Assembly (NCBI RefSeq): GCF_036013915.1
Contig: NZ_CP107899.1
Location: 1,612,001-1,676,000 of the forward strand
DNA: 64,000 nt
Direction: 5' to 3'
Origin: Streptomyces sp. NBC_00464
GTDB taxonomy: Bacteria; Actinomycetota; Actinomycetes; Streptomycetales; Streptomycetaceae
Part shown: positions 1-64,000 of the stretch, one piece after another
Numbering within the stretch: position 1 is the stretch's first letter
Layout of the letters: each line of letters starts with the position of its first letter
Made by a program: the position numbers and the translations under genes
The notes under the pieces: model-generated
Told to the model about the DNA's origin: nothing
What the model saw: only the letters and a program-made list of their open reading frames with translations
The model's database searches: none

Positions 1-532
1 GCCTGCCGTCCTTCGCGCAGCACTTCACCGTGTCGCCGCCGACGGCGACCACCCGCTTGATCAGATCCTGCTCGTCGTCGGAGGGCAACAGCCCGATGAA
101 GGTCAGTACCTCTTTCACCTGCTTGATGACGACGGGTGACTCCTCGGACTCTCCCACCGGGTTCGGCGGCGGCCAGTCCGAAGGGTTCTTGAACACGACG
201 ACGTCGCCGCGCTGCGGCTTGGACCCGAACCAGGGCGTCAGCTTGTCCACGAGCACCCGGTCACCGATCCGGATGGTCTGTTCCATGGACCCGGACGGGA
301 TCACGAAGGCCTGCACCAGAAAGGTCTTGAGTACCAGCGCGATCAGCAGTGCGACGGTGATGAGAAGGGGGATCTCCTTCACCGCCGACCTGCGCCGCTT
401 CCGCTTCACCTTGCGGGCCAGCTTGCGCCGCTCCGCGCGAGTGGGCAGCGAGCGCGCGGCCGTCGGCCGGGTGCCGGTGGGCAGCGGAGTCTCCGGATCC
501 GCGGCGCCGTGCCTCCGCCCGCGGTTACCCAT
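1..532 (-). CDS. sipX: Type I signal peptidase, second copy (C terminus outside window)
   Basis: Membrane-anchored serine protease that removes signal peptides from Sec and Tat exported proteins. The ATG at 532 overlaps the stop of the upstream sip gene by 8 bases, so the two are translationally coupled. Residues 1-50 are cytosolic and very basic, and a membrane segment covers about 55-75. The SGSM motif puts the catalytic serine at residue 82, and the LIKRVV stretch puts the general-base lysine at 159, followed by a Cys-Cys pair. About 177 residues are visible before the window edge. The symbol is inferred from position: Streptomyces carry four tandem sip genes next to rplS, and this is the second. 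Function is certain, the exact paralogue less so. Confidence 0.9.
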   Translation of the reverse strand, partial: MGNRGRRHGAADPETPLPTGTRPTAARSLPTRAERRKLARKVKRKRRRSAVKEIPLLITVALLIALVLKTFLVQAFVIPSGSMEQTIRIGDRVLVDKLTPWFGSKPQRGDVVVFKNPSDWPPPNPVGESEESPVVIKQVKEVLTFIGLLPSDDEQDLIKRVVAVGGDTVKCCAKDGR

Positions 533-1295
533 GCGCCGAACCGGGCGCCGGTATTCCGTCGAAGTCCGCGGTGTCCGGCACGGACCCCAGGCGGCCCAGC
601 GGCCAGCCGAACCAGTCGGCCCGCCCGATCACCTTGTCGACGGGGACCATGCCGCCGCCCGGTTCACCCAGGTGGTCGCGGGAGTCCCGGGAATTGCTCC
701 GGTGGTCGCCCATCATCCACAGCGTCCCGTCGGGCACCACGATGTCGAACGGCACCCGGGACGGCGCGTCCCCCGCGAACAGGTAGTCCTCGTTCACGGG
801 CCGGCCGTTCACCTCGACCCTTCCGCGCTTGTCGCAGCAGACCACCCGGTCACCCCCCACACCCACCACTCGCTTCACGAAGTCGGTCTCGGCGGGCTCC
901 GCGAACCCGAGGGAAGCCGCCGCACCGTGCAGCAGCCCGGTCACGGGGTTCTCCGGCGGCGTCTCCTGGACGAAGGATCCGGTGCCGTCGAAGACCACCA
1001 CGTCGCCGCGCTGGGGTACGGAGCCGAAACGGTACGCCAGTTTATTGACGAGCACCCGGTCCCCGACCTGCAGAGTGGACTCCATCGAGCCACTGGGGAT
1101 CAGGAAGGGCTGCACCACGAAGTTGCTGAAGAGCAGCACGCCGACCGAGCAGACAGCACCGAGCGCAAGGGTGCGGCGCCATGACATCGAGGTGGTCAAC
1201 CGGCCCGGGATACGCGAGAAGCGCGACCCCTCCTCCGGCCCCGTAGCGGGTGCGGAGGAGCGGTCGCGCTCCTGAGGCTTTGCTTCCGTGTCCAT
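525..1295 (-). CDS. sipW: Type I signal peptidase, first copy after rplS
   Basis: Cleaves signal peptides at the outer face of the membrane. The 256 residues hold a 40-residue cytosolic N terminus, a membrane segment at about 43-63, the SGSM box with catalytic Ser70, and the catalytic Lys141 in VKRVVGVGGD. A Cys-Cys pair follows at about 153, also present in the neighbouring paralogue. The ATG at 1295 lies 45 bases downstream of the rplS stop, and the gene ends inside the start of the next sip gene, giving an rplS-sipW-sipX reading order. No strong terminator separates it from rplS, so read-through from the ribosomal genes is likely. The symbol follows the order known in Streptomyces and is inferred. 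Confidence 0.9.
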   Translation of the reverse strand: MDTEAKPQERDRSSAPATGPEEGSRFSRIPGRLTTSMSWRRTLALGAVCSVGVLLFSNFVVQPFLIPSGSMESTLQVGDRVLVNKLAYRFGSVPQRGDVVVFDGTGSFVQETPPENPVTGLLHGAAASLGFAEPAETDFVKRVVGVGGDRVVCCDKRGRVEVNGRPVNEDYLFAGDAPSRVPFDIVVPDGTLWMMGDHRSNSRDSRDHLGEPGGGMVPVDKVIGRADWFGWPLGRLGSVPDTADFDGIPAPGSAHG

Positions 1296-1340
1296 CGGGG
1301 CCAGAGCTTATCCGGCCGTCCTGTGGACCAGGGAGTCAGC

Positions 1341-1691
1341 TCAGCGGTCGCGCTTCTCCTTGATCTTCGCGGCCTTGCCGCGCAGCTCACGGAGGAAGTA
1401 CAGCTTGGCGCGACGGACGTCGCCGCGCGTGATCAGCTCGATCTTCTCGAAGATCGGGCTGTGCACGGGGAAGGTGCGCTCGACGCCGACGCTGAAGGAG
1501 ACCTTGCGGACCGTGAAGGTCTCGCTGATGCCCGCGCCCTGACGGCGGATGACAATGCCCTTGAACTGCTGGATACGGGAGCGGTTGCCCTCGATCACGC
1601 GGACGTGGACGTTGACGGTGTCGCCGGAGCGGAACGCCGGGACGTCGGTGCGCACCGAAGCGGCATTGACGTCATCGAGCAGGGAAGCCAT
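1341..1691 (-). CDS. rplS: 50S ribosomal protein L19
   Basis: Structural protein of the large subunit at the interface with the 30S particle. The protein of 116 residues contains the signature stretches [24 protein letters not shown] and [16 protein letters not shown] nine codons upstream (1718) would add residues not found in the family; the ATG at 1691 gives [12 protein letters not shown], the expected start, so I chose it. The gene follows trmD after 163 bases, a gap large enough for its own promoter or leader, and precedes the sip cluster. Length and sequence are typical. Confidence 0.95.
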
Positions 1692-1854
1692 GGTGTCTGC
1701 TTTCTTCGCCGATGCCACAGGTCATCGACGGGAGAGTGGTGAGTTCAGGGTGCTGATCGCGTCGGACGGGCGTCGGGACCATCCCCGTATGAGGGGAAAC
1801 ACATTGGCCGCTTTCCCCCTGTGGCAGGGGCGCACGCGGACGTACAGCAGCTGC
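1692..1854 (-). promoter_or_regulatory. rplS leader with two small hairpins
   Basis: The gap between trmD and rplS contains two GC-rich inverted repeats: a 6-bp stem with a 3-base loop at 1816-1830 and a 4-bp stem at 1783-1796. They could act as a weak terminator after trmD or as an L19 leader that tunes rplS. No clear -35/-10 pair was seen. The hairpins are visible; their function is inferred. Confidence 0.35.
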
Positions 1855-2676
1855 CTATTCTTCCACGGCTTGGGGCCTGCGCCAAAATCGGCCGCCGGGC
1901 TCCGGTGACCAGCCGAGGATGGAGAGCATCTCCCGGTCCTTCTTGTCGAAGGCCGTCGCCTCGCAGCGCTCGATCAGATCGGGTCGGTGGAGTGCGGTAC
2001 GACGGAAGGCCTCGTCCCGGCGCCAGCGCGCGATCCGCCCGTGATGGCCGCTGAGCAGCACGTCCGGGATCTCCCGGCCACGCCACTCGGGCGGCTTGGT
2101 GTAGACGGGGCCCTCCAGCAGGTTCGCCATCGCGCCGGGCGCGAAGGAGTCGTCCCGGTGCGACTCGGCGTTGCCGAGCACGCCGGGCAGCAGCCGGGCC
2201 ACCGCTTCCGTGATCACGAGCACCGCGGCTTCGCCGCCGGCCAGCACGTAGTCGCCGATGGACACCTCGACGACCGGCACCCGGGTGGCGTACTCCTCCG
2301 TCACCCGCCGGTCGATGCCCTCGTAGCGGGCCGGGGTGAAGATCAGCCAGGGCCGCCCGGAAAGCTCGACGGCCAGCTCCTGGGTGAAGGGCCGGCCACT
2401 CGGCGTGGGCACCACGAGTACCGGGGAGTGCGCCCCCGACTCGTAACCGTCCGCCAGGGTCTGGTCCAGTGCTTCGCCCCACGGCTCGGTCTTCATGACC
2501 ATGCCGGGGCCGCCGCCGTAGGGGGTGTCGTCGACCGTGTTGTGGCGGTCGTACGTCCACTCCCGCAGGTCATGCACATGCACGTCGAGGCGCCCGCGTG
2601 CGCGGGCCTTGCCGACGAGCGAGACGTTCAGCGGTTCCAGGTACTCGGGGAAGATCGTGACGACGTCGAGGCGCAT
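1855..2676 (-). CDS. trmD: tRNA (guanine37-N1)-methyltransferase TrmD
   Basis: Transfers methyl from S-adenosylmethionine to N1 of G37 next to the anticodon, preventing +1 frameshifts. The start [13 protein letters not shown], the YGGGPGMVMK loop and the trefoil-knot segments SIGDYVLAGGE and GVLGNAESH are all present. The length of 273 residues is normal. The start codon overlaps the rimM stop by one base (TGATG), so expression is coupled to rimM. It is the usual fourth member of the rpsP-khpA-rimM-trmD operon. Confidence 0.97.
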   Translation of the reverse strand: MRLDVVTIFPEYLEPLNVSLVGKARARGRLDVHVHDLREWTYDRHNTVDDTPYGGGPGMVMKTEPWGEALDQTLADGYESGAHSPVLVVPTPSGRPFTQELAVELSGRPWLIFTPARYEGIDRRVTEEYATRVPVVEVSIGDYVLAGGEAAVLVITEAVARLLPGVLGNAESHRDDSFAPGAMANLLEGPVYTKPPEWRGREIPDVLLSGHHGRIARWRRDEAFRRTALHRPDLIERCEATAFDKKDREMLSILGWSPEPGGRFWRRPQAVEE

Positions 2677-3305
2677 CAGACGTCTTTCCCGGATTCGACG
2701 GAACCCTCGCCGGAAGGCGCGGACCCGGACTCGGAAGGCGCGGACTCGGACTCGGCCGCCGCCTCCTCGTCACGCGTGGACACCACGATCGCCTGGCTCT
2801 CGTCGATCAGACCGGGCGGCGGTGTGATCACCGCGCGCTGCTCCTCCAGGTCGATCTCGGTGACGATCTCCTCGACGAACGGGATCATCACCTCGGTGCC
2901 GTCGGGACGCTCCACGATGAAGAGGTCCTGGGACGGCAGGTGCGTGATCTCGGTGATCCGGCCGATCTCGGTACCGTCGGCGAGGACCACGTCCAGGTCC
3001 ATCAGCTGATGGTCGTAGAACTCCTCGGGATCCTCCGGGAGCTCCGCCGGATCCACATCCGCGATCAGCAGCGTGTTGCGCAGCGCCTCGGCGCCCGTAC
3101 GGTCCCGTACGCCCTCGAAACGCAGCAGCAGCCTGCCGCTGTGCACCCGGCCGGTCTCGATCGTCAGCGGCCCCGTCGAGGCCGGCTCGGTGGCCAGTAC
3201 GGCGCCGGGCCCGAGCCGGAGCTCCGGCTCGTCCGTGCGCACCTCGACGGTGACCTCGCCCTTGATCCCGTGGGCGCGACCGATCCGTGCGACTACCAAC
3301 TGCAC
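2676..3305 (-). CDS. rimM: 16S rRNA processing protein RimM
   Basis: Assembly factor for the head of the 30S subunit that works with S19 and 16S rRNA. The start is GTG at 3305, giving [18 protein letters not shown], with a purine-rich RBS nine bases upstream. An open frame continues to 3428 but has no family similarity there. The N-terminal beta-barrel is followed by the PRC-barrel region around [10 protein letters not shown] and [12 protein letters not shown]. After about residue 178 comes an acidic Ser/Glu-rich tail encoded by short imperfect DNA repeats (about 2680-2770). The tail is longer than in most bacteria and looks like a lineage-specific addition. Confidence 0.95.
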
Positions 3306-3384
3306 CTTGTGTCTCTCCTGTCGTACGACGACGGGCCGGGGTGGGCGCATGGCCCTCCCCGGCCCGTGCCGGTGTTCAACTCTG

Positions 3385-3624
3385 TCAGCGAACCTGGTCC
3401 ACATCGACGAGGTCGACGCGGATACCACGGCCGCCGATGGCGCCCACGACGGTACGCAGCGCGCGTGCGGTGCGACCGTTGCGGCCGATCACCTTGCCGA
3501 GGTCATCGGGGTGAACCCGAACCTCGAGCACGCGTCCACGACGCAGATCGCGCGAGGCGACCTGCACGTCGTCGGGGTTGTCAACGATGCCTTTCACGAG
3601 GTGCTCGAGAGCCTCCTCGAGCAT
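3385..3624 (-). CDS. khpA: KH-domain RNA-binding protein KhpA
   Basis: Small single-KH-domain RNA-binding protein, in other bacteria a partner of KhpB that affects RNA stability and cell-envelope genes. All 79 residues form one KH fold, with the GxxG RNA-binding loop visible as IGRNGR near residue 46. The gene starts two bases after the rpsP stop and lies 79 bases before rimM, its standard place in Gram-positive genomes. Identification rests on sequence, size and position; its role in this organism is inferred from the family. Confidence 0.92.
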
Positions 3625-3626
3625 GC

Positions 3627-4070
3627 TCAGGCCTCGGTCGACTCGGCGGGCGCAGCTGCGTCAGCAGCGTCGTCCGCCTTCTTGTCGGCCTTCTTCGCCT
3701 TCTGCGTGATGGCCTCGCCCTTGGACTCCTCACCGATGTCCTTGGTGAGGGCCTCGAACAGGGCGCGCTTGTCAGCCTTGGGCTCCGGCTGCAGCAGCGG
3801 CGCGGGGGCCGGAAGGCCCTTGTGCGCCTGCCAGTCACCGGTGAGCTTCAGGATCGCGAGAACCGGCTCGGTCGGCTGGGCGCCGACGGACAGCCAGTAC
3901 TGCGCGCGCTCTGCGTTGACCTCGATGCGCGAGGGGTTCTGTACCGGGTGGTACAGGCCGATCTCCTCGATGGCCCGACCATCACGGCGGGTACGGGAGT
4001 CGGCGACGACGATGCGGTAGTGAGGCGAACGGATCTTGCCCAGACGCTTCAGCTTGATCTTGACTGCCAC
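3627..4070 (-). CDS. rpsP: 30S ribosomal protein S16
   Basis: Small-subunit assembly protein that binds 16S rRNA. Translation is placed at the GTG at 4070 ([16 protein letters not shown]), preceded by a GGAGA-type RBS. An open frame continues to 4232 without family similarity. The conserved core ends near residue 100 and is followed by an Ala/Lys/Glu-rich tail of about 45 residues, so the product of 147 residues is clearly longer than the 82 residues of E. coli S16. It is the first gene of the rpsP-khpA-rimM-trmD operon. The 158 bases upstream should hold the operon promoter. Confidence 0.95.
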
Positions 4071-4228
4071 GGAAGTGGTGTCTCCTGGTCTATGACGTGG
4101 TTGGGCACAACAAAGATGCCACGTGGGGTTGCGGTACTCGGAGTGCCCGATGGACGCGTCAGCCGGAGGAGAGAGGGGTCCTATGCGACTGTCGAGTACA
4201 GCTGTCCATTGTGCCACACCACATCGCC

Positions 4229-4822
4229 TCACCCCACCGCGACCACTGCCTCCGGGATCCGGAACGGCTTTCCGCAGCCGCCGCAGACGATCGGGGCCTG
4301 CGCGAGGACCGACGGAACGACGCGCACATTGCGACCGCAGTCGCAGACGGCCTTGACCCGCACGCCTCCTCCGGAGGAACCGTGCCGGGCCGCGGGGCCG
4401 CGGAAGGAGCGCTTGGTGTCGGCGGCGGTGGCGACGGTGTGCGCCTTGAGGGCACGCTGCAGCCGTTCCATCGTCGGCCGGTACCGGCGCTTGGCTTCGG
4501 GATTGAGCGTGACCAGCGAAAAGCCACTGCTGGGGTGGGGTTCCTCGGCGTGATCGAGGCCCAGCTCCTCGGCGATCGCGAGGAATCGACGGTTGTGGTA
4601 TCGGCCGGCGCGCGAGGTGTCACGGACACCTCTGGCGGCGGCAATGCCATGGACTGCCTCATGGAGCAGTCGCTCGAAGGAGAGCTCGGCGCCACAGGCG
4701 GACGAGGACTCTCCGATCAGGGACTCGGGCGCGGCTAGATCGGGCAGCTCGGGGTGGTACCGCTGAATGTCGGCCCACGCCTGTGCCAGCTCTGCGGCAA
4801 GTACAGGTGGTGTCGTGCTCAC
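4229..4822 (-). CDS. SprT-like putative metallopeptidase with C-terminal zinc ribbon
   Basis: Probable metal-dependent hydrolase of unknown substrate. The protein has a HEAVHG motif of the HExxH type near residue 75, followed by an [16 protein letters not shown] helix that resembles SprT-family domains. The C terminus carries two short cysteine pairs (CDCGRN and CGGCGK) that look like a zinc ribbon. I chose the GTG at 4822 ([12 protein letters not shown]); an ATG at 4885 in the same frame is possible but adds a poorly conserved-looking leader. The gene sits just upstream of rpsP on the same strand. SprT relatives include the DNA-protein crosslink protease Spartan, but no such role can be assigned here. 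Confidence 0.75.
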
Positions 4823-5404
4823 GTCGTGACAACGAGCGCGAGTGCCCCGGTGTTCCGATTCCGGGCCATCCCAAATATTTTGCACGTACCAGTCAGTTGC
4901 CGTTCATGCGTCCTGACGAGGGCGGGTGCGCCGATCTGCGGAGAAGACTCACAGCTCACACCAAGGTGGTACGTAGCGCCGCGTACGCCCGGGCGCGTAG
5001 ACGGCGCGTACGCCCGCCCGTCAATGTCGCGGGCGCCGGGCGCGGAAACCGACAGTACCCGGCCCACCGCCCGCCCCCGCGGCCCCTCCCCCGAGCAGCC
5101 CCGCCACCCCGGCCTGTGGCGGCACGGAGCGCTCGACGTGCCCACCCTCGCGCGCCGGGTGAGACTGGGACCGCGGCGCGGGAAGCACAACCCCCGGGCA
5201 CCCATGTCCTGCGAGCGTTCCGGTCCCGGGCGCATCGCCGGCCGCCACCACGGGCAACCATGGCCCGTAGACCCCTGGACGCGGAGGCGGATGCGCAGTT
5301 CTCTGGCATACGGGGGAAGCGCGGACGTACGGCCACGGGGAGATCGTCCATTCAGGCACGACCCATCGGTATGACCGGCATCTCGGCGGATTGGGGCGCA
5401 TTCC
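4823..5404. other. Intergenic gap without a convincing gene
   Basis: This 582-base divergent region separates the SprT-like gene from the methyltransferase gene. Frames are open on both strands (for example 4819-5463 minus), but their translations are Arg/Pro/Gly-rich shadows with no family features. There is an A/T-rich patch at about 4868-4880 that may belong to the promoter of the leftward gene. Short direct repeats of GCGTACGCCCG occur at about 4981-5020. Nothing else stands out. Confidence 0.5.
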
Positions 5405-6259
5405 ATGACACCAACGCTCGTCCGGCACCACACGCAGGCGAAGCCGTCCGCGCCCGTGGACACCGGTTCCCGCGCCCGTGACTGGGCCGAGATCCAGGAG
5501 CGGATGCTCGCACCGCTCTACGAGGCGGTGTACACGCGGCTCGAAGTCGGACCCGCCACGCGCATGCTCTCGCTCGGCTGCGGCTCCGGGCTCGCCCTGC
5601 TGATCGCGGCCGGCCGCGGGGCACGCGTCACCGGAGTCGACCCCGACCTCGACCGCCTGGCGCTCGCCCGGATCCGGTTGGCGGCCGGCCCGGAGAACGA
5701 GCGCGTGTCCGGGTCCGCCGGACCGCAGCTTCTGGAGTCCCTGCCGACCGCGGCCGCCGGCCACGAGCCCTACAGCCTGATCACCGCGTTCACCCCGATC
5801 GGCTGCTCCCCCGACGACGGCGAGGAGCTGGTGCGGACCCTCGGCACAGCGGTGCCCTCGGCCGGCCGGCGCAGCACGGTCGTCCTGACCGGCTGGGGGC
5901 CGCCCGAGCGGTGCGCCACCGATGCCGTGCTGCGCGTGGCGACCCGGCTCGCGGAGGGCCCGGGAACGCCGCGGACCACGGGCCGGCGCGGAGCCCGGCG
6001 GGACGACCTGGAGAACGTGGCGTTCCGGGCCGGGCTGAAGCCGGACGGCTCGGGGCGGGTGGCGTGCCCGTTCGGCTACGCGGACGTGGACAGCGCGGTA
6101 CGGGGCCTGTTGTCGACGCGGCTCTTCGACGCCGCGGTGGAGGCGACCGACCGGTCCCAGGTGGAGAAGGAGGTGGCGGAGGCCCTGCATCCGCACCTGC
6201 GCCGGGACGGGACGGTGTGGATGCCGAACGTGTTCCGCTACCTCGTCTGCACGACTTAG
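5405..6259 (+). CDS. Class I SAM-dependent methyltransferase
   Basis: Rossmann-fold methyltransferase with unknown substrate. Motif I is clear as MLSLGCGSGLALLIAA near residues 54-69, followed by the acidic end of strand 2 in VTGVDPDLDRLALAR. The C-terminal half (DLENVAFRAGLKPDGSG, VWMPNVFRYL) has the usual late beta strands. The protein has 284 residues and no signal peptide. It starts at ATG 5405 with a G-rich stretch about 8-12 bases upstream as RBS. It is transcribed alone, divergently from the SprT-like gene, and faces the FtsH gene across a strong stem-loop. Small-molecule or natural-product methylation is possible, but nothing nearby supports it. Confidence 0.8.
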   Translation: MTPTLVRHHTQAKPSAPVDTGSRARDWAEIQERMLAPLYEAVYTRLEVGPATRMLSLGCGSGLALLIAAGRGARVTGVDPDLDRLALARIRLAAGPENERVSGSAGPQLLESLPTAAAGHEPYSLITAFTPIGCSPDDGEELVRTLGTAVPSAGRRSTVVLTGWGPPERCATDAVLRVATRLAEGPGTPRTTGRRGARRDDLENVAFRAGLKPDGSGRVACPFGYADVDSAVRGLLSTRLFDAAVEATDRSQVEKEVAEALHPHLRRDGTVWMPNVFRYLVCTT

Positions 6260-6266
6260 GAGCTCG

Positions 6267-6298
6267 CGGGTGCCGGCCCGCGTGCGGGCCGGCACCCG
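6267..6298. terminator. Bidirectional stem-loop between converging genes
   Basis: A perfect 15-bp GC-rich inverted repeat (6267-6281 with 6284-6298) has a 2-base spacer. It lies 8 bases after the methyltransferase stop and 7 bases after the ftsH stop on the other strand. It has no U tract, as is usual in this genome. Confidence 0.8.
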
Positions 6299-6304
6299 GA
6301 AGCG

Positions 6305-8221
6305 CTACTTCGCCGGCCGGGTGATCCCGGCCGCCCGGTACGCGTCCGCTTCGTCCAGCGTCTCGTTCGCCAGCAGCGCCGTGGCCAGCGAGTCCAGCCG
6401 GTCCCGGTTCTCGCCCAGCAGCCGGCACGCCTCCTCGTAGCACTCGTCGACGATGCGCCGCATCTCACCGTCCACCGCGTCCAGCGTCGAGGGCGCCGCC
6501 GACAGGCCGTACGCCTGCTGGGCATCGCCCGGAATCGCCGTCAGCCGGCCCACCTTGTGGCTCATGCCCCAGCGGCCCACCATGCCCCGGGCCAGGTTGG
6601 TGACCTGTTCCAGATCGCTCTCCGCGCCTGTGGTGATGACGCCGAACACCACCTGCTCGGCCGCCATGCCGCCGAGCGCTCCGATGATCCGGCCGCGCAG
6701 ATACTCCTCGGTGTACGCGTACTTGTCGGCGTCCGGCGTCGAGAGCGTGACGCCCAGCGCACGCCCGCGCGGCACGATGGTGACCTTGCGGACGGGGTCC
6801 GAGCCCGGCTGGAGCATCCCCAGCAGCGCGTGCCCGCTCTCGTGGTACGCCGTCCGGCGGCGCTCCTCGTCCGACATGACGAGCGAGCGCTCCGCCCCGA
6901 GCTGCACCTTCTCCAGCGCGTCCGAGAAGTCGGCGCCGTTCACCTCCGGCTGCCCCCTCTTCACGGCGAGGAGCGCGGCCTCGTTGGCGAGGTTGGCGAG
7001 ATCTGCGCCGGTCATCCCCGGAGTCGTACGGGCCACCTGGGCCAGGTCCACGTCCCCGGCCATCGGGATCTGCCGGGTGTGGATCTCCAGGATCGCCTCC
7101 CGGCCGTTCTTGTCCGGCGGGCTGACCTGGACGATCCGGTCGAAGCGGCCGGGCCGGGTGAGCGCCGGGTCGAGCACGTCGGCGCGGTTGGTCGCCGCGA
7201 GCACCACCACGCCCTCCGAGCCGGAGAAGCCGTCCATCTCCGTGAGGATCTGGTTGAGCGTCTGCTCGCGCTCGTCGTGCCCGCCCATGCCCGAACCGCC
7301 GCCGCGGGCCCGTCCGATGGTGTCGATCTCGTCGATGAACACGATGGCGGGGGCGACCTTGCGCGCCTCGGCGAAGAGCTCCCGGACCCGGCCCGCGCCG
7401 ACGCCGACGATCATCTCGATGAACTCGGAGGCCGAGGCCGAGAAGAACGGCACCCCCGCCTCCCCCGCGACCGCCCTGGCCAGCAGCGTCTTGCCGGTAC
7501 CGGGAGGGCCCGCGAGCAGCACTCCCCCGGGCATCCGGGCACCCATCTTCCGATAGGCGTCCGGGTTCTTCAGGAAGTCGACGACGTCGTTGAGCTCGCC
7601 CGCGACCTCGTCGATCCCCGCCACGTCCTTGAACGTCGTACGCCGGTCCCCCTCCAGCTCGACCGGTTTGGGCGGGGCCTTGCGGCCGAAGCCGCCCATG
7701 CCGCCACCCATCCCACCGCGCGACATCCGCCGGGCGATGAACACCCACAGCAGGACGAGCAGCAGCATCGGCGCCAGCGAGAGCAGCAGGTTGGCGAGGA
7801 AGCTGCGTTCCTTGACGACCGGTTCGGCGGTGACCGTGACGTCGTCCTTGACCAGCTCCGCCCAGAGGTTGTCATCGGCGAAGGCGGGCCGCTGGGTGAC
7901 GAACTTGGTGTACTTGTCGTCCTTGCCCGGGACCTTCGCCTCCTTCTTCAGCTGCCCCTGGATGGCATCGCCCTTGGAGTAGATCTTGGAGACGTTGCCC
8001 GAGGTGACCTGCTTGCTGAACTCCGTGTACGCGATCGTCGGCTCGTCCTTGCCGTTGAAGAAGGAGAGCACCAGATTGGCGATCAGATAGACGGCCAGCG
8101 CGGTCAGCAGGAGTCCGCCCCAGCCTCCCGGCATCTTCCGGCCGGGTGGCGGGGGCTTCGGTGCACCCTCGGAGCGCCAGGGCTGATCGGTACGGTCGCG
8201 GGGAGGTACGGGGTTGGTCAC
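6305..8221 (-). CDS. ftsH: FtsH-family ATP-dependent zinc metalloprotease
   Basis: Membrane AAA protease that extracts and degrades membrane and cytosolic proteins. Membrane segments lie at about 33-55 and 143-163 and flank an extracytoplasmic loop. The AAA module has Walker A GPPGTGKT (238-245) and Walker B VFIDEID (294-300). The zinc site HESGH is at 460-464, and a later ESDLEQVTN segment probably supplies the third ligand, so the enzyme should be active. I start at the GTG at 8221, which has a GAGGAG RBS; the frame stays open to 8323. The N-terminal 30 residues are Pro-rich. Streptomyces usually carry another FtsH elsewhere, so this may be the secondary copy (from memory, not tested). Confidence 0.93.
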
Positions 8222-8335
8222 GCGGTCTCCTCTGCCGACAGCCATCAAGCCGACATTAAGGGAGAAACACGGACGAAGCTCTCGGGGCGACGGTCCGCTG
8301 GGCCCATGGAGGGACCTCTCCACCCCGCATACACG

Positions 8336-8375
8336 CCCGAGGGGGCGCCCGCGGTGAAGCGGGCGCCCCCTCGGG
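8336..8375 (-). terminator. Terminator after ffh
   Basis: A perfect 17-bp GC-rich stem (8336-8352 with 8359-8375) closes a GGTGAA loop, 34 bases downstream of the ffh stop. It separates ffh from the ftsH promoter region. No U tract follows. Confidence 0.85.
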
Positions 8376-8409
8376 GACGTAACAACCGGGTCGTGACCCG
8401 GCAGGCTGC

Positions 8410-9963
8410 TCAGCCCATGAACTTCTTGAACTCGTCCGGCAGCTCGAAGTTCTTGTCGGCCTGGCCGGCCGGCAGTCCGAGCGCGCCGCCCTGGGCCGCC
8501 TGCTCGCGGCGGGCAGCCTCGGCCTGCTCCTCGGCCTTGCGCTTCATCGGGTTACCGCTCTTGCGCTTGCCCTTGGCCTGCTTGACCTGCTTCTTCTGCC
8601 GGCCGGGGCCGCCGCCCATGCCCGGCATCCCGGGCATCCCCGGCATGCCGCCGCCCTGGGCCATCTTCGACATCATCTTGCGGGCCTCGAAGAACCGCTC
8701 GACCAGGTTCTTCACGGCGCTGACCTCGACGCCGGAACCCTTGGCGATACGGGCCCGCCGCGAGCCGTTGATGATCGTCGGCTCGGCGCGCTCCTTCGGG
8801 GTCATCGACTTGATGATCGCGGCGGTGCGGTCGACATCGCGCTCGTCGATGTTGTTGATCTGGTCCTTGATCTGCCCCATGCCGGGCAGCATCCCGAGCA
8901 GCTTGGAGATGGAGCCCATCTTCCGGACCTGCTCCATCTGGGCCAGGAAGTCGTCCAGGGTGAAGTCCTTGCCACCCTTGCTGGACGCCAGCTTGGAGGC
9001 CATTTGAGCGGCCTCTTCCTGGCTGAAGGTCTTCTCCGCCTGCTCGATCAGGGTGAGCAGGTCACCCATGTCGAGGATGCGGGACGCCATGCGGTCGGGG
9101 TGGAAGGCGTCGAAGTCCTCGAGCTTCTCACCGTTCGACGCGAACATGATCTGCTTGCCCGTGACGTGGGCGATCGACAGGGCCGCACCACCGCGGGCGT
9201 CACCGTCGAGCTTGGAGAGCACCACACCGTCGAAGCCGACGCCGTCGCGGAAGGCCTCTGCGGTGTTGACCGCGTCCTGGCCGATCATCGCGTCGACGAC
9301 GAAGAGGATCTCGTCGGGGCTGACGGCGTCGCGGATGTCCGCGGCCTGCTGCATCAGCTCCTGGTCGATGCCGAGGCGGCCGGCGGTGTCGACGACGACG
9401 ATGTCGAACTGCTTGGACCGGGCGTACTCGATCGAGTCCTTGGCGACCTGGACCGGGTCGCCGACGCCGTTGCCCGGCTCGGGCGCGTACACCGCTACGC
9501 CGGCGCGGTCGGCGACGACGCTCAGCTGGTTCACGGCGTTGGGGCGCTGGAGGTCACAGGCGACGAGCAGCGGGGAGTGGCCCTGGCCCTTGAGCCAGAC
9601 GCCGAGCTTTCCGGCGAGGGTCGTCTTACCGGCACCCTGGAGACCGGCCAGCATGATCACGGTGGGGGCGGTCTTGGCGAACCGCAGCCGCCGGGTCTCG
9701 CCACCGAGGATGGAGACGAGCTCCTCGTTGACGATCTTGATCATCTGCTGCGCGGGGTTCAGCGCCTGGGAGACCTCGACGCCGCGCGCCCGCTCCTTGA
9801 CCTTGGCGATGAAGGACCGGACGACGGGGAGCGCGACATCGGCTTCCAGCAGGGCGATACGGATCTCGCGAGCCGTGGCGTCGATGTCCGCCTCGGACAA
9901 GCGGCCCTTGCCCCTGAGGTTCTTGAAAGTCGCGGCAAGGCGGTCGGAGAGAGTATCGAACAC
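8410..9963 (-). CDS. ffh: Signal recognition particle protein Ffh
   Basis: GTPase of the signal recognition particle. It binds 4.5S RNA and signal sequences and docks nascent chains on FtsY, which is also in this window. The N domain is followed by the G domain with GLQGAGKTT at 107-115 and DTAGRLGID. The methionine-rich M domain ends in a Gly/Met repeat and a basic Lys-rich tail. The length of 517 residues is usual for Streptomyces. The ATG at 9963 gives MFDTLSDRLAATFKNLRGKG. The gene stands alone between two strong terminators. Confidence 0.97.
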   Translation of the reverse strand: MFDTLSDRLAATFKNLRGKGRLSEADIDATAREIRIALLEADVALPVVRSFIAKVKERARGVEVSQALNPAQQMIKIVNEELVSILGGETRRLRFAKTAPTVIMLAGLQGAGKTTLAGKLGVWLKGQGHSPLLVACDLQRPNAVNQLSVVADRAGVAVYAPEPGNGVGDPVQVAKDSIEYARSKQFDIVVVDTAGRLGIDQELMQQAADIRDAVSPDEILFVVDAMIGQDAVNTAEAFRDGVGFDGVVLSKLDGDARGGAALSIAHVTGKQIMFASNGEKLEDFDAFHPDRMASRILDMGDLLTLIEQAEKTFSQEEAAQMASKLASSKGGKDFTLDDFLAQMEQVRKMGSISKLLGMLPGMGQIKDQINNIDERDVDRTAAIIKSMTPKERAEPTIINGSRRARIAKGSGVEVSAVKNLVERFFEARKMMSKMAQGGGMPGMPGMPGMGGGPGRQKKQVKQAKGKRKSGNPMKRKAEEQAEAARREQAAQGGALGLPAGQADKNFELPDEFKKFMG

Positions 9964-10036
9964 GGCGCTCGTCGGTCCTCAGGGTCGGGGGCGGGGGCAG
10001 GTAGTCGTCCCCCAGGGTATCCGGACGCCGGGGAAC

Positions 10037-10080
10037 GCAAAGCCCTCGCCCGGTTTATGTGAAGGACGAGGGCCTTTCGC
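10037..10080 (-). terminator. Terminator after glnD
   Basis: An imperfect inverted repeat (about 10037-10048 with 10067-10080, one bulge) lies 14 bases downstream of the glnD stop. It encloses a loop of about 18 bases. The transcript would end the amtB-glnB-glnD operon. Confidence 0.7.
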
Positions 10081-10093
10081 AGGGGCGCACACC

Positions 10094-12547
10094 TCAGCCG
10101 AGCGCCTTCTCGATCTCCCGGGCCAGCTCCGCGGCCCGCTCCGCGGACAGCGGCTCACCCTCCGCGTCCGTGACGTAGACCGTGTCCACCGCGTTCGCCC
10201 CCAGCGTCGACACATGCGCGCTGCGCACCCGTACCTCGCTCTGTTCCAGCGCCCGGCCGATCCGGTGCAGCAGACCGGGGGCGTCCTGGGCGCGCACCTC
10301 GATCACCGTGGCCAGCTGCGAACCGGCCGCCGCGACCGTGACCCTCGGCGGCGGGGCCTTCACCCCTCGGCGCCGCGGGTAGGCGGCCTCGCGTTCGGCG
10401 AGACGGGCCCGGATGTCCAGGGAGCCGTCCAGGGCGCGGACGAGGTCGGCGCGCAGCCGGGCCGCCTGGGGCAGGGACCCGTACTCGGCCGCCACACGCC
10501 AGCTGAGCAGCAGCAGGTCCGCCCTCTCGCCCAGCTCGGTGGGGAGCTCCACGGCGCGCAGGTCGGCGGCGCGGACGGTCAGGCGGTGCAGGGCGAGGAC
10601 CCCGGCGGCGGCCGGGAGGACGCCGGGGCGGTCGGGGAGTGCGATGAGGAGTTCGACGCCGACGGGTTCGGGGCCGCCGTCCTCCTGAGGGGTCTCGGCC
10701 TGGGCGTGCAGGGCGAGGACCGGTTCGCCGGTGCGCAGGGCCTCGATGGCCAGGCGCTCCTGCTCGGCGCTGGGCGCCTCGGGCGCGGGTTCATCGGGTG
10801 CCTCGCCTGCGAGGACCGCCGCGACGCGTTTGACGAGATCGGCGACGAGGGAGGCGCGCCAGGTGGACCAGGCGGCGGGCCCGGTGGCGAGCGCGTCGGC
10901 CTCGGTGAGCGCGTGCAGGAGCTCCAGGGTGGCGGCGCTCCCCACGGCGGTGGCGACCGAGCGGACGGTGGCCGGGTCGTCGAGGTCGCGGCGGGTGGCG
11001 GTCTCGATGAGCAGCAGATGGTGGCGTACGAGGGTGGCGATGACGCCCACGTCGTGCTGGTCGAAGCCGATCCGGGCGGCCATGTCGCGGGCGATGACCT
11101 CACCGGCGACGGAGTGGTCGCCGGGCCAGCCCTTCCCGATGTCGTGCAGCAGCGCGGCGACGAGCAGGAGGTCGGGGCGGCCGACGCGGCGGGTGAGGGA
11201 GGAGGCCCGGACGGCCGCCTCGACGAGGTGGCGGTCCACGGTCCAGGTGTGGACGGGGTTGCGCTGGGGCCGGCAGTGGACCCGTTCCCAGTCGGGCAGG
11301 AGCCGGGTGATGAGCCCCTCGGCTTCGAGGGCCTCCCAGACGGGGACGGTGGCCTCGCCCGCACCGAGGAGGGTGACGAGTTCCTCCCGGGCCTCGGCCG
11401 GCCAGGGCACCGGCAGCGGCTTGGCGGATGCGGCGAGGTGGCGGACGACATGGCGGGAGAGCGGCAGCTCGGACTGGGCCGCGGCCGCGGCGGCCCGCAG
11501 GACGAGGACCGGGTCGCGCTCGGGCCGGGCGGTGCGGGCGAGGACGACCTCGCCGTCGGCCTCGACGACACCGTCGGCAAGCGGGGTGCGGTCGGTGGCC
11601 GGGGCCCTGCCGCCGCCCAGCATGGCGCGCAGCCGGGGGCGGGCCGAGCGGGCGCGCAGCACCCGGTTGACCTCGCGCCAGGTGACGTCGGTGGCGTACG
11701 AGACGGTGCGGGCGGCCTCGTACACCTGGCGCAGCAGCGCGTCGGCGTCGAGCAGGCCGAGCGCGGTGGCGACCTGGTCCTGCTCCTGGAGGGCCAGGCG
11801 GTCGGTGGCGCGGCCGGTGGTGAGGTGGAGGGCGTCGCGGGCGTCGAGGAGGACGCGGCGGGCCTCGGTGAGGCCCTCGCGGGGGGCGTCGGCGACCCAG
11901 GAGGCGGCGACGGCGCGCAGCGCGGTGGCGTCGCGCAGTCCGCCGCGGGCCTCCTTGAGGTCGGGTTCCAGGAGGAACTGGAGCTCGCCCTGGCGCTCGG
12001 CCCGTTCGCGGCAGAGCTCGTCGAGGGCGGGCAGGCGCTTGGGGGCCTGGTTGCGCCAGTCGGCGAGGATCGCGGTGCGCAGGGAGGCGACGAGGCCGAG
12101 GTCCCCGGCGACGGGCCGGGCGTCCAGCAGGCCGAGCTGGACCTTGAGGTCCTCGCCTGCGGTCTTGCGGGCTTCGGCGGGGGTGCGTACGGAGTGGTCG
12201 AGGGCGAGGCCCAGGTCCCAGACGGGGTACCAGACGCGGTCGGCGAGGGCGGCCACGGCTCCGGCGTCGGCGGTGCCGTCGTGCAGGAGCAGGAGGTCGA
12301 GGTCGCTGCGCGGGGAGAGCTCGCCGCGGCCGTAGCCGCCGACGGCGACGAGGGCGGCGCCCCGCACGCCGGCGTGTTCGGCCGCGGCGGTGAAGAGGGC
12401 GGTCAGCCACTCGTCGGTCAGCGTGGCGAGGGCCGCACGGCGCGGCGGCCCGGACTGCGCCTTCTCCTGGAGAAGGCGCAGCCGGGCCGCCGCATAGCCG
12501 CTGGGTCCCGAGTCCTCGGATTCGGTGGTCACTTCGGTACTCGTCAC
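10094..12547 (-). CDS. glnD: PII nucleotidyltransferase / HD-domain protein GlnD
   Basis: Sensor enzyme that modifies and demodifies the PII protein in response to nitrogen status. In Streptomyces the modification is reported to be adenylylation. The nucleotidyltransferase signature GGYGRGELSPRSDLDLLLL lies near residue 70, the HD hydrolase motif LLHDIGKGWPGDHS follows in the middle, and two ACT-like domains occupy the C terminus. The GTG at 12547 gives VTSTEVTTESEDSG with a GGAAAGG RBS, for 817 residues. The gene is third in the amtB-glnB-glnD operon, 31 bases after glnB, so enzyme and substrate are co-expressed. Confidence 0.96.
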   Translation of the reverse strand: MTSTEVTTESEDSGPSGYAAARLRLLQEKAQSGPPRRAALATLTDEWLTALFTAAAEHAGVRGAALVAVGGYGRGELSPRSDLDLLLLHDGTADAGAVAALADRVWYPVWDLGLALDHSVRTPAEARKTAGEDLKVQLGLLDARPVAGDLGLVASLRTAILADWRNQAPKRLPALDELCRERAERQGELQFLLEPDLKEARGGLRDATALRAVAASWVADAPREGLTEARRVLLDARDALHLTTGRATDRLALQEQDQVATALGLLDADALLRQVYEAARTVSYATDVTWREVNRVLRARSARPRLRAMLGGGRAPATDRTPLADGVVEADGEVVLARTARPERDPVLVLRAAAAAAQSELPLSRHVVRHLAASAKPLPVPWPAEAREELVTLLGAGEATVPVWEALEAEGLITRLLPDWERVHCRPQRNPVHTWTVDRHLVEAAVRASSLTRRVGRPDLLLVAALLHDIGKGWPGDHSVAGEVIARDMAARIGFDQHDVGVIATLVRHHLLLIETATRRDLDDPATVRSVATAVGSAATLELLHALTEADALATGPAAWSTWRASLVADLVKRVAAVLAGEAPDEPAPEAPSAEQERLAIEALRTGEPVLALHAQAETPQEDGGPEPVGVELLIALPDRPGVLPAAAGVLALHRLTVRAADLRAVELPTELGERADLLLLSWRVAAEYGSLPQAARLRADLVRALDGSLDIRARLAEREAAYPRRRGVKAPPPRVTVAAAGSQLATVIEVRAQDAPGLLHRIGRALEQSEVRVRSAHVSTLGANAVDTVYVTDAEGEPLSAERAAELAREIEKALG

Positions 12548-12578
12548 CCAGCTGCCTTTCCGTGTGCGGAACAGTCGG

Positions 12579-14510
<1,932 letters not shown>

Positions 14511-14636
14511 TTACGACGCTCCGACAGGGGAACGACCACACGAACCGGCCACGACAACCACCCACTGACCAGGCAATCGGGGGAGCCGAAGTCGGTCGGT
14601 GCGGGGTGGCCGTCGTGGCCGGGGCAGAGGTGCCGC

Positions 14637-16112
14637 TCAGACCGCTTCGGCGGTCTCGGGCAGTTGTGCGGTGAGGAGATCGGTGAGCCGGGCGACCTCG
14701 GGAATGTCCCCGAAGTCCCTGGCCGCGGTGTCGACGGTCTTGCGCAGCCGGGTGTTGACGCGCTCCGAGCGGACCTTCTTGGCGACGCGCAGGGCCTTCT
14801 CGGCCAGCACGGTGGACTGCTCGGGCTCGCGCTTGAGGAGGTGGACGGTGGCGAGGCCGACCAGATTGAGTGCGTACGAACGCTGGTGCTCGTCGTCCTC
14901 GCCGAAGAGCTCGACCGCCCGCTGCATGACGGGTTCGGCGAGTGAGGCGTACGTGGGGCTGCGGCCGGCCACATAGGCCAGGTCGCGGTAGGAGTGGGAG
15001 TTCTCGCCGTTGAGCTCGGCCTCGGAGAAGAAGCGGATCCAGTCGGGCTCGGGCTCGCCGTCGATCCCCGCGTCGAGGAAGGTGTCCTCGGCCATCCGGA
15101 CGGCCCGCTTGCACTTGCTGGGCTGGCCCATGTTGGCGTAGGCGCGGGCCTCCATCGCATACAGCATGGCCTGGGTCCGTGCGGTGGCGCAGTCGCGGCT
15201 GCCGTACTGCGCGAGGTGGATGAGCTCAAGGGCGTCGTCGGGGCGGCCCAGGTGGATCATCTGGCGGCTCATGCTGGACAGGACGTACGAGCCCAGCGGC
15301 TTGTCGCCGGCCTCCTTGGAGGCGTGCAGGGCGAGCACGAAGTACTTCTGGGCGGTGGGCTGGAGGCCGACGTCGTAACTCATCCAGCCCGCCAGCTCGG
15401 CCAGTTCGGCAGCGCAGCGGAAGAGGCGCTTCGCGGTGGCGGCCGGCTGCGGCTCCTGGAGCAGGTCGGTGACCTCGTGGAGCTGCCCCACGACGGCCTT
15501 GCGGCGCAGTCCGCCGCCGCACTGGGCGTCCCACTGGCGGAACATCGCGGTGGTGGATTCCAGCAGGTCGAGCTCGGGTCCGGAGAGCCGGGAGGGGCGG
15601 CGGGCGGCGGCGGCCGACTCCGGCTCGACGGATGCACCGGACGCGACGGGCACCAGCCAGCGCTGCATGGGTTCGATGAGAGCGGGTCCGGCGGCGAGTG
15701 CGAGTGAGCTGCCGAGGAATCCCCGGCGGGCGAGCATCAGGTCGCTGCGGGAGAACTCGCTGAGCAGGGCGACGGTCTGGGGTCCGGCCCAGGGCAGATC
15801 GACGCCCGCCACGGAGGGCGCCTGGTGGGCGGCGCGCAGCCCCAGGTCCTCGACGGCGACGACGGATCCGAAGCGCTCGGAGAACAGCTCGGACAGGATG
15901 CGCGGGATCGGTTCGCGCGGCTGCTCACCGTCGAGCCAGCGCCGCACCCGCGAGGTGTCGGTGCTGATGTGGTGGGCACCCATCTGTCGCGCCCTGCGGT
16001 TCACCTGCCGGGCCAGCTCGCCTTTCGACCAGCCGCTGCGCACAAACCATGATCCCAATTGCCCGTTGGGGCGCTTACCGGCATTCGAATCGCCTGCGCC
16101 GCTGCCACTCAC
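14637..16112 (-). CDS. nsdA: NsdA-like negative regulator of sporulation and antibiotic production
   Basis: Cytosolic regulator known in Streptomyces to delay aerial development and repress antibiotic synthesis. The 491 residues begin MSGSGAGDSNAGKRPNGQLG (GTG start) and contain an N-terminal helix-turn-helix-like segment (ELARQVNRRARQMGAHHIST, RVRRWLDGEQPREP). The rest is a long run of helical repeats resembling TPRs (LFRCAAELAELAGWM, HLAQYGSRDCATARTQAML). It lies directly upstream of amtB on the same strand, as nsdA does in S. coelicolor by memory. The assignment rests on this synteny plus the architecture; no partner gene is adjacent. Confidence 0.8.
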   Translation of the reverse strand: MSGSGAGDSNAGKRPNGQLGSWFVRSGWSKGELARQVNRRARQMGAHHISTDTSRVRRWLDGEQPREPIPRILSELFSERFGSVVAVEDLGLRAAHQAPSVAGVDLPWAGPQTVALLSEFSRSDLMLARRGFLGSSLALAAGPALIEPMQRWLVPVASGASVEPESAAAARRPSRLSGPELDLLESTTAMFRQWDAQCGGGLRRKAVVGQLHEVTDLLQEPQPAATAKRLFRCAAELAELAGWMSYDVGLQPTAQKYFVLALHASKEAGDKPLGSYVLSSMSRQMIHLGRPDDALELIHLAQYGSRDCATARTQAMLYAMEARAYANMGQPSKCKRAVRMAEDTFLDAGIDGEPEPDWIRFFSEAELNGENSHSYRDLAYVAGRSPTYASLAEPVMQRAVELFGEDDEHQRSYALNLVGLATVHLLKREPEQSTVLAEKALRVAKKVRSERVNTRLRKTVDTAARDFGDIPEVARLTDLLTAQLPETAEAV

Positions 16113-16537
16113 TGGAACGCCCCCATCCGCCGAATACTGTCGCGCGAACCTCTATCAGAATGCCGCGAACCGCTGCTGCCCGTATGCAGGTTGCCCATCA
16201 TCGAACAGAAAATCGGGTTGCCTCCGGCATACCCATGGGCGCACATACTTCCATGGTTCGTGTACCGACGGTAATCCTACGATCACCCACCCCGCGAGGC
16301 CGTTTACAGAAACGCCACCATTCGCCACCCCTTCGAATGAACGCCACCGCGGCCGGGCGCGATTCACTTGACAGGCAGCGATCAGCGGTGGGCGCACGGA
16401 CGCACTCAAGGGCGCGCACGGGGTACTCGCACTCCCGGGGCGCACCCCGCTCTCACGCGGATCACGCAGGACCGACGGAGTGTCACGGAATCACTCCGGT
16501 TCGTAACCACCGGCGCGCTGGACCCGTTGGAGGGGGC
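16113..16537. other. Divergent intergenic region nsdA / primase-like gene
   Basis: This 425-base gap is somewhat A/T-richer than its surroundings and should hold promoters for both divergent genes. A perfect TTGACA hexamer lies at 16368-16373 on the plus strand, but no good -10 follows at 16-18 bases. No open frame with coding character was seen. Confidence 0.4.
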
Positions 16538-17197
16538 ATGGGCTTCACGATCGGCGGCATCCGTGAGATGCGATCCGGCGCACGGCGCCGCGGCCGTGCG
16601 GCCGTGAGCACCGCGGTGGCCGAGTACACGGGGCTGTGGGGCTGGGCGGTCGCGCCCGGCGCGCGCGCTGCGGACGGCAACTGCTCGTGCGGGGACGCCG
16701 GTTGCCCCTCCCCCGGGGCTCATCCGCTGGAGTTCGCGCCGGAGGTTCCCGCCGGGGCGACGCTCGACACCGCGGCTCGTGCGTGGGCCGAGGTACCCGG
16801 CGCCGCGATGCTGCTGCCGGTGGGCCGCAGTTTCGATGTGCTCGACGTCGCGGAGCCGGCCGGGCGCCGGGCGCTCGTGCGGATGGAGCGGATGGGGCTG
16901 CCGCTGGGCCCGGTGGCGGTGACCCCGGCCGGCCGTGCGCAGTTCTTCGTCGCACCCGGAGCGGCCGCCGAACTTCCCCGGTTGCTGTACCGGATGGGCT
17001 GGGACGACGCGGGCCTCGACCTGCGGGCGTTCGGCTCCGGCTCCCACATCACCGCGCCGCCGTCGGACCAGGGCGGCCTCGGCCCGGTCCGCTGGCTGCG
17101 CCCGCCGGCCCTGGACACCGCGGCCGCACCCCCGGAGGCCCGGCTGCTGCTGGGCACGCTGGCGTACATCTGCCACCGGCTGACTCCCTGCGGCTGA
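16538..17197 (+). CDS. Stand-alone primase/polymerase N-terminal-like protein
   Basis: Resembles the N-terminal catalytic module of bifunctional DNA primase/polymerases of phages and plasmids, but stands alone at 219 residues. The start is ATG 16538 behind a G-rich RBS. The Cys-rich motif NCSCGDAGCPSPGAHP lies near residue 49, followed by the paired acidic strand SFDVLDVAEPAGRRAL. Later comes GSGSHITAPPS, a match to the His-containing strand of the family. No helicase or HTH domain is attached. Neighbours give no replication context. The protein is probably chromosomal and domesticated; enzymatic activity is unproven. Transcription ends at a strong stem-loop shared with ftsY. Confidence 0.75.
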   Translation: MGFTIGGIREMRSGARRRGRAAVSTAVAEYTGLWGWAVAPGARAADGNCSCGDAGCPSPGAHPLEFAPEVPAGATLDTAARAWAEVPGAAMLLPVGRSFDVLDVAEPAGRRALVRMERMGLPLGPVAVTPAGRAQFFVAPGAAAELPRLLYRMGWDDAGLDLRAFGSGSHITAPPSDQGGLGPVRWLRPPALDTAAAPPEARLLLGTLAYICHRLTPCG

Positions 17198-17198
17198 G

Positions 17199-17257
17199 CC
17201 CGTACAGCGAGGAGCCCGGCCACACGGTGCGTGCGGCCGGGCTCCTCGCTGTACGGG
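17199..17257. terminator. Bidirectional terminator between primase-like gene and ftsY
   Basis: A perfect 23-bp inverted repeat (17199-17221 with 17235-17257) closes a 13-base loop. It lies right after the upstream stop codon and 16 bases from the ftsY stop on the other strand. It is the longest perfect stem noticed in this window. Confidence 0.9.
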
Positions 17258-17273
17258 ACGTGGACGGGGGAGC

Positions 17274-18482
17274 TCAGTCCCCGATCAGGGCGTCCACGAA
17301 CGCCTCCGGCTCGAACGGAGCCAGATCGTCCGGCCCCTCGCCGAGCCCGACGAGCTTCACCGGTACGCCCAGCTCGCGCTGGACGGCGATGACGATGCCG
17401 CCCTTGGCGGTGCCGTCGAGCTTGGTGAGGACGATGCCGGTGATGTCGACGACCTCGGCGAACACCCGCGCCTGCACCAGGCCGTTCTGCCCGGTGGTGG
17501 CGTCGAGGACGAGCAGGATCTCGTCGAGGGGTCCGTGCTTCTCGACGACCCGCTTGACCTTGCCGAGCTCGTCCATCAGCCCGGTCTTGGTGTGCAGCCG
17601 GCCCGCCGTGTCGATGAGGACGACGTCGGCACCCTCGGCGATCCCTTCCTTCACGGCGTCGAAGGCGATCGACGCCGGGTCGCCGCCCTCGGGTCCGCGC
17701 ACGGTGCGGGCACCGACGCGCTCGCCCCAGGTCTGGAGCTGATCGGCGGCGGCGGCACGGAAGGTGTCGGCCGCGCCGAGCACGACGCTGCGGCCGTCGG
17801 CCACCAGCACCCGGGCCAGCTTGCCCGTCGTGGTGGTCTTGCCGGTGCCGTTGACGCCGACGACCATCACGACGCCGGGGGTTTCGGCGCCGCCCTCCGT
17901 CTTGACCGCGCGGTCGAAGTCGGTGCCGAGAAGAGTGAGGAGCTCCTCACGCAGCAGCTTCCTCAGCTCCTCGGGGGTACGGGTGCCGAGGACGCGGACG
18001 CGCTCCCTGAGCCGTTCGACCAGTTCCTGGGTGGGGGCGACGCCGACGTCGGCGGTGAGGAGGGTGTCCTCGATCTCCTCCCAGGTGTCCTCGTCGAGGT
18101 TGTCCCGGGACAGGAGCGTGAGCAGCCCCTTGCCGAGGGAGTTCTGCGAGCGGGCGAGCCGGGCCCGGAGCCGTACGAGACGGCCGGCGGTGGGCTCGGG
18201 GACGTCCAGCGCGGGGGCTGCGGGCGCCTCCGGCTCGGCGGTTTCCGGGGCCTTCCCGGCGGCCTCCTCGGGCGGAAGGCCGACCTCCTCGATGGTGCGG
18301 CGCGATGCGTCGCGCGGCGTTTCGGCCTCCTCGCCGACATGGGGCTCGGCGGGAGGAGTGATGGTCGGCGTGCTCGACGGTGCCGGGGGCAGCTGCTTCT
18401 TCTTGCGGCTGCTGACCACGAGCCCGCTGATCACGCCGACCGCGACCAGGGCGATGACTACAGCAAGGATGACGAATTCCAT
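17274..18482 (-). CDS. ftsY: SRP receptor FtsY
   Basis: Membrane-docked GTPase that receives the SRP-ribosome complex. The ATG at 18482 gives MEFVILAVVIALVAVGVISG, a single N-terminal membrane anchor typical of actinobacterial FtsY. Then come a charged Glu/Pro/Ala linker to about residue 110, the N domain (LARSQNSLGKGLL) and the G domain with GVNGTGKTTTTGKL, DTAGRLHTK and TKLDGTAKGG. The protein has 402 residues. The frame stays open upstream to 18632 but without family features. It is transcribed alone. Confidence 0.96.
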   Translation of the reverse strand: MEFVILAVVIALVAVGVISGLVVSSRKKKQLPPAPSSTPTITPPAEPHVGEEAETPRDASRRTIEEVGLPPEEAAGKAPETAEPEAPAAPALDVPEPTAGRLVRLRARLARSQNSLGKGLLTLLSRDNLDEDTWEEIEDTLLTADVGVAPTQELVERLRERVRVLGTRTPEELRKLLREELLTLLGTDFDRAVKTEGGAETPGVVMVVGVNGTGKTTTTGKLARVLVADGRSVVLGAADTFRAAAADQLQTWGERVGARTVRGPEGGDPASIAFDAVKEGIAEGADVVLIDTAGRLHTKTGLMDELGKVKRVVEKHGPLDEILLVLDATTGQNGLVQARVFAEVVDITGIVLTKLDGTAKGGIVIAVQRELGVPVKLVGLGEGPDDLAPFEPEAFVDALIGD

Positions 18483-18631
18483 AACCCACCCAGTATCGGT
18501 CACGTGCGGCAGCATGCGAGGGATGCGGTGCCCGGCAGGCGGCAGAACGCGTGCGACAGCCTCCTGAGCAGCGCATGCCCCCCGCCGGGCACCGGGTGGA
18601 GGAACCGCGATGCCCTCATCCGCGCCGGGCA

Positions 18632-18660
18632 TTACGCACCGTATGTCGTAAAGGTACGAT
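18632..18660 (+). promoter_or_regulatory. Promoter of NCS1 permease gene, probably leaderless
   Basis: TTACGC (18632-18637), a 17-base spacer and TACGAT (18655-18660) form a plausible vegetative promoter. The GTG start lies only 7 bases after the -10, so transcription would begin at or next to the start codon. There is no RBS. Confidence 0.6.
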
Positions 18661-18667
18661 CCTGGCC

Positions 18668-20059
18668 GTGGAGACCCGTGGGCTGGACCCCGTGCCCGAC
18701 AGCGAACGCACCGGCCGGGTCCGGGCCCTCTTCCCCACCTGGGCGGCCGCCAATATGACCGTGCTGCTGCTCACCATCGGTGCGGGGCTCGTCGTCCTCG
18801 ACGGACTGGGTCTCTGGCAGGTCCTGGTCGTCGCGGTCACGGCTCCGGCCGTCTCGTTCGGCATGGTCGGACTGATCTCGGTCGCGGGGCGCAGCGGCGG
18901 CGCCCCCGGCATGGCGCTGTCCCGGGCCGTCTTCGGCCAGCGGGGCAATCTGGCGCCCGGTGCGCTGATCTGGGTGGCCCGCTGGGGGTGGGAGACGGTG
19001 AACGCGGTCACCGGGGCGTACGCCCTGCTGGCCGTGCTCGGCCTGCTCTTCGGTGTCCGGAGCACCTCGACGCTGATCGTGGTGACGCTGCTCGCGTTCG
19101 TCGCGAGCAGCTTTCTGCTGTCGGGGCTGGGCATGGGGGCGCTGCGACTGTGCTGCACCTGGTCCGCGTACCTCTTCGGCGGGTTCAGCGTGCTGGTCCT
19201 GGTGCACCTGGCCGGGGCGACGGCCTGGCGGGCGGTACTGGACCGGCCCGCCGGTCCGACCTCGGCGATGATCGCGGGGATCGGCACCCTGGCGGCCGGC
19301 GGCATCAGCTGGGCGCCCGCGGGGCCCGACTTCACCCGCTACCTGCCGCGCACCGCGTCGGGGAGGGCGATGGTCGCCGCGGCCGTGGGCGGTGCGGGAA
19401 TCGTGTTTCTGCCGATGGTCCTGATGGGGGCGGTGATGGCGGTCGGCACGCCGGGACTCGCCGTCACCCGTGATCCGGTCTCGTTCATCGGGGTGCTGCT
19501 GCCCGACTGGATCTCGGTTCCGTATCTGGTCGTCGCCGTGCTCGGCATGGTGCTGATCAACGCCATGTCGATGTATTCGGCCGGATTCACCGCGCAGACC
19601 CTGGGATTCACGATCCCGCGCGCCTGGGCCGTCGGTGTGAATGCGGCGATCAGCCTGTTCCTCGGGTCGCTGCTGATGCTCGTGGCGAGCAGCTTCGTCG
19701 ATGCGTTCGTCTCCTTCCTGAATCTGCTCGCGGTGACGTTCTCGGCATGGATCGGCGTCTTCGGCGTGGATCAGCTGCGGGGGCGCGTGTACGACCCGGT
19801 GGCACTCATGGACACCACACCCACCAGCGCCTACTGGTACGCGGGCGGTTTCGCGTGGACCGCGGTGGCGGCCTGGGCAGTGGGCCTGGTGGCGGGGCTG
19901 CTGTTCACCGGCGTGGAGTGGTTCGCCGGTCCGCTCGCGACGACCTGGCCGGGGCGCAACGGGCTCGGCTGGGCCGCCACGATCGTCGTCTCGGGCGGTC
20001 TGTACGCGGTACTGCCCCGGCCCGCCGCGGGGCGTCGGGTCGCACCCCTACACTTCTGA
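18668..20059 (+). CDS. NCS1-family cytosine/purine-type permease
   Basis: Secondary transporter of the nucleobase:cation symporter-1 family, probably for cytosine, purines or a related compound. The 463 residues form about twelve hydrophobic segments. The family motifs PTWAAANMTVLLLTIGAG near the N terminus and SWAPAGPDFTRYLPR in the middle are visible. The start is GTG 18668 because it sits 7 bases after a good -10; the frame is open upstream to 18551 but lacks a transporter-like N terminus there. No nucleobase catabolic gene is adjacent, so the substrate is open. The next gene starts 63 bases downstream. Confidence 0.82.
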   Translation: METRGLDPVPDSERTGRVRALFPTWAAANMTVLLLTIGAGLVVLDGLGLWQVLVVAVTAPAVSFGMVGLISVAGRSGGAPGMALSRAVFGQRGNLAPGALIWVARWGWETVNAVTGAYALLAVLGLLFGVRSTSTLIVVTLLAFVASSFLLSGLGMGALRLCCTWSAYLFGGFSVLVLVHLAGATAWRAVLDRPAGPTSAMIAGIGTLAAGGISWAPAGPDFTRYLPRTASGRAMVAAAVGGAGIVFLPMVLMGAVMAVGTPGLAVTRDPVSFIGVLLPDWISVPYLVVAVLGMVLINAMSMYSAGFTAQTLGFTIPRAWAVGVNAAISLFLGSLLMLVASSFVDAFVSFLNLLAVTFSAWIGVFGVDQLRGRVYDPVALMDTTPTSAYWYAGGFAWTAVAAWAVGLVAGLLFTGVEWFAGPLATTWPGRNGLGWAATIVVSGGLYAVLPRPAAGRRVAPLHF

Positions 20060-20122
20060 CGCTGCGTCAGCTAGGGTCCGGCCTCGCCCAGCCCGCCAGC
20101 CAGGCTCCAGGGGGACAGCGTC

Positions 20123-21088
20123 ATGGCCTTCACAGTCGTCCGGTTCAACCTCGTCGATCCGGCAGCCACTCCGGATTCCCTCTCGGCCCGCTACCGTGCG
20201 GCGCTGGACATGGCCGCTTACGCCGACGGGAACGGCGTCGACACGGTGCAGACCGAGGAACACCACGGTGTCGCCAACTCCTGGCTGCCGTCCCCCTTCA
20301 CGTTCGCCGGGGCCGTCTTCGGGGCCACCCGCAGGATCGCGGTCACGGTCTCCGCGATCATCGGACCGCTGCACGATCCGCTGCGGCTGGCCGAGGACAT
20401 CGCGGTGCTCGACCTGCTGGGCGCGGGCCGGCTGGTCACGGTCGCGGGGATCGGCTACCGGCCCGAGGAGTACGAGCGGGCGGGCGTCGAGTGGGGCAGG
20501 CGGGGCCGGCTCCAGGACGAGCTGCTGGAGACGCTGCTGAAGGCGTGGACCGGGGAGCCGTTCGAGTTCCGCGGCCGCACGGTCACGGTCACCCCCCGGC
20601 CGTTCACCCGCCCGCATCCGCTGCTGCTGGTGGGCGGCAGTTCGCGGGCGGCGGCGCGACGGGCGGCCCGGCTGGGGCTGCCGCTGTTCCCGAGCGCGCA
20701 CCTGCCGGAGCTGGAGGCGTACTACCACGCGCAGCGTGCGGAGCACGGCACGGAGGGCTTCTGCATGATGCCCTCGGCCCAGACACCGTTGCTCCATGTG
20801 TCCGAGGACCCGGACCGGACGTGGGCCGAGTACGGGGAGCACTTCCTGCACGAGGCGCGTACGTACGCCTCCTGGCAGTCCAAGGACATCCGCTCGGCCG
20901 TCCGCTCGGCGGCGACGACGGTGGCGGAGCTCCGGGACGAGGGCGTCTACCGGATCGTCACGCCGCAGCAGTGCGCGGGCCTGGCCGGGGAGCTGGACAG
21001 TCTGGTGCTGCACCCGCTGTGCGGCGGGATGCCGGTCGAGGAGGGGTGGCGCAGCCTGCGGCTGTTCTGCGGGGCGATCGGGGGGTGA
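20123..21088 (+). CDS. LLM-class flavin-dependent oxidoreductase
   Basis: Luciferase-like monooxygenase fold, using FMN or coenzyme F420. The 321 residues include the N-terminal pattern VDTVQTEEHHG, the barrel strand ITVSAIIGPLHDPLRLAEDIAVLD-like region around residue 75, and LLVGGSSRAAARRAARLGLP near residue 170. The ATG at 20123 is preceded by a GGGGGACAG RBS. It may be co-transcribed with the permease, suggesting uptake and oxidation of the same compound, but this is only inference. A hairpin terminator follows. The substrate and the cofactor cannot be told from sequence alone. Confidence 0.82.
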   Translation: MAFTVVRFNLVDPAATPDSLSARYRAALDMAAYADGNGVDTVQTEEHHGVANSWLPSPFTFAGAVFGATRRIAVTVSAIIGPLHDPLRLAEDIAVLDLLGAGRLVTVAGIGYRPEEYERAGVEWGRRGRLQDELLETLLKAWTGEPFEFRGRTVTVTPRPFTRPHPLLLVGGSSRAAARRAARLGLPLFPSAHLPELEAYYHAQRAEHGTEGFCMMPSAQTPLLHVSEDPDRTWAEYGEHFLHEARTYASWQSKDIRSAVRSAATTVAELRDEGVYRIVTPQQCAGLAGELDSLVLHPLCGGMPVEEGWRSLRLFCGAIGG

Positions 21089-21093
21089 ACGTG

Positions 21094-21133
21094 CGTAAGG
21101 CCCCGTCCCGCGGGTGCGGGACGGGGCCTTACG
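21094..21133. terminator. Bidirectional terminator between LLM gene and glcP
   Basis: A perfect 17-bp stem (21094-21110 with 21117-21133) with a 6-base loop starts 5 bases after the LLM stop. It lies 25 bases from the glcP stop on the other strand. Confidence 0.88.
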
Positions 21134-21158
21134 TCTTCGAGGAGACGGATAGCGGGGA

Positions 21159-22577
21159 TTAACCCATCTCCTCCAGCGCCTTGCCCTTGGTCTCCTTGAC
21201 GAACTTGATGACGAAGGGGATCGAGAGCGTGGCGAAGCAGGCGTAGATGATGTACGTGCCCGACAGGTTCCAGTCCGCGAGGCTCGGGAAGCTCGCGGTG
21301 ATCGCCCAGTTGGCGATCCACTGCGCGGAGGCGGCGACGCCGAGTGCGGCGGCGCGGATCCGGTTCGGGAACATCTCGCCGAGGAAGACCCAGACCACGA
21401 CGCCCCACGAGAGGGCGAAGAAGAGCACGAAGACATGGGCCGCGACGAGCGCGACGACGCCCTGGGTGTTGGGGAGCTTGCCGTCGACCAGGTCGGCGGA
21501 GAAGGCCCAGGCCTCGAAGGCGAGGGCGATGGCCATACCGCAGGAGCCGACGAGAGCCAGCGGGCGGCGGCCCACCCGGTCCACCAGGACCATCGCGATC
21601 ACCGTACCGATGATGTTGATGATCGAGGTCGTGAACGAGTAGAAGAACGAGTCGGTCGGGTCGATGCCGACCGACTGCCACAGCGTCGCCGAGTAGTAGA
21701 ACGCCACGTTGATGCCGACGAGCTGCTGGAAGACCGACAGGCCGATGCCGACCCAGACGATGGGGAGGAAGCCGAAGCGGCTGCCGAGCAGGTCCTTGAA
21801 GCTCGACTTGTGCTCGCGGTGCATCGCGGTCTCGATCTCGGCGACCCGGGCGTCGAGATCGACGTTCTTGCCCTCGACCTCCGAGAGGATCTGCCGGGCC
21901 CGCTCCTTCTTGCCGACGGAGATCAGGAAGCGCGGCGACTCGGGGATCGCGAACGAGAGAAGTCCGTAGAGGATCGCGGGCACGACCATCACGCCGAGCA
22001 TCCACTGCCAGGCTTCCAGCCCGCCGATCTTGCCGCGCTGGTCACCGTCGGCGATCTGCAGGATGCCGTAGTTGACCAGCTGGGAGATGGCGATGCCGAT
22101 GACGATCGCTGCCTGCTGGAACGAGCCGAGCCGGCCGCGGTAGGCGGGCGGGGAGACCTCGGCGATGTACGCCGGGCCGATCACCGACGCCATACCGATG
22201 GCGAAGCCGCCGATGATGCGCCACATCGCCAGGTCCCACAGCGCGAAGGGAAGCGCGGAGCCCACGGCGCTGATGGTGAAGAGCACCGAGGCGATCTGCA
22301 TGCAGCGGATACGGCCGATGCGGTCGGCGATCCGGCCGGCCGTGGCGGCGCCGATCGCGCAGCCGATCAGCGCGATGGCGATGACCTGGGCGAGCGTGCC
22401 GGAGCCGATGTCGTACCGGCTGCGGATCGCTTCGACCGCGCCGTTGATCACGGAGCTGTCGTAGCCGAAGAGGAAGCCACCCATGGCGGCCGCGGCGGTG
22501 ATGAAGATGACATGGCCGATGTGGTCCGGATGAGCCGACCGGGCTCCGGACTCCGGTCCCTGCGATGTGCTGGTCAC
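21159..22577 (-). CDS. glcP: MFS glucose permease GlcP
   Basis: Proton-coupled sugar transporter of the major facilitator superfamily. The 472 residues contain twelve membrane segments with the sugar-porter signatures GYDSSVINGAV, GRIADRIGR, PAYIAEVSPPAYRGRL, PESPRFLI, and QQLVGINVAFYYS with DRVGRRPLAL. In Streptomyces the main glucose permease gene lies next to smc, and smc is the next gene upstream here, which supports the symbol. The start is GTG 22577 with an AGGAG RBS. The C terminus ends FVKETKGKALEEM, typical of the family. Expression is probably glucose-induced; a candidate promoter is at 22685-22712. Confidence 0.9.
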   Translation of the reverse strand: MTSTSQGPESGARSAHPDHIGHVIFITAAAAMGGFLFGYDSSVINGAVEAIRSRYDIGSGTLAQVIAIALIGCAIGAATAGRIADRIGRIRCMQIASVLFTISAVGSALPFALWDLAMWRIIGGFAIGMASVIGPAYIAEVSPPAYRGRLGSFQQAAIVIGIAISQLVNYGILQIADGDQRGKIGGLEAWQWMLGVMVVPAILYGLLSFAIPESPRFLISVGKKERARQILSEVEGKNVDLDARVAEIETAMHREHKSSFKDLLGSRFGFLPIVWVGIGLSVFQQLVGINVAFYYSATLWQSVGIDPTDSFFYSFTTSIINIIGTVIAMVLVDRVGRRPLALVGSCGMAIALAFEAWAFSADLVDGKLPNTQGVVALVAAHVFVLFFALSWGVVVWVFLGEMFPNRIRAAALGVAASAQWIANWAITASFPSLADWNLSGTYIIYACFATLSIPFVIKFVKETKGKALEEMG

Positions 22578-22684
22578 ATGAACTCCTGGGGCCTGGCCGC
22601 AACGTCAGGCGTGGGGGGTGAGCTCTTCTCAGTGGCGCATAACTTCGGTCCTGCCACCACTTGAAGGTAAAAACGACGTTGCAG

Positions 22685-22712
22685 AGACTATGCGTTCAAG
22701 TTATGAAGTCAA
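22685..22712 (-). promoter_or_regulatory. Candidate glcP promoter
   Basis: On the minus strand TTGACT (22712-22707), a 16-base spacer and TAGTCT (22690-22685) point towards glcP. The 209-base gap between smc and glcP is unusually A/T-rich for this genome. The -10 match is modest. Confidence 0.45.
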
Positions 22713-22786
22713 CATTGAGGTTCGGCCAGACATCTACCCAGGAGTAGACAAAAGGTGCGTTGAAGTCCTGAAGATTAGGTAAAGGT

Positions 22787-25700
22787 TCAGCGCAGCCGCT
22801 GGCTGATCACCTTGGACACACCGTCACCCTGCATAGAGACGCCGTACAGCGCGTCGGCGACCTCCATCGTCCGCTTCTGGTGCGTGATCACGATGAGCTG
22901 GGAGCTCTCCTGGAGCTCCTCCATGATCCGGATCAGCCGCTGCAGATTGGTGTCGTCGAGCGCCGCCTCGACCTCGTCCATCACATAGAACGGACTCGGC
23001 CTGGCCTTGAAGATCGCGACCAGCAACGCCACCGCCGTGAGCGACCGTTCGCCGCCCGACAGCAGGGAGAGCCGCTTGACCTTCTTGCCCGGCGGCCTGG
23101 CCTCGACGTCCACACCGGTGGCCAGCATGTTGTCCGGATCGGTCAGGATGAGCCGGCCCTCGCCGCCCGGGAAGAGGCGCGAGAAGACCCCCTCGAACTC
23201 CCGGGCCGTGTCCCGGTACGCCTCGGTGAAGACCTGCTCGACCCGCTCGTCGACCTCCTTGATGACCTGCATCAGATCGGCCCGGGTCTTCTTCAGGTCC
23301 TCCAGCTGCTCGGAGAGGAACTTGTGCCGCTCCTCCAGCGCCGAGAACTCCTCCAGGGCGAGCGGATTCACCTTCCCGAGTTGCTGATACGCCCGTTCGG
23401 CCGACTTCAGCCGCTTCTCCTGTTCGGCCCGGACGAACGGCTTCGGCTGGTTGCGCGGATGCTCCGGATCCTCCGGCAGCTCCTCCCCCTCGGCCGCGGG
23501 GGACGGCGGGACGAGCTGGTCGGGGCCGTACTCGGCGGCCAGACCGGCCGGCTCCACACCCAGCTCCTCCAGGGCCTTCGTCTCCAGCTGCTCTATCCGC
23601 AGCCGCTTCTCGGCGCCGAGCACCTCTCCCCGGTGGACCGAGTCCGTCAGCTTGTCGAGCTCGCCCTTGAGCTCGCGGCCCCGGTGGCGTTCGGCCGCCA
23701 GCTCCCGCTCCCGCTCGGCCTTCGACGCCTCGGCGGCGGCCCGCTCCTCCTCCGCCCGCACGACCGACACCTCGACGTGGGCCAGCAGCTGACGGGCACC
23801 GGACGCGACGGCCGAGGCCACCGCGGCCTCGTGGCGCAGCCGGGCGCGCCGCTGCTCGACGCGGGCGCGGGCCTCGCGCTCCGCACGGGCGCCCCGGTCG
23901 AGGGAGTCGGCGCGGCCGGCGAGTGCCTTGACCCGTTCCTCATGCGTACGGACCTGGAGCCGGGCCTCCATCTCGGTCTGGCGGGCGTTGGCACCGTCGG
24001 CGGCCAGCCGGTCGCGCACGGCGGTGTCCGGCTCCTCGTCCGCGCCGTCCTGTGCCGCCTCCTCGGCCACCAGCAGCCGTTCGGCCAGCTCCTCCGCTTC
24101 CTGCGTCGCCCGCTCCAGGGCCTCCTGGGCGCGGGCGGCGGACGCGGCCATCCGCTCGGCCTCGCCCGCGGCGCCGCGGGCCTGGCCGGCCAGTCGGCCG
24201 AGCTGCTGGGCCACCCCGGACTTCTCCCGCTCCGCGGCCCGTCGGCGCTCCCCCAGCTCCTCGACGAGCGCCGCGCAACTGCCGCGCCGTTCCGCCGCGC
24301 GCCGCTGCGTCCCGGCCAGCTCCGTGCACCGCACCGCGAGTTCGGCCATCTCGGCCGCCGCCTCGTCCACGGACGCCTGGACTTCGAGGAGGCTGGGCGC
24401 CCCCGCCGAGCCGCCGTGGGCGAAGTGCGCCGACAGGACGTCCCCCTCGCCGGTCACCGCCGTCAGCTCCGGGCGGGCGGCGACCAGGTCCTCGGCATCC
24501 TCCAGCGTCCCGACGACGACCATGTCCCGCACCAGTCTGCGGACCGCGGCCATCAGTTCGACGGGGCCGCTGACGAGGTCGGCGACGGCGGGGGTGGACC
24601 GGCCGCCGGCGAGGACCAGGGCGGACAGCTGTCCGGCTGCCCCGGTTTCGGCTTCGTCCGGACCCCGGGAGGCGAGAGCCGCGGCCTCCGGTGCCGGGGA
24701 GGCGAGGACCCCGGCCTCCGATGCCTGGGGGGCGGGCTCCGCGCCCTGCCCGGGGACATGGGCGACACCGCTCCCCGGCACGGGGTGGGCCTCCGGCCCC
24801 TGCACGGGTACGTGCCCCACGGCATCGGATCCGCCGTGCACCGCGCCGCTCGCGATCGGGCCTCCTCCGCTCGCGCTCCCGCCCCCGCTCCCGCCACTGA
24901 GCAACAGGGAGGCGCGTCCCGCGTCCTGTTTGCGCAGCAGCCGGATCGCCTCGGCCGCCGTGGCCGGGTCCGTCACGGCCACCGCGTCCGCCGCCGCGCC
25001 CAGCGCCGCCGCCACGGCGATCTCGTGGCCCGGGGCCACCGTGAGCAGTTCCGCGGCCGGTCCGAGGACGCCCGTCAGCCGGTCCCGGGCTCCGAGCAGC
25101 ACCCCGGTGCCGTCCTTCCGGCGCAGCCCGAGGGCCAGCGCGTCATGGCGGGCCGCGACCGCCGCTCGCTTGCGTTCGGCGGTGGTGAGGTCCTCCCGGG
25201 CCGTGGAGAGCGCCCCCTCGGCCTCCTTCAGTTCGCGCCGGGCGGCCTCGTGCCGCTCACCGAGTTCCGTGTCCCCGGCGTCCAGGCCGTCGACCTCGGC
25301 CTTCAGCTGCTCGTACTCCTCCTGGGCCGCGACCGCCCGCTCCTGGGCCTCGTCGCGCGATGCGGCCAGCCGGTCGATCTCCGACTGCGCCGAACCGGCC
25401 CGGCTGCGGGCCGCGTTGACCTGGCCGTTCAGCCGGGCAAGCCCTTCGCGGCGGTCCGCGAGCGCGCGGGCCGCGTCCTTGAGCCTGCGTTCCTCGGCCG
25501 CCAGTTCCCGTTCGAGTTCGGCCCGGTGGGACGCGGTGTCCTCCAGTGCGTGCTCCGCCGCCTCAAGGGCGGCGGTCAGTTCCGCCTCCTGTTCGCGGAT
25601 CCGGGCCGCCTCGCGCTCCATGTCCTCGGGATCGCGCCCCCGCCGCTCCTCCTCGGGCGGCGCGGTGGCGCTCTTCACCCGGGCGTCGGCGAGCGAGATG

Positions 25701-26608
25701 GTGCCGCGCACCCGTTCGGCCAGCTGCGACAGTTCGTACCAGGTCTGCTGGGCCCGCTGGAGCCGCGGCGTCAGCCGCCGCACCTCGCCCTCCAGTTCGG
25801 CCTCGCGCGCCAGGGCCGCCTTCAGTTCCGTCTCGGCCGCCTCCCGGCGCTGCTTCAGGGCCGCCTCGTCGGCGATCTCGCCGCGCAGCGCGGTGTGCAG
25901 CCGCACCAGGTCGTCGGCGAGGAGGCGCAGCCGGGCGTCACGCAGATCGGCCTGGATGACGGCGGCCCGGCGGGCCACCGCCGCCTGCCGGCCGAGCGGT
26001 TTCAGCTGCCGCCGCAGTTCGTCGGTGAGGTCCTGCACGCGGGCCAGGTTCGCCCCCATCGCGTCCAGCTTCCGCAGCGCCTTCTCCTTGCGCTTGCGGT
26101 GCTTGAGGACGCCCGCGGCCTCCTCGATGAACGCACGGCGTCCCATCGGGTCCGCGTGGAGCACTGAATCCAACTGGCCCTGGCCGACGATGACGTGCAT
26201 CTCCCGGCCGATGCCGGAGTCAGAGAGGAGTTCCTGGATGTCCAGCAGCCGGCAGGTGTCGCCGTTGATCTGGTACTCGCTGCCGCCGTTGCGGAACATG
26301 ATCCGAGTGATCGTCACTTCGGCGTACTCGATGGGCAGTGCGCCGTCGGAATTGTCGATGGTCAGCGATACTTCAGCCCGGCCGAGCGGTGGCCGCCCGG
26401 TCGTACCGGCGAAGATCACGTCTTCCATCTTGCCGCCGCGCAGGGATTTGGCGCCCTGCTCCCCCATGACCCAGGAGAGCGCGTCCACCACATTGGACTT
26501 GCCCGACCCATTGGGACCGACCACGCAGGTGATCCCGGGTTCGAACCGCAGGGTGGTGGCGGAGGCAAACGATTTGAAACCACGCAGGGTCAGGGCCTTG
26601 AGGTGCAC
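22787..26608 (-). CDS. smc: Chromosome segregation protein SMC with hinge insertion
   Basis: ATPase that compacts and aligns the chromosome with ScpA and ScpB. Walker A GPNGSGKS is at 31-38, the ABC signature LLSGGERSLTAV and Walker B FYVMDEVEAALDD are at the C terminus, and two long coiled coils flank a central hinge. The 1273 residues exceed the usual 1180-1200. The excess is a Gly/Ala/Pro/Val-rich insert of about 88 residues (570-657; DNA about 24640-24900) after GRASLLLSG, inside the hinge domain. The start GTG 26608 gives the canonical LKALTLRGFKSFA. The transcript is separated from the coiled-coil gene upstream by a UUCG hairpin. Confidence 0.97.
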   Translation of the reverse strand: MHLKALTLRGFKSFASATTLRFEPGITCVVGPNGSGKSNVVDALSWVMGEQGAKSLRGGKMEDVIFAGTTGRPPLGRAEVSLTIDNSDGALPIEYAEVTITRIMFRNGGSEYQINGDTCRLLDIQELLSDSGIGREMHVIVGQGQLDSVLHADPMGRRAFIEEAAGVLKHRKRKEKALRKLDAMGANLARVQDLTDELRRQLKPLGRQAAVARRAAVIQADLRDARLRLLADDLVRLHTALRGEIADEAALKQRREAAETELKAALAREAELEGEVRRLTPRLQRAQQTWYELSQLAERVRGTISLADARVKSATAPPEEERRGRDPEDMEREAARIREQEAELTAALEAAEHALEDTASHRAELERELAAEERRLKDAARALADRREGLARLNGQVNAARSRAGSAQSEIDRLAASRDEAQERAVAAQEEYEQLKAEVDGLDAGDTELGERHEAARRELKEAEGALSTAREDLTTAERKRAAVAARHDALALGLRRKDGTGVLLGARDRLTGVLGPAAELLTVAPGHEIAVAAALGAAADAVAVTDPATAAEAIRLLRKQDAGRASLLLSGGSGGGSASGGGPIASGAVHGGSDAVGHVPVQGPEAHPVPGSGVAHVPGQGAEPAPQASEAGVLASPAPEAAALASRGPDEAETGAAGQLSALVLAGGRSTPAVADLVSGPVELMAAVRRLVRDMVVVGTLEDAEDLVAARPELTAVTGEGDVLSAHFAHGGSAGAPSLLEVQASVDEAAAEMAELAVRCTELAGTQRRAAERRGSCAALVEELGERRRAAEREKSGVAQQLGRLAGQARGAAGEAERMAASAARAQEALERATQEAEELAERLLVAEEAAQDGADEEPDTAVRDRLAADGANARQTEMEARLQVRTHEERVKALAGRADSLDRGARAEREARARVEQRRARLRHEAAVASAVASGARQLLAHVEVSVVRAEEERAAAEASKAERERELAAERHRGRELKGELDKLTDSVHRGEVLGAEKRLRIEQLETKALEELGVEPAGLAAEYGPDQLVPPSPAAEGEELPEDPEHPRNQPKPFVRAEQEKRLKSAERAYQQLGKVNPLALEEFSALEERHKFLSEQLEDLKKTRADLMQVIKEVDERVEQVFTEAYRDTAREFEGVFSRLFPGGEGRLILTDPDNMLATGVDVEARPPGKKVKRLSLLSGGERSLTAVALLVAIFKARPSPFYVMDEVEAALDDTNLQRLIRIMEELQESSQLIVITHQKRTMEVADALYGVSMQGDGVSKVISQRLR

Positions 26609-26730
26609 GCCGCCGGACTCTACCTTTCGCTCTCGGTTTCGCTGATGAAGGTGCAGGGCACATCAGACGGTAAGGGAAGGGGTGTACGTCCGGGGCGGGA
26701 CGGGCGCAGGTCGGAGGGGAAAAGAAAGAA

Positions 26731-26748
26731 GGGACGCCGAAGCGTCCC
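26731..26748 (-). terminator. UUCG-tetraloop terminator upstream of smc
   Basis: On the minus strand a 7-bp GGGACGC stem is closed by a UUCG loop and followed by a pyrimidine-rich tail with several T runs (26730-26715). It would end transcripts of the coiled-coil gene at 26952. This is one of the few intrinsic terminators here with a U-rich tail. The rest of 26609-26951 holds the smc promoter region and a short GATC repeat. Confidence 0.75.
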
Positions 26749-26863
26749 CTGTAAATCTTGTGCAATGCTTCGTCGACGGATCCGCGGCCTCCATGAAGGC
26801 GCGCGTGCCCGGATCAGTGACAAGGCATATGAAGAAGCAGATCAAGAGCGATTGATCTTCAAT

Positions 26864-26904
26864 GATCCGGTGACGATCGATCCGGTGATGATCCGGCGAT
26901 GATC
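26864..26904. repeat. Short GATC-rich tandem repeat
   Basis: Two 15-base copies of GATCCGGTGAYGATC (26864-26878 and 26879-26893) are followed by a partial third copy to 26904. The tract lies between the coiled-coil gene stop and the UUCG terminator, so it is probably transcribed as part of that 3' end. No function is evident. Confidence 0.6.
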
Positions 26905-26951
26905 CCGTGCGGCTGACGCGTGCAGCCCGACCGGCCCCTGCGGGCCCATGG

Positions 26952-27164
26952 TCAGGTCAGCGCCGGCTCCGCCTGAGGTACGTCGATGTCGATGCTGTCG
27001 AGCAGCGACTCTTGGTGCTGGGCGGCGGCGTTGAGCGCGTCGTTCTCATCCTGAATCCGTACAAGCTCGGACTCAAGATCCTGGACGCGCTGCTGAAGCC
27101 GTCGCATCTCGGCGAGGAGTCGCGGATCGGAACCGCCGACGTAACCGAGAAGCGCCTTTGCCAT
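26952..27164 (-). CDS. Small coiled-coil protein of unknown function
   Basis: A 70-residue cytosolic protein starting MAKALLGYVGGSDPRLLAEM. Residues about 18-50 form heptads (LLAEMRRLQQRVQDLESELVRIQDEN) that should make a parallel coiled coil; the C terminus is acidic. The ATG at 27164 has a strong TGGAGGACC RBS. It lies between smc and acyP on the same strand. The leader upstream contains a tRNA-like set of stems, described separately. I cannot name a family; the clean RBS and codon use make it a real gene. Confidence 0.8.
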   Translation of the reverse strand: MAKALLGYVGGSDPRLLAEMRRLQQRVQDLESELVRIQDENDALNAAAQHQESLLDSIDIDVPQAEPALT

Positions 27165-27213
27165 GATGGATGGTCCTCCACACTGAGTGACCGACCGATG
27201 CGGTGTGGGTCGT

Positions 27214-27294
27214 GAGGGAATCGCACCCGCGGTGCTCGGCAGTGCTCTGTGTTCACTGCGGTTCTGCTGCCAAACAGCTCTACCGAACAGCTAA
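27214..27294 (-). ncRNA. tRNA-like structured leader (no acceptor stem seen)
   Basis: On the minus strand the order of hairpins matches a class II tRNA. A D-like arm lies at 27292-27276 (AGCT paired with AGCT around TTCGGTAG). An anticodon-like arm lies at 27275-27261 (GTTT/GAAC, 7-base loop). A variable-like arm lies at 27259-27239 (GCAGTG/CACTGC). A T-like arm lies at 27230-27214 with loop TGCGATT. No 7-bp acceptor stem can be formed, and position 33 is not T. It begins about 50 bases upstream of the coiled-coil gene start. It could be a decayed tRNA gene or a tRNA-mimicking leader. The other parts of 27165-27602 show no gene. Confidence 0.4.
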
Positions 27295-27602
27295 GGTGCG
27301 CGGGGTTTTCAGCGTCTCACCAAAAAGTTTGACGGTCAACACGATCACACCCTGTAAAGGCGGGCGTCCCGGGGCGCGCGGCTTGACGATCATGCGGCGC
27401 GACTCTCCGACGGGGCCCTCAGGGGCACGGAGATCATCCTTACTGCCGCAGCCTGGCACGGCAACCGAATCTTGGCAACCACCAGCTCATTCCGCAGGTC
27501 ATTTCATGTGTACGCATGACCGCGCCCTTCCCCGTCACCCCCCGCCGCGCCTCGAACACAGCCCGAACACGGGCGGCATTCCACCCCCGCCCGAGGACCG
27601 GA

Positions 27603-27884
27603 TCAGCGGATCGCGAATCCCTCGTATCCGCCCCGCGGCGTGTCCCAGATCTCAGTGACTCCGTCAACGCGGCCGGGTGTGTCGTCCGAGCGCAGCCAAT
27701 CCAGCAGACGGTGGCAATTCTCACGCGGCCCCTCCGCCACAACCTGCACTCTGCCGTCTTCGAGATTGAGGGCGAATCCGGTGAGGCCGCCGATCTCCAA
27801 AGCGTTTGCCCTGGTGAACCAGCGGAACCCTACTTGCTGTACTCGGCCGCGTACCCAAGCGGTGAGTCGCACATCTTCGTTCAT
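27603..27884 (-). CDS. acyP: Acylphosphatase
   Basis: Hydrolyses carboxyl-phosphate bonds of acylphosphates. The 93 residues have the active-site stretch [18 protein letters not shown] with its phosphate-binding arginine near residue 20, and the catalytic asparagine in [17 protein letters not shown]. The C terminus GYEGFAIR is normal. The start at 27884 ([13 protein letters not shown]) fits the family length. It is on the same strand as smc but separated from it by the coiled-coil gene and its long leader. It is divergent from the CAP-domain gene. Confidence 0.95.
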
Positions 27885-28025
27885 GCCCGAACGCTAACCG
27901 TCCAATTGCTCTCGGAGCACTTCTCGCCGAATCACCATGGCGTACAGTCCCCTCGCAATAGCTTCACTCGATCGGGTGAGCCAAGCGCCGACAACGGCGT
28001 CCAGATCGTCAGAAGGGCACAGCAG

Positions 28026-29003
28026 ATGGGACGCCATCGACGCGCCGCCGCAGCTCCCGCCGCTGAACAGCACGCGGAGGGAACGGCAGGCCGGAACCGG
28101 AGTACGCGCCGCGGGAAGCGGTCCGGTTTTCCGGTACGTACGGGACTGCTCGGCGTCTCCGCGGCCCTTGCCGTCGGGGCCGTGGCGGTGGCCTCCGGTC
28201 TGCTGCCCGGTGGTGACAACTACAACGTGAGTGGTGGCCCGGCCGCCGACCAGGTGCGCTCCGACGCAGCTCCCGATCTCCTGACCCAGGGCGGATCGAC
28301 GACCGCGCCGACCGACCGCGGATCCGCGTCGGCCAAGGCCAGCCGCGGTACCGAGCGCGCCAAGGGACCCACGAAGTCGGCTTCTCCCGAGGCCGGCTCA
28401 CCGTCCGCGTCCCCCTCGAAGACCTCCGAGCCGACGAGGACGACGAGGACGGCGGAGGCGAAGGAAACGAAGGGGACGGCCGCCAAGGAGCAGCCGAAGC
28501 GCTCCGCCGCCCCGAAGACCCCCGCCGCCGGAACCACGAAGAGCTCGGCACCGGCCCCCGCGTCGAGCCCGGCCGCGCCCAGGACCACCGCGCCGGCCGC
28601 CCGGACGACCACCGCACCGGCCGCCGCCACCTCGGCCCAGGCCGCCGTGCTCGCCCTGGTCAACCAGGAGCGCGCCAAGGTCGGCTGCAGCGCGGTGACC
28701 GCGAGTTCCTCTCTTGCCTCGCTCGCCCAGAACTTCAGCGACGACATGGCCGCCCGAGGGTTCTTCGACCACACCGACCCCGACGGTCAGTCCCCGTGGG
28801 ACCGTGCCACCGAGGCCGGCGTCTCGGGTCTCGGCGGTGAGAACATCGCCCGCGGCCAGGCCGACGCCGAGGCCGTCATGGAGTCCTGGATGAACAGCGA
28901 CGGCCACCGCGCAAACATTCTCAATTGCGACTACAAGACGCTCGGCGTCGGTGTCCACTTCGGATCCGGCGGTCCCTGGTGGACGCAGGACTTCGGCTTC
29001 TGA
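28026..29003 (+). CDS. Exported CAP-domain (SCP/PR1-like) protein
   Basis: Secreted or membrane-anchored protein with a C-terminal cysteine-rich-secretory-protein-type domain. From the ATG at 28026 (MGRHRRAAAAPAAEQHAEG) there is a basic N terminus and one hydrophobic segment at about 44-60 (TGLLGVSAALAVGAVAVASG), which acts as anchor or uncleaved signal. A Ser/Thr/Lys/Pro-rich linker to about residue 195 follows. The CAP domain then shows VLALVNQERAKVGC, DMAARGFFDHTDPDGQSPWDRA, ENIARGQADAEAVMESWMNSDGHRANILN and WWTQDFG. The His and Glu residues of the CAP cavity are present. Bacterial CAP proteins are secreted, with mostly unknown roles. The frame upstream to 27516 overlaps acyP and is ignored. 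Confidence 0.88.
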   Translation: MGRHRRAAAAPAAEQHAEGTAGRNRSTRRGKRSGFPVRTGLLGVSAALAVGAVAVASGLLPGGDNYNVSGGPAADQVRSDAAPDLLTQGGSTTAPTDRGSASAKASRGTERAKGPTKSASPEAGSPSASPSKTSEPTRTTRTAEAKETKGTAAKEQPKRSAAPKTPAAGTTKSSAPAPASSPAAPRTTAPAARTTTAPAAATSAQAAVLALVNQERAKVGCSAVTASSSLASLAQNFSDDMAARGFFDHTDPDGQSPWDRATEAGVSGLGGENIARGQADAEAVMESWMNSDGHRANILNCDYKTLGVGVHFGSGGPWWTQDFGF

Positions 29004-29117
29004 GGCTGCCGGAGCCCTCCTGAGCTCCGCCTGCCCGCACCACCACCCGCTCCGGCCTCGTACGCCCCACAGCTCACCCACGGAATGCGCAATCCCGTGG
29101 AAAGCGCTGTGCGGGCG

Positions 29118-29123
29118 TACGCT
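29118..29123 (+). promoter_or_regulatory. -10 hexamer placing HxlR gene as leaderless
   Basis: TACGCT ends 7 bases before the ATG at 29131 with no RBS between, so the transcript probably starts at the initiation codon. A convincing -35 is lacking. Confidence 0.45.
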
Positions 29124-29130
29124 GGTTTTC

Positions 29131-29550
29131 ATGGACAGGAACGGCGACAGCGCACCGGACGAGGGCTGCCCGCACGGCACGCTCCCCTTTGACGTGTTCT
29201 CCAAGGAGTGCCCCTCGCGCGGCACCCTGGAGCACATCACCGGCCGCTGGGGCAGTCTGACGCTCGGCGCGCTGTACGAAGGCAGCCTCCGGTTCAACGC
29301 GCTGCGCCGCCGCGTCGACGGGGTGAGCGAGAAGATGCTCTCCCAGACACTGCACGCGCTGGAGCGCGACGGACTGGTGCACCGCGAGGCCCAGCCGACC
29401 AATCCGCCCCGCGTCGACTACGAGCTCACACCCCTGGGGCGTCAGGTCGCCGAACAACTGCTCGGCCTCATCCACCTGGTCCAGGGCCGGATGTCCGAGG
29501 TCCTGGTGGCACGCGGGCAGTACGACGAAGCCCGTGCGGGCCGGCCCTGA
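29131..29550 (+). CDS. HxlR-family transcriptional regulator
   Basis: Winged helix-turn-helix regulator of the HxlR/YybR family, which often senses aldehydes or redox stress. The 139 residues include the conserved N-terminal cysteine context VFSKECPSRGTLEHITGRWG, the recognition region LRFNALRRRVDGVSEKMLSQTLHALERDGL and the wing VDYELTPLGR. An additional cysteine lies in DEGCPHG. The ATG at 29131 fits the family start. No obvious target gene is adjacent: it points towards mutM, whose stop is 4 bases away on the other strand. Confidence 0.88.
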   Translation: MDRNGDSAPDEGCPHGTLPFDVFSKECPSRGTLEHITGRWGSLTLGALYEGSLRFNALRRRVDGVSEKMLSQTLHALERDGLVHREAQPTNPPRVDYELTPLGRQVAEQLLGLIHLVQGRMSEVLVARGQYDEARAGRP

Positions 29551-29554
29551 CGTC

Positions 29555-30409
29555 CTATGGGCGCGGCGGACGCTGGCAGCGGGGGCAGAAGTAGCTCGAC
29601 CGGTTCATCCAGGCGCGGCGCCGCATCGGCGTGCCGCAACGGTGGCACGGCTCGTCCTCGCGTCCGTAGGCATCGAGCGAGCGGTCGAAGTAGCCCGACT
29701 CGCCGTTCACGTTCACATAGAGGCTGTCGAAGCTCGTGCCGCCCTGCGCCAGCGCCGCGTTCATCACGTCGCGGACGTGGCCCAGCAACTCGGCCGACTT
29801 GGGGCGGGTCAGGGTCGCGGTCGGCCGGTCGTAGTGCAGCTTGGCCCGCCAGAGCGCCTCGTCCGCGTAGATGTTGCCGACGCCGCTGATCAGCGACTGG
29901 TCGAGCAGGGCGCGCTTGACCGTCGTACGGCGTAGCCGCAGCGCGATGTGGAACGCGGCGTCGTCGAAGGCCGGGTCCAGTGGGTCGCGGGCGATATGGG
30001 CGATGGTGTCGGGCAGCCCCTCGGCGGTGTTCTCGTGGAGGGAGAGCCCACCGAAGGTGCGCTGGTCGACGAAGCGCAGCTCGGTTCCGACGGAGTCGTC
30101 GAAGCGGATCCTGATCCGCAGGTGCTTCTCGTCGAGTGCGCCCTCGGGCTGCACGAGCAGCTGACCGCTCATGCCCAGGTGGCCGAGGAGCGAGGTGGCC
30201 GCGTCATCGAGCGGCACCCACAGATACTTGCCGCGGCGCATCGCCGTGCCCAGCCGGACACCGGCGAGCCGGGCCGCGAAGTCCGCACCGCCCGCCACGT
30301 GCCGGCGGACGGCACGCGGATGCAGGACCTCGACCTCGCCGACCGTGCGCCCGGTGACCCAGCGCTCAAGACCGCGCCGGACGACTTCGACCTCGGGCAG
30401 CTCGGGCAC
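29555..30409 (-). CDS. mutM: Formamidopyrimidine-DNA glycosylase (MutM/Fpg)
   Basis: Base-excision repair enzyme that removes 8-oxoguanine and formamidopyrimidines and cuts the abasic site. After Met removal the N terminus is [17 protein letters not shown], with catalytic Pro and Glu. A lysine sits in [10 protein letters not shown], and the C-terminal zinc finger CHRC...CPRC is intact. The length of 284 residues is normal. The start is GTG 30409. It follows rnc on the same strand, but a strong terminator sits between them. Confidence 0.97.
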
Positions 30410-30452
30410 GGTGTCGCTCCTGGATCTGTGGCTGGGTCTTGTTGCGGACAGA

Positions 30453-30489
30453 GAGAACCCCCCGGTGCGCGGGGCACCGGGGGGTTCTC
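30453..30489 (-). terminator. Terminator between rnc and mutM
   Basis: A perfect 16-bp GC-rich stem (30453-30468 with 30474-30489) closes a 5-base loop, just 5 bases past the rnc stop. It should reduce read-through from the rpmF-rnc unit into mutM. Confidence 0.85.
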
Positions 30490-30493
30490 GGGG

Positions 30494-31315
30494 TCAGGCA
30501 GGAGCAACGTCCGTGGACGCCGGGTCGGCAGGGGTGTCGGCGGCCCCTCCGTCGGCAGCGGACTTCGCCGCAGCCTCCCGTGCTTCCGCGGCGGCGCTGA
30601 TCTCGCGCCAGGCGGACTCGGCCGCCTGCTGCTCCGCTTCCTTCTTGCTACGGCCGGTGCCGGTGCCGTACGAGACACCACCGACGCGAGCAGCAGCAGT
30701 AAAGGTCTTCTCGTGGTCCGGGCCGGTCTCCGAGACGAGGTACTCGGGGACTCCGAGGCTCTCGCTCGCGGTGAGCTCCTGGAGACTGGTCTTCCAGTCC
30801 AGGCCGGCACCGAGGTTCGAGGACCTGTCGATCAACGGGTCGAAGAGCCGGTGAACCAGCTCCGAGGCCACGTCAAGGCCCTGATCGAGATAGACCGCAC
30901 CGATCACCGCTTCAAGGGTGTCGGCGAGGATGGACGCCTTGTCCCGGCCACCCGTGCCCTCTTCACCGCGGCCGAGCCGGATGAAGGAGCCGAGTTCAAG
31001 GCCGCGGCCCACTTCCGCAAGCGCACGCGAGTTGACTACCGCGGCCCGCAATTTGGCCAGCTGGCCTTCAGGCAGGTCGGGGTGAGTGCGGTACAGCGTG
31101 TCCGTGACCACCAGGCCGAGCACCGAATCCCCGAGGAATTCAAGCCGCTCGTTGGTGGGCAGACCGCCGTTCTCGTACGCGTACGAACGATGGGTCAGCG
31201 CACGCACCAGAAGGGCGGACTCGAGGTGGTACCCGAGCCGCCCTTCCAGAAGCGTGTGGGACGAGGCTGTGTTGACGTTGTCTGCCTGCTTCTTGGCGTG
31301 GGACAACTCAGACAT
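30494..31315 (-). CDS. rnc: Ribonuclease III
   Basis: Double-strand-specific endoribonuclease for rRNA and mRNA processing. In S. coelicolor it is AbsB, needed for antibiotic production. From the ATG at 31315 ([13 protein letters not shown]) the signature [12 protein letters not shown] lies at 55-66 with the catalytic acidic residues, and the second acidic cluster [15 protein letters not shown] follows. The C-terminal double-stranded-RNA-binding domain ends with [14 protein letters not shown], then an Ala-rich tail. The protein has 273 residues. The frame is open upstream to 31387, overlapping rpmF, but has no family match. It is 19 bases downstream of rpmF, forming an operon. Confidence 0.97.
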
Positions 31316-31334
31316 CGGGCCTCTCACCAGCCGC

Positions 31335-31508
31335 TCAGACCTCGAGGACCTGGCGCTTGTTGTACGTGCCGCAGCTGGGGCACGCAATGTGCTGCAGCTT
31401 CGGCTCCTGGCAACGCTCGCACGAAACCAGGGTGGGGACCGCAGCCTTCCACTGCGACCGGCGGTGGCGCGTGTTGCTGCGCGACATCTTCCGCTTCGGA
31501 ACAGCCAC
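31335..31508 (-). CDS. rpmF: 50S ribosomal protein L32 (zinc-binding form)
   Basis: Small ribosomal protein of 57 residues, [20 protein letters not shown] at the start. Four cysteines at 30, 33, 43 and 46 (CERC and CPSC) form a zinc ribbon, so this is the zinc-containing paralogue, not the zinc-independent one made under zinc starvation. The start is GTG 31508, two bases after the stop of the DUF177 gene and behind a GGAGAAG RBS. The DUF177-rpmF-rnc order is widely conserved. Confidence 0.95.
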
Positions 31509-31510
31509 GG

Positions 31511-32152
31511 CTACTTCTCCTGCTTCTCGTCGACGCCGGGTGCGGCGCCGCCCATGTTGTCCTTCTCGCCGTCCTGAACGGTCTCGGCGAGTCCTTGCAA
31601 TGCCGCCCAACGAGCATCGACGACATCGTGATGGTGGCCCGGATTCTCGTCCAGCCTGATTCCGCATTCGGAACACAGACCGGCACAGGTCTCCGTGCAC
31701 ACCGGCTGCATCGGCAGTGCGAGCACTACCGCATCACGCAGCACCGACTCGAGGTCGAAAAGGCCGTCCTCGAGGAAGTACCTGTCCTCGTCGTCCTCGG
31801 CGTCGTCGACCGGGTCCGCGGTCTTGCTGCGGTTCCGGTCATCGGCGTCAGGGTACGAGAACATTTCCTGGAAGTCCGCCTTGACCTCAAGGCTCAGCGG
31901 CTCCAGACACCTTACGCACTCCCCCTCGGCGGATGCACGGGCGGTGCCTGTGACAAGCACACCTTCCATGACCGATTCGAGGCGGACGTCCAACTGCACG
32001 GGTGCGCCTTCCGGCACACCGATGACTCCGTCGATACCGAAGTCCTTGGGGGCGTCCACCGAGCGGGTCAGCCGCTTGAGGGCACCAGGACGCCGGCCCA
32101 GCTCGTGCGTATCGAACACGAGAGGGTTTCGGTGGTCGAGGTGGCCGTTCAG
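31511..32152 (-). CDS. DUF177/YceD-family protein, probable CTG start
   Basis: YceD-type protein that is almost always encoded before rpmF; its relatives are implicated in 23S rRNA metabolism. The conserved parts are [20 protein letters not shown], the cysteine pair [19 protein letters not shown] with ECVRC, and the C-terminal [24 protein letters not shown], which looks like a metal site. In this frame no ATG or GTG lies at the expected place. The CTG at 32152 ([13 protein letters not shown]) has an excellent AGGA RBS and is my choice. A GTG at 32278 without RBS and a GTG at 32119 inside the conserved region are alternatives. rpmF starts two bases after the stop. Confidence 0.82.
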
Positions 32153-32333
32153 GGCTTTTCCTGCTTTCGAATCGTGCGCATCACGCGTGGTGGGGGTGGG
32201 CCGACCGGTTCGGAGTCGAAGCGGGCAGCCGGGATCGCGGACATACGCGCGACCGAAGAGCCAGGATACTGGACACACCGCCCAGCACCCAATCCGGCCC
32301 TGATCCGGGGCCTGGACCGGACCCCCGGCGCGT

Positions 32334-33485
32334 TCAGCGCTCCTGTTCGTACCGGCGGAGCTGTTCCAGGTCGATCATGCTGGTGTCGAACAGGCTGGTC
32401 TCGTCCAGGGCGCCCTCGCCGTGCTGCTGAAGAGGCTGCTGGAGGGGCTGCTGCGAGGCCTGCACCGGCTGCTGCCAGACGTCGTAGCCCTGCGCCGGGA
32501 CCTGGCCCTGGTTCGGGTCGTAGCCCTGCGCCGGGAGCTGAGCCCGGTTCGGGTCGTAGCCCTGCTGCTGGTAGCCCGCGTAGGGGTCGGGCTGCTGCTG
32601 GTAGCCGGCGTACGGGTCGGGCTGCTGCGACTGGCCCTGGTACGCGTCCTGCTGCTCCTGGTACGCGTAGGTCTGCGCGTACTGCGGTTCGGGCTGCGCC
32701 GGGTACTGGGGCTCGCCGTGCTGCTGGGGGACCTGGAGCGCTTCGGGGGTGGCGACCTCGGCCAGACCCGCCCAGTGGTCCTCGTCGCTGGTGTGGCCCT
32801 GGGCGCCCGCGGCGTCCTGGGCGGCCATGTGCGCGCCGAGGTCGTCGGTGGCGACCCGGCCGTGCAGCTTCTGCCGGCCGCGGCCGACGGCCTCCAGGGT
32901 CTTGGCGAGCACCGCCTCGAAGGCGCCGAGCTTGGTGTCCACGTACTCGTCGGCCCGGCGTTGGAGCGTGGCCGGATCGGCGCTGCGCTCGGGGGCCTCG
33001 ACGAAGTCCGGGTCCTCGAAGCCCTGCTCGTCGAAGCCCTGGCCGCGGCCGAGGAGCTTTTCGCGGCCCCGGTCGACGGAGCCGATCGTCTTGGTGAGGA
33101 CGACCTCGAAGTTGGCGAGCTTGCTGTCGACGTACTCGTCGGCCTCGGCGCGGACCTCCTCGGCGTCCTTGCGGGCCTCACCGAGGATCCGGTCGGCCTC
33201 CGCCTGGGACTGCCGGGCGATCTCCGTGCCGGAGATGAGCGAACCGCGCTCGGCGTGGGCGGTCTCGATGATCCGGCCGGCCTCCTGGCGGGCCTGCTCG
33301 ACGAGCTGCTCGTGGCCGCCGATGACCTCCGCGGCCTGCGCGAGCGAGCCGGGCAGGGCCTCCCGCACCTCTTCGAGCATCGAGAGCAGGTCGGCGCGGT
33401 TGACCACGCAGGATGCCGACATGGGCATGGACCGGGCGTTCCCGACCGCTTCGACGATCTCGTCGAGCTTCTTCTGCACGTCCAC
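32334..33485 (-). CDS. DivIVA-like coiled-coil protein with Gln/Pro/Tyr repeat tail
   Basis: Cytoskeletal-type protein of unknown role, related to DivIVA-like cell-division initiation proteins. Residues 1-235 are helical with two similar segments, YVDSKLANFEVVLTKTI and YVDTKLGAFEAVLAKTL, each preceded by an EADE or RRADE motif, so an internal duplication is visible. The C-terminal 150 residues are Gln/Tyr/Pro-rich with two copies of QPDPYAGYQQQ and three near copies of PAQGYDPNQ. The GTG start at 33485 has no strong RBS. It lies between coaD and the DUF177-rpmF-rnc group. A structural role at poles or growth sites is inference. Confidence 0.75.
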   Translation of the reverse strand: MDVQKKLDEIVEAVGNARSMPMSASCVVNRADLLSMLEEVREALPGSLAQAAEVIGGHEQLVEQARQEAGRIIETAHAERGSLISGTEIARQSQAEADRILGEARKDAEEVRAEADEYVDSKLANFEVVLTKTIGSVDRGREKLLGRGQGFDEQGFEDPDFVEAPERSADPATLQRRADEYVDTKLGAFEAVLAKTLEAVGRGRQKLHGRVATDDLGAHMAAQDAAGAQGHTSDEDHWAGLAEVATPEALQVPQQHGEPQYPAQPEPQYAQTYAYQEQQDAYQGQSQQPDPYAGYQQQPDPYAGYQQQGYDPNRAQLPAQGYDPNQGQVPAQGYDVWQQPVQASQQPLQQPLQQHGEGALDETSLFDTSMIDLEQLRRYEQER

Positions 33486-33583
33486 CGTGTGCTCGCCACT
33501 CTCTACTGCCGATTGGAGACGGACGGGACGACTGTACGGCCAGTCGGCGCCCGCCCGACACCTGGTGACGGACTGTCAGCGGC

Positions 33584-34093
33584 TCACTGCTGAGCGAGTC
33601 GCTCGGTCAGCGCCTCGTGGACCATCTCAGGCAGCAGGTGCGAGACGTCTCCGCCCCAGGTCGCCACCTCCTTGACCAGGGAGGACGACAGGAAACTGTA
33701 GGTGGGATTGGTCGGCACGAAGAGCGTTTCGACACCCGAGAGCCCGTTGTTCATCTGGGCCATCTGGAGCTCGTAGTCGAAGTCGCTGACCGCCCGCAGA
33801 CCCTTCACGATCGCCGGGATGTCGCGCTGCTTGCAGAAGTCGACCAGCAGCCCGTGGAAGGCCTCGACCTGGACGTTGCCGAAGTCCGCGGTGACCTGGC
33901 GGATCAGCTCGATCCGCTCGTCGACCGTGAACAGGCCCTTCTTGGACTGGTTGATCATCACCGCGACATGTACGACGTCGTACAGCTTCGAGGCACGGCC
34001 GATGATGTCGAGATGTCCATTGGTGATGGGGTCGAACGACCCCGGGCAGACGGCGCGGCGCAACTTGATTCCCTCGCTCTCCGGTCCGGTCAT
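33584..34093 (-). CDS. coaD: Phosphopantetheine adenylyltransferase
   Basis: Transfers AMP from ATP to 4'-phosphopantetheine, the fourth step of coenzyme A synthesis. The TNGH nucleotide motif is at 24-27 inside [20 protein letters not shown]. The ATP-binding [20 protein letters not shown] stretch, which corresponds to the family ISSTxVR segment, is at the C terminus. The ATG at 34093 overlaps the rsmD stop by four bases (ATGA) and gives 169 residues. An internal start a few codons later would also fit. The rsmD-coaD pairing is standard. Confidence 0.95.
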
Positions 34094-34674
34094 CGTGCGT
34101 CTTCGCACGTAGCGGCGGCGCGACCGTACCAAAGCGTTCCCTCGCCGTAGCGACGGGCCCGCAATGGCTCGAATCCCTTGGGCCAGCTGAATTCTCCGCC
34201 TCTGGTGCTGCGCTCTACCGTGACGAGCGCATCGGCTGTGAGCCACCCCTGAGCACGGAGTGTGAGCAGGATCTCGCCAAGATCGACGTCGGTCACGGCG
34301 TACGGAGGGTCGAGGAAGACCACGTCGTACGGATCGGCCGGCGCCGGTCCTGTCACGATCTGTTCGGCTTTGCCGGCCCGGACCTCGGCGCCGGGCAGGC
34401 CCAGGGTGCGGACGTTGTCACGGACGGTACGGACAGCCGCGGCGTCGGCCTCTACGAGCAGGGCGTGCACCGCTCCGCGGGAGAGAGCTTCGAGGCCGAC
34501 GGCTCCCGAGCCCGCGTAGAGGTCGGCGATCCGGATGCCGTCGAGCGTGCCGAGGAGCGCCTGCCAGGTGGAGAACAGGCCCTCGCGCGCGCGGTCGGAG
34601 GTGGGGCGGGTGCCGGTGCCGGGCGGGACGGCCAGGCGGCGTCCGCCGGCCGCGCCTGCGATCACGCGGGTCAT
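34090..34674 (-). CDS. rsmD: 16S rRNA (guanine966-N2)-methyltransferase RsmD
   Basis: Methylates G966 of 16S rRNA. The protein of 194 residues begins [19 protein letters not shown] and has SAM motif I as [19 protein letters not shown] and the catalytic N/DPPY motif as [10 protein letters not shown]. The [15 protein letters not shown] stretch is typical of the family. It is translationally coupled to coaD by an ATGA overlap and lies 114 bases downstream of recG. Confidence 0.95.
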
Positions 34675-34788
34675 GGGTGTCGATCCTCGGGTCGGGGCGG
34701 CGCGCAGGGTGCTGCGGGCGCCGTGCCACCCACGATATGGCGTCGGGGCGGACGGAGCTCCCCCGGGCGTCCGCCCCTCCCTCGCACG

Positions 34789-37014
34789 TCAGCCCTTGTC
34801 GAGGTACTCCTCGCGGTCCTTGTCGAGCAGGGCGTCCAGGGCGATGCGCAGCTCGGGCAGGTGCTCCAGGTCCGGGTCCTCGGCCACGACCGTGACGGCC
34901 TCCTGCCGGGCGGCGGCGATGACCTCCTCGTCGTCGATGACGCTCAGGACCCGGAGCGAGGAGCGGACCCCGGACTGGGCCTGTCCGAGTACGTCGCCCT
35001 CGCGCCGCTGTTCGAGGTCGATCCGGGAGAGTTCGAAGCCGTCGAGGGTGGCGGCGACGGCGGAGAGCCGGGCGCGGGCGGGGCTCGCCTCGTGGGCCTC
35101 GCTGACCAGCAGGCAGAGACCGGGAGCGGATCCTCGGCCCACCCGGCCGCGCAGCTGGTGGAGCTGGGAGACGCCGAACCGGTCGGCGTCCATGATCACC
35201 ATCGCGGTGGCGTTGGGGACGTTGACCCCGACCTCGATGACGGTGGTGGCGACCAGGACGTCGACCTGGCCCGCGGCGAAGCGGCGCATCACGTCGTCCT
35301 TGTCGTCGGGGTGCATCCTGCCGTGCAGCACCTCGATGCGCAGACCGGTCAGCAGGCCCTTGGAGAGCTGCTCGGCGATCTCCAGGACGGCGAGCGGAGG
35401 GCGCTTGTCCCCCTCCTCCTTCTCCTTCTCCTCGGCGGCCTTCTTCTTCCCCTTCTTCTTGGCGGCGTCGTCCTCGTCGTCACCGATGCGGGGGCAGACC
35501 ACATACGCCTGGTGGCCGTTCTCCACCTCTTCGCGGACCCGTTCCCAGGCGCGGCTGAGGAAGTGGGGTTTGTCCTTGGCGGGGACGACATGACTGGCGA
35601 TCGGCGAGCGGCCGGCCGGCAGCTGGTCCAGGACGGAGGTCTCCAGATCGCCGAAGACGGTCATGGCGACCGTACGGGGAATGGGAGTGGCGGTCATGAC
35701 GAGCAGATGCGGCGGCTGCTTCCCCTTGGAGCGCAGGGCGTCGCGCTGTTCCACCCCGAAGCGGTGCTGCTCGTCGACGACGACGAGGCCCAGGTCGTGG
35801 AACTGCACCTTGTCCTCGATCAGCGCATGCGTCCCGATGACGATCCCGGCCTCGCCGGTGACCAGGTCGAGAAGGGCCTGCCGACGGGCCGCCATGCCCA
35901 TCGAACCGGTCAGCAGCACCACCTTCGTGCCCTGGTCCGAGCCGCCCAGCATGCCGCCCTCGGCGAGCTCCCCCATCATCTCGGTGATGGACCTGTGGTG
36001 CTGCTGTGCGAGGACCTCGGTGGGGGCGAGCATGGCGGCCTGTCCGCCGGCGTCGACGGTGCCCAGCATGGCGCGCAGCGCGACCATCGTCTTCCCCGAT
36101 CCGACTTCCCCCTGGAGCAGCCGGTGCATCGGGTGCTCGGTCGCCAGGTCGTCGAAGATCTCCTTGGAGACCTTGACCTGGCCGTCGGTGAGGGTGAACG
36201 GCAGTTTGGCGTCGAAGGCGTCGAGGAGTCCGCCGGGGACCGGCTTGCGGGCGACGGCGGGCAGCTGGGTGTCCGCGTATCTGCGGCGGGCCAGGGCGAC
36301 CTGGAGGACGAACGCCTCGTCCCACTTCAGGCGGTCCCTGGCCTCGGCGACATCGGCCTTGGTCTGCGGCCGGTGGATCTTCAGGAGGGCCTCGGGCAGC
36401 GCGGTGAAGCCACGGCCCTCGCGCAGCGCGGCCGGCAGCGGGTCCACGGCCTCCTGGGCGCTGGGCAGCACCGCGTCGACCGCCTTGGCGATGCGCCAGG
36501 AGTCGAGCTGTTTGCAGGCGGGGTAGATCGGAAGCAGCTTGCCGGCGAAGGCGTCGACGGCCTCGGTCGCCCCGGCCTCGTCGTCGGACTCGGCGTCCAG
36601 CAGCTGGTACGTGGGGTGGGCCAGCTGCATCTTGCGGTTGAAGACGGAGACCTTGCCGGCGAACATGGCGCGCCGCCCCGGCAGCAGCTCCTTGTGCGGC
36701 TTGTGGACGCCGTGGCCGAAGAAGACCAGCTGGAGCCGGCCGTGGCCGTCGGTGAGGGTCACTTCGAGGCGCTTGCCCCGGCCGCCGTTGAACATCATCA
36801 CGCGGGCGTCCTGGACCTGGGCGACGACCGTCACGTGCTCCTCCAGGGGGAGGTCGGTCAGCGCCGTGAGGCGGCCGCGCTCCTCGTACCGCCTCGGGTA
36901 GTGATGCAGGAGATCACCGACCGTGTGCAGGTCGAGGTGCTCGGCCATCACCTTCGCGGTGGCGCCACCGAGCAGTTTCTTGAGGGGTTCGTCGAACGCA
37001 GACACGCGATCCAT
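34789..37014 (-). CDS. recG: ATP-dependent DNA helicase RecG
   Basis: Branch-migrating helicase that rescues stalled forks and processes recombination intermediates. The N-terminal wedge/OB domain (LHTVGDLLHHYPRRYEERG) is followed by superfamily 2 helicase motifs: GEVGSGKTMVALRAM, the motif II VVDEQHRFGVEQR, ATPIPRT and DADRFGVSQLHQLRGRVGRG. A Lys/Glu-rich insert near residue 525 (encoded near 35410-35470) is unusual but lies in a surface loop. I chose the ATG at 37014 (MDRVSAFDEPLKKLLG); the frame is open 13 codons further. It is divergent from the HSP90-family gene. Confidence 0.96.
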   Translation of the reverse strand: MDRVSAFDEPLKKLLGGATAKVMAEHLDLHTVGDLLHHYPRRYEERGRLTALTDLPLEEHVTVVAQVQDARVMMFNGGRGKRLEVTLTDGHGRLQLVFFGHGVHKPHKELLPGRRAMFAGKVSVFNRKMQLAHPTYQLLDAESDDEAGATEAVDAFAGKLLPIYPACKQLDSWRIAKAVDAVLPSAQEAVDPLPAALREGRGFTALPEALLKIHRPQTKADVAEARDRLKWDEAFVLQVALARRRYADTQLPAVARKPVPGGLLDAFDAKLPFTLTDGQVKVSKEIFDDLATEHPMHRLLQGEVGSGKTMVALRAMLGTVDAGGQAAMLAPTEVLAQQHHRSITEMMGELAEGGMLGGSDQGTKVVLLTGSMGMAARRQALLDLVTGEAGIVIGTHALIEDKVQFHDLGLVVVDEQHRFGVEQRDALRSKGKQPPHLLVMTATPIPRTVAMTVFGDLETSVLDQLPAGRSPIASHVVPAKDKPHFLSRAWERVREEVENGHQAYVVCPRIGDDEDDAAKKKGKKKAAEEKEKEEGDKRPPLAVLEIAEQLSKGLLTGLRIEVLHGRMHPDDKDDVMRRFAAGQVDVLVATTVIEVGVNVPNATAMVIMDADRFGVSQLHQLRGRVGRGSAPGLCLLVSEAHEASPARARLSAVAATLDGFELSRIDLEQRREGDVLGQAQSGVRSSLRVLSVIDDEEVIAAARQEAVTVVAEDPDLEHLPELRIALDALLDKDREEYLDKG

Positions 37015-37071
37015 TGCACACCACGCCACTGACAGTTGTCCGCCGGGCGCCACCGGGCCCCCCGAAACTCC

Positions 37072-37101
37072 TGGTCAGAATCGCGCCCGCAACTCTAGGA
37101 T
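37072..37101 (+). promoter_or_regulatory. Candidate promoter of the HSP90-TPR operon
   Basis: TGGTCA (37072-37077), an 18-base spacer and TAGGAT (37096-37101) form a plausible promoter. The inferred 5' leader of about 80 bases contains a GC-rich hairpin near 37125-37145 formed around an ACCCC/GGGGG repeat. No CIRCE or other heat-shock operator was recognised. Confidence 0.5.
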
Positions 37102-37187
37102 CGGCTCCCACGCTTCTCGTTCGCGATCACCCCGCGGGGGGTCGCCCGACCCGCGCTGTCGCAAGTCCCCCCACCGGCGCTGCGACG

Positions 37188-39068
37188 ATGACATCTGAGA
37201 CCTCAGCGAATTCCGCGTCCACCGAGTCCGCCACCGCCCAGCAGCCGCACACCTTCCAGGTGGATCTGCGCGGACTGGTCGATCTCCTCTCCCATCACCT
37301 CTACTCCTCGCCCCGCGTCTATCTGCGCGAGCTGCTGCAGAACGCCGTCGACGCCATCACGGCCCGGCGTGCCGAGCAGCCGGACGCGCCCGCTCTGGTG
37401 CGGCTGTACGCCGAGGACGGCCGGCTGCGCGTCGAGGACAGCGGCATCGGTCTGACCGAGACGGATGTGCACAGCCTCCTCGCCACGATCGGCCGCAGCT
37501 CCAAGCGCGACGGGGCGGAGGGGCTCGCCTCGGCGCGCGCGGACTTCCTCGGCCAGTTCGGCATCGGGCTGCTGGCCTGCTTCGTCGTCGCGGCCGAGAT
37601 CCGGGTGGTGAGCCGCTCCGCGCGGACGCCCGGCGCCCCGCCCGTGGAGTGGTGCGCCCGTGACGACGGTTCGTACACCGTCCGTACGCTCCCCGACAGC
37701 GCGCGCCCCGAGCCCGGCACCACCGTGCATCTGACGGCCCGTTCCGGCAGCGCCCAGTGGCTCACCGAGGAACGGGTGCTCGCGCTGGCCAGGGACTTCG
37801 GCTCGCTCCTGCCCTACGACGTACGGGTCGGCGAGGCGGCCGTCACCGATCTGCCCGCACCGTGGGACCGCGCGTACCCGAGTCCGGCGGGTCGGCGGGT
37901 GGCGCTGGCGCGCCACTGCCACGAGCTGTTCGGCTTCACCCCGCTCGACACGATCGATCTCGATCTGCCGCTCGCCGGGATCCGCGGGGTGGCCCATGTC
38001 CTGCCGTCAGCCGTCAGTCCGGCACAGCGCGCGGGCCACCGGGTCCATCTGAAGGGCATGCTGCTGACGGACCGGGCGGACGAGCTGCTGCCCGAGTGGG
38101 CGTTCTTCGTGCGGTGCGTCATCGACACGGACAGTCTGCGGCCCACCGCCTCCCGGGAGGCGCTGTACGCGGACGAGACCCTGGCCGCGGTCCGGGACGC
38201 GCTGGGCGAGCGGATCAGGGACTGGCTGACCGGTCTGGCCGCGGGCGAACCGGAGCGACTGGCGGAGTTCCTGTCCGTGCACCACCTGGGTGTGAAGTCG
38301 CTCGCCCGGCACGACAGCGCCATGCTGCGCACGATGCTGCCGTGGCTGCCGTTCGAGACGACGGACGGACGGCTGTCGCTGGAGGAGTTCGCCCGGCGCC
38401 ATCCGGTGGTGCACTTCACCCGGACCGTGGAGGAGTTCCGGCAGGTCGCGCCGATCGCCTCCGCGCAGGGCATCGGGGTCGTCAACGGCGGGTACACGTA
38501 CGACACCGAGCTGGTCGAGCGGCTGCCCTCGGCCCGGCCGGGGACGGTGGTCGCGGAGCTGGACGCCGACACGGTCACCGCCCACCTGGACTCCGTCGAC
38601 CCGGAGGAGGAGCTGGCGCTCGGCGCGTTCCTCACGGCGGCGCGCGCCAGGCTGGACCCGCTGGGCTGCGATGTGGCGTTGCGCGCCTTCCACCCGCTGA
38701 CGGTGCCGGCGCTGCATCTGGACGACCGTTCGGCCCGCCACGAGCAGGCGCGCGCCGAGGCCGAGGAGCAGGCGGACGATCTGTGGGCGGGCATTCTCGG
38801 CTCGCTGCGCGGCAGTGCGCCGCGGGCCCGGCTCGTACTGAACCATCTCAATCCGTTGATCCGCCGGATCAGTTCGCTGGACAGCCCGGAGCTGGCGGTG
38901 ACCGCGACGGAGGCGCTGTACGGGCAGGCGCTGCTGATGGCCCAGCGGCCGCTGCGGCCGGCCGACTCGGCGCTGCTGAACCGGGCCTTCCTCGGCCTGC
39001 TGGAGTGGGCCACCCATCCCGCCGCCCCGGGGCACTCCCCCGCGAACCCTCAGGAGGACGGCCGATGA
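37188..39068 (+). CDS. HSP90-family ATPase (HtpG-like)
   Basis: Molecular-chaperone-type GHKL ATPase. The N-terminal ATP site is intact: Glu48 and Asn52 in YLRELLQNAVDAI, the DSGIG loop at 84-88, the lid segment IGRSSKRDG, and FGIG at 124-127. The middle domain carries the HSP90 catalytic-arginine region in the form LRPTASREAL (SRE at 322-324). The length of 626 residues matches bacterial HtpG, but overall sequence is diverged and the C-terminal third is poorly recognisable; there is no MEEVD tail. The ATG at 37188 has no clear RBS. The stop overlaps the start of a TPR-like gene (ATGA), so the two proteins are probably made together. Substrates are unknown. Confidence 0.88.
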   Translation: MTSETSANSASTESATAQQPHTFQVDLRGLVDLLSHHLYSSPRVYLRELLQNAVDAITARRAEQPDAPALVRLYAEDGRLRVEDSGIGLTETDVHSLLATIGRSSKRDGAEGLASARADFLGQFGIGLLACFVVAAEIRVVSRSARTPGAPPVEWCARDDGSYTVRTLPDSARPEPGTTVHLTARSGSAQWLTEERVLALARDFGSLLPYDVRVGEAAVTDLPAPWDRAYPSPAGRRVALARHCHELFGFTPLDTIDLDLPLAGIRGVAHVLPSAVSPAQRAGHRVHLKGMLLTDRADELLPEWAFFVRCVIDTDSLRPTASREALYADETLAAVRDALGERIRDWLTGLAAGEPERLAEFLSVHHLGVKSLARHDSAMLRTMLPWLPFETTDGRLSLEEFARRHPVVHFTRTVEEFRQVAPIASAQGIGVVNGGYTYDTELVERLPSARPGTVVAELDADTVTAHLDSVDPEEELALGAFLTAARARLDPLGCDVALRAFHPLTVPALHLDDRSARHEQARAEAEEQADDLWAGILGSLRGSAPRARLVLNHLNPLIRRISSLDSPELAVTATEALYGQALLMAQRPLRPADSALLNRAFLGLLEWATHPAAPGHSPANPQEDGR

Positions 39069-41983
39069 GCGCCGATGCCGCGACGATCCGCCAGGCACTG
39101 CGGGACAACCAGGAGGAGCCGGAGGGGCCCGCGCGCAACGCGCGTGCGGAGCGGCTGCTGACCGAGGCGGAGCAGAGCGGGGACGCGGCGCTGCTGGTCG
39201 AGGCGCTCGTCCATCAGCTGCAGGTCTACAACTACAGCTCCGAGAAGGACAAGATGTTCGTCCCGTTCGCGCGGCTGCTGCGGCTGTGGGACGAACGGCC
39301 GGGCGACTTCGACCCGTTCATGACCCACCACCTCTTCTGGATGTTCAAGTGGGTCTCCAGTTCCATGGTCGACCAGCCGCACATCCCGCTCGCCTCCATC
39401 GAGAAGTGGCAGAGCGAGATGGAGCACCGCTACCGGCTGGCGGGGCATTCCGAGCGGGCGGTGCGCCAGGGCGAGCTGGAGATCGCCCGGCATCTGGGCG
39501 ATCTGGAGCGGGCCGGGCAGGCGTACACCGCCTGGCAGGCGGCGGACCGGGACCGGATGGCCAACTGCCACGCCTGCGAGCTGCACGAGCAGGGCAGCTG
39601 GCAGGCGCTGCGGGGGCTGGACGAGGAGGCGCTGGCGGCCTGGGCGCCGGTGCTGGAGGGAGAGCACGTCTGCGCGCACGAACCGCATGCGGTGCTGGCC
39701 GCCTCGCTTCTCCCGCTGCTGCGGACGGGGCGTGCGGAGCAGGCCCGCGCGCATCATCTGCGCGGGTACCGGATGGTCCGGCCGATGGAGAGCATGCGCT
39801 ACTCGGTCGCGCTGCACGTCGAGTTCTGTGTGCTGACCGGCAACGAGCCCCGCGCTCTGGAGATCCTGGCGGACCGGCCCGCGTACTTCACCGACAGCGG
39901 GAATCCCGGCAGCCTGACGGACTACCTGACCGTCACCGCCTTGCTGATGGACCGGCTGACCGGACTGGGGCACGGTGCGCAGTCCGTACCCGGCCCGGCC
40001 GGCACGGACTGGACCGCCGCGTCGCTGGCCGTCGAGGCCAGGGCCCAGGCGCTCGCCCTCGCGGCCCGCTTCGACGCACGCAACGGCAACGCGTACGTGG
40101 GTGAGCAGGTGCGGGAACGCCTGGCGCGCCGCCCTCTGCTGGACCGGCTGCCTCTGGGCGTACGGGCCGTGCGGCTCACGGCGCCGTCCGCTCCGCCGGC
40201 TTCCGCGGTGGCGCCCGCCGCGGCGGAACCCGCGCAGGACCTGGCCGGGCTGCTGGCCGAGGCGCACCGGCTCTCGGACGCCCAGCATCCGGACGCCGGG
40301 TCCGCCTGGCGGGCGGTCGCGGAGCGGGCCGGGCAGCCCGGGGAGGCCGACGCACTGACGGCCCACGACCGGGCGAACGTGGCGGACCATCGCGCGATGG
40401 ACGGTTCGCTGCCGCCCGCCGAGGCGGCGGAGGTGTTCCGGACGGCCGCCCGGCTGTACGAGGCGGCCGGCGACCACGGCGAGGCCGTCGCGGCGGACGC
40501 CAGGGGCGCCTTCCTCCGCTCGACGCAGGACGGCGCGGCCGACGAGGCGCTGACGGAGATCGCCCCGCTCGTGGAGCGGGCTCTCGCCCTGCACGCGGAG
40601 GGCGGGGCCACGGACCGGCAGGCGAGCGGGGTGCTGGTCTGCCGGGCCCGGATCCTTCAGCAGCTGATGTTGCGGGCCGCGGACGAGGAGGCCACGGACG
40701 CGGCGGTCGCCGCTCTCGGACAGGCGGCGCACGAGGTGCTCGCCTTCGCCGAAGCCCTGCGTACGCGGGACAAGGTGGCCACCCGCGTCTCCGAGGCGCT
40801 GGGCTTCCTCGCGGACGTCGCGGCCTACCGCGGCGACGGTCCGGCGGCGGCGGAGCTGTACGCGCGAGCGGCCGCCGAGGTCCACGCGGCGGAACTGCCC
40901 TGGTACGCCGTCGAGTACGAGTCCCGGACCGCACGGCTCGCCGCGCAGCTCGACGACCACGAGACGGCGGAGCGGGCCGCGCGGGCCGCGCTGGAGCACG
41001 GCGGGACGTCGCTGTCGGCCGCCGGGCGGGCCCGGCTCCATCTCCAGCTGGCCGAAGTGCTCGGCGCCACGGGTCAGTTCGCGCAGGCGACGGAGCACGC
41101 CCTCGACGCCGCGCACTGGGCCGACGAGGCGGACGAGAGCGAATCGCTGGGGGTCTACGCCCGGCACCAGCTCGGCGGCTGGCTGCTTCGGCTGGGGCGC
41201 GCGGCGGAGGCGGCGGCCGTGCTGGAGGCCGTACTGCCCGATATCTCGGCCGAGGACCACGGGGAGGGCATGGTCGTCCAGACGCTGTGGTGGCTCGGCG
41301 ACGGACTGTCCGCACTCGGTGAGCCTCGGGCCGCGGCGGAGTACTGGCTGCGGGCGGCGGACATCGCGCGCGGCTGGCCGGAGCAGGACGACCACGCGAT
41401 GCTGGCCCAGCTCGCCGGGCAGGCGCTGTTCCGGGCCGAGCTGAACCCCGAGGCCGAGCGGGCGTACGAGCGGGCCGGGGAGCTGTGGCGGGGGCTGGGT
41501 GACGTTCCCGCGCTGGTACGGACCTTGCGGGTGCGGGCCTGGATCGCGGTCCGGGAGGGACAGCCGGGGCTCGAAGCGGCGCGGGCGTTCATGGCCGCGG
41601 CGGAGCGGGAGTGCGAGGGGCCGCAGCTGCGGACGGAGCTCGCGGACACCTACCGCCAGACCGCCGAACTGCTCGCCCACGCGTGCGAGGGCGAGCCGGG
41701 CGAGGCGGCGGACGATCCGGCGCGGATCGCGTACGAGGAGGCGCTCGGGTACGTCGAGCGGGCGTCGACGGCCTTCCACGAGGCCGGCCCCGACCACCTC
41801 GGCCGGCGCACGGCCGCCGACCTGATGGCCGCCTGGCTGGAGGCGGACCTGGGCCGCGCGGACGCGGCGCTGAGGCGGGCCTCGGAGGTCCTCGCGGCGT
41901 ACGAGGGGGTGCCGGCGGGCACGGACGAGACGGTGGACGAGCGGCGGTCGGAGGTGGAGTCGCTACGGCGGTACGTGGCGTAG
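39065..41983 (+). CDS. Large TPR-like helical repeat protein, partner of HSP90-family ATPase
   Basis: An all-helical protein of 972 residues, coupled to the upstream HSP90-family gene by a 4-base overlap. From about residue 480 onwards helix pairs with TPR spacing are visible, for example AAELYARAAAEVHAAELPWYA, TAERAARAALEHGG, QATEHALDAAHWADEADE and ERAYERAGELWRGLGD. The first 350 residues are also helical but less regular (HHLFWMFKWVSSSM, HACELHEQGSWQAL). It has no signal peptide, membrane segment or catalytic motif. Eukaryotic HSP90 works with TPR co-chaperones, which makes a scaffold or client-delivery role attractive, yet this is inference from gene coupling. The stop lies in a G-rich repeat. 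Confidence 0.85.
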   Translation: MSADAATIRQALRDNQEEPEGPARNARAERLLTEAEQSGDAALLVEALVHQLQVYNYSSEKDKMFVPFARLLRLWDERPGDFDPFMTHHLFWMFKWVSSSMVDQPHIPLASIEKWQSEMEHRYRLAGHSERAVRQGELEIARHLGDLERAGQAYTAWQAADRDRMANCHACELHEQGSWQALRGLDEEALAAWAPVLEGEHVCAHEPHAVLAASLLPLLRTGRAEQARAHHLRGYRMVRPMESMRYSVALHVEFCVLTGNEPRALEILADRPAYFTDSGNPGSLTDYLTVTALLMDRLTGLGHGAQSVPGPAGTDWTAASLAVEARAQALALAARFDARNGNAYVGEQVRERLARRPLLDRLPLGVRAVRLTAPSAPPASAVAPAAAEPAQDLAGLLAEAHRLSDAQHPDAGSAWRAVAERAGQPGEADALTAHDRANVADHRAMDGSLPPAEAAEVFRTAARLYEAAGDHGEAVAADARGAFLRSTQDGAADEALTEIAPLVERALALHAEGGATDRQASGVLVCRARILQQLMLRAADEEATDAAVAALGQAAHEVLAFAEALRTRDKVATRVSEALGFLADVAAYRGDGPAAAELYARAAAEVHAAELPWYAVEYESRTARLAAQLDDHETAERAARAALEHGGTSLSAAGRARLHLQLAEVLGATGQFAQATEHALDAAHWADEADESESLGVYARHQLGGWLLRLGRAAEAAAVLEAVLPDISAEDHGEGMVVQTLWWLGDGLSALGEPRAAAEYWLRAADIARGWPEQDDHAMLAQLAGQALFRAELNPEAERAYERAGELWRGLGDVPALVRTLRVRAWIAVREGQPGLEAARAFMAAAERECEGPQLRTELADTYRQTAELLAHACEGEPGEAADDPARIAYEEALGYVERASTAFHEAGPDHLGRRTAADLMAAWLEADLGRADAALRRASEVLAAYEGVPAGTDETVDERRSEVESLRRYVA

Positions 41984-42042
41984 GGGGCGGGGCGTAGGGG
42001 GCGGGGCGGGCGTAGAGGGCGGGGCGGGCGTAGGGGCGGGGC
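41980..42042. repeat. G-rich short tandem repeat at the TPR gene stop
   Basis: Two exact 14-base copies of GTAGGGGGCGGGGC (41980-41993, 41994-42007) are followed by two diverged copies spaced by GGGC. The first copy contains the stop codon of the TPR gene. Runs of four or five G could fold into a quadruplex on the plus strand. Confidence 0.7.
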
Positions 42043-42061
42043 GCCGGGGTCGTCCGGCGCG

Positions 42062-42091
42062 GCGTCTCGTCCTCAATCGCCGGACGGGCTT
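42062..42091. repeat. Probable Streptomyces extragenic element
   Basis: The stretch around CTCGTCCTCAATCGCCGGAC followed by GGGCTTGATT resembles an intergenic sequence I remember from many Streptomyces genomes. The match is from memory only. It directly adjoins the 41-bp repeat array. Confidence 0.45.
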
Positions 42092-42338
42092 GATTTCCGG
42101 CCCCGGTCCGTGTCCGCGGCGCTACTCCACCTCGATTTCCGGCCCGGTCCGTGCCTGCGGCGCACTCCGCCTTGGATTCCGGCCCCGGTCCGTGCCGGCG
42201 GCGCCAATCCACCTCGATTTCCGGCCCGGTCCGTGCCTGCGGCGCACTCCGCCTTGGAATCCGTCCCCGGTCCGTGCCGGCGGCGCCAATCCACCTCGTT
42301 TTCCGGGTCCGGACGCTGCCGGTGGTGCTACTCCACCC
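42092..42338. repeat. Six-unit 41-bp tandem repeat array
   Basis: Units start at 42092, 42134, 42175, 42216, 42257 and 42298. The second and fourth are identical over 41 bases, and units 2-3 and 4-5 form an 82-bp duplication with two mismatches. Each unit carries a GGCCCGGTCCG-type core and ends with a CTCCACCTC-like stretch. The last unit includes the final three codons and stop of the leftward DhaL/DAK gene, so the array looks like serial duplication of that gene end. Together with the two repeats before it, it fills the 344-base gap 41984-42327. Confidence 0.85.
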
Positions 42339-43956
42339 CGATCAGCAGCGGAGCGCACTGGTGGCCGCCGCGGTAGACCACCGTGTCCACCGCCAGGTAG
42401 CCCTCACGGACGTGTTCCTCCAGCGCGTCGGCCAGGGTGTCGGGGACGTCCTCGCCGAGGACCAGAGTGACGAGTTCGCCGCCCGCCGCCAGCATCCGGT
42501 CCAGTACCTTCCGGGCCGTTTCGGGGACGTCCTCGCCGATGACGGCCACATCGCCGTCGATCAGGCCGAGGATGTCGCCGGCCTGGCAGATGCCCGCCAT
42601 GGTCCAGGACTGCCGTTCGGCGACGGCCAGTTCGGCGTAGCGGGTGGCGCCGGCCGCCGCGGTCATCGCGACGACGTCCTCGTCGAAGCTGCGGTCCGGT
42701 TCGTGGACGGCCAGGGCGGCGATGCCCTGGACCGCGGCGCGGGTGGGGATGAGGGCTACCCGGATGCCCTCGGTCCGGGCCTGCTCGGCGGCAGCCGCGG
42801 CGGTGTGGCGCAGGTCCCCGTCGTTGGGCAGGAGCACCACCTCGCGGGCGTGCGCACGGCGGATGGCGTCCACGAGCTCACCGCTGGCCGGGGGCTCCCC
42901 GGGCCGTGCCAGCACCGTCGTCGCCCCGGCCTCCGCGCACAGGCCGCCGAGGCCGTCGCCCGGGACGACCACCACGACCGCGCGCTGGGCGGGTTCGGGG
43001 CGGGCGTGCACCCGGTCCGCGGCGAAGTGGGTGATCCGGATGCGGTACGGCCGCCCGGCCTCGACCCCGGCCTCCACCGCCGCTCCCGCGTCGTCGACGT
43101 GCACATGGACGTTCCACAGGCCGTCGCCGCCGACCACCACGAGGGAGTCGCCCAGCCCGTCGAGCCGGGTCCGCAGCCGCTCCACGGCTTCGTCGTCGGC
43201 CTCCAGCAGGTAGATGACCTCGAAGGCCGGGCCGTCCTGCGGGTCGTCGCCCGCGGGGCAGTCCACGGCGGCGGCAGTGGCGGGAGCGGCCGCTGCCTCG
43301 TACACCCGTTCCGGGGCCCGGCCGGAGACCGCCTCGACCAGTGCGCCGAGCACCGCCACCAGACCCCGCCCGCCGGCGTCGACGACCCCGGCGCGGCCGA
43401 GCACGGCGAGCTGCCCGGGAGTCGCTTCCAGGGCCGTCCGCGCCCCTTCGTACGCCGCCTGCGCCACCGCGGGCGCTCCGGCGCCGTCCGGCGTCCGCCC
43501 CGCGGCCTCGGCGGCCTCGGTGGCCACGGTCAGGACCGTGCCCTCGACGGGGTGGGCGACCGCCTCGCGGGCCGACGCCGCGGCCCTGGCCAGGGCGATG
43601 CGCAGCGATCCGGTGCCCGCCCCCTCGGCCAGTACCCCGGCCATGCCGCGCAGCAGCTGGGCCAGGATCGTGCCGGAGTTCCCGCGGGCCCCGATCAGCG
43701 CCCCGTGCGCCATGGCGCGTACCGCGTCGGCGGTGGAGGGTACCGAGGTGCCGGTCTCGTGGGCGGCGAAGACGGCCTCGACGGCCGCCGCCGCGGATTC
43801 CACGGTCAGATAGAGATTGGTTCCGGTGTCGCCGTCGGCGACGGGATACACGTTGATCGCGTCGATGGCCTCACGCTCCCGGCCCAGTGCGTCCAGCGCC
43901 AGTGAGCACCAGGTACGCACCGCGACGGCGTCCAGGTCGTCGGCGGTCTGCGGCAC
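42328..43956 (-). CDS. DhaL/DAK-domain protein, FakA-like kinase subunit
   Basis: Two-part protein of 542 residues. Residues 1-200 form a DhaL (dihydroxyacetone kinase C-terminal) domain with the ATP/Mg stretch NVYPVADGDTGTNLYLT and ALIGARGNSGTILAQLLRG. The C-terminal half matches the FakA/YloV family (VVGGDGLWNVHVHVDDAGAA, VVVVPGDGL, VLLPNDGDL). FakA phosphorylates fatty acids held by a DegV-type FakB, but no fakB is seen here. The GTG at 43956 with a GAGGAGG RBS is chosen; the frame upstream to 44385 is not family-like. The 3' end lies in the 41-bp repeat array. It lies near recG and divergent from rpmB. Confidence 0.85.
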   Translation of the reverse strand: MPQTADDLDAVAVRTWCSLALDALGREREAIDAINVYPVADGDTGTNLYLTVESAAAAVEAVFAAHETGTSVPSTADAVRAMAHGALIGARGNSGTILAQLLRGMAGVLAEGAGTGSLRIALARAAASAREAVAHPVEGTVLTVATEAAEAAGRTPDGAGAPAVAQAAYEGARTALEATPGQLAVLGRAGVVDAGGRGLVAVLGALVEAVSGRAPERVYEAAAAPATAAAVDCPAGDDPQDGPAFEVIYLLEADDEAVERLRTRLDGLGDSLVVVGGDGLWNVHVHVDDAGAAVEAGVEAGRPYRIRITHFAADRVHARPEPAQRAVVVVVPGDGLGGLCAEAGATTVLARPGEPPASGELVDAIRRAHAREVVLLPNDGDLRHTAAAAAEQARTEGIRVALIPTRAAVQGIAALAVHEPDRSFDEDVVAMTAAAGATRYAELAVAERQSWTMAGICQAGDILGLIDGDVAVIGEDVPETARKVLDRMLAAGGELVTLVLGEDVPDTLADALEEHVREGYLAVDTVVYRGGHQCAPLLIGVE

Positions 43957-44071
43957 CTGATGGTCCTCCTCGAAACGCGTACCGGGACGGCGGGCTGCAC
44001 CGCAGAGTAGTCCCGGCCGGCGGCCGGGAGAGGCCCAGGGGCGGGGCGAGCGGCTGTGGACCCATGGTAGT

Positions 44072-44101
44072 TTCGTATCTCCGACGCAGCCGTTGTATGC
44101 T
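44072..44101 (+). promoter_or_regulatory. Candidate rpmB promoter and leader hairpin
   Basis: TTCGTA (44072-44077), an 18-base spacer and TATGCT (44096-44101) precede rpmB. A 6-bp hairpin with a GAGA tetraloop lies at 44112-44127 in the presumed leader. The promoter call is moderate; the hairpin is clear. Confidence 0.5.
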
Positions 44102-44212
44102 GCTTCGGTTGCCCGACGAGAGTCGGGAACATCCCCCGGTACCGCCACTTCAGTCAATGAATCCGGCGTGCCGGAATTCACTGTAAGTGCATCTGAAGTT
44201 TTGGAGTGACCC

Positions 44213-44398
44213 GTGGCTGCCAACTGCGACGTTTGCGGCAAGGGGCCGAGCTTCGGCAACAGCATTTCGCACTCGCACCGCCGTACGTCCCGTCGCTGGA
44301 ATCCCAACATCCAGCGCGTGCGTGCCGTGGTCGGGCGGACGCCGAAGCGGCTCAACGTCTGCACCTCGTGCATCAAGGCCGGCAAGGTCGCGCGCTGA
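44213..44398 (+). CDS. rpmB: 50S ribosomal protein L28 (zinc-binding form)
   Basis: Large-subunit protein of 61 residues. Cysteines at 5, 8, 50 and 53 (CDVC and CTSC) mark the zinc-binding paralogue. The sequence [20 protein letters not shown] is diagnostic of L28. The start is GTG 44213 with a GGAGTG RBS. It is monocistronic: a promoter lies upstream and a strong hairpin with T run follows. Confidence 0.96.
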
Positions 44399-44432
44399 CG
44401 TTCCCGTCGTAGCGCAGCCCTACCGGTTGCCC

Positions 44433-44466
44433 AAAAAGCCGGTCCACCTCGGTGGACCGGCTTTTT
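44433..44466. terminator. Bidirectional rho-independent terminator rpmB / thiD
   Basis: A perfect 16-bp stem (44433-44448 with 44451-44466) begins with AAAAA and ends with TTTTT, so it has a U tract in both directions. It sits between the converging rpmB and thiD genes and is the most canonical terminator in the window. Confidence 0.95.
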
Positions 44467-44490
44467 GCTGTGCTCCGGCGGCGGGGCCGC

Positions 44491-45300
44491 TCAGCGGGCG
44501 CCGCGCAGCCGCCACCCGTGGTCGACCGGGCCGATCCCCGACCCCAGGGGAAAGCCCGCCGCGATGGCGCCTGTGACGTAGGCCTTCGCGCCCTGTACCG
44601 CCGTGGGCACGTCCTGGCCCAGGGCCAGTCCGCAGGCGATGGCGGAGGCGAGGGTGCAGCCCGTGCCGTGGGTGTGGCGGTTGTCGTGGCGGGGGGCGCG
44701 CAGCCAGTGCTCCTCGATGCCGTCCGTGAGCAGGTCGACGGGTTCGCCCGGCAGATGACCGCCCTTGACGACCACCCAGCGGGGCCCGTATCCGAGCAGT
44801 GCGGCCGCGGCCTGTCGCATTCCGGCCTCGTCGGTGACCGTGATGCCGGTGAGCTGTGCCACTTCGTCGAGGTTCGGGGTCGCCACGGTCGCGACGGGCA
44901 GCAGCTTCGTACGGACCGAGTCGAGCGCCTCTGCGGCCAGCAGCGGGTCTCCGTGCTTGGAGACGCCGACCGGGTCGACGACGACGGGGGCGTCCGTCCC
45001 GGCGAGAAGTTCGGCGACGGTCTCGACGAGCAGCGCCGACGCCAGCATGCCGGTCTTGACCGCGTTCACGCCGATGTCGTCCACGACGCTGCGGTACTGG
45101 GCGCGTACGGCCTCCGCGGGCAGCTCCCAGGCGCCCTGTACGCCCAGCGAGTTCTGTGCGGTGACTGCGGTCAGCACGCTCATCCCGTGCGCACCGAACG
45201 CCAGCATCGTCTTCAGGTCGGCCTGGATGCCCGCACCGCCGCCGGAATCGGATCCGGCGACGGTGAGCACTCGGGGCGGTACGGCGGAAGGTATCGGCAT
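44491..45300 (-). CDS. thiD: Hydroxymethylpyrimidine (phosphate) kinase ThiD
   Basis: Phosphorylates HMP and HMP-phosphate for thiamine synthesis. The ribokinase-fold protein of 269 residues has [22 protein letters not shown] at the N terminus, the [13 protein letters not shown] strand in the middle and the anion-hole motif [14 protein letters not shown] near the C terminus. The ATG at 45300 lies ten bases after the thiL stop; a TTG at 45309 is an alternative. It forms an operon with thiL, which makes the last step of the same pathway. Confidence 0.95.
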
Positions 45301-45310
45301 ACGCCGCAAT

Positions 45311-46282
45311 CTACTGGGCGTCCTCGATGTCGCCGAAGTGGTCCCAGCCGCTCTTGGCTGTCCAGGGCGCCCCGTCGACCGTCACCTGCGGCAGCGCCGA
45401 GGGGTTGAGGACCTCGCCGATCACCTTCCAGCGGGCCGGCAGCTTCACGTCGGCCGGGAACGTCGCGACGATCGCGTGGTCCTCGCCACCGGTGAGCACC
45501 CACTGGAGCGGGTCCACGCCGACGGCCTGCCCGATGTCGGACATCTGCGACGGGATGTCGATGAGCCCGGAGCGCAGGTCGATGCGGACCTTGCTGGCCT
45601 CGGCGATGTGCCCGAGGTCGGCGACGAGTCCGTCACTGACGTCCGTCATCGCGGTGGCGCCGAGACCGGCCGCCGCGGGGCCTGCGTGGTAGGGCGGTTC
45701 GGGGCGGCGGTGGGCCTCCACGAAGGCGCGGGGCGAGCGGAAGCCGCGCGAGAGCACGGCGTACCCGGCGGCGGACCAGCCGAGCCAGCCGGTGACGGCG
45801 ACGACGTCGCCCGGCTGGGCGCCCGCCCTGGTGACGGGTTCGTGGTTGCGCAGATCGCCGAGCGCGGTGATCGCGACGGTGATGGTGTCGCCGCGCACCA
45901 CGTCGCCGCCGACCACGGCCGCCCCCGCGACCTGGCACTCGTCGCGGATGCCGTCCATCAGCTCCCCGGCCCAGGTGACCGGGAGTTCGGCGGGGACGAC
46001 GAGGCCGAGGAGCAGTGCCGTGGGCACGGCGCCCATGGCCGCGATGTCGGCGAGGTTCTGTGCGGCGGCCTTGCGGCCGACGTCGTACGCCGTCGACCAG
46101 TCACGCCGGAAGTGCCGCCCCTCCAGCAGGATGTCCGTGCTGGCCACGACCCTGCGGTCGGGGGCGGTGATGACCGCGGCGTCGTCGCCGGGCCCCAGCC
46201 GTACCGCCGGAGTGGTGGTGAGCCGGGAGGTCAGTTCCCTGATGAGCCCGAACTCCCCCAACTCGCCCACGGTTCCCTTCAC
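45311..46282 (-). CDS. thiL: Thiamine-monophosphate kinase ThiL
   Basis: Makes thiamine diphosphate from thiamine monophosphate and ATP. The 323 residues show the PurM-like motifs [62 protein letters not shown] and [15 protein letters not shown]. The start is GTG 46282 ([14 protein letters not shown]), with a purine-rich GAGAGGTGAG upstream. It is the first gene of a thiL-thiD operon and divergent from the RAM-domain gene. No TPP riboswitch was recognised in the upstream gap. Confidence 0.96.
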
Positions 46283-46611
46283 CGAGTCTCACCTCTCATC
46301 TATGGGGCCGGACGGGCGTCCGGCCTGCTTCACCGGCCGGGCGCCCGAACCGGCCGTGGAGCGCGGCCGCCGACGGGAGCGGCGGTCCGTCGTGCTGGTC
46401 ACGGGCATGCGTGTCCCCCGTCCGCGCCGCTGAGCTTGCGGTCGCGGGTCTTCACTGCTGTCGGTACTGTCAAGAGATACGTCAACTTGTGTGTTCTGTA
46501 CGCCACGCTGTGGGTGTCATCCGGCCCGCAGGTCTCCCCGCGGCCCGCGGCAACGCGATACCGTGGCGTCCCTTTCCCCCACATGATCCTCGTGGCCGCC
46601 CTGGAGGTTCC
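46283..46611. other. Divergent intergenic region thiL / RAM-domain gene
   Basis: This 329-base gap holds no plausible gene. Two minus-strand TTGAC-type hexamers lie close together (TTGACG at 46485-46480, TTGACA at 46473-46468), pointing towards thiL but without good -10 partners. The segment 46455-46500 is the most A/T-rich part. Confidence 0.4.
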
Positions 46612-46845
46612 GTGGTACAGGCGTACATCCTTATCCAGACCGAGGTGGGCAAGGCGTCGACCGTCGCCGAGACCATCGCCAAGATTCCGGGAGTGATCCA
46701 GGCAGAGGACGTCACCGGCCCCTACGACGTGATCGTGCGAGCCCAGGCCGACACGGTCGATGAACTCGGACGCATGGTGGTCGCCAAGGTCCAGCAGGTG
46801 GACGGCATCACCCGAACCCTGACCTGTCCGGTCGTTCACCTGTAG
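46612..46845 (+). CDS. Lrp/AsnC ligand-binding (RAM) domain protein without HTH
   Basis: A 77-residue protein that consists only of the RAM (ACT-like) domain of Lrp/AsnC regulators: VVQAYILIQTEVGKASTVAE, GPYDVIVRAQADTVDELGRMV and ITRTLTCPVVHL. The DNA-binding helix-turn-helix is absent, so it cannot bind DNA in the usual way. It may bind an amino acid or form mixed oligomers with full-length Lrp proteins. The GTG at 46612 is preceded by CTGGAGG. The frame is open upstream to 46411 but without HTH-like sequence. Confidence 0.85.
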   Translation: MVQAYILIQTEVGKASTVAETIAKIPGVIQAEDVTGPYDVIVRAQADTVDELGRMVVAKVQQVDGITRTLTCPVVHL

Positions 46846-46853
46846 CCCCCGTC

Positions 46854-46859
46854 TACGCT
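46854..46859 (+). promoter_or_regulatory. -10 hexamer placing the lipoprotein gene as leaderless
   Basis: TACGCT ends 6 bases before the GTG at 46866 with no RBS between. The -35 region (GTCGTT at 46831-46836) is weak. Confidence 0.4.
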
Positions 46860-46865
46860 GGGCCG

Positions 46866-47354
46866 GTGACATCTTTCTGCCGCCGGCTCCCCCACCCCGT
46901 GCTCCTCGGTCCGTCCGCCGCCCTGGTCCTCATGGCTGCGGCGGGCTGCACTTCCACGGACCCCTCGGCATCGGTCACGGTGCCCACGCCGTCCTCGGAA
47001 GCCGCAGCCTACTGCCGTGCGCTGCACAAGGAGCTGCCGAGTTCCGTCGCCGGTCTGGAGCGCAGTGACCCCGCGCCCCGTTCGGATCTGACCGCCGGGT
47101 GGGGGGACGGGGCGATCGTACTGCGCTGCGGTGTCGCGCGCCCCGCGAAGATGGACGACTCCCAGTCGAAGGCCGCCGAGGCGAACGGCGTCAACTGGCT
47201 GCTGGAGCAACGGGAGGACGACGGGCCGCGCTTCACGACCACCCTGCGCAAGGCATACGTCGAGGTCACGTTCTCGGCGGCGTACGCGCATGACGCGACC
47301 CCGCTGGCGGCCTTCGCGTCGGCGGTCAAGAAGACGGTCCCCAGCAGCCTGTAG
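46866..47354 (+). CDS. DUF3515-type lipoprotein
   Basis: Exported lipoprotein of 162 residues with unknown role. The signal peptide is basic then hydrophobic (HPVLLGPSAALVLMAAAGC), with the lipobox cysteine near residue 28. The mature part contains the family-like YCRALHKELPSSVAGLER and a pair of cysteines (YCRAL and LRCGVARP) that could form a disulfide. It lies next to ddl in convergent orientation, a place where actinobacterial DUF3515 genes are often found; a role in envelope biology is inferred from this. The GTG at 46866 appears to be leaderless. Confidence 0.8.
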   Translation: MTSFCRRLPHPVLLGPSAALVLMAAAGCTSTDPSASVTVPTPSSEAAAYCRALHKELPSSVAGLERSDPAPRSDLTAGWGDGAIVLRCGVARPAKMDDSQSKAAEANGVNWLLEQREDDGPRFTTTLRKAYVEVTFSAAYAHDATPLAAFASAVKKTVPSSL

Positions 47355-47383
47355 GGAGTGCGCTCCGGCCGGAGCGCACTCCC
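47354..47383. terminator. Palindromic terminator between lipoprotein gene and ddl
   Basis: A perfect 30-base palindrome (14-bp stem, 2-base centre) starts at the last base of the lipoprotein stop codon. It lies 19 bases from the ddl stop on the opposite strand. Confidence 0.85.
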
Positions 47384-47402
47384 TGTGCTGTGCCGACGGT
47401 GC

Positions 47403-48560
47403 TCAGCGCAGGCCGGTCGGCCGGTCCAGCGCCGCCTGGATGAGCCGGTCGACCAGCTGCTGGTAGCTGACGCCGCTCTCCTGCCACATGCGCGGGTACA
47501 TGGAGATCGGGGTGAAGCCCGGCAGGGTGTTGATCTCGTTGATGACGAAGCCGCCGTCCTCGGTGAGGAAGAAGTCGGCGCGCACCAGGCCCTCGCAGGA
47601 GGCGGCCTCGAAGGCCTCGACCGCGAGCCGCTGGACCTCGGCGGTCTCCTCGTCGGTGAGCGGGGCGGGCACCATCCCGGGCGCCGCGTCGATGTACTTG
47701 GCCTCGAAGTCGTAGAAGTCGTGCGAGGTGACCGGCGGGATCTCGGCGGGCACGCTGGCGCGCGGGCCGTCCTCGAACTCCAGCACCCCGCACTCGATCT
47801 CGCGGCCCCGCAGCAGCGACTCCACAAGGAACTTGGGGTCGTGGCGGCGGGCCTCCTCGATCGCCTCGTCGAGGCCGGACGCGTCGTCGACCTTGGTGAT
47901 GCCGATGGACGAGCCGGCCCGGGCGGGCTTGATGAAGAGCGGCCAGCCGTGCTCGTCGGCGAAGGCCGTGATGCGCTTGCGGGCGCCCTGGGGGTCGTTG
48001 TCCCACTCGCGGGGGCGTACGACCAGGTACGGCCCGACGGCGAGCCCGAAGGAGGTGAAGACGCGCTTCATGTACTCCTTGTCCTGGCCGACCGCCGAGG
48101 CGAGGACGCCGGCGCCGACGTACGGCACACCGGAGAGCTCCAGGAGGCCCTGGAGCGTGCCGTCCTCACCGTAGGGACCGTGCAGGACGGGGAAGACGAC
48201 GTCGACCTCGCCAAGCACCTTGGGGACGGATCCGGGCTCGCTGTAGACCACTTCGCGGCTGCCGGGATCGACGGAGAGCACCACGCCGCCCTCGTCGGAC
48301 TCGGCCAGTTGTGCCACGTCGGGCATCTTCCGGTCCGTGATGGCCATGCGTTCGGGTGCGTCGGCGGTGAGCGCCCAGCGGCCGTCCGTCGTGATGCCGA
48401 TCGGCAGGACGTCGTACTTCGACCGGTCGATCGCGTTCAGGACCGCACCGGCCGTGACCACCGAAATGCCGTGTTCGGAGCTGCGGCCGCCGAACACGAC
48501 GGCCACACGCGGCTTGCGGAGCTGCTGCTCCGTACTCTGGGGGAGGTTCTCGCTGCTCAT
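47403..48560 (-). CDS. ddl: D-alanine--D-alanine ligase
   Basis: ATP-grasp enzyme that makes D-Ala-D-Ala for peptidoglycan. The 385 residues have VAVVFGGRSSEHGISVVTAG, the HGPYGEDGTLQGLLELSGVPYVG segment, KPARAGSSIGI and the metal-binding EINTLPGFTPISMYP. I start at ATG 48560 (MSSENLPQSTEQQ); the frame is open to 48659. The acceptor-site region looks like an ordinary D-Ala-D-Ala ligase, not the VanA type, but this is only a visual judgement. It is downstream of gpsA on the same strand, 110 bases away. Confidence 0.94.
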   Translation of the reverse strand: MSSENLPQSTEQQLRKPRVAVVFGGRSSEHGISVVTAGAVLNAIDRSKYDVLPIGITTDGRWALTADAPERMAITDRKMPDVAQLAESDEGGVVLSVDPGSREVVYSEPGSVPKVLGEVDVVFPVLHGPYGEDGTLQGLLELSGVPYVGAGVLASAVGQDKEYMKRVFTSFGLAVGPYLVVRPREWDNDPQGARKRITAFADEHGWPLFIKPARAGSSIGITKVDDASGLDEAIEEARRHDPKFLVESLLRGREIECGVLEFEDGPRASVPAEIPPVTSHDFYDFEAKYIDAAPGMVPAPLTDEETAEVQRLAVEAFEAASCEGLVRADFFLTEDGGFVINEINTLPGFTPISMYPRMWQESGVSYQQLVDRLIQAALDRPTGLR

Positions 48561-48670
48561 ATCGCGATGAGCGTACCTTCTGGTAGGGGTGACGTCAGCG
48601 CGGCCGGGGCCGCCCGGCGGGTGAACCGGTTCCGGAACCGGCACCCGGCCACGGGTCACCCGGCGGCCTC

Positions 48671-49681
48671 TCAGTGCCGCTCGGCCTTCGCGCTGCGCGA
48701 CATCAGTTCCTTGAGCGCGACCATCGGCGGCTTGCCCTCGTGGACGATGCCGACGACCGTCTCGGTGAGGGGCATCTCGACCCCGTGCCGACGGGCCAGG
48801 TCGAGCACGGATTCACACGACTTGACGCCCTCGGCGGTCTGCTTGGTGACCGCGATGGTCTCCTGGAGCGTCATCCCGCGGCCGAGGTTGAGGCCGAAGG
48901 TGTGGTTGCGCGACAGCGGCGACGAGCAGGTCGCCACCAGGTCGCCGAGGCCCGCGAGTCCGGAGAAGGTCAGCGGGTCGGCTCCCATGGCCAGGCCGAG
49001 CCGGATGGTCTCGGCGAGGCCGCGGGTGATGAGCGAGCCCTTGGCGTTGTCGCCGAGCCCCATGCCGTCGGCGATGCCGACGGCCAGCCCGATGACGTTC
49101 TTGACGGCGCCCCCGAGCTCGCAGCCGACCACGTCGGTGCTGGTGTAGGGGCGGAAGTACGGGGTGTGGCAGGCGACCTGGAGGCGGCGGGCGACGGACT
49201 CGTCCCGGCAGGCCACGACGGCTGCGGCGGGACGGCGTTCGGCGATCTCCTTGGCGAGGTTGGGCCCGGTGATGACGGCGATGCGGTCGGCGGAGACGTG
49301 GGTGACGTCCTCGATGACCTCGCTCATCCGCTTCGCGGTGCCGAGTTCGACGCCCTTCATCAGGGAGACAAGGACCGTCTGCGGCTCCAGGTGCGGGGCC
49401 CAGTCGGCGAGGTTGGCGCGCAGCGTCTGGGACGGCACGACAAGCACCGCGAAGTCGGCGCCGCGCAGCGCTTCGGCTGCGTCCGTGGTGGCCCGCACCG
49501 ATGCGGGGAGTTCGACGCCCGGCAGGTATTCGGGGTTGGTACGGGTCGTGTTGACGGCCTCGGCGACCTCGGCCCGGCGCCCCCAGAGGGTGACCTCGCA
49601 GCCGGCGTCCGCGAGGATCATGGCGAACGCCGTACCCCAAGAGCCGGTTCCGAAGACGGCTGCCTTTACGGGGTGCGTCAC
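48671..49681 (-). CDS. gpsA: Glycerol-3-phosphate dehydrogenase [NAD(P)+]
   Basis: Reduces dihydroxyacetone phosphate to sn-glycerol 3-phosphate for phospholipid synthesis. The 336 residues show the dinucleotide motif AVFGTGSWGTAFAMILADAG, the SLMKGVE strand, ITGPNLAKEIA, and the catalytic-lysine helix GCELGGAVKNVIGLAVGIADG. The GTG start at 49681 overlaps the plsC stop by four bases (GTGA). The coupling with plsC makes sense because its product is the substrate chain for acylation. Confidence 0.96.
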   Translation of the reverse strand: MTHPVKAAVFGTGSWGTAFAMILADAGCEVTLWGRRAEVAEAVNTTRTNPEYLPGVELPASVRATTDAAEALRGADFAVLVVPSQTLRANLADWAPHLEPQTVLVSLMKGVELGTAKRMSEVIEDVTHVSADRIAVITGPNLAKEIAERRPAAAVVACRDESVARRLQVACHTPYFRPYTSTDVVGCELGGAVKNVIGLAVGIADGMGLGDNAKGSLITRGLAETIRLGLAMGADPLTFSGLAGLGDLVATCSSPLSRNHTFGLNLGRGMTLQETIAVTKQTAEGVKSCESVLDLARRHGVEMPLTETVVGIVHEGKPPMVALKELMSRSAKAERH

Positions 49682-50430
49682 TTGGGTCCCTTTCCTTCGG
49701 CCCTGCGCCGTTGTTCCGCACGGGCCTTGCGGGGGTCGTAGAGTTCGGCGGGCGCCTTCTCGCCGCGCACCTGCGCCAGCTGCGCGGTGACCGCGACCAT
49801 GATGGCCTCGGTCGCCTCGCGCAGCACGTCGGGCGTCGGTTCCCTGTCGTAGAACCGGGAGAGGTCGACGGGCGGTCCCGCCTGGACCTGGAGGGTCTTG
49901 CGGGGGAAGAGCCGCACCTTCTTCTCCGTGGCGTAGGGCGGCACCGCCAGGTTGGCGCCCCACTGCGCGACGGGGATGACCGGAGCCCTGGTCATCAACG
50001 CGACGCGGGCGGCGCCGGTCTTGGCGGTCATCGGCCACATCTCGGGGTCCCGGGTGAGGGTGCCCTCGGGATAGAAGGCGACGCACTCACCGCGCTCGAT
50101 GGCGTCGACAGCGGCCCGGAAGGCGTCCAGCGCGTTCGTGGTCTCGCGGTACACGGGGATCTGGCCGGTGCCGCGCAGCATCATTCCGACGAAGGGGGTC
50201 TTGAAGAGGCCCGCCTTGGCGAGGAGCCGCGGCACCCGTCCGGTGTTGTACTGGAAATGCCCGTACGAAAGAGGGTCCAGGTACGAGTTGTGATTGACCG
50301 CGGTGATGAATCCGCCGTCGGCCGGAATGTGTTCCATTCCCCGCCAGTCGCGCTTGAACAGAATCACCAGCGGCGGTTTCGCGATGACCGCCGCCAGGCG
50401 GTACCAGAAGCCGATTCTGCGGCGGGACAC
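49678..50430 (-). CDS. plsC: 1-acyl-sn-glycerol-3-phosphate acyltransferase
   Basis: Membrane-associated acyltransferase of phospholipid synthesis. The catalytic NHNSYLD (NHx4D) motif lies near residue 45, and the second motif VAFYPEGTLTRD lies near residue 115. The length of 250 residues is normal. The start is GTG 50430 with an AGGAAGG RBS. The C-terminal 40 residues are basic (DPRKARAEQRRRAEGKGPK). It is the first gene of the plsC-gpsA unit, divergent from cofC. Confidence 0.92.
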   Translation of the reverse strand: MSRRRIGFWYRLAAVIAKPPLVILFKRDWRGMEHIPADGGFITAVNHNSYLDPLSYGHFQYNTGRVPRLLAKAGLFKTPFVGMMLRGTGQIPVYRETTNALDAFRAAVDAIERGECVAFYPEGTLTRDPEMWPMTAKTGAARVALMTRAPVIPVAQWGANLAVPPYATEKKVRLFPRKTLQVQAGPPVDLSRFYDREPTPDVLREATEAIMVAVTAQLAQVRGEKAPAELYDPRKARAEQRRRAEGKGPK

Positions 50431-50590
50431 TCGGACACCTTCCTCTAAGACCTGACTGTGGAGCTCACTGCTGGCTGACTACCGACGGTCAAGTCTCGCC
50501 CCAGGCCCCTGCTCTGTCGAGAACACCGTACGCCTCACCTTCGGGACCGACCCTCCGGGCTGTCGTACCGGCAGGCGAGAATAGGCGGCC

Positions 50591-51274
50591 ATGCGCATCG
50601 AGGGGGAGACCGCCACGAACACCGACCCGACCGGCCCCTGGTCACTGGTCGTCCCGTTGAAGCCCCTGGCGCGGGCCAAGAGCAGGCTGACGCCCGCTTC
50701 CGGCGCCCTGCTGCGGCCGCGGCTCGCTCTGGCCTTCGCCCGGGACACCGTGTCCGCCGCGTTGTCCTGCCCGGAGGTGGCCGATGTGGTGGTCGTCACG
50801 GACGACACGGCGGCCGGCGCCGCACTGGCGGCGCTCGGGGCCCGGATCGTGGCCGACACCCCGGCCGCCGGGCTCAACGCCGCCCTCGCGCACGGTGAGC
50901 GCACGGTGCGGTCGGCCCGGCCCCGGGCTGCCCTCGCCGCGCTCAACGCCGATCTGCCCGCCTTGCGACCGGCGGAATTGTCCCGCGTACTCGAATTTTC
51001 CGCCGCTTTTCCCCGCGCCTTTGTTACCGATGCCGCGGGAATCGGAACGACTTTTCTCTCCGCTGGGCCAGGAGTGGAATTGCGCCCCGCTTTCGGCGGT
51101 CCGTCGAGGGCCCGGCATCTCGCTTCGGGAGCGGCGGAGGTCACGCTGTCCGGTATCGATTCGGTGCGCCAGGACGTGGACACGGGCGACGATCTGCGGG
51201 CCGCACTGGCGCTGGGCGTCGGCCCGTACACGGCGGGGCGCTGGGCCGCGGGGGTCCGGGCGGCGGACCGATAG
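50591..51274 (+). CDS. cofC: 2-phospho-lactate/phosphoenolpyruvate guanylyltransferase CofC/FbiD
   Basis: Nucleotidyltransferase that activates the side-chain precursor of coenzyme F420; in actinobacteria the substrate is phosphoenolpyruvate. The 227 residues have WSLVVPLKPLARAKSRLTP, VVVVTDD, NAALAHGERTVR and the LNADLPALRP metal strand. The C-terminal DVDTGDDLRAALALGVG is typical. The ATG at 50591 lies 8 bases after a GAGAAT hexamer, so the mRNA may be leaderless. F420 supports LLM-type enzymes such as the one at 20123-21088, though a direct link is not shown. An older open issue is the name: fbiD in mycobacteria. Confidence 0.9.
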   Translation: MRIEGETATNTDPTGPWSLVVPLKPLARAKSRLTPASGALLRPRLALAFARDTVSAALSCPEVADVVVVTDDTAAGAALAALGARIVADTPAAGLNAALAHGERTVRSARPRAALAALNADLPALRPAELSRVLEFSAAFPRAFVTDAAGIGTTFLSAGPGVELRPAFGGPSRARHLASGAAEVTLSGIDSVRQDVDTGDDLRAALALGVGPYTAGRWAAGVRAADR

Positions 51275-51284
51275 GCTGCCGCCC

Positions 51285-51488
51285 ATGCAGGCGACCTCGT
51301 ACACGTACGACCCCGAGACCCGCACCGGCAGCGTGCTGCTCGACGACGGCACCCCGGTGGACTTCGACGCACCGGCCTTCGACGCCGGCGGGCTGCGGCT
51401 GCTGCGTCCGGGGCAACGGGTGCGGATCGAGGGCCGTGGCGAAGGCGCCGGGCTGCGCATCACCCTGGTGACGCTGCAGACCTTCTGA
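51285..51488 (+). CDS. Small conserved-looking protein after cofC
   Basis: A 67-residue protein, MQATSYTYDPETRTGSVLLD at the start. Alternating beta-strand pattern and the stretch LRLLRPGQRVRIEGRGEG resemble a small OB or cold-shock-like barrel, but no nucleic-acid-binding aromatic motif is present. The ATG at 51285 is 7 bases after TAGGCT (51272-51277), which overlaps the cofC stop, so an internal leaderless promoter is possible; otherwise it is the second gene of a cofC operon. The function is unknown. A strong terminator follows. Confidence 0.75.
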   Translation: MQATSYTYDPETRTGSVLLDDGTPVDFDAPAFDAGGLRLLRPGQRVRIEGRGEGAGLRITLVTLQTF

Positions 51489-51512
51489 GACCGACCGGCC
51501 CCGAACAGCCCG

Positions 51513-51544
51513 CGGGCCGGGCTCCCCGAGGGGAGCCCGGCCCG
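51513..51544. terminator. Bidirectional terminator between small gene and hupS
   Basis: A perfect 15-bp GC-rich stem (51513-51527 with 51530-51544) with a 2-base centre lies 25 bases after the upstream stop. It is 31 bases from the hupS stop on the other strand. Confidence 0.88.
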
Positions 51545-51575
51545 GCGCGTGTGAGGAGCCCTGTGGAGCCGGTCC

Positions 51576-52250
51576 TCACTTCTTGCGTGCAGTGGCCTTC
51601 TTGGCCGTGGTCTTGCGCGCGGTGGTCTTCTTCGCGGGCGCCTTCTTCGCCGTGGTCTTCTTGGCGGGCGCGGTCTTGCTGGCGACGGCCTTCTTGGCTG
51701 CCGTCGTCGTCTTCTTCGCCGCCGGGGTCGCCTTCTTCGCGGCCGCCGTGGTCTTCTTCGCCGCCGCGGAGGTCTTCTTCGCGGTGGTCTTCTTGGCGGT
51801 GGCAGCCGTCGTCTTCGCCGCTGCCACGGTCTTCTTGGCGGTGGCCTTCTTCGCCACGGCCTTCTTGGCGGTCGCCTTCTTTGCGGCGGCCTTGGCCGTC
51901 GTACGGGTGGAAGAACCGCCCGAGAGGCTGCCCTTGGGGGCCTTCTTCACGGCCACGTCGTTCTTGGGGAGCTTCTTCGAGCCGCTCACCAGGTCCTTGA
52001 AGCCCTGTCCCGCACGGAAACGGGGCACCGAGGTCTTCTTGACCCGTACGCGCTCACCCGTCTGCGGGTTGCGGGCGTAGCGGGCGGGGCGGTCGACCTT
52101 CTCGAACGAGCCGAAGCCGGTGACCGAAACCCGGTCACCTGCGACAACCGCACGAACGATCGCGTCGAGCACCGCATCGACGGCGTCCGCGGCCTGCTGA
52201 CGGCCGCCGACCTTGTCGGCAATCGCTTCTACGAGCTGCGCCTTGTTCAC
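51576..52250 (-). CDS. hupS: Histone-like HU protein with lysine-rich tail (HupS)
   Basis: Nucleoid protein with two parts. Residues 1-90 are a complete HU domain (MNKAQLVEAIADKVGGRQQA, SVTGFGSFEKVDRPARYARNPQTGE). Residues about 98-224 are a Lys/Ala/Thr-rich tail with many KKTTAKK and AAKK units, similar to histone H1 tails. HupS of Streptomyces compacts DNA during sporulation and in spores, so developmental control is expected. The start is ATG 52250. Upstream an A/T-rich stretch with TATATA on the minus strand (52319-52314) may be part of the promoter. The tail DNA is strongly strand-asymmetric. Confidence 0.95.
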   Translation of the reverse strand: MNKAQLVEAIADKVGGRQQAADAVDAVLDAIVRAVVAGDRVSVTGFGSFEKVDRPARYARNPQTGERVRVKKTSVPRFRAGQGFKDLVSGSKKLPKNDVAVKKAPKGSLSGGSSTRTTAKAAAKKATAKKAVAKKATAKKTVAAAKTTAATAKKTTAKKTSAAAKKTTAAAKKATPAAKKTTTAAKKAVASKTAPAKKTTAKKAPAKKTTARKTTAKKATARKK

Positions 52251-52393
52251 GTCTTCCCCTTCGGAGACATCGCCCGAACGAAACTGTTCAGGCTTTTTCG
52301 CACGTTAGGCAGATATATACCGCAAATCAAACACGAAACGGGCTAATCACCCTAGTGCCGCAACGAAGTCGACCGCTGCACAGTTCCGCAGAG

Positions 52394-52621
52394 TCAGTCA
52401 CCTTCGGGGAATCGGCCCTCATCGAGGTCCTTCATCAACCGGTCCAGACGCCTTGCTGCATCTGGGAGATCGTGCTTTGCCGCGGCCGTGACGACCAACA
52501 GCTTCCGGTTCAGCGCCATCCGTACGCCCTCCGGGACTTGCAGTGCACGCACTCGTGAGTGCGCTTCCTTCAATTGGTCGGCGACTTGGCCGTAAAGCTT
52601 GAGTTGGCTGTCGCGTTCCAT
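52394..52621 (-). CDS. Small hypothetical protein between hupS and leuD
   Basis: A 75-residue helical protein beginning MERDSQLKLYGQVADQLKEA. Two amphipathic helices (SQLKLYGQVADQLKEAHSRV and LNRKLLVVTAAAKHDLPDAARRLDRLMKDLDEG) suggest a small oligomer. I start at ATG 52621; the frame is open 17 codons upstream. It is monocistronic and lies between the leuCD terminator and hupS on the same strand. No family could be recognised. Confidence 0.72.
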   Translation of the reverse strand: MERDSQLKLYGQVADQLKEAHSRVRALQVPEGVRMALNRKLLVVTAAAKHDLPDAARRLDRLMKDLDEGRFPEGD

Positions 52622-52675
52622 GCACCGATTGTGCCATCTGGGGCGAGTTGTCGCCCGACGGGGGCTCAACAAGCG

Positions 52676-52709
52676 ACTGCGCCCCCTACCAGAAGGCAGG
52701 GGGCGCAGT
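52676..52709 (-). terminator. Terminator of the leuCD operon
   Basis: A perfect 12-bp stem (52676-52687 with 52698-52709) with a 10-base loop lies 17 bases past the leuD stop. Confidence 0.82.
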
Positions 52710-52725
52710 ACTGGAAACGTGCTGC

Positions 52726-53319
52726 TCAGGCGTTAATTGTACGGGGCTTGTGGGCCGGCCTGGCCGCCTCGTAGGACGCGATGTCCGCTTCGTTCTGCAG
52801 GGTGAGGCTGATGTCGTCCAGCCCGTTCAGCAGCCGCCAGCGGGCGTTCTCGTCGAGCTCGAAGTCGGCGACGACGCCCTCGGCGAGGACCTGCCGCTTC
52901 TCCAGGTCGACGGTGACCTCGGCCGTCGGGTCGGCCTCGGTCAGCTCCCAGAGGGCGTCGACGACCTTCTGGTCCAGGACCACGGTCAACAGCCCGTTCT
53001 TCAGCGAGTTACCGCGGAAGATGTCGGCGAAACGGGAGGAGATCACGGTCTTGAAGCCGTAGTTCTGGAGCGCCCAGACGGCGTGCTCGCGGGACGAGCC
53101 GGTGCCGAAGTCGGGGCCGGCCACCAGGACCGAGGCACCCTTGCGCTCCGGGCGGTTGAGGACGAAGGTCTCGTCCTTGCGCCAGGCCTCGAAGAGCCCG
53201 TCCTCGAAGCCGTCCCGGGTGACCTTCTTCAGCCAGTGGGCGGGAATGATCTGGTCGGTGTCGACGTTGCTGCGGCGCAGCGGGACGGCCCGGCCGGTGT
53301 GTGCGGTGAAAGCTTCCAT
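52726..53319 (-). CDS. leuD: 3-isopropylmalate dehydratase small subunit
   Basis: Swivelling subunit of the leucine-pathway isomerase. The 197 residues start [20 protein letters not shown] and include [22 protein letters not shown] and the substrate loop [21 protein letters not shown]. It follows leuC after five bases and ends before a strong terminator. The enzyme needs LeuC with its iron-sulfur cluster; both are present. Confidence 0.97.
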
Positions 53320-53324
53320 GATTC

Positions 53325-54749
53325 TCAGACTCCGGCGGGCGTACGGGCGTCGGACAGGTCGGCCGGCGAGGCCAGATGGCCCAGCACGGCGGTCGCGGCG
53401 GCAACCTGCGGGGAGACCAGGTGCGTACGGCCGCCCTTGCCCTGCCGGCCCTCGAAGTTACGGTTCGAGGTCGAGGCGGAGCGCTCGCCGGGGGCCAGCT
53501 GGTCGGGGTTCATACCGAGGCACATCGAGCAACCCGCGTGCCGCCATTCGGCGCCGGCGGCGGTGAAGACCTTGTCCAGGCCCTCCTCGACGGCCTGCAG
53601 GGCGACCCGGACGGAGCCCGGGACGACCAGCATCCGTACGCCGTCGGCGACTTTGCGGCCGTCCAGGATCGCGGCCGCGTTACGCAGGTCCTCGATCCGG
53701 CCGTTGGTGCAGGAGCCTACGAAGACGGTGTCGACCTTGATCTCGCGCAGCGGCTGGCCGGCGGTCAACCCCATGTACTCCAGGGCCTTTTCGGCGGCGT
53801 TGCGCTCCGAGGCGTCCTCGTACGAAGCAGGATCGGGGACGTTGGCCGACAGCGGCGCGCCCTGGCCGGGGTTGGTGCCCCAGGTGACGAACGGCGCCAG
53901 CGCGGCGGCCTCGATGACCACCTCGGCGTCGAAGACCGCGTCGTCGTCCGTACGCAGCGTCTTCCAGTACGCGACGGCCGCGTCCCAGTCCTCGCCCTGC
54001 GGGGCGTGGTCCCGGCCCTGCAGGTAGTCGAAGGTGGTCCGGTCGGGGGCGATCATGCCCGCCCGCGCGCCGGCCTCGATCGACATGTTGCAGATGGTCA
54101 TCCGGGCCTCCATCGAGAGCTTCTCGATGGCGGAGCCGCGGTATTCGAGGATGTAGCCCTGGCCGCCGCCGGTGCCGATCCGCGCGATGATCGCGAGGAT
54201 CAGGTCCTTGGCGGTGACGCTCTCGGGCAGTTCGCCGTCGATGGTGATGGCCATCGTCTTCGGACGGGCCAGCGGCAGCGTCTGCGTGGCCAGCACGTGC
54301 TCGACCTGGCTGGTGCCGATACCGAAGGCCAGCGCACCGAACGCGCCGTGCGTGGAGGTGTGGGAATCACCACACACGACCGTGGTGCCGGGCTGGGTCA
54401 GACCCAGCTGCGGGCCGACCACGTGCACGACGCCCTGCTCGACGTCGCCCAGCGGGTGCAGCCTGACGCCGAACTCCGCGCAGTTCTTGCGCAGGGTCTC
54501 CAGCTGAGCGCGGGAGACCGGGTCGGCGATCGGCTTGTCGATGTCGAGGGTCGGGGTGTTGTGGTCCTCGGTGGCGATGGTGAGGTCGAGGCGCCGCACC
54601 GGGCGTCCGGCCTGCCGCAGACCGTCGAAGGCCTGCGGGCTGGTCACCTCGTGCAGCAGGTGCAGATCGATGTAGAGGAGGTCGGGCTCACCTTCGGCGC
54701 GCCGGACGACATGGTCGTCCCAAACCTTCTCCGCGAGTGTCCTACCCAT
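53325..54749 (-). CDS. leuC: 3-isopropylmalate dehydratase large subunit
   Basis: Aconitase-family subunit that carries the [4Fe-4S] cluster and isomerises isopropylmalate in leucine synthesis. The ATG at 54749 ([15 protein letters not shown]) has a GGAGGGAAAG RBS and gives 474 residues. The cluster cysteines occur in [15 protein letters not shown] and [31 protein letters not shown] is the active-site strand. The frame is open far upstream to 55580, overlapping ndgR, but that part is a shadow. The gene is divergent from ndgR, its likely regulator. Confidence 0.97.
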
Positions 54750-54890
54750 CGCTTTCCCTCCGGCCGGCGTCGTCGCCGGCCCAACTAGAGATTCGGTGCG
54801 CCCCCGTCCGGACCCCCGTGCGGGGCGGTGGCTACGGGCCGTTGTGGGGCCGCCCGTACAGGTTCGCAACTTCGCTGGAAAATTGAACTT

Positions 54891-54911
54891 GCGTTTCACA
54901 GAGTGAGACGC
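54891..54911. promoter_or_regulatory. Palindromic candidate NdgR operator
   Basis: GCGTTTCAC (54891-54899), a 3-base spacer and GTGAGACGC (54903-54911) form an inverted repeat with one mismatch. It lies 12 bases before the ndgR start in the leuC-ndgR divergent region, where NdgR-type regulators bind. The remaining 174-base gap is A/T-rich around 54878-54890. Confidence 0.6.
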
Positions 54912-54923
54912 GAGTATCGTCGT

Positions 54924-55640
54924 ATGGACAACTCTAGCGGCGTCGGCGTTCTCGACAAGGCAGCTCTGGTATTGAGCGCCCTGGAGTCCGGGCCGGCCAC
55001 CCTCGCCGGGCTGGTCGCGGCGACCGGGCTCGCACGACCCACGGCTCACCGACTGGCCGTGGCACTGGAACACCACCGCATGGTGGCAAGGGACATGCAG
55101 GGCCGCTTCATTCTCGGCCCCCGCCTCTCCGAGCTCGCCGCGGCGGCGGGCGAGGACCGGCTGCTCGCCACGGCCGGACCGGTGCTCACCCACCTCCGCG
55201 ACATCACCGGCGAGAGCGCCCAGCTCTACCGCCGGCAGGGCGACATGCGCATCTGCGTGGCGGCGGCGGAGCGGCTGTCCGGTCTGCGGGACACCGTGCC
55301 GGTCGGCTCCACGCTCACCATGAAGGCGGGATCCTCCGCCCAGATCCTGATGGCCTGGGAGGAGCCCGAGCGCCTCCACCGCGGCCTCCAGGGCGCCCGT
55401 TTCACCGCGACGGCGCTCTCCGGCGTACGACGCCGGGGCTGGGCCCAGTCGATCGGCGAGCGCGAACCGGGCGTCGCCTCGGTCTCCGCCCCGGTGCGCG
55501 GCCCCTCGAACCGGGTGGTCGCGGCGGTCTCGGTCTCCGGACCGATCGAGCGGCTGACCCGCCACCCGGGCCGGATGCACGCCCAGGCCGTCATCGACTC
55601 GGCCGCCCGGCTGAGCGAGGCACTCCGCCGCACGGGCTGA
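54924..55640 (+). CDS. ndgR: IclR-family regulator NdgR
   Basis: IclR-type regulator that controls leuCD and links amino-acid metabolism to antibiotic production in Streptomyces. The N-terminal winged HTH spans about 23-57 ([23 protein letters not shown]). The C-terminal effector domain includes [22 protein letters not shown] and [32 protein letters not shown]. The ATG at 54924 gives 238 residues; the open frame upstream to 54828 covers the operator and is not counted. The divergent position to leuCD and an operator-like palindrome support the assignment. Confidence 0.92.
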
Positions 55641-55795
55641 ACCGACCGCCCCTCCCCCTCACCCGAGGCCGCCCCAGTGTCGTGGCGGCCCTTCTCAACT
55701 CTCGTGCCACAGCCCCACGCGCTTCCGGGACTTCCTCTCCCCCGACTCCCGGTTCCCGGTGCGTCCGGGCCGAACGGGCCCGCGTACATAAGCAA

Positions 55796-55823
55796 AAGGC
55801 CCCTCACCGGAGTGAAGGGCCTT
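55796..55823 (-). terminator. Terminator after the tRNA cluster
   Basis: A 12-bp stem with one mismatch (55796-55807 with 55812-55823) has a 4-base loop. On the minus strand it ends in TTTT and TT runs, as expected for a rho-independent terminator of the tRNA operon. Confidence 0.82.
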
Positions 55824-55840
55824 CGCCTGATGCTCTGTTG

Positions 55841-55913
55841 TACCCCCGACCGGATTTGAACCGGCGCTACTGCCGTGAGAGGGCAGCGTGCTAGGCCGCT
55901 ACACAACGGGGGC
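55841..55913 (-). tRNA. tRNA-Glu (CTC anticodon)
   Basis: The 73-base cloverleaf starts GCCCCCGTTGTGTAGCGG and has the anticodon loop CTCTCAC with anticodon CTC. The T loop is TTCAAAT. CCA is not encoded. It is the last gene of the five-gene cluster. Confidence 0.95.
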
Positions 55914-55941
55914 TTGGATACTGCGACTTGCTTGTCTTGCG

Positions 55942-56013
55942 CTGGGCTACCAGGACTCGAACCTAGAATGACGGTACCAGAAACCGTAGTGTTGCCAATT
56001 ACACCATAGCCCA
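55942..56013 (-). tRNA. tRNA-Gln (CTG anticodon)
   Basis: The 72-base cloverleaf starts TGGGCTATGGTGTAATTGG. The anticodon loop TTCTGGT contains CTG. The acceptor TGGGCTA pairs with TAGCCCA; the discriminator is G. Confidence 0.95.
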
Positions 56014-56025
56014 TGGTGTTACAAG

Positions 56026-56098
56026 TACCCCCGACCGGATTCGAACCGGCGCTACTGCCGTGAGAGGGCAGCGTGCTAGGCCGCTACACAACGGGGGC
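56026..56098 (-). tRNA. tRNA-Glu (CTC anticodon)
   Basis: Same sequence as the other two tRNA-Glu genes except for one T-loop base (TTCGAAT in place of TTCAAAT). It lies 12 bases from the tRNA-Gln before it. Confidence 0.95.
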
Positions 56099-56158
56099 CC
56101 TAGCGATCCTGCATCAAGAACGTGGGTGCGACCCAGATGTTCTCGCGGGAAGGATCTG

Positions 56159-56231
56159 TACCCCCGACCGGATTTGAACCGGCGCTACTGCCGTGAGAGG
56201 GCAGCGTGCTAGGCCGCTACACAACGGGGGC
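56159..56231 (-). tRNA. tRNA-Glu (CTC anticodon)
   Basis: Appears identical to the copy at 55841-55913, including the TTCAAAT T loop. The flank towards the next tRNA-Gln also resembles that copy. Confidence 0.95.
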
Positions 56232-56266
56232 TTGTTCCTGCAACTTGCTTGTCTTGCTGTCTTGCG

Positions 56267-56338
56267 CTGGGCTACCAGGACTCGAACCTAGAATGACGGT
56301 ACCAGAAACCGTAGTGTTGCCAATTACACCATAGCCCA
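56267..56338 (-). tRNA. tRNA-Gln (CTG anticodon), first of cluster
   Basis: Appears identical to the copy at 55942-56013. The spacer after it contains an 8-base tandem TGTCTTGC duplication not present after the other copy. It is the promoter-proximal gene of the cluster. Confidence 0.95.
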
Positions 56339-56341
56339 CTG

Positions 56342-56368
56342 AAACGCAACCCCCAGGGGGTGTTGTTT
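56342..56368 (-). terminator. Hairpin between HAD gene and tRNA cluster
   Basis: An imperfect stem centred on a CCCCC/GGGGG palindrome lies 57 bases after the HAD gene stop and immediately before the first tRNA. It may end the HAD transcript; it could also be part of the tRNA leader. Confidence 0.5.
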
Positions 56369-56424
56369 CTGTCTACGCTTCCCGTCCGGATCTTTCGTCC
56401 CGCTCGGGCGGCGCAGAAAGAACA

Positions 56425-57144
56425 TTACCCGAAGGTGTCCGGCGCTCCAAAACGGGTATTGGCCGCAAGCAGGCCGGGGAGCTGGTCGAGGCCCGTGATC
56501 CGGACGAGTTCGGGCCGTCCGCCCCGTCCGTGCCGGTCCAGCCAGACGCCCGTGAGACCGGCCGCCGTCGCGCCGCGGGCGTCGATGTCGGGTTCGTCCC
56601 CCACGTAGAGAACCTCGGCCGGCGGCAGGTCCAGCGCCTCGCAGGCGGCGAGAAACGCCCCGGGGGCGGGCTTGGAGATGCCCAGCTCCGCCGCGCACAG
56701 GACGGTCTCGAAGCGGTCGCGCACACCGAGCACGGTCAGCTTGTGGTGCTGCTGGTCCAGGGCGGAGTTCGACAGCACGGCGTGCCGGTACGCCCCGGCC
56801 AGGGCGTCAAGTGCGGGCACGGTGTCCGGGAAGAGTGCCCAGGCGGCCTCGTAGTGGGCGATGTGCCGCTCGAACCAGGCATCGGCTGCGGCATCGTCCA
56901 GCGGGCGTGCGAGGAAGTCCCTGGCCCGGTCACGGCGCTGGCCCTGCCAGTCGGTCTCCCCGTCGGAGAACCGCTGCCAGTGGAGCCGGGTGAGCCGCCC
57001 CCAGGCATCGAGGGCCTCGTCGGCGGTGGCGTAGCCCTCGGGCAGCCCCTCGGCCGCGAGGTGCCGGGACATACCGGTGGCGGCGGCCGTCGTGTAGTCG
57101 AAGAGTGTGTCATCCACGTCCCAGAGGACCGCTCTGATCGGCAT
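56425..57144 (-). CDS. HAD-superfamily hydrolase
   Basis: Probable phosphatase of the haloacid dehalogenase superfamily with unknown substrate. Motif I is DVDDTLFDY with nucleophile Asp9 and Asp11. A helical cap domain follows, then motif II VLSNSALDQ, motif III lysine in GISKPAPGAF and motif IV VGDEPDIDARGA. The 239 residues fit the YjjG/nucleotidase-like subgroup. The start is ATG 57144. It is 93 bases downstream of gltX, with a strong stem between them. Confidence 0.88.
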   Translation of the reverse strand: MPIRAVLWDVDDTLFDYTTAAATGMSRHLAAEGLPEGYATADEALDAWGRLTRLHWQRFSDGETDWQGQRRDRARDFLARPLDDAAADAWFERHIAHYEAAWALFPDTVPALDALAGAYRHAVLSNSALDQQHHKLTVLGVRDRFETVLCAAELGISKPAPGAFLAACEALDLPPAEVLYVGDEPDIDARGATAAGLTGVWLDRHGRGGRPELVRITGLDQLPGLLAANTRFGAPDTFG

Positions 57145-57176
57145 GGTCCGACTCTACGCGCGCACCGGAACGAGGC

Positions 57177-57217
57177 GACGGGCCCGGCGGCCGCTGTGCG
57201 CGGCTGCCGGGCCCGTC
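57177..57217 (-). terminator. Terminator after gltX
   Basis: A 12-bp outer stem (57177-57188 with 57206-57217) continues after a single mismatch into a 5-bp inner stem with a TGTGC loop. It starts 21 bases past the gltX stop. Confidence 0.82.
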
Positions 57218-57237
57218 CGTGTCCTGCGCGTCCGTCG

Positions 57238-58710
57238 TTACGCGGCCAGCTTCGCCAGCGCCGCGTCGATGCGGGCGATGGTGCGCTCGCGGCCCAGGAT
57301 CTCCAGGGACTCGAAGAGCGGCAGGCCGATCGTGCGGCCGGTGACGGCGACGCGGACCGGGGCCTGCGCCTTGCCGAGCTTCAGGCCGTGCTCCTCGCCC
57401 GCGGTGAGGATGGCGTTCTTCAGGGCCTCGGCGTTCCACTCGGCGTCGGCCAGCTTGGCGCGGGCCGTCACGAGCAGGGCGTCGGAGCCCTCCTTCATCG
57501 CCTTGGCCCAGGACGCCTCGTCGGTCGCCGGCTCGTCGAGGAAGAGGAAGTCGACGTTGGCCGTGATCTCGGAGAGGACCGTGAGCCGGGTCTGGGCGTG
57601 CGGGGCGATCGTCGCGAACACGTCCGCGTCGAAGGCCTCCGGGGCCCAGGGGGCGAACGGGGCCTTGAGCCAGGGGCCACAGGCCTCGGTGAAGGTCTTC
57701 ACGTCGAGCCGGCGGATGTGCTCGGCGTTGACGTGCTCGCACTTCTTGAGGTCGAAGCGGGCCGGGTTGGCGTTGACGTCCGTGATGTCGAACGCCGCGA
57801 CCATCTCGTCGATGTCGAAGATGTCCCGGTCCTCGGCGATCGACCAGCCGAGCAGCGAGAGGTAGTTGAGCAGCCCCTCCCGCAGGAAGCCGCGCTCGCG
57901 GTAGAGGTTGAGCGAGGCCTGCGGGTCGCGCTTGGAGAGCTTCTTGTTGCCCTCGCCCATGACGTACGGCAGGTGGCCGAACTCAGGGGTCTGCTTGGCG
58001 ATGCCCAGCTCGATGAGCGCCGCGTACAGCGCGATCTGGCGCGGGGTGGAGGAGAGCAGGTCCTCGCCGCGCAGGACGTGGGTGATGTCCATCAGCGCGT
58101 CGTCGACCGGGTTGACCAGCGTGTAGAGCGGGGCGCCGTTGGCGCGGACGATGCCGTAGTCCGGCACGTTCTCCGGCTGGACGGTGATGTCGCCGCGGAC
58201 CAGGTCGGTGAAGGTGAGGGCCTCGTCGGGCATCCGGAAGCGGACGATCGACGCGCGCCCCTCGGCCTCGTACGCGGCCTTCTGCTCCGCGCTCAGGTCG
58301 CGGCAGTGGCCGTCGTAGCCGGACGGCTTGCCGGCGGCGCGGGCGGCGTCGCGGCGGGCGTCGAGCTCCTCGGTGGTGCAGTAGCAGTGGTACGCGTGGC
58401 CGGCGGCGAGAAGCTTCTCGGCGACGTCCTTGTAGATGTCCATGCGCTGCGACTGGCGGTACGGGGCGTGCGGGCCGCCGACCTCGGGGCCCTCGTCCCA
58501 GTCGAGGCCGAGCCAGCGCATCGCGTCGAGGAGCTGGTTGTACGACTCCTCGGAGTCGCGCGCCGCGTCGGTGTCCTCGATGCGGAAGACCAGGGTGCCC
58601 TGGTGGTGGCGGGCGAAGGCCCAGTTGAAGAGAGCTGTCCGGACCAGGCCCACATGGGGGTTACCGGTCGGGGAGGGACAGAAACGTACGCGGACAGGTC
58701 CGTTAACCAC
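57238..58710 (-). CDS. gltX: Glutamyl-tRNA synthetase
   Basis: Charges tRNA-Glu and, as no glutaminyl-tRNA synthetase is expected in this lineage, probably also tRNA-Gln before amidation. The HIGH-type motif is HVGL at 19-22 in [20 protein letters not shown], and the KMSKS-type motif is KLSKRD. The length of 490 residues is normal. The GTG start at 58710 overlaps the stop of the FAH-family gene by 8 bases. The tRNA-Glu and tRNA-Gln genes lie nearby on the same strand. Confidence 0.97.
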
Positions 58711-59479
58711 GCTTGATCACCTTGTTGGTGAGAGTGCCGATGCCTTCGATGGTGACGGCGACCTCGTCGCCGACATGGAGGGGTCCGACCCCTGCGGGAG
58801 TCCCGGTGAGGATCACATCGCCCGGGAGCAGCGTCATGGCTTCCGTGATGTGGACGACCAGGTCCTCGATGCTCCGGATCATTTCGCTCGTCCGGCCGAG
58901 CTGGCGTTGCTCGCCGTTGACCGTGGCCTGGATGGCGAGGTCGCTGGGGTCGAGGTCGGTCTCCACCCAGGGGCCGAGCGGGCAGGAGGTGTCGAAGCCC
59001 TTCGCCCGGGCCCACTGCTTCTCGCGCTTCTGGGCGTCGCGGGCGGTCACGTCGTTGGCGCAGGTGTAGCCGAAGATGACGTCCTTGACCCGCTCCCGCG
59101 GCACCTCGCGGCACATCCGGCCGATGACCACGGCCAGCTCGGCCTCGTGGTGCACCTCGTTGGAGAAGGAGGGGTACTCGATGGCGTCGCCGGAGCCGAT
59201 CACCGAGGTGGTGGGCTTGAAGAAGGCGACGGGGACGTCGGGGACCTCGTTGCCGAGCTCTGCGGCGTGCTCCGCGTAGTTGCGGCCGATGGCCACGACC
59301 TTGTTGGGGAGCACGGGCGGCAGCAGCCGGACCTTGCTCAGCGGGACCTTGGTCCCGGAGAGCTCGAACTCGGTGTACGGGATGCCCTTGATGATGTCGA
59401 GGACGAGACCATCGGGCCCGTCGCCCTCGACGGCGCCGAAGGCGACATTGCCGTCGATGGAGAACCTGGCGATGCGCAC
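58703..59479 (-). CDS. Fumarylacetoacetate hydrolase-family protein
   Basis: Metal-dependent hydrolase or decarboxylase of the FAH family, which cleaves C-C bonds of ketoacids. The 258 residues have the conserved [17 protein letters not shown], the metal-ligand [14 protein letters not shown] and [15 protein letters not shown], and the C-terminal [17 protein letters not shown]. It overlaps gltX by 8 bases and probably shares its mRNA. The substrate is not known; family members include oxaloacetate decarboxylases and 5-oxovalerate enzymes. The start is ATG 59479 behind a GC-rich leader. Confidence 0.88.
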
Positions 59480-59561
59480 GGGAAGCTGTCGCCCCTCACT
59501 TGCTGGGTAGCTGAAGACTGACGCTCCAGGCTAACGCGGGTGAGGGGGGACGCTGCGCGTA

Positions 59562-59753
59562 TTACTCCGCGGCGGCGGTGGCGGCCGCGGGGGCCACCAT
59601 CAGGATCGTGCGGCGCGGGTTGGCCGTCTGCGTGGGCAGGTCGACTGCGTGCTCCGGCCGCTCCGGCGTCTGCAGCGCTTCGGCGTCCTTGAGGTGCGCC
59701 AGCGTGGTGCGCCGGGGGTTGGCAATGTTGCGGAACATCATCGTCGTCTTCAT
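59562..59753 (-). CDS. Small protein with duplicated ANPRRT motif
   Basis: A 63-residue peptide, MKTTMMFRNIANPRRTTLAH at the start. ANPRRTTL near residue 11 and ANPRRTIL near residue 47 are near-copies, separated by an acidic linker (KDAEALQTPERPEHAVDLPT). The C terminus is Ala-rich and ends AAATAAAE. I start at the ATG 59753; upstream in-frame codons to 59786 are possible. There is no signal peptide and no recognised family. It lies upstream of the FAH gene, 82 bases apart, and divergent from the conservon sensor. A regulatory or ribosomally made precursor peptide is possible, but nothing proves it. Confidence 0.6.
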   Translation of the reverse strand: MKTTMMFRNIANPRRTTLAHLKDAEALQTPERPEHAVDLPTQTANPRRTILMVAPAAATAAAE

Positions 59754-60330
59754 CTGCCGTACGGACCCTGTCACTAGGGGCGCCACCCGGAGGTGCGCCG
59801 GTTGTCGGTTTTGCCATCCCTGTAAAGCGCCAGGCTAAACATCCGATTCCCTCCGGGGGCCCGGAAGAGACGGCGATCATCCTGTGAGTTTGCTCACGAA
59901 GTGGGCGACAATTCCGCCAATTCGGGCGGCAGGTGCGGCCGGAGGAACCGGACATTGCACCACTGAATGATCCATTCCGCTCCTGATCATGTCGACTGGG
60001 ACACCCATCACCCCCACCTGCTTCACCCGCAATGGTCCGTTATGTCAGTGAACGGTCTCCACGACTTGTTACTCCTTCATCACACCGCGTCACCCAGGTC
60101 ACAGCCCGGTACCTGGCCCTTGTTGGAGATCCGGCACTGTGCTGGAATTCCACGCACCGCCGCGGTTTCAAGCCGGCGCGCAGGGGCGCAACGCAGCGCC
60201 GAGTGGCGGCGGGAAGGGGAAGAGCGCCGGTCACTCACGACCACCATGGGGCGGTACAACGCCCCACGACGCCGACACCGTTCCTTCCGTCCATGACGGG
60301 AGAACGCCTGGTCCAGAGGTTGCGACGCTA
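59754..60330. other. Intergenic region upstream of the conservon sensor
   Basis: The 577-base divergent gap has no convincing gene; an open frame at 60032-60331 is a shadow that ends at the sensor start. The segment 59880-60150 is A/T-richer and likely holds promoters. A CRP-like palindrome lies within it. Confidence 0.45.
59883..59898. promoter_or_regulatory. CRP-like palindrome
   Basis: TGTGA, six bases, TCACG matches the classical TGTGA-N6-TCACA pattern at nine of ten positions. It lies 130 bases upstream of the 63-codon gene and 430 bases upstream of the sensor gene. Streptomyces encode a Crp protein with similar specificity; binding here is inference. Confidence 0.4.
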
Positions 60331-63300
60331 GTGCAGGGACGTTTCAAGAGGGATGGCAGCGCTGCGGCGGAACAGGAGCCGCGCGGCGGGACCGACCGCG
60401 GTTCCTCGCCCCAGCACGCCCAGAACCCCGGACCGGCCGCGGCCGGCGACCACAACGACCGCGCCCAGCGCTCCGGCGGGGCGGCGGGCGGCGCGTCCGA
60501 TCCGGTCTCCGCGCTCAAGCCGCGGGGCCCGGTCAACACGGGATCACGAGTAGCTCTTCGCAACTGGCGCATCAGCACGCGTCTGGTCTCCCTGCTCGCC
60601 CTCCCCGTGGTCGCAGCGACCACGCTGGGTGGTCTCCGTATCAACGACTCCATGAACGACATCCAGCAGCTGGAGCACATGCAGCTGCTGACGAAGATGA
60701 CGAAGCAGGCGACCTCACTGGCCCAGGCGCTCCAGGAGGAGCGCGACCGGTCGGCAGGGCCGCTCTCCAACGGGGTCCCGGCCGACGACTTCAAGGTCAC
60801 GGAGCCGCGGAAGAAGACCGACCGGGCGAAGAAGTCGTTCCTCACCGCGACGAGCGACCTCGGTGACACCACCGGTGACGAGGCCCTGGAGAGCATCCAC
60901 TCCAGCGTCCAGCAGATCGCCTCGCAGCTCGGTTCCATCCGCGACATCCGCAAGCAGGCGTACGCCAAGGACAGTCCGAGTCTGCAGACCGTCGACGCCT
61001 ACAGCCAGCTGATCACCTCGCTGCTGAGCCTCTCCCAGGACATGGCGCAGGCGACCAGCAGCCCCGAGATGATCAAGCGGACCCGCGCCCTGGCGGCCTT
61101 CTCCTCCGCCAAGGAGTACGCGTCGGTCCAGCGCGCGATCATCGCTGCCGCGCTGCCGGGCGGCAACGACAAGGAACCGCACCTCGACCGCAACGACCAG
61201 CAGTTCGGTCTGGCGGCCCAGCGCAAGGAGGACGCGGCCCGCCGCTCCTTCGAGGCCATCTACACGACCACGGGCAAGAGCGCCGACGAGCTGACCTCCA
61301 CGCTCGACGAGGGCCAGCCCGAGATCAAGGCCGCCGACACCTACGCCAAGAAGGTGCTCGACAACGCCAACGGCATGAGCGGCCCGGGTGTGCGCCGTTC
61401 GTACATGGACTGGTACGACCAGGACTCCACCAAGATCCAGGCCATGAAGCAGATCGAGGAGACGCTTCTCAGCGACATGGAGGGCAAGGCGCGCGAGCTG
61501 CGCGACGAGTCCCAGCGCGAAGCGATCATCTCCGGTGCGCTCATCCTGCTCGTGCTCGGTGTCTCGCTGGTCGGCGCCTTCGTCGTCGCCCGGTCCATGA
61601 TCCGCTCGCTGCGCCGGCTGCAGGACACCGCGACGCGCGTCGCCCAGGACCGGCTGCCCGAGCTCGTCAAGCAGCTCTCCGAGGCCGACCCGCAGGACGT
61701 CGACACCTCGGTCGAGTCGGTCGGTGTGCACTCCCGGGACGAGATCGGCAAGGTGGCCGCGGCCTTCGACGACGTGCACCGCGAGGCCGTCCGCCTCGCC
61801 GCCGAGCAGGCCCTCCTCCGGGGCAACGTCAACGCGATGTTCACCAACCTCTCGCGCCGTTCGCAGGGCCTCATCCAGCGTCAGCTCTCGCTCATCTCCG
61901 AGCTGGAGTCGCGCGAGGCCGACCCGGACCAGCTGTCCTCCCTCTTCAAGCTCGACCACCTCGCGACCCGTATGCGCCGTAACGGTGAGAACCTCCTCGT
62001 CCTCGCGGGCGAGGAGCCGGGCCGCCGGTGGACCCGCCCCGTGCCCCTGGTCGACGTGCTCCGTGCCGCCGCCTCCGAGGTGGAGCAGTACGAGCGCATC
62101 GAACTGGCCGCGGTGCCCGCCACCGAGGTCGCCGGCCGGGTCGTCAACGACCTCGTGCACCTCCTCGCCGAGCTGCTGGAGAACGCCACGTCGTTCTCCT
62201 CGCCGCAGACGAAGGTCCGGGTCACCGGCCACGCGCTGCCCGACGGCCGGGTGCTCGTCGAGATCCACGACACGGGTATCGGCCTCTCCCCCGAGGACCT
62301 CGCGGCGATCAACGAGCGGCTCGCCTCGCCGCCCACCGTGGACGTCTCGGTCTCCCGCCGCATGGGTCTGTTCGTGGTCGGCCGGCTGTCGCTGCGTCAC
62401 GGCATCCGCATCCAGCTGCGGCCCTCCGACTCCGGTGGTACGACCGCGCTGGTCATGCTTCCGGTCGACGTCGCGCACGGCAACAAGCAGCCGGTTCCGA
62501 AGCAGGCCCCGGGCCAGCAGTCCGCCCCCGGCGGGCTTCTCGCCGGCGGCAACGCGCCCCGTACCGGTCTCGAAGGTGCTCCGTCGGCCCCGGGCGGGCG
62601 GCTGCCCGCCGGTCCCGGTGCCACGCGTGGCCAGGTCGGCGCGGGCTCCGGCCCGCGGGCGGCCCTGCCGGCCCGCGACGGCGGCCGTCCCCAGAACCAG
62701 CAGGGTCAGCCGGGCCAGCCCGGCAGCCAGCAGAACTCCGGCTTCCAGAGCGCCGGGCTCTCCGGCACCGGTCCGCAGAGCCGGCAGCCGGACGCCTCGC
62801 GCCAGGAGCCGCCGCGTCAGGGCGGCGGGCTCTCCGGTGCCTTCGGCGGCGGTGCCCGCCTCGGCGCCCGCGGCGACGGCTCCGGCCGTACGGACTCGGG
62901 TCAGCCCAGTCTGTTCGACCAGAAGCGTCCGGAGCAGAACGGTCCCGGCCGTCAGGCCCCGCAGCCTCAGCAGCCCCGGCAGAATCAGGGCGGCGGCTTC
63001 CAGCAGCCCGGCGGGCCCGGTCAGAACGACCGCCAGCTGCCTCCGGTCGGCGGCCCCCGTGCGGAGCTGCCGGGTGGCAACCCCCAGCCGCAGCGTCCTC
63101 AGACCACCAGCTGGGGCAGCAACGAGGAGCCGTCCGCGCCGCGGTACTCCCCGCTCGACGCGCCCCGCAGTCACGAGGAGCCCGAGTCCACCGGCCAGTT
63201 CCAGCGGCCCGTGAACCCGCCGCCGCTCAGCCGGCGTCCCCCGATGGACAGCCGCCAGGGTCCCGGCTCGACCGCCGAGTTCGACCGTCCCGACTTCTCG

Positions 63301-64000
63301 GCACCGGCACCGCAGCAGCGGCCCGCGCCGCAGCTGCCCGACCCGGCGAGCACCGCGCAGTTCGCCCGCCCGGACTTCGGCCAGCCCGGACAGGCCCAGG
63401 CCCAGGGTCAGCCCGCGCCGCGCCAGCGTGACCGTGACAACGGGGACTTCGGTGCCCCGCGTCCGCCCGTCGCGCCGGTTCCGGACCAGGATTACCGGCC
63501 GGTCCTGCCGCAGCAGTCGCAGCCCGAGGCGCTGCCGCCGGCCGGTCCCGGCGACGGCCGTACCCCGCTGTACGACACGCTGGAGACGAACTGGTTCCAC
63601 GGTCCGCAGCAGGGTGGCCAGCAGCCGCCCGCCGCGCCGCAGGCACCCGGTTTCCCCCAGCAGCCCGCCGAGGAGCGTCCCGCTCCCGCCGCACCGCGCC
63701 GCGGGGCCGGCGACGCCAACGGCGCCACAAGCTCCTGGCGCGCCTCGCCGAACGACGAACTCGTCCGGCAGGCGGAGCGGGTGAAGAAGCCCGCAGCAGG
63801 CGGAATTACCACGTCCGGTCTGCCCCGCCGGGTCCCGCGTGCCAATCTGGTGCCGGGTACCGCCCAGCAGCAGAACCATCAGTCCGGTCCCCAGGTGTCG
63901 CGTGCGCCCGATGATGTGCGCGGGCGACTGACCAATCTTCGCCGGGGCATCCAGCAGGGGCGTCAGGCCAACAACGGCCCGTCGACCGGCAGTTTCCCAC
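60331..64000 (+). CDS. cvnA: Conservon sensor kinase CvnA-like (3' end outside window)
   Basis: Membrane histidine-kinase-like protein, first member of the conservon gene set (cvnA-D) typical of Streptomyces. From the GTG at 60331 there are a Gly/Ala/Pro-rich 75-residue N terminus, a membrane segment at about 83-101, an extracellular helical sensor (nitrate-sensing-type) to about 395, a second membrane segment at about 398-422 and a HAMP-like linker. A dimerisation helix LLRGNVNAMFTNLSRRSQGLIQ follows without the usual phospho-histidine. The GHKL ATPase then shows LLAELLENATSF, HDTGIGLSPEDL and MGLFVVGRLSLRHG. From about residue 717 a long Gly/Gln/Pro-rich tail continues beyond the visible 1223 residues. 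CvnB-D should follow. Confidence 0.9.
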   Translation, partial: MQGRFKRDGSAAAEQEPRGGTDRGSSPQHAQNPGPAAAGDHNDRAQRSGGAAGGASDPVSALKPRGPVNTGSRVALRNWRISTRLVSLLALPVVAATTLGGLRINDSMNDIQQLEHMQLLTKMTKQATSLAQALQEERDRSAGPLSNGVPADDFKVTEPRKKTDRAKKSFLTATSDLGDTTGDEALESIHSSVQQIASQLGSIRDIRKQAYAKDSPSLQTVDAYSQLITSLLSLSQDMAQATSSPEMIKRTRALAAFSSAKEYASVQRAIIAAALPGGNDKEPHLDRNDQQFGLAAQRKEDAARRSFEAIYTTTGKSADELTSTLDEGQPEIKAADTYAKKVLDNANGMSGPGVRRSYMDWYDQDSTKIQAMKQIEETLLSDMEGKARELRDESQREAIISGALILLVLGVSLVGAFVVARSMIRSLRRLQDTATRVAQDRLPELVKQLSEADPQDVDTSVESVGVHSRDEIGKVAAAFDDVHREAVRLAAEQALLRGNVNAMFTNLSRRSQGLIQRQLSLISELESREADPDQLSSLFKLDHLATRMRRNGENLLVLAGEEPGRRWTRPVPLVDVLRAAASEVEQYERIELAAVPATEVAGRVVNDLVHLLAELLENATSFSSPQTKVRVTGHALPDGRVLVEIHDTGIGLSPEDLAAINERLASPPTVDVSVSRRMGLFVVGRLSLRHGIRIQLRPSDSGGTTALVMLPVDVAHGNKQPVPKQAPGQQSAPGGLLAGGNAPRTGLEGAPSAPGGRLPAGPGATRGQVGAGSGPRAALPARDGGRPQNQQGQPGQPGSQQNSGFQSAGLSGTGPQSRQPDASRQEPPRQGGGLSGAFGGGARLGARGDGSGRTDSGQPSLFDQKRPEQNGPGRQAPQPQQPRQNQGGGFQQPGGPGQNDRQLPPVGGPRAELPGGNPQPQRPQTTSWGSNEEPSAPRYSPLDAPRSHEEPESTGQFQRPVNPPPLSRRPPMDSRQGPGSTAEFDRPDFSAPAPQQRPAPQLPDPASTAQFARPDFGQPGQAQAQGQPAPRQRDRDNGDFGAPRPPVAPVPDQDYRPVLPQQSQPEALPPAGPGDGRTPLYDTLETNWFHGPQQGGQQPPAAPQAPGFPQQPAEERPAPAAPRRGAGDANGATSSWRASPNDELVRQAERVKKPAAGGITTSGLPRRVPRANLVPGTAQQQNHQSGPQVSRAPDDVRGRLTNLRRGIQQGRQANNGPSTGSFP

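Follow-up and report, generated by a model that had tools for sequence, protein, structure and literature searches.

The question raised by this locus is whether a bacterial HSP90 can have a dedicated partner protein. According to the available text of one paper, no co-chaperone with a part in remodelling has been identified for bacterial HSP90 (PMC7926864), and the available text of another credits it with very few known clients (PMC11687934). The window analysed here is a 64,000-nt stretch of Streptomyces sp. NBC_00464 (NZ_CP107899.1, positions 1,612,001 to 1,676,000). In it, a gene for an HSP90 family protein overlaps the start of a gene for a 972-residue helical-repeat protein, and a sequence-only reading of this DNA had taken the two for a fixed HSP90-TPR operon. 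From the surveys described here, the protein family defined by the N-terminal domain (NTD) of the second gene product emerges as a strong candidate for the role of dedicated HSP90 helper in bacteria, which were believed to have no such protein.

Organization of the locus

The pair and its immediate flanks comprise the following features.

37188..39068, plus strand: gene for an HSP90 family protein (NF010683/PRK14083 type), 626 aa, from the NF010683 profile and the ORF
39065..41983, plus strand: HSP90 partner gene, 972 aa, NTD plus TPR superhelix, from the ORF, Pfam, and AlphaFold2
39065..39068, plus strand: ATGA overlap of HSP90 stop and partner start, from the sequence
34789-37014, minus strand: recG, family model 1155 bits against a cut-off of 995
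within 42328-44052, minus strand: match of the DAK2/YloV gene, 439 bits against a cut-off of 396

These coordinates and the ATGA overlap are as the sequence-only reading gave them, and the family models confirm the recG and DhaL/DAK genes that it named as flanks. The overlap at 39065-39068 likely couples translation of the partner to that of HSP90. Family models place recG, rsmD, and coaD on the other strand upstream of HSP90, and the DAK2/YloV gene, thiD, and thiL convergent to the partner gene downstream. The order of recG, pair, and DAK2 gene is kept in 5/5 Streptomyces relatives compared from the window's own clade (clade A, below), and thiD and thiL are also within reach in four of the five.

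Two other suggestions about this locus did not hold up. The common promoter proposed for the pair was not found, as no sigma-70-type promoter lies at 36950-37250, which is a weak negative because the scan covers the sigma-70 type alone. The stretch at 41980-42338 had been read as a rearrangement boundary. Repeats are present there, at 41977-42342, downstream of the partner gene. One 25-nt unit among them has 84 copies in the genome at up to 3 mismatches (the reversed pattern has 0), so the repeat is dispersed genome-wide and marks no private rearrangement, and the gene order around it is kept in the 5/5 relatives.

The HSP90 protein

The HSP90 of the window is a member of the NF010683 family ("HSP90 family protein"), matching its model with 857.1 bits against an NCBI cut-off of 455. 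The canonical HtpG model, NF003555, aligns with residues 21-587 and reaches 173.5 bits, under its cut-off of 371; the protein is thus not a member of that family, and the locus is not the ordinary htpG locus that the sequence-only reading had weighed against its own proposal. In Pfam, PF00183 (30.5 bits) and HATPase_c_3 both match above their cut-offs, and the protein is the sole PF00183 match in the source genome at E <= 0.001. Its sequence matches to solved structures are TRAP1, HtpG, and Hsp82. Among the 60 structure matches listed, the best stretch always ends by residue 368, and the last third of the protein has no sequence match among those best stretches.

Three codons mark the ATPase site and the SRE motif.

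37329..37331, plus strand: codon of E48; E in 81/81 family members and 20/20 HtpG-like proteins
37437..37439, plus strand: codon of D84 in the DxGIG motif; D in 81/81 and 20/20
38154..38156, plus strand: codon of R323 in the middle domain, SRE motif; R in 81/81 and 20/20

The 81 family members in this alignment are 80 named loci and the window, and the comparison set consists of 20 Actinomycetota HtpG-like proteins, which match NF010683 below its cut-off and are presumed to be canonical HtpG. We take E48 to be at the position of the HSP90 ATPase catalytic glutamate; D84 is presumably the ATP-site aspartate of the DxGIG motif and R323 the middle-domain arginine of the SRE motif. One glycine of the GxxGxG stretch is also the same in 81/81 and 20/20. 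As the sequence-only reading held, the ATPase site and SRE motif are intact. Residue L97, considered for a link to geldanamycin, which we take to correspond to N92 in yeast HSP90 numbering, is Phe or Leu in 80/81 family members, and Leu also occurs in 6/20 HtpG-like proteins. Because Leu is found here in both kinds, this residue cannot class the S. hygroscopicus HtpG in the available text of PMC3603443.

In a FastTree phylogeny, 20/20 HtpG-like proteins split from the 81 family members with support 1.0 and a branch length of 2.84. By sequence, the window HSP90 is an intact protein of a separate bacterial branch, distinct from canonical HtpG, and it is probably a dimeric ATP-driven clamp. An EEVD-like C-terminal tail is present in 0/81 HSP90s, one of the 81 being cut at a contig end, so docking of a partner cannot be of the eukaryotic MEEVD kind.

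The partner protein and its conserved N-terminal domain

The partner is divided into two helical regions joined by a linker.

39065..40159, plus strand: partner NTD, residues 1-365, predicted TPR-like solenoid (AlphaFold2, pLDDT 96.8, pTM 0.93)
40160..40240, plus strand: linker, residues 366-392, pLDDT <50 at 375-387
40241..41977, plus strand: C-terminal TPR superhelix, residues 393-971
39566..39568, plus strand: C168 of the Cys triad, from the NTD alignment
39575..39577, plus strand: C171 of the Cys triad, from the NTD alignment
39671..39673, plus strand: C203 of the Cys triad, from the NTD alignment
40070..40084, plus strand: FDARN motif, residues 336-340, from the NTD alignment

The description of the partner as a helical-repeat protein without catalytic motifs agrees with both searches and model. 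At E <= 0.1, TPR_12 is its only Pfam family (39.6 versus 30.1 bits, best stretch 739-804), and the AlphaFold2 model of the full 972-aa protein is predicted to be helical except for two short bridges (mean pLDDT 93.7, pTM 0.88). The matches listed in a fold search with the full partner are helical-repeat proteins, and those listed with NTD are likewise helical-repeat proteins, either TPR-like or of other kinds.

No model in Pfam or NCBIfam covers NTD. Pfam has no match over the NTD stretch of the window partner at E <= 0.001, and no NCBIfam family for NTD appears in 8/8 proteins at E <= 0.01. Among 70 NTD proteins, the TPR- and RPN7-type families of Pfam (E <= 0.001) have at most four members each, and a fused YbjN domain is found in six. 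Members of the NTD family that were listed are mostly named "hypothetical protein", "tetratricopeptide repeat protein", or, where fused, "YbjN domain-containing protein". Within the same 70 NTDs, the Cys triad (CxxC...C) is all-or-none, complete in 65 and wholly missing in the other 5. The FDxRN motif is strongly conserved, with R339 in 70, N340 in 68, F336 in 63, and D337 in 60 of the 70.

The architecture of the partner varies among lineages. Outside Actinomycetota, most partners encoded at the 80 loci have a length of about 350-390 aa and consist of NTD alone, which makes NTD the minimal unit; Actinomycetota partners have the NTD-TPR form. The sequence-only reading therefore chose the right partner gene and too large a unit: the conserved partner unit is the N-terminal domain of about 365 residues, not the whole 972-aa protein. 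The pair of Paenibacillus cellulosilyticus repeats the ATGA overlap. Myroides has tandem NTD copies, some with the Cys triad and some without, and in two rumen-type loci (L112 and L136) a later gene encodes an NTD-DUF4026 fusion, with a weak DUF2314 match in L136. In Listeria monocytogenes, two tandem NTD genes follow HSP90, and the neighbourhood includes an SMI1/KNR4 protein. We take lmo0941 to be the partner of the lmo0942 HSP90. Assigning lmo0942 to the NF010683 type fits its place beside fri in the source text available, and in the open-licence PMC literature lmo0942 occurs in two papers and lmo0941 in one, with both genes mentioned in other contexts in the text available.

Distribution and linkage of the pair

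Within Actinomycetota, the two genes occur together in samples at three ranks. In the phylum sample, NF010683 is above its cut-off in 10/296 genomes (12 loci), and the partner is found at E <= 1e-10 in 12/296 genomes, which include all 10 HSP90 genomes. The partner lies directly after HSP90 in all 11 loci fetched from this sample besides the window, with its start -7 to +26 nt from the HSP90 stop when start codons are taken as chosen here. By these starts, the ATGA overlap recurs in L032-L034, L035-L036 overlap by 8 nt, and L037-L042 are offset by +2 to +26. In the class sample (296 genomes), HSP90 is found in 36, NTD in 38, and both in 35 genomes, a co-occurrence with a hypergeometric P of 8e-41 when relatedness is ignored. 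HSP90 is paired with NTD at 40/41 loci of this sample, the exception being G532 (35% identity over 524 residues), which has no NTD match; 4/44 NTD loci are unpaired.

Among 121 Streptomyces genomes, HSP90 is present at E <= 1e-60 in 75 (74 over cut-off) and NTD at E <= 1e-15 in 75, with both genes in 74. NTD is directly downstream in 86/87 HSP90 loci, a count in which two G305 rows were merged into one as the second piece of one broken gene, and the lone unpaired locus is a 140-residue match at a contig end. Only 2/88 NTD loci lack HSP90. Some genomes have second HSP90 copies. The Streptomyces pairs form two clades, A (the window and L032-L036) and B (L037-L040), and G023 and G161 carry both. 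In clade B, HSP90 identity is 62-64% and partner identity about 34%. The 8 kb fetched to each side of the clade B pairs contains neither recG nor the DAK2 gene.

The pairing extends well beyond Actinomycetota. A GTDB genome scan with an HSP90-only alignment gave at least 553 relatives, and the top 80 of these were retained; they are the loci scoring best against a Paenibacillus-first alignment and not a random sample. They span about nine phyla: Bacillota, Planctomycetota, Acidobacteriota, Myxococcota, Bacteroidota, Pseudomonadota, Desulfobacterota, Deinococcota, and Actinomycetota. Three loci (L080, L097, and L115) were dropped, their contigs ending at or within 200 nt of HSP90, and NTD adjoins HSP90 in 72 of the 77 usable loci from these best 80 of at least 553. 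In 70 of the 72, NTD is on the same strand and its match starts within 1 kb after HSP90, 66 of them within 60 nt and 29 at or before the HSP90 stop. The other two, a convergent NTD in L098 and an upstream NTD in L133, are counted as adjacent and not as same-strand downstream. L095, with 508 nt after its HSP90 match, is counted as a match with a partial NTD, and the NTD of L116 is in broken frames whose pieces were searched separately.

The first NTD profile (A3) was built without any of the 80 loci and matched all 72 adjacent loci, most weakly L117 (5e-7). For L128, the three A3 matches listed are later tandem copies, and the immediate neighbour was found by an iterated profile. The five unlinked genomes (L093, L107, L121, L122, and L143) have NTD elsewhere. 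For each of the five, the 4.6-9.5 kb fetched around one NTD place contained no HSP90 of the NF010683 type, and the same holds for the fetched surroundings of a further NTD place in the L076 genome. With 86/87 genus, 40/41 class, and 72/77 cross-phylum loci paired, the fixed operon of the sequence-only reading is borne out and reaches further than that reading supposed, and the genes do not occur mainly apart.

Controls and co-inheritance

NTD (E <= 1e-5) is missing from 27/28 phylum-sample genomes that have only an HtpG-like HSP90, defined as a match of >110 bits with none over the NF010683 cut-off. The exception is G204, which has this HtpG-like HSP90 only and an NTD in a YbjN operon. This whole-genome control is better than one made on 20 htpG-like loci, where NTD adjoins 0/20 with just 269-870 nt visible beyond each gene.

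The two proteins also have concordant trees. Trees of HSP90 and of NTD built from 68 pairs (67 loci and the window) have 44/65 splits in common, compared with a mean of 0.12 and a maximum of 1 in 50 label permutations. Pairwise distances correlate with a Spearman coefficient of 0.85 over the same 68 pairs, to which species relatedness contributes. No third shared gene stood out: the top Pfam family is found in 5 of 106 downstream neighbours. These 106 were scanned out of 136 selected, the 30 omitted being mostly from Actinomycetota, unlinked, or upstream loci, and the upstream neighbours scanned were those of L112, L130, L144, and L128 out of 74 selected.

NTD apart from HSP90

Four of the 44 NTD loci in the class sample have no adjoining HSP90 (G171, G204, G579:C4, and G678), and G171 and G204 have no NF010683-type match reaching the cut-off. 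The existence of such NTDs means that NTD can probably work without HSP90. Those of G204 and G579:C4 lie in a YbjN operon. In G204 (L061, Micromonospora-like), a single protein joins NTD to a YbjN domain; the upstream gene overlaps the fusion gene by 4 nt and encodes a protein 44-45% identical to the YbjN domain, to which no NCBIfam family is assigned. The second YbjN case, L147, is from genome G579, which also has an HSP90-NTD pair. PF10722 (YbjN) is present in 17 of the 61 NTD proteins listed, 16 of these being named Micromonospora. An NTD-TPR gene of Actinomyces oris is preceded by a YbjN gene and by another, YbjN-like one that scores below the cut-off, with no adjoining HSP90. A 479-aa ORF in G171 that overlaps the partner start as ATGA was rejected as an HSP90 substitute; it is antisense to a plus-strand ORF and has no Pfam family.

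NTD thus pairs with either of two unrelated chaperone-like proteins, HSP90 or YbjN. This alternation is the most suggestive clue to the division of labour, and it is consistent both with NTD as the adaptor or worker and HSP90 as its assistant and with the reverse.

Proposed function and alternative explanations

The partner is, with fair probability, a dedicated co-chaperone or adaptor of the NF010683-type HSP90, the two genes forming a chaperone module. This reading follows from a partner as widespread as HSP90 in the samples, encoded by the adjoining gene, with a protein-binding fold and no enzyme domain found. HSP90 would act as an ATP-driven clamp and the product of the second gene as its dedicated co-chaperone. 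The NTD solenoid would most likely dock on HSP90 and either tune its ATPase cycle or present substrates to it. The Cys triad may be a metal site or thiol switch that holds or regulates the NTD fold. In Actinomycetota, the TPR superhelix, added via a flexible linker, would most likely catch clients or recruit proteins. Conserved neighbours can also belong to one pathway without touching.

A fuller version of this proposal is advanced tentatively. It joins an HSP90 branch of about nine phyla to an obligate co-chaperone of a new family, with the Cys triad as a metal or redox switch, HSP90 or YbjN as alternative partners, and the TPR superhelix as client selector in Actinomycetota. If it is true, bacteria own an HSP90-TPR co-chaperone system with MEEVD-independent docking.

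The partner could instead be a dedicated client, a large sensor or scaffold solenoid that needs HSP90 to fold or switch and leaves HSP90 little other work; we regard this as unlikely. The coupling counts (86/87, 40/41, and 72/77) support it equally, and a long solenoid translated right after its chaperone would be well placed to fold co-translationally. The partner takes several forms (NTD alone, tandem NTDs, NTD-TPR, and NTD-DUF4026) while HSP90 is constant, as expected were the partner the working part, and Rap and NprR have the same solenoid fold. However, the NTDs without an adjoining HSP90 (4/44 class-sample loci, with no cut-off match in G171 and G204) indicate that folding is not always HSP90-dependent, and a 350-aa TPR-like solenoid is no obvious obligate chaperone substrate. 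Conservation this wide is better matched by a co-chaperone role than by a dedicated client system.

That the pair is a conflict or defence system, with HSP90 ATPase and helical-repeat protein as switch and sensor, is improbable. Its presence is patchy (74/121 Streptomyces genomes over cut-off) and second copies occur in some genomes, yet 5/5 clade A relatives have it at the same place, from recG to the DAK2 gene. Fusions and neighbours include YbjN, DUF4026, DUF2314, and SMI1/KNR4 (in Listeria), some of which are known from toxin-immunity loci, but no padloc family has more than two members among the 106 downstream neighbours. Against the PADLOC 2.0.0 defence models, HSP90 gives partial ATPase-domain matches only, the best a weak one to TmtA (28.8 bits, residues 24-143), and the partner gives 0 at E <= 0.1. 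One pattern scan of viral contigs returned only two weak domain relatives.

That the TPR gene is a bystander at an ordinary HSP90 locus, its position the accident of one ancestor, is hardly credible: the whole neighbourhood is conserved in the window's clade, so that adjacency there alone proves little, but the survey counts already contradict this explanation, as the pair recurs in about nine phyla without a third shared gene and also in the other Streptomyces clade, which has no recG close by, unlinked genomes still have both genes, and 27/28 genomes with only HtpG-like HSP90 are without NTD.

Comparison with known systems

Canonical HtpG (NF003555, PF00183) is like the window HSP90 in its GHKL ATPase domain, SRE arginine, and similar length. 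It differs in that the window protein falls under the HtpG cut-off on a separate branch and in that 27/28 HtpG-only genomes are without the partner. In the available text of Chen et al. 2006 (PMC1525184), HtpG is divided into Groups A-C, Group C being a divergent lineage that includes Actinobacteria and Firmicutes, and the two HtpGs of S. coelicolor, one with 638 aa and the other (HTPG2) with 615 aa, fall into different groups. The term "TPR" has 0 occurrences in the available main text of that paper (PMC1525184). We infer that HTPG Group C is the NF010683 family, to which the 615-aa HTPG2 of S. coelicolor may belong.

Eukaryotic HSP90 has TPR co-chaperones that include Hop/Sti1, FKBP52, and Tom70. 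The likeness of the partner to these is at the level of the fold only, as HSP90 here lacks an EEVD-like tail; gene coupling stands in place of a shared docking peptide.

YbjN/AmyR (PF10722), which fuses or pairs with NTD in Micromonospora-like genomes and Actinomyces, is not known to be an ATPase. The available text of PMC5398634 likens its fold to that of class I type III secretion chaperones, and the fold so described differs from that of HSP90. MalT domain III, Rap/NprR, and APC/C chain O are TPR-like solenoids like NTD, with 9-12% identity in the matches listed, and this common fold implies no common function.

Neither the HSP90 family nor the TPR fold is new. The literature searched appears to contain no account of the NTD family or of its near-obligate pairing with HSP90; no description of the HSP90-NTD pair was found in the available open-licence PMC literature, and subscription papers may have one. 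The near-obligate partner gene offers a testable answer on co-chaperones for one whole branch of HSP90, and the pairing would give a role to the widespread NTD family. With about 350 aa, NTD is also a small model of the way in which an HSP90 that has no MEEVD tail might be steered by a helical-repeat protein.

Repeats downstream of the pair

The partner gene and the convergent DAK2/YloV gene are separated by tandem arrays of 14/18-nt and 41/82-nt repeats (window 41977-42342). One unit of these arrays, CTCAATCGCCGGACGGGCTTGATTT (window 42072-42096), occurs in 84 copies at ≤3 mismatches in a pattern search of the genome (37 forward and 47 reverse), and its reversed pattern, used as a control in the same genome at ≤3 mismatches, returns 0 copies.

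Related loci in other genomes

One genome has the remnant of a second copy, in which a partial match to the partner's N-terminal TPR-like solenoid (NTD) lies alongside 31 residues of an HSP90 N-terminus:

L151 (G372:C1:6374098-6386622), ~5930-6483: HSP90 and NTD fragments

At three Ruminococcus/Oscillospiraceae loci, HSP90 is immediately preceded by a periplasmic-binding-protein-GGDEF gene:

L112:664-2769
L130:3847-5952
L144:3997-5967

Later genes in HSP90-NTD clusters of rumen-type Clostridia encode NTD-DUF4026 fusions:

L112:6519-8789
L136:8195-10537, with an additional weak DUF2314 match

Counted across pooled neighbours rather than by locus, a DUF6714 family accounts for 4 of the 106 downstream neighbours scanned with Pfam.

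Comparison with similar gene arrangements

On Pseudanabaena plasmid ABRG53a (L066), an HSP90-like ATP-binding protein gene has an opposite-strand TIR-domain gene upstream and a TPR gene downstream; an NTD profile search of this locus gave no match. A YbjN counterpart of the HSP90-NTD operon, a YbjN-like gene ahead of an NTD-YbjN fusion gene, is found in Micromonospora-like genomes:

L061:8532-10609
L147:5513-7524
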